Assembly (NCBI GenBank): GCA_945870545.1
Contig: CAMBTF010000030.1
Coordinates: 1 to 10,112, forward strand
Length of the DNA: 10,112 nt
Direction of reading: 5' to 3'
Source of the DNA: Akkermansia muciniphila
GTDB taxonomy: Bacteria; Verrucomicrobiota; Verrucomicrobiia; Verrucomicrobiales; Akkermansiaceae
Shown: piece after piece, positions 1 to 10,112 of the stretch
Position numbering within the stretch: the first letter of the stretch is position 1
How the letters are laid out: each line of letters opens with the position of its first letter
The notes under the pieces: model-generated
What the model was told of the DNA's origin: nothing
Database searches by the model: none
Seen by the model: the letters and a program-made list of their open reading frames with translations, nothing else
Position numbers and translations under genes: made by a program

Positions 1-1311
1 ACCGGCACAGCTTTCCATGCTGATCTCCGTGCCCGCCTCAAGGAAGCCCACCACCGCCGTGGAGGCGACGCAGATCAACAGGTAAAGCGCGATGAAAAAC
101 ATGGTGCGTGCGCGCGCGGAGTCGTCTAGCGGATTGCCATTCACCACAACACGGAACACCTGGTTCGGCCGGAACGTGCGGATGATCTCGTTCCGTGCCG
201 ATTTCGCGAAGACGATGAGTCTGCCCACCTTAAAACCACCCGAGGTCGAACCCGCGCAGCCACCGATCAGCATCAGGCAGGCGATGAGCACCTTCGACCA
301 CGACGGCCACTGGTCATAATCCGCCGTGCCGAAACCGGTGGTCGATGCGATCGTGACCACGATGAACGCCGCATCGCGCAGGCTCGCAAGGATGGTGACC
401 TCTTCCGTCTGGCTGCGTCCTATGGCGATCAGCAGGATGAAAAGCGCGCATATCCCGATGAACCAGCGGGCGTCCTCCTCGCTGATCACCCGTTTCCAGT
501 TGCGGCGCAGGATCACCACGAAGAGCAGGAAATTGAGACTGCCCAGGGTCATGAAAAGGATCAGCCACAGTTCGATCAACCACGAGTTTCCCCAACCCGT
601 GTAGTGGGCGATGCTTGCCGTATGGGTGCTGAAGCCGCCGGTAGAGACCGTGGCGAACGCGTGGCAGGCGGCGCTGAACCAAGACAGCCCCATGAACCGC
701 AGCCCGACCAAGCACGCGAGCACCATGCCGAAGTAGATGCGCAGCAGCAGCTTCGCGGTGTCCTGGATGCGCGCAAGGCCTAGATCGCCGCTGCGGAAGG
801 AGGACTCGTTGTTGAAAAGGGATTTCGAGGAGACCCCGATGTAGGAAAGCAGTGCGACAAAAAGCACCAGGATCCCGATCCCGCCGAGGAGCTGCGTCGC
901 GGCGCGCCACAGCAGGATGCCGCGCGGCCATTCCTCGATCACCGTCATCACCGAGGAGCCGGTGGTGGTGAAGCCGGAGGCCGCCTCGAAAAACGCCCCT
1001 GCGGGCGTGAGATACGGTGGACATAGTACGAAAGGGAGCCCGCCGAAAGCACTGCACAAGAGCCAGCCTATGCCCACGATCACGATCGCCTCCCGCTTCG
1101 GGATCTTGTCATGCCTTGTTTTCCTGATCCCCGGCAAGATGCCCAGCAGCCCGCAGCCGCCGGTGATGATCGCGGCGAGAAATAGCATCGAGGCCGCTTC
1201 CTTGTCGCCCGCGACCACATCAAACTTCGCGAAGAATCCGCACATCAGCATGGCCATGGCCTCCAGCACGAGGAGCAGGCCGAGGATGCGCGCGATCAGG
1301 TAGAAATTCAT
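1..1311 (-). CDS. trkH: Potassium uptake protein TrkH, membrane subunit (partial, C-terminus off the left edge)
   Basis: This is the ion-conducting membrane subunit of the Trk potassium uptake system, which works with the cytoplasmic gating protein TrkA encoded just upstream. The frame is open from the ATG at 1311 to base 1, giving 437 residues; family members are usually about 480-490, so roughly the last 50 are missing. Three of the four selectivity-filter loops are visible: FTTTGSSV (114-121), VSTGGFSTH (222-230) and ASTTGFGT (322-329). The family signature GGCAGSTSGGFKVGR (350-364) is present, and many hydrophobic segments alternate with these loops. The fourth filter loop should lie beyond the window. 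Only 17 bases separate it from the trkA stop, so the two genes are very likely one transcript. No strong Shine-Dalgarno precedes the ATG. Identification is firm; TrkH and TrkG or KtrB types share this fold, but a double-domain TrkA neighbour favours TrkH. Confidence 0.95.
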   Translation of the reverse strand, partial: MNFYLIARILGLLLVLEAMAMLMCGFFAKFDVVAGDKEAASMLFLAAIITGGCGLLGILPGIRKTRHDKIPKREAIVIVGIGWLLCSAFGGLPFVLCPPYLTPAGAFFEAASGFTTTGSSVMTVIEEWPRGILLWRAATQLLGGIGILVLFVALLSYIGVSSKSLFNNESSFRSGDLGLARIQDTAKLLLRIYFGMVLACLVGLRFMGLSWFSAACHAFATVSTGGFSTHTASIAHYTGWGNSWLIELWLILFMTLGSLNFLLFVVILRRNWKRVISEEDARWFIGICALFILLIAIGRSQTEEVTILASLRDAAFIVVTIASTTGFGTADYDQWPSWSKVLIACLMLIGGCAGSTSGGFKVGRLIVFAKSARNEIIRTFRPNQVFRVVVNGNPLDDSARARTMFFIALYLLICVASTAVVGFLEAGTEISMESCAG

Positions 1312-1328
1312 GGGCGGATCGGCTTGGA

Positions 1329-2678
1329 TCAGGCGGCCAGCAGTTTCAGGAAACGTTTCACCACGTCCCTGGAAACCATCGCGTAGATATGGTCACCACC
1401 CAGCAAGACATCGTCCGGGCCGGGAACCTCCGCTTGCAGTCCGCGCTGTTTCCCCACCAGCACGGTGCCCGGCGGCCAGTCGATCTCCTTCACCATGTGC
1501 CCGGCAGCGATGGAGCCTTTCCCAACGCGCATTTCTAACAGATCGATCCCGTCGAATTTTTTCACGATATGGTGGGAATCCGTGGTGATGAAGCGCTGGA
1601 TCTCACGCCGGGTCGCCTCGCGAGGACTGATCGCCGCGCGGATGCCGAAGTGGTGGCCGCTTGCCGAGATCGCTGCCGCGTAGTCCGCGCGGTGGATGAT
1701 CGTGAGGCAGTTTTTCACCCCGAGAGTATGTGCCTGCAGGCAGGACATCACGTTGTCCTCATCGTCCACGCTGGTGCTGATGAAGAAATCCGCCTCACCA
1801 ACCTGCTCCTCCTCCAGTTCCGCGGATACGGTGGCATCGGCGTTGATGATCGTGGCGTTGGTCAGGCGGTCAGCGAGGCTGGCGCAGATTGCCGGATCGC
1901 GTTCGAAAACGCGCACCGTGCAATCGATGCTCTCGAGCATTTGCGCCAGCGAGAAGCCGTATTCGTTGCCGCCGAAAATGACCACCCGCAGCTTGTCTCC
2001 GCTGCGGCCTTTTCCCTGCAACCTCTCCGCGAACCCACGCAGCTTCCTCGGTTCCCCGAAAATTGTCACCAGATCGCCCTCCTCGATCACGGATTCCGCG
2101 GTGGGCACGTGGGATGTATCGCCCCTTGTGATGATCGCCGCGCGCACGCCCCGCGGCGCCTCGATGTCACGCAGCCTCTTGCGGATCTCCTCCGAATTGC
2201 CACCCACCCTGATCTGCTGCAGTTCGATCCGGCCCCGCGCCAATTCCTCAACCACCAATGAATCCGGATTGCGGACGAATTTCGCCAGCTCGATGGCCGT
2301 GAGGCGCTCCGAGCTGAAGATATGATCCACGCCGAAGTGCCCGCGGAAATCGAATAGCCACTCCTCGCGCTGGAGCGAGGGGTGCACACGGCTTACCACC
2401 TTCGCCACGCCCATGTTTTTCGCCATAGAGGCCGACATCATGTTCGTGGTGTTTGAGGATGACATCGCCAGGAAAAGCTCGCATTCGCCCACGTCCGCAT
2501 CGGCTAGATGGGACACGCTGGTGCCATCGCCATGGATCACTTTCAAATCCAGCGTGGCATCCAGTTCATCAGCGAGCACTTTGTCTGCCTCGATGAGTGA
2601 AATGCGGTGCGCTTCCTTCGCCAGAGACATAGCCAGATGCCTGCCGATCTCCCCGGCCCCTACGATGATGATGTTCAT
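1329..2678 (-). CDS. trkA: Trk system potassium uptake protein TrkA
   Basis: This is a cytoplasmic NAD(H)-binding regulatory subunit that gates TrkH. At 449 residues it has the normal full-length TrkA layout of two RCK_N plus RCK_C units. The first Rossmann domain (about 1-125) opens with VGAGEIG (6-12) and carries the acidic end of the second strand at E30. RCK_C follows at about 140-215. The second Rossmann domain (about 230-350) opens with FGGNEYG (235-241), a looser form of the glycine loop, with FERD (258-261) in the place of the ribose-binding acid. The last RCK_C domain is about 370-449. The gene lies 17 bases upstream of trkH and on the same strand. No AGGAGG-like site precedes the ATG at 2678, and no better in-frame start is visible upstream. 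The 229-base gap to the ATPase stop is the likely promoter region. Confidence 0.96.
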   Translation of the reverse strand: MNIIIVGAGEIGRHLAMSLAKEAHRISLIEADKVLADELDATLDLKVIHGDGTSVSHLADADVGECELFLAMSSSNTTNMMSASMAKNMGVAKVVSRVHPSLQREEWLFDFRGHFGVDHIFSSERLTAIELAKFVRNPDSLVVEELARGRIELQQIRVGGNSEEIRKRLRDIEAPRGVRAAIITRGDTSHVPTAESVIEEGDLVTIFGEPRKLRGFAERLQGKGRSGDKLRVVIFGGNEYGFSLAQMLESIDCTVRVFERDPAICASLADRLTNATIINADATVSAELEEEQVGEADFFISTSVDDEDNVMSCLQAHTLGVKNCLTIIHRADYAAAISASGHHFGIRAAISPREATRREIQRFITTDSHHIVKKFDGIDLLEMRVGKGSIAAGHMVKEIDWPPGTVLVGKQRGLQAEVPGPDDVLLGGDHIYAMVSRDVVKRFLKLLAA

Positions 2679-2839
2679 GAGGAAATGATGGCGGCCACAA
2701 CCGCGACCCCTTTCCTACCCACTGCCGCCGCCCCCCGCAATCCCAACCTTTCCCCGGATATCCACCCTCACTTCAGGAAAACCCGCCCGTCGGAGACAAA
2801 GTCAAGCATCGCTCATGCCGGAAAAACCCTTTGGGCCGT

Positions 2840-2868
2840 ATTTTAAACATCCTTACCACAGACTCCAA
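2840..2868 (-). promoter_or_regulatory. Possible sigma-70-type promoter for trkA-trkH
   Basis: On the minus strand, TTGGAG (2863-2868) and TAAAAT (2840-2845) are separated by exactly 17 bases. The -10 matches TATAAT at five of six positions; the -35 matches TTGACA at only three. It sits in the gap between the ATPase stop and the trkA start and would leave a leader of about 155 bases. It is an inference from base patterns only. The rest of the gap (2679-2907) shows a short inverted repeat, TTCA-AAAAA-TGAA at 2877-2889, and nothing else I can name. Confidence 0.3.
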
Positions 2869-2907
2869 ATCACCGCTTCAAAAAATGAACTTGGGCCGAC
2901 ATTCCGC

Positions 2908-5262
2908 TCAGATCCTCGAGCGCGAGATCATCAGCAGGCGGAGGCCGTTCAAACAGACGATGACCGTGCTGCCCTCATGGCCGATGACGCCGATGGGCAA
3001 CGGCAGGGCGAAGCCGAGGGCGGCGATGATCAGGAAAAAGATCACGGCGGAGGCGAGGGTGAGATTCTGAATCAAGACGCGGCGCGCACGGCGCGAGTGA
3101 CTGAGGAGCAGTGGGATGTTTTCCAAGCGGTCGCCCATCAGCACCACATCGGCGGTTTCCATGGCGACATCAGTCCCCGCACCGCCCATCGCGACGCCGA
3201 GATCGGAGGTGGCGAGCGCGGGGGCGTCGTTCACGCCGTCGCCGACCATCATCACGCGGCCTTCCTTTTTTAGCTCGCCGATCACGCGGAGCTTGTCCTC
3301 GGGCAGCAGCTCGGCGCGGACTTCGTCGATACCCGCCTCATCGGCGATGGTCTTGGCGACGAGTCGGTGGTCGCCGGTGAGCATGACCACCTTTTTCACG
3401 CCGTGGCGGTGGAGCTGCGCGGTGAGTTCGCGCGCCTCGGGGCGGATCGTATCGGCCATGGCGAGGACGGCGAGGGCGGTGACGGAATCGCCGTCACGCA
3501 GTCCCATCCAGACGCAGGTGCGGCCTTTTTCGAGCAGGGGTTTGGAGTTTTCCGAAAGGGCGGCGAAGCCCGCCGCCTGGTTCTCGCGGAACCAGCGCTC
3601 GCTGCCGATCACGTAGCGCTTGCCTTCCACAGTGGCCTCCGCGCCTTTGCCGGCGGTGGATTGGAACGCGGACGCGGGCGGCGCGGCGATGCCTGTTTTC
3701 TCCGCCGCCTGTATGATGGCGCGGGCGAGCGGGTGCTCCGATTTCGACTCCAGCGCGGCAGCGACGCGGAGGAGCTCCTTCGCCTCCGCCGGGAGTTCGC
3801 TTCCTAAAGCAACGGCTCCTTGCGGCGTGACGATCTCGGTGAGGGAGGGCTTGCCGACGGTGAGCGTACCGGTCTTGTCCACTGCTACGATGTCTATGGT
3901 AGATGCGCGCTCGAGGTGGGAGCCGCCCTTGATCAGGATTCCGCGCCGCGCCGCGCCGCCGATGGCGGAAAGGACGGTCGCCGGCGTGCTGATAACCAGC
4001 GCGCAGGGCGACGCCACGACCATGATGGTCATCGCGCGGTAGAACGCGGTGCCGAACGTTTCCCCCCATAGCAGCCACGGAACCAGGAACACGCCGATGG
4101 TGAAAAGGATCACGCCCATCGCATACCACTGCTCCGCTTTCTCCAGGAAACGCTGGGCCTGCGATTTCTCAGCCTGCGCCTCGGCGACGAGCTTCACCAT
4201 CCGCGCCAACGCGGAATCGTCCGAACGTTTCGTCACGGTCAGCTCGATGCCGCCGCTCTGGTTGATCGTGCCCGCAAAAAGCTTGCTGCCCGCGTGCTTC
4301 GTGACCGGCATCGACTCGCCGGTGAGCGACGATTCATCGACGTGTGTCTCGCCCTCGGAAAGCACGCCGTCCACCGGAATCTGGCCGCCGGGTTTCACCA
4401 CCACCGTCTCGCCGATCTGCAAGTCCTCGACGCGCACCTCGATCACCGCGCCACCGCGTTTCACCGAGGCAGTGTCGGGCCGCAGCTTCAGCAGGGACTC
4501 GATCGCGCGGTGCGTGCGCTGCATGGCATAGCGCTGGAGGACATTGGAAAAGGCGAACAGGAACAGCAGCAGCGCACCCTCGAAGGGAGCGCCGACAAGT
4601 GCCGCTCCGAGCGCCGCGAGGACCATCAGCACATCCACATCGAGCACCTTCTCACGCAGCGAGGCGATGGCCGACTTCACGCCCTCCTGCCCGGTGAAAA
4701 GATAGGCTCCGAAATACAAGCTGTGCGTCGCCCACCCAACGCCGGAAATTTTCTCCACCGTGAAAGCGGCGATCAGGAAAAGCAGGCCGAGTCCGCAGGA
4801 AATCTCCTCGTTGTGCTCACCGGCGCGGATGCGGGCGGCGAGCGGCTTGTCCTCCGGCTTGCGCATCTCCAGCGGCGTGATCGACGCGCCCGTCCCTTTC
4901 ACCCCGGCGATCACCTGCGCCTCCGGTGCGACCGAGGAATCGAAAGTCAGGCACAGCACCTTGCCGAGGTAGGTGGCTGTCGCGCGGCGCACGCCGGGAA
5001 CCTTTCCGACCTTTTTCTCCAGCTTCAGCGCGCCCGCCTCACTGCTAGCGCTTTCCAGCCGGAAACTCAGTTTTCGCAGCGCGTTGGAAAGGTCGGCGGC
5101 GTCTTCCGAGGCCATCGCCCGCAGATCGCTTTCGCTGAGGCGCGCCGGATCGTAATCGATCTGCAGCCGCCCGTGCTCCGGATCCACCGTCACGCCGAGG
5201 ATGCCCTCATGATCCGCCAGTTCGCGGATTGGCTCCTCGGGATGATCGGTTCCGTTTATCAT
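2908..5262 (-). CDS. Heavy-metal translocating P-type ATPase, P1B-4 (CoaT/CtpD-like) type
   Basis: This is an inner-membrane ATP-driven exporter of transition metal ions. All core P-type motifs are present in the 784 residues: actuator TGES (314-317), phosphorylation site DKTGTLT (D462), the SEHP histidine loop (508-511), TGD (629-631) and hinge GDGVNDAP (674-681). Subtype is set by the membrane motifs: SPC (418-420) instead of CPC in the metal-binding helix, and HEGST (762-766) in the last helix. SPC plus HEG[GS]T marks P1B-4 pumps, for which Co, Fe, Zn, Ni and Cd have been reported in different members, so the metal cannot be named here. The first 135 residues look like two heavy-metal-associated (HMA) folds without the CxxC metal site; where a CxxC would fall in the second (about 71-132) the residues are SEAG (74-77). 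The start at 5262 is supported by GAGG four bases upstream. A toxin-antitoxin pair lies 69 bases upstream on the same strand. Confidence 0.93.
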   Translation of the reverse strand: MINGTDHPEEPIRELADHEGILGVTVDPEHGRLQIDYDPARLSESDLRAMASEDAADLSNALRKLSFRLESASSEAGALKLEKKVGKVPGVRRATATYLGKVLCLTFDSSVAPEAQVIAGVKGTGASITPLEMRKPEDKPLAARIRAGEHNEEISCGLGLLFLIAAFTVEKISGVGWATHSLYFGAYLFTGQEGVKSAIASLREKVLDVDVLMVLAALGAALVGAPFEGALLLFLFAFSNVLQRYAMQRTHRAIESLLKLRPDTASVKRGGAVIEVRVEDLQIGETVVVKPGGQIPVDGVLSEGETHVDESSLTGESMPVTKHAGSKLFAGTINQSGGIELTVTKRSDDSALARMVKLVAEAQAEKSQAQRFLEKAEQWYAMGVILFTIGVFLVPWLLWGETFGTAFYRAMTIMVVASPCALVISTPATVLSAIGGAARRGILIKGGSHLERASTIDIVAVDKTGTLTVGKPSLTEIVTPQGAVALGSELPAEAKELLRVAAALESKSEHPLARAIIQAAEKTGIAAPPASAFQSTAGKGAEATVEGKRYVIGSERWFRENQAAGFAALSENSKPLLEKGRTCVWMGLRDGDSVTALAVLAMADTIRPEARELTAQLHRHGVKKVVMLTGDHRLVAKTIADEAGIDEVRAELLPEDKLRVIGELKKEGRVMMVGDGVNDAPALATSDLGVAMGGAGTDVAMETADVVLMGDRLENIPLLLSHSRRARRVLIQNLTLASAVIFFLIIAALGFALPLPIGVIGHEGSTVIVCLNGLRLLMISRSRI

Positions 5263-5331
5263 TTCGCCTCACATTATTGCCGGGTAAGGAAATGGCGAGC
5301 GGAGAAACACGAGCGCCTCCTTGCGTTGGTA

Positions 5332-5613
5332 TCACTCCAACAATCTGCTTTGGAACACCTCGTAGATCCACTTCCGCGGCCCTGCGAAAACACAGGTGAT
5401 CATGCGGCTACCCTCGATGATCTGGTATTCGAAAACAACCCGGTGCGCGCCGACCCGCAGCCGATAAAATCCTTCCAGCTCATCCGTGAGCGCCTTGATA
5501 TCACCCTTTTCATGCGCCAGATCCTTGATGGCCAGCCGCAGCGTATGGCGGGGCTGCGGAGCCAAACGGCGGAGGTAATCCACCACCTCATCCTGAATGC
5601 GGACGGCGATCAT
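5332..5613 (-). CDS. RelE/ParE-family toxin of a type II toxin-antitoxin pair
   Basis: The 93-residue protein has the size and core pattern of the RelE/ParE superfamily: an N-terminal helical hairpin rich in Leu and Arg (about 8-35), then GFYRLRVGAHRVVFEY (48-63), the usual strand pair with conserved arginines (R51, R53, R58), and a last strand at about 71-78. RelE-type members cut ribosome-bound mRNA and ParE-type members poison gyrase; the sequence alone does not settle which. The ATG at 5613 overlaps the antitoxin TGA by four bases (ATGA), which fits translational coupling. The stop is 69 bases from the start of the metal ATPase. No frameshift or truncation is seen, so the toxin looks intact. 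Confidence 0.88.
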   Translation of the reverse strand: MIAVRIQDEVVDYLRRLAPQPRHTLRLAIKDLAHEKGDIKALTDELEGFYRLRVGAHRVVFEYQIIEGSRMITCVFAGPRKWIYEVFQSRLLE

Positions 5614-5858
5614 ATCCCGTCGAGCACCGAGACATCATGGTATTTGGCCTTGTCCGCGCGGTGTTTACGGATCGCGGACATCGCCTTCGGATCCGCCAGA
5701 AGCTCCATGGTTTCGCCGATGGCCTCCATCCGCTCCATAGAGATCAGAACCGCCACCGCGCGCCCCTGCTTCGTGATCGTCACGGGATGATCCACTGCCT
5801 CCTCCACCAAGGCCGAAAACCTTTGCTGCGCGGTCTTGATCGTGTAGCTATCACTCAT
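5610..5858 (-). CDS. YefM/Phd-family antitoxin
   Basis: This is an 82-residue antitoxin, first gene of the pair. Residues 9-46 (from TAQQRFSALVEEAV through HPVTITKQGRAVAVLI to MERMEA) have the Phd/YefM DNA-binding fold pattern: an AxxxFSxLV helix followed by the VTITKxGRxVAVLIS strand pair. The C-terminal half (about 47-82, charged, helix-forming) should wrap and neutralise the toxin. Members of this family bind palindromes in their own promoter, often together with the toxin. A perfect inverted repeat lies ten bases upstream of the ATG at 5858. Its right arm contains AAGGA, the only Shine-Dalgarno-like sequence near the start, though its spacing of about 13 bases is long. Confidence 0.88.
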   Translation of the reverse strand: MSDSYTIKTAQQRFSALVEEAVDHPVTITKQGRAVAVLISMERMEAIGETMELLADPKAMSAIRKHRADKAKYHDVSVLDGI

Positions 5859-5867
5859 GCCGTCAAC

Positions 5868-5896
5868 GTATTCCTTTTTTCTAAAAAAAGGAATAC
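5868..5896 (-). promoter_or_regulatory. Perfect 13-bp inverted repeat: probable antitoxin operator and leader hairpin
   Basis: GTATTCCTTTTTT (5868-5880) and its exact reverse complement (5884-5896) flank the three-base loop CTA. The arms end ten bases upstream of the antitoxin ATG, where Phd/YefM proteins usually have their operator. If transcribed, the hairpin would bury the AAGGA that could serve as ribosome binding site. The AT-rich bases just upstream (about 5897-5926) could hold the promoter, but no clear -35/-10 pair stands out. It is an unlikely intrinsic terminator for the gene above because the stem has little GC. Confidence 0.6.
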
Positions 5897-5908
5897 ATAA
5901 TTTTGGAG

Positions 5909-6415
5909 CTACAATTTATCCAGCGGTGGCGTATCGCCCGGCTTGCTCGGCTTGCCTGTTTCCGGGTCGATCCCGATCATGAGCCACACCTCGCGGATGA
6001 TGCGCATCGAGACCTCGCCGAGGAGTTCCGACTCATGTCCGATGCCCGCCACGCCGATGTTGATCGAGGGCACGGAGCCGTTCGGCGTATCGGCGCTGCC
6101 CACCTCGACGAAAAGCCTGCGGCTGAGCTCTTTCACCGCGGCGGCTTCGCCGGGCTGCTTGAATTTCTCCTGCAGGCCGATGTCCGCCACCACTGCCCGC
6201 AGGATCTCCTCGGTGCGGAGTTTATCCTCGATCTGCTTCGCTAGGTTCTTCTGATCCTCCATCGAGATATCCGCCCGCAGCGCGATGGGCACCCAGATTT
6301 TGGAGGGCTGGCGGAGGTGGTATTCGCTTTTTGCGAAACGCGCTACGAAGAACATCACCGTCAGGCCGACGACGCCCATCACCGTCCATAACATCCACCG
6401 TTGCATGCGCATCAT
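5909..6415 (-). CDS. Single-pass membrane protein of unknown function
   Basis: I do not recognise this 168-residue protein. It has one hydrophobic N-terminal segment (about 8-27, WMLWTVMGVVGLTVMFFVAR) after a short basic start, so it is probably anchored in the inner membrane with the rest outside the cytoplasm. The soluble part looks like helix-rich and strand segments: a charged helix at about 52-80 (EDQKNLAKQIEDKL), a segment like the Wzz/chain-length determinant repeat (ILRAVVADIGLQEKF, about 71-85, then AVKELSRRLFVEVG), and a strand with alternating hydrophobics (SINIGVAGIG, about 118-127). The Wzz resemblance is weak and there is no second membrane helix, so no function is assigned. The ATGs at 6415, 6412 and 6406 are all possible starts; a GGAGG lies 15 bases above the first. 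It is divergent from the M16 peptidase, only 42 bases away, so the promoters must overlap coding DNA. Confidence 0.75.
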   Translation of the reverse strand: MMRMQRWMLWTVMGVVGLTVMFFVARFAKSEYHLRQPSKIWVPIALRADISMEDQKNLAKQIEDKLRTEEILRAVVADIGLQEKFKQPGEAAAVKELSRRLFVEVGSADTPNGSVPSINIGVAGIGHESELLGEVSMRIIREVWLMIGIDPETGKPSKPGDTPPLDKL

Positions 6416-6457
6416 TTATGCCCCATTCATCCTCCAGCCAAGCCGGAAATCAGCCCC

Positions 6458-8971
6458 ATGGAATACCCACCCACCCACGCCACCTGCCACACCCTCCCGA
6501 ACGGACTCACGTTGATCCTCGATCCCGATCCCGCCGCGCCGGTCATCAGCGTGCAGGCATGGGTGGCCACCGGCAGCATCCATGAGGGCGAAAAACTCGG
6601 TTCCGGCCTCTCGCATTTCCTCGAGCACATGGTCTTCAAGGGCACCCGCGATTTCACCTCCGAGGAGCTCGCCCAGGCCGTGCAGGCGGCCGGCGGCCAC
6701 TGGAACGCCTACACCACCTTCGAGCGCACGGTCTATTACATCGACGGCCCTTCGCGCTCGCTGGAAACGTTCCTGAAATGCCTCACCGGGCTGGTGTTTT
6801 CCCCCGTCATTCCAGAGTCCGAGTTTGAGTCGGAAAAGGATGTGATCCGCCGCGAGATCGACATGGGTCTCGACGATCCCGACAACGCCTCGATCCGGCT
6901 GCTCTTATCTACGGCATTCACCGTAGATGCCCGCCGCCACCCGGTCATCGGCCACCGCCATCTCTTCGATGATATCCAATACGCCGATCTCACCGCCTAT
7001 CACCGCGCCCGCTACACGCCGGATCGCACGCACCTCGTGATCTCGGGTGATTTCGATCCGGCGAAAGCCCGCGAGCTCGTCATGGAGCTGACGGCGGATT
7101 GCAAAATCGTCCCCGGCCCCGAGCCGCATATCCAGGCGGACGCGGTGCAGCTCGGGCCGCGCGAGGGCTTCGACACCTTCGATGTGCCGACGAGCCGTTT
7201 GTGCCTTTCCTGGAAAGCCCCGGACGTTGCCCATCCCGACGCGCCCGCCTACGATCTGCTCGCCGCCATCCTCGGACGCGGCAAGGCATCCCGCCTCCAC
7301 CGCCGCCTCCGCGACCAGCGCGAACTCGCCATCGAGATCTCCGCATGGACATGGATCGGCCCCGGATCGGAAGGGCTTATCGCCGTCTCCGCGGAATCCG
7401 CTCCCGAGAAACGCGACGAGCTCAAGGCCGCCATCCTCGCCGAGATCGAGGATATCGCCGCCAGCGCCCTCGATGAGGATCTCGCGAAAGCAAAGCGCCA
7501 GACGGCCGCCAGCCAATTCCGCTCGCTGACCACCGCCTCGGGTCGCGCTTCCGATCTCGCGTCGAACTGGCATGAGGCGCGCGATCTCGATTTCACCCGC
7601 AGCCACCTCGCCGCGATCAACGCCGTCTCCGCCGACGACATCCGCCGCGTGGCCGCGAAGCTTTCCGAAAACCGTCTCACCTACACCTCGGTCGATCCGA
7701 AGGATCACGTGCCCGCCGCCACGCGCAGCAAAGCCGCCGCCGTCTCCCACGCGATCACCACCCACACCCTTTCCAACGGCCTCCGCCTCGCGCTGCTACC
7801 GGATCGCCGCGTGCCGCTCATCCATTTTCAGGCTGCTGCCGGCGCGGGCTTGCCTTCGGAAAACCCGCAAACCAACGGCCTCAACCAGCTCCTCGCCTCC
7901 ACCTTGCCCAAGGGCACCGCGACCCGCAGCGCCGATGAAATCGCCCACGCCCTCGAGTCGCTCGGCGCATCCATTTCCGCCTCGGCGGGCAACAACGCCC
8001 TGCTCGTCCAGGCCTCCGGCCTTTCCGCCGACGCCCTGCCCATCATGGAGGTCTTCGCCGATGTGATCCTCAATCCCACCTTCCCCGCGGAGGCCATCGC
8101 CCGCGAAAAGGCCTCGCAGCTCGCGTCGTTGGAAGAAGCCCTCGCCGATCCGCTGCACCGCTGTTTCGCGCAGCTCCGCGCCACCCATTACAGCGGCACC
8201 GGCTACGGCCTCGATTCGCTCGGCACCTTGGATACGTTGGGAAAAATCGCACGCGTCGATCTCGCCGCCCACCCCGCCCGCCATTTCAACGCCACCAACC
8301 TCACCCTCGCCATCTCCGGAGATTTCGACCCCGATCAGCTCATCGGCCTCCTCGAAACCTTTTTTAAAAACCTCCCCGCCGGGGAAAGGTGGATGCCACC
8401 CGCATCTACTACGAATATAGGAGCAAGCGCCGAACTCACCCTACCCAAGAAGCAGGCCGTGCTCGCCATCGGCTACCCCGGCACCCACGTCAGCGGGACC
8501 GACCGCCACGCGCTCGCCTTCGTCCAGGAGCATGCCTCCGACATGGCCGGGCCGCTCTTCGGGCGCATCCGCGAGGAGCTCGGCCTCGCCTACCGCGTCG
8601 GCGCCACCCAGTTCCTCGGCTACGACAGTGGCCTCTTCACGTTCTACCTCGCCACCTCGCCCGAGCAGCTCGAACTCGCCCGCACCGAGCTGCTCAAGGA
8701 AATCGCGAAAATCGCCGCCGAAGGCATCCCCGCGGACACCTTCGAACGCGTCCGCTCCACCGTCCTCAGCGGAGCCGCCATCCAGCAGCAATCCATTTCC
8801 TCGAATGCCCGCCACGCCGCCCTCGACCTCCTCTTCGGCCACCCCGCCGACACCCACCGCCTACTCCCGGAAATCTACGATAAACTCACACCGGAGGAAG
8901 TGTGCGCGGTGGCGAGAAGGATCTTCGCAGCGAAACCAACCGTCTCCGTCATTCTCGGAGAAAAGGGCTAG
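6458..8971 (+). CDS. M16 (insulinase-type) zinc peptidase, two-half form
   Basis: This is a zinc metallopeptidase of the pitrilysin/insulinase family, predicted to degrade or process peptides inside a clam-shaped chamber. The 838 residues are two tandem halves. The N-terminal half (about 8-225) carries the inverted zinc motif HFLEH (53-57) and the third ligand E133 in VIRREI, 76 residues further as expected; the NAYTTFERTVYY block (83-94) is also typical. A C-type M16 domain follows to about 420. The second half begins near residue 430, and at the corresponding site it has NQLLA (476-480) instead of HxxEH, so it is non-catalytic. EELGLAYRV near 708-716 is the usual second-half substrate motif. 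No signal peptide is visible. I chose ATG 6458, preceded by GGAAA, over a TTG at 6401, because homology begins only after it and the TTG would overlap the divergent gene. Its stop overlaps the tail of the convergent gene remnant. Confidence 0.92.
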   Translation: MEYPPTHATCHTLPNGLTLILDPDPAAPVISVQAWVATGSIHEGEKLGSGLSHFLEHMVFKGTRDFTSEELAQAVQAAGGHWNAYTTFERTVYYIDGPSRSLETFLKCLTGLVFSPVIPESEFESEKDVIRREIDMGLDDPDNASIRLLLSTAFTVDARRHPVIGHRHLFDDIQYADLTAYHRARYTPDRTHLVISGDFDPAKARELVMELTADCKIVPGPEPHIQADAVQLGPREGFDTFDVPTSRLCLSWKAPDVAHPDAPAYDLLAAILGRGKASRLHRRLRDQRELAIEISAWTWIGPGSEGLIAVSAESAPEKRDELKAAILAEIEDIAASALDEDLAKAKRQTAASQFRSLTTASGRASDLASNWHEARDLDFTRSHLAAINAVSADDIRRVAAKLSENRLTYTSVDPKDHVPAATRSKAAAVSHAITTHTLSNGLRLALLPDRRVPLIHFQAAAGAGLPSENPQTNGLNQLLASTLPKGTATRSADEIAHALESLGASISASAGNNALLVQASGLSADALPIMEVFADVILNPTFPAEAIAREKASQLASLEEALADPLHRCFAQLRATHYSGTGYGLDSLGTLDTLGKIARVDLAAHPARHFNATNLTLAISGDFDPDQLIGLLETFFKNLPAGERWMPPASTTNIGASAELTLPKKQAVLAIGYPGTHVSGTDRHALAFVQEHASDMAGPLFGRIREELGLAYRVGATQFLGYDSGLFTFYLATSPEQLELARTELLKEIAKIAAEGIPADTFERVRSTVLSGAAIQQQSISSNARHAALDLLFGHPADTHRLLPEIYDKLTPEEVCAVARRIFAAKPTVSVILGEKG
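8778..8813 (+). repeat. 36-base segment of the M16 gene matched again at 9533-9568
   Basis: The bases encoding residues 774-785 of the peptidase (AIQQQSISSNAR) are repeated next to the first copy of the direct repeat with 33 of 36 bases identical. Here the segment is a natural part of the gene; the other copy is the stray one. Confidence 0.8.
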
Positions 8972-9078
8972 CCGGGCAGCCGATGCTTCACGAAATTCAT
9001 GATACGTGGATCTTTCGCCGCCTCCAGCAGCTCTCGCGGCCAGATGGATGCAAAGTCAACCCCGTGATCTCTAGCAAT
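8968..9078 (-). pseudogene. Out-of-frame C-terminal tail of the nucleotidyltransferase-like gene
   Basis: Read in a different minus-strand frame from the gene at 8997-9278, this stretch gives about 36 residues ending in a stop: IARDHGVDFASIWPRELL, then EAAKDPRIMNFVKHRLPG. The residue pattern is that of a real protein C-terminus (hydrophobic and charged alternation, no runs of shadow-frame Arg/Pro). It fits as the lost end of the neighbouring gene after an internal deletion that also shifted the frame. Its TAG (8968-8970) shares CTAG with the peptidase stop (8969-8971), so the intact genes would have been convergent and end to end. This is inference from reading the frames, not from an alignment. 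Confidence 0.5.
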
Positions 9079-9278
9079 GCAACAGTCCCGACCAGATCGA
9101 GATCCTTGCTTGTCAACGGAAGCCAATCGTCAAGGACTTTGCCGATCCGATTGCGATAAAACCACGCCCAGACATTCACGGCATGGCCACCCACCAGAAG
9201 GGGAAGCTCCCCTTTGATCGGCGCGCTCAGCAACGAGGCGAAATCCAGAAATTCCGTCGGTTCGTCCCCGGCTCTCAT
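8997..9278 (-). CDS. Truncated nucleotidyltransferase-fold protein, probably a broken gene
   Basis: The 93-residue reading starts like a small nucleotidyltransferase of the AbiEii/MNT kind: LLVGGHAVNVWAWFY (27-41) gives the glycine pair of the helix turn (G30, G31), and LTSKDLDLVG (55-64) gives the metal-binding DxD (D59, D61). Such proteins are usually well over 150 residues. After residue 64 the pattern is lost and the frame runs on for 29 residues into a stop. A convincing C-terminus lies in another frame just downstream. The likely history is an internal deletion near 9080-9100 that removed the middle of the protein. The ATG at 9278 overlaps the stop of the small upstream gene by four bases (ATGA), so the two were translated as a pair. 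Catalytic function is unlikely now; the third acidic residue is not seen. Confidence 0.6.
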   Translation of the reverse strand: MRAGDEPTEFLDFASLLSAPIKGELPLLVGGHAVNVWAWFYRNRIGKVLDDWLPLTSKDLDLVGTVALLEITGLTLHPSGRESCWRRRKIHVS

Positions 9279-9469
9279 TTCATCGGGTATGCCTTCTTCA
9301 GGTATGCGACCAGATCAAACGTAATCACCGTATCCTTAGGGAAAATCGAGTTTTCCTCCTGAAGCGCCTCCGGGGTGATCTCGCCGGTGCGCAGGCGTTC
9401 CGCATCGCGGGCGCGCTCCTCACGGTGCTCGCGATCCAGTTCTTCAAAGCTGACAAATTCCGATTCCAT
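9275..9469 (-). CDS. Small acidic protein, partner of the nucleotidyltransferase-like gene
   Basis: This 64-residue protein is not recognised with certainty. The N-terminal half (about 4-32) is a highly charged helix rich in Glu and Arg (EELDREHREERARDAERL); the C-terminal half contains EENSIFPKDTVITFDLVAYL, which looks like a short strand and helix. I chose ATG 9469 because GGAG lies four bases upstream; an ATG at 9490 adds seven residues (MVWCWSS) with no better site. Its stop overlaps the start of the next gene by four bases. A small charged protein coupled to a nucleotidyltransferase-fold protein has the layout of a toxin-antitoxin or abortive-infection pair, but the partner is now broken and no biochemical role can be assigned. 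Confidence 0.55.
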   Translation of the reverse strand: MESEFVSFEELDREHREERARDAERLRTGEITPEALQEENSIFPKDTVITFDLVAYLKKAYPMK

Positions 9470-9532
9470 GGAACTCCAACACCAAACCATCCCACGCCCC
9501 CCGTGTCAAGGCGGCGACGAACCTTACCCCCA

Positions 9533-9568
9533 CCATCCAGCAGCAATCCCTTTCCTCCAACGCCCGCC
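9533..9568 (+). repeat. Stray 36-base copy of an M16 peptidase gene segment
   Basis: The bases here match 8778-8813 in the peptidase gene at 33 of 36 positions (differences at 9550, 9558 and 9561). They read TIQQQSLSSNAR in the same sense as the peptidase IQQQSISSNAR. Upstream of 9533 the likeness stops at once; downstream it runs into the direct repeat. It looks like a scrap of this or a related M16 gene carried in with, or broken by, the repeat. Confidence 0.75.
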
Positions 9569-9713
9569 CATACCTCCGAAACTCACCCAAGAGCTGGGGA
9601 GAAGAATCCCAACAGTCCAGAGCCTGCGGCGCCACGGTGTTCCGATGGCCGAGATCAAAGCCAGCGGCTTTCGCCTTGATGGGGCGGGGGGATTGCGGAT
9701 GTAGTGCGCCATG
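9557..9713 (+). repeat. Direct repeat, copy 1 (about 157 bases), ending on the trmB start codon
   Basis: This stretch recurs at 9955-10112 in the same orientation with about four substitutions and one single-base insertion, roughly 97% identity. The shared part begins with CCAACGCCCG and ends with GTAGTGCGCCATG, the last three bases being the ATG of trmB. Inside are a 6-bp hairpin AAAGCC-AGC-GGCTTT (9657-9671) and a G-rich run (9680-9691). No transposase, long terminal inverted repeats or conserved coding frame were found, so it looks like a small non-autonomous or intergenic repeat family. The first bases, AACGCCCGCC, also occur almost unchanged in the M16 gene and may be target sequence rather than element. 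Confidence 0.85.
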
Positions 9714-10055
9714 AACACCTTGCCGCGCCCGCCGATTTCCGAAGCCGAGTTCGTCCCTCCGCATTATTTCCGGCGGCTGGAAATGAATGAAATCCGGAAC
9801 GGGGAGCGGCCGTTGGAGATCGACCTGGGATGCGGGGACGGGTCGTTTCTCGTGGAGCTGGCGGCAGCGTATCCAGAGCGGGATTTCATCGGGGTGGAGA
9901 GGTTGTTGGGGCGTTGTAAAAAGGTGGCGAAGAAAATCCGTCGCGCGGGCGCGGCCAACGCCCGCCCATACCTCCGAAACTCACCCAAGAGCTGGGGAGA
10001 AGAATCCCAACAGTCCAGAGCCTGCGGCGCCACGGTGTTCCGATGGCCGAGATGA
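9711..10055 (+). CDS. trmB: tRNA (guanine-N7-)-methyltransferase TrmB, N-terminal fragment cut off by a repeat
   Basis: TrmB makes 7-methylguanosine at position 46 of tRNA using S-adenosylmethionine. Residues 35-83 are clearly TrmB: LEIDLGCGDGSFLVELA (35-51) is the SAM-binding motif I, FIGVER (59-64) holds the acidic residue that contacts the ribose, and RCKKVAKKIRRAGAAN (68-83) is the following helix. Just after N83 the DNA becomes the second copy of the direct repeat, so residues from about 86 to the stop at 10053-10055 are repeat-encoded (PYLRNSPKSWGEESQQ and so on). Full-length members are about 200-240 residues; the FPDPWPK region and the tRNA-binding half are absent, so no activity is expected. 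The ATG at 9711 is the last three bases of repeat copy 1, and no Shine-Dalgarno is evident. It is a pseudogene or a contig-end effect. Confidence 0.8.
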   Translation: MNTLPRPPISEAEFVPPHYFRRLEMNEIRNGERPLEIDLGCGDGSFLVELAAAYPERDFIGVERLLGRCKKVAKKIRRAGAANARPYLRNSPKSWGEESQQSRACGATVFRWPR

Positions 10056-10112
10056 AAAGCCAGCGGCTTTCACCTTGATGGGGCGGGGGCATTGCGGATG
10101 TAGTGCGCCATG
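9955..10112 (+). repeat. Direct repeat, copy 2, interrupting trmB and reaching the window end
   Basis: This is the second copy of the repeat seen at 9557-9713, 398 bases further on and in the same orientation. It differs by C to G plus an extra A around 10054-10055, G to A near 10072 and G to C near 10090. The TGA that ends the trmB reading frame arises from the first of these differences. The 6-bp hairpin is kept (10056-10070). The last 13 bases are the same GTAGTGCGCCATG that precede trmB in copy 1, and the window stops there, so the right boundary of the element cannot be fixed. Confidence 0.85.

Follow-up and report, generated by a model that had tools for sequence, protein, structure and literature searches.

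A repeated trmB leader at the end of an Akkermansia muciniphila contig and the dispersed hairpin unit inside it

Short hairpin units that are dispersed in a genome, often as inverted pairs with a spacer, make up the GTAG- and CGTC-tagged families of REP, and PMC3733652 describes REP dimers as well as GTAG repeats of O. terrae, a verrucomicrobium. MITEs with a TA target stand between inverted ends next to TA. A head-to-tail copy bounded by a short homology is the form of a microhomology-bounded tandem duplication and of a chimera at a contig end, where the copy stops with the contig. Contigs that metaSPAdes or MEGAHIT break at repeats bear end sequences of the maximum k, according to PMC10914622.

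The window analysed here is the whole of contig C30 of the source assembly G000 (10,112 nucleotides), and it ends at 10112, exactly at the end of the second copy of a direct repeat around the start of trmB. As in a microhomology-bounded duplication or a contig-end chimera, this copy lies head to tail, begins at a short homology and stops with the contig. Unlike in a contig-end chimera, no partner contig with the terminal 149-mer was found in this bin, and, unlike in a recent tandem duplication, the differences between the copies are many, namely four. A hairpin unit inside the repeat is, like REP units, short, dispersed and often arranged as inverted pairs with a spacer; unlike REP dimers, the unit in this leader is solo, and the unit consensus (23 units, by inspection) shows neither GTAG nor CGTC as an unpaired tag next to the stem. 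Several dimers of the hairpin family lie, as MITEs do, between inverted ends next to TA, whereas no match to these ends was found in the window contig and no partner transposase was identified. The second copy does not look like the copy of a jumping repeat, but the short hairpin inside it is a member of a scattered repeat family. With high confidence, we interpret copy 2 as the leader of trmB, rejoined head to tail behind codon 85 of that gene, with no inserted element.

The two copies, the native trmB leader and the joint

An earlier note on this DNA had reported a direct repeat with about 153 of 158 positions shared. The pair is borne out: 9557-9713 and 9955-10112 agree in 154 of 158 columns (97.5% identity), in the same orientation and at a spacing of 398 bases, and it is by far the longest repeat in the window, so that a chance match needs no testing. 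The AAAGCC/GGCTTT stem and the G-run were also present as claimed. No difference was found in the initial 99 nt of the copies; three substitutions and a gap account for the four differing columns, all of which are in the last 58 nt, within 36 nt of each other. Both edges of copy 2 had to be corrected. Its right edge is the end of the contig, with no DNA boundary seen, and its nucleotides 1-11 on the left (9955-9965, CCAACGCCCGC) are native trmB, identical in the trmB loci L056 and L057 of relatives. The coordinates of the features are given in Table 1.

Table 1. Features of the window around the trmB start and the contig end
Feature	Position	Strand	Remark
M16 peptidase gene	6401..8971	+	PF00675, PF05193; start codon is a mechanical call
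Stretch resembling the M16 peptidase gene, just before the leader	9530..9568	+	39 nt; 90% to 8775-8813, 92% to L060 3561-3599
Copy 1	9557..9713	+	Last 112 nt (9602-9713) are the native trmB leader including the start codon
11-nt homology CCAACGCCCGC, first occurrence	9557..9567	+	Read from the sequence
REP-like hairpin unit in copy 1	9589..9631	+	43 nt; model R1, 58.6 bits; the window unit is part of the model alignment
Palindrome AAAGCC-AGC-GGCTTT	9657..9671 (copy 1), 10056-10070 (copy 2)	+	Read from the sequence; also in the G104 leader
trmB (tRNA guanine-N7 methyltransferase), first 85 codons, native	9711..9965	+	PF02390
Copy 2	9955..10112	+	Reaches the contig end; last 73 nt 99% to the G104 trmB leader
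11-nt homology CCAACGCCCGC, second occurrence	9955..9965	+	Last bases agreeing with native trmB; followed by ATCCTGCGG in L056 and L057
Terminal 149-mer of the contig, nearly all of copy 2	9964..10112	+	Starts inside the 11-nt homology
Fused frame tail, residues 86-114 and stop	9966..10055	+	Encoded by copy 2
Same REP-like hairpin unit in copy 2	9987..10029	+	Model R1, 58.6 bits

The first 85 residues of trmB had a match in 57 of the 61 genus genomes surveyed, the source genome included; four genomes had no match, G105 showed one internal stop, and G106 and G134 held pieces at contig ends. The relatives sharing this start were mostly MAGs labelled Akkermansiaceae, Verrucomicrobiaceae, Luteolibacter or Prosthecobacter. 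In the nearest relative, G104 (locus L056), 99% of the residues over the trmB start were identical, and L056 974-1338 matched window positions 9602-9965 at 96%, which identifies the last 112 nt of copy 1 as the native leader of trmB. The leader is present once in G104, immediately upstream of an intact trmB. A search of 73 genus genomes with the final 73 nt of copy 2 gave full-length matches twice in the window contig and once at the G104 trmB, and a weak 38-nt match in G145; the corresponding part of copy 1 is 95% identical to that of copy 2. Other sequence stands upstream of trmB in L057 to L059, indicating that the leader itself is not old within the genus.

Inside trmB, L056 and L057 read GCCAACGCCCGC and then ATCCTGCGG, and the window reads GCCAACGCCCGC and then CCATACC, which belongs to the leader. 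This native continuation in the relatives places the joint at the 11-nt homology, at 9557-9567 and 9955-9965. The trmB part differs from that of G104 at 5 of 255 nt, four of them synonymous, with no decay visible. At all four columns in which the two copies differ, copy 2 has the G104 base and copy 1 has private changes. The open frame here has 116 residues, compared with 209-291 in the 29 best other trmB matches. The 114-residue fused frame formed a one-member protein cluster, from the window contig only, and a protein search with it returned 160 proteins at E 1e-10; among the best 120 of these 160, no other protein covered more than 78% of the query. The metagenome protein P0016, among four sequences read, is identical over 51 shared residues and then continues as native trmB. 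A protein product of the repeat was rejected as a candidate, since the fused frame is restricted to the window contig.

Neither the rest of trmB nor the genes that follow it in G104 were found in the source assembly (72% complete, 317 contigs). When a 2301-nt G104 query, running from the late trmB stretch onward, was searched against this genome, the present locus gave 39 nt only, and two further matches of about 60 nt (80-82%) were on other contigs. In the relatives' loci L060 and L061, a relative of the M16 peptidase gene is directly upstream of trmB, and the peptidase-like stretch just before the leader points to an earlier rearrangement in the region. The last bases of this stretch contain the CCAACGCCCGC string. 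Between the peptidase gene and trmB, two small minus-strand frames without a Pfam match occupy 8997-9490, a sequence that is absent from L060 and L061. A pair of small genes is located on the minus strand at 5335-5858; the first (5610-5858) encodes a Phd/YefM-type antitoxin (PF02604), and the second, which has no Pfam match, is probably the toxin, given this antitoxin neighbour.

The contig end and the origin of the join

Contig ends were compared in a sample of 61 contigs (605,872 bases), consisting of the window and the longer contigs C11-C29 and C31-C71, with both ends of each contig counted (122 ends). An exact 149-nt overlap with another place in the sample was found at 12 of the 122 ends, which is the mode of this assembly, and overlaps of 27-148 nt were found at none of the 122 sampled ends. 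As the last 149 nt of the window start within the homology and contig ends overlap by 149 nt, copy 2 extends for about one assembler k-mer past trmB, within a few bases, and its length was probably set by the assembler (about one 149-mer). The terminal 149-mer was found at two places and at no third place in the bin, and within the 61-contig sample the window contig end has no exact overlap longer than 22 nt. The bin therefore lacks the partner that a graph branch would lead one to expect, and the missing 149-mer partner counts against an explanation by k-mer and rejoined leader. Direct repeats of at least 100 nt were present in 5 of the 61 sampled contigs, and two of them (the window and L138) reach the contig end; L138 is among the 12 ends with a 149-nt overlap. 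L138 belongs to contig C21 of the same genome, which stops within the second of two 97% identical direct copies of a palindromic repeat (L138 9516-9625 and 11635-11744), the first of them internal.

The interpretation of copy 2 as a rejoined leader is based on four findings: the nearest relative has the leader once, its trmB continues natively, an 11-nt homology marks the joint, and contig ends of this assembly overlap by 149 nt. Two places 398 bases apart that have these 11 nt in common would have been joined through slippage or a template switch at the short homologies, which could have happened in the cell or during library preparation or assembly. In the cell, the event would be a tandem duplication, with an intact trmB following the second leader past the contig end; at the library or assembly stage, the leaders of two strain haplotypes would have been joined. 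As the contig stops there, copy 2 would be visible for about one assembler k-mer only. Whether the duplication is true or the join is chimeric or of mixed strains, either origin speaks against a mobile unit of 157 bp.

The repeat had earlier been read as an uncharacterised mobile or spreading element, and this was not borne out for the 157-base unit, whose full-length matches are confined to the window contig. In the source genome, the full 157 bases gave 12 matches, two of full length (both on this contig) and 10 of 31-44 bases; in 96 other family genomes, with up to 8 candidates scored per genome, there was no full-length match, and a match of any length was found in 3 of 97 genomes. This corresponds to one local duplication, the outcome that the earlier note had itself set against a repeat family, and the leader part of the sequence was found once elsewhere, at the trmB of one relative. 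What can be kept is about 43 of the 157 bases (9589-9631), which are a dispersed hairpin repeat. A mobile element of about 157 bp, inserted both in and before trmB, would fit the near identity of the copies and the dispersed hairpin within them. The part outside the hairpin, however, is single-copy and syntenic in G104, and no boundaries or target duplication of its own are visible for the unit, which begins on the left at the 11 nt shared with native trmB and on the right stops where the contig does; such an insertion is hardly credible. Other identities were also rejected for this sequence. A plasmid origin was discarded, as no plasmid matched the 157-bp unit. Known structured RNA was discarded because Rfam gave nothing in the window at gathering scores; at E up to 0.1 over eight sources, the sole match was SRP RNA in L060. 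The AAAGCC palindrome was discarded as a separate dispersed repeat because, with its flanks, it was found at full length solely in G104 and here; a match in G076 covers 34 nt at 85% and begins inside the palindrome.

Concerning how the leader was rejoined, we favour a chimeric or mixed-strain join made in the library or assembly over a true duplication, and put its chances at about even. Copy 2 agrees with G104 at each of the four columns that separate the copies, yet the trmB part is undecayed; the leaders of two strains may differ, whereas a recent duplication in one cell should give nearly identical leaders. On the other hand, 11 nt would be too few for an assembler alone, so that some molecule or read must carry the join, and native trmB at similar depth should break the contig at 9965, where no contig break is seen. 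The unbroken passage of the contig through the junction is instead what a true 398-bp tandem duplication predicts, with leader 1, the 85-codon trmB, leader 2 and an intact trmB past the contig end. The G104 bases would then be in copy 2, before the would-be intact gene, and the private changes in copy 1, before a dead fragment. We consider this duplication possible but lean against it, since the leaders differ at four columns in 36 nt while the trmB fragment is without decay, the join recurs in no second contig or protein, P0016 is intact, and at k = 149 one would expect the contig to break within trmB if a second, nearly identical start of the gene were present. Recombination between two REP-like units is a very unlikely cause of the join. 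The unit is indeed present in both copies, and units occur near contig ends (for example, C306:15-45, C31:157-200 and C2:23507-23537 of 23717), but no unit was found inside the trmB stretch in the seven relatives scanned, which leaves no second unit to recombine with, and the identity of the copies starts 32 nt upstream of the unit, at the 11-nt homology.

A dispersed family of hairpin units and dimers

The hairpin of 9589-9631 is followed by CAGTCCAGAGCCTGCGGCG. Model R1 was built from the source genome and its relatives, which score high by construction, and it detected 32 units in the source genome; of 73 genus genomes, 22 had one unit or more, with a maximum of 81 in G158. Across the order, 25 of 189 genomes and 14 of 43 genera had matches, with lower scores outside the genus. 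Searches over more than 40 genomes were run with stricter filters, and the source genome gave 32 matches in the genus search and 29 in the order search. R1 matched the 61-contig sample 10 times at E up to 0.01, and the window accounts for two of these matches.

Covariation, proposed earlier as a check on the repeat, was found in part for the hairpin unit, which has a 7-bp stem with compensatory changes and exceeded shuffles in three of five measures. In an alignment of 23 of the 31 distinct units, three of them one base shorter at the 5' end, 93.7% of the stem cells were paired compared with 82.6% in shuffles, 22 cells were changed on both sides compared with 5.8, and the covariation score was 0.321, whereas shuffles gave 0.114 and slid partners no more than 0.073. 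Two measures were not above shuffles, namely both-side-changed pairs (3 vs 2.0; 101/500) and further pair types (6 vs 5.5; 287/500). The covariation supports the structure and is no proof of it, since kinship alone can beat shuffles. The unit matched no Rfam family in the sources searched, and a description of the family was not found in the open-licence literature, including an exact-string search with four pieces of the unit and the ends. The hairpin dimers are a real dispersed family, apparently unnamed as far as this limited literature search extends.

The units are often inverted dimers of 155 bp. In 13 inverted pairs from fetched loci, 116-118 nt lay between the units in 12 and 109 nt in one; the middle of the pair varies between L060, L061 and the copies in the source genome, and the length is constant at 155. 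L060 and L061 have a complete pair in the interval from the peptidase gene to trmB, and L056 has one upstream of trmB, so the unit in the window leader is probably the solo half of an older pair. Five pairs in G158 (L217, L218, L219, L220 and L221), picked for width, had 534-796 nt between the units compared with 117, and these spacings are not unbiased because the regions measured were mostly picked for listed units or pairs (L228 is the same pair as L060). By eye, the interiors of the wide G158 pairs hold no obvious gene; they look palindrome-rich and have stretches in common.

Inverted ends of the form ACCRTTTGCCAAAAGTYCGTGCG were found in 9 of 11 genomes, and the reversed-pattern control gave 0. 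Several dimers in the source and related genomes are flanked by inverted ends ACCRTTTGCCAAAAGTYC, with TA at 36 of the 39 listed ends (by eye). Both inverted ends surround units in 10 of 36 loci, and the trmB pairs of L056, L060 and L061 are without them; ACCRTTTGCCAAAAGTYC had no match in the window contig at up to 2 mismatches. In an empty-site search with two dimer loci, the flanks matched different contigs of relatives, or one flank only. The dimer queries L012:900-2300 and L008:800-2200 also matched other short repeats in relatives many times over, with clusters near G150 C4:55135-57425 and C4:286186-287834, for example.

Y1 transposases are present in 60 of 61 genus genomes. The 33 regions around 32 Y1 genes contained no unit except one 4-mismatch match in L115, taken for chance, and no mobilising enzyme for the units was identified in these Y1 neighbourhoods. 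In build, the family looks like REP dimers or MITEs; as it has no GTAG or CGTC tag and no transposase tied to it, we assign it to neither.

These results indicate that what looks like a mobile repeat can be a leader duplicated locally and trimmed to about one k-mer at a contig end, and a check for k-mer length and leader duplication is worthwhile for repeats that touch contig ends. The hairpin dimers themselves are often close to the ends of contigs and may contribute to the fragmentation of assemblies from these bacteria. In the first 130 bases of G158 contigs C25, C30, C41, C56, C60 and C65, units were observed 48, 70 or 83 bases from the contig start, and in G158 it seems as if the hairpin repeat breaks the assembly at fixed points. 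With slightly less than even confidence, we suggest that the unit in the trmB leader may be the remnant of an undescribed mobile repeat of Verrucomicrobiales, which would consist of inverted hairpin dimers of about 155 bp with an exchangeable middle, often within TA-flanked inverted ends and sometimes 570-830 bp long, and would depend for its movement on an enzyme whose gene lies elsewhere; the trmB join would then count among several rearrangements around such elements.
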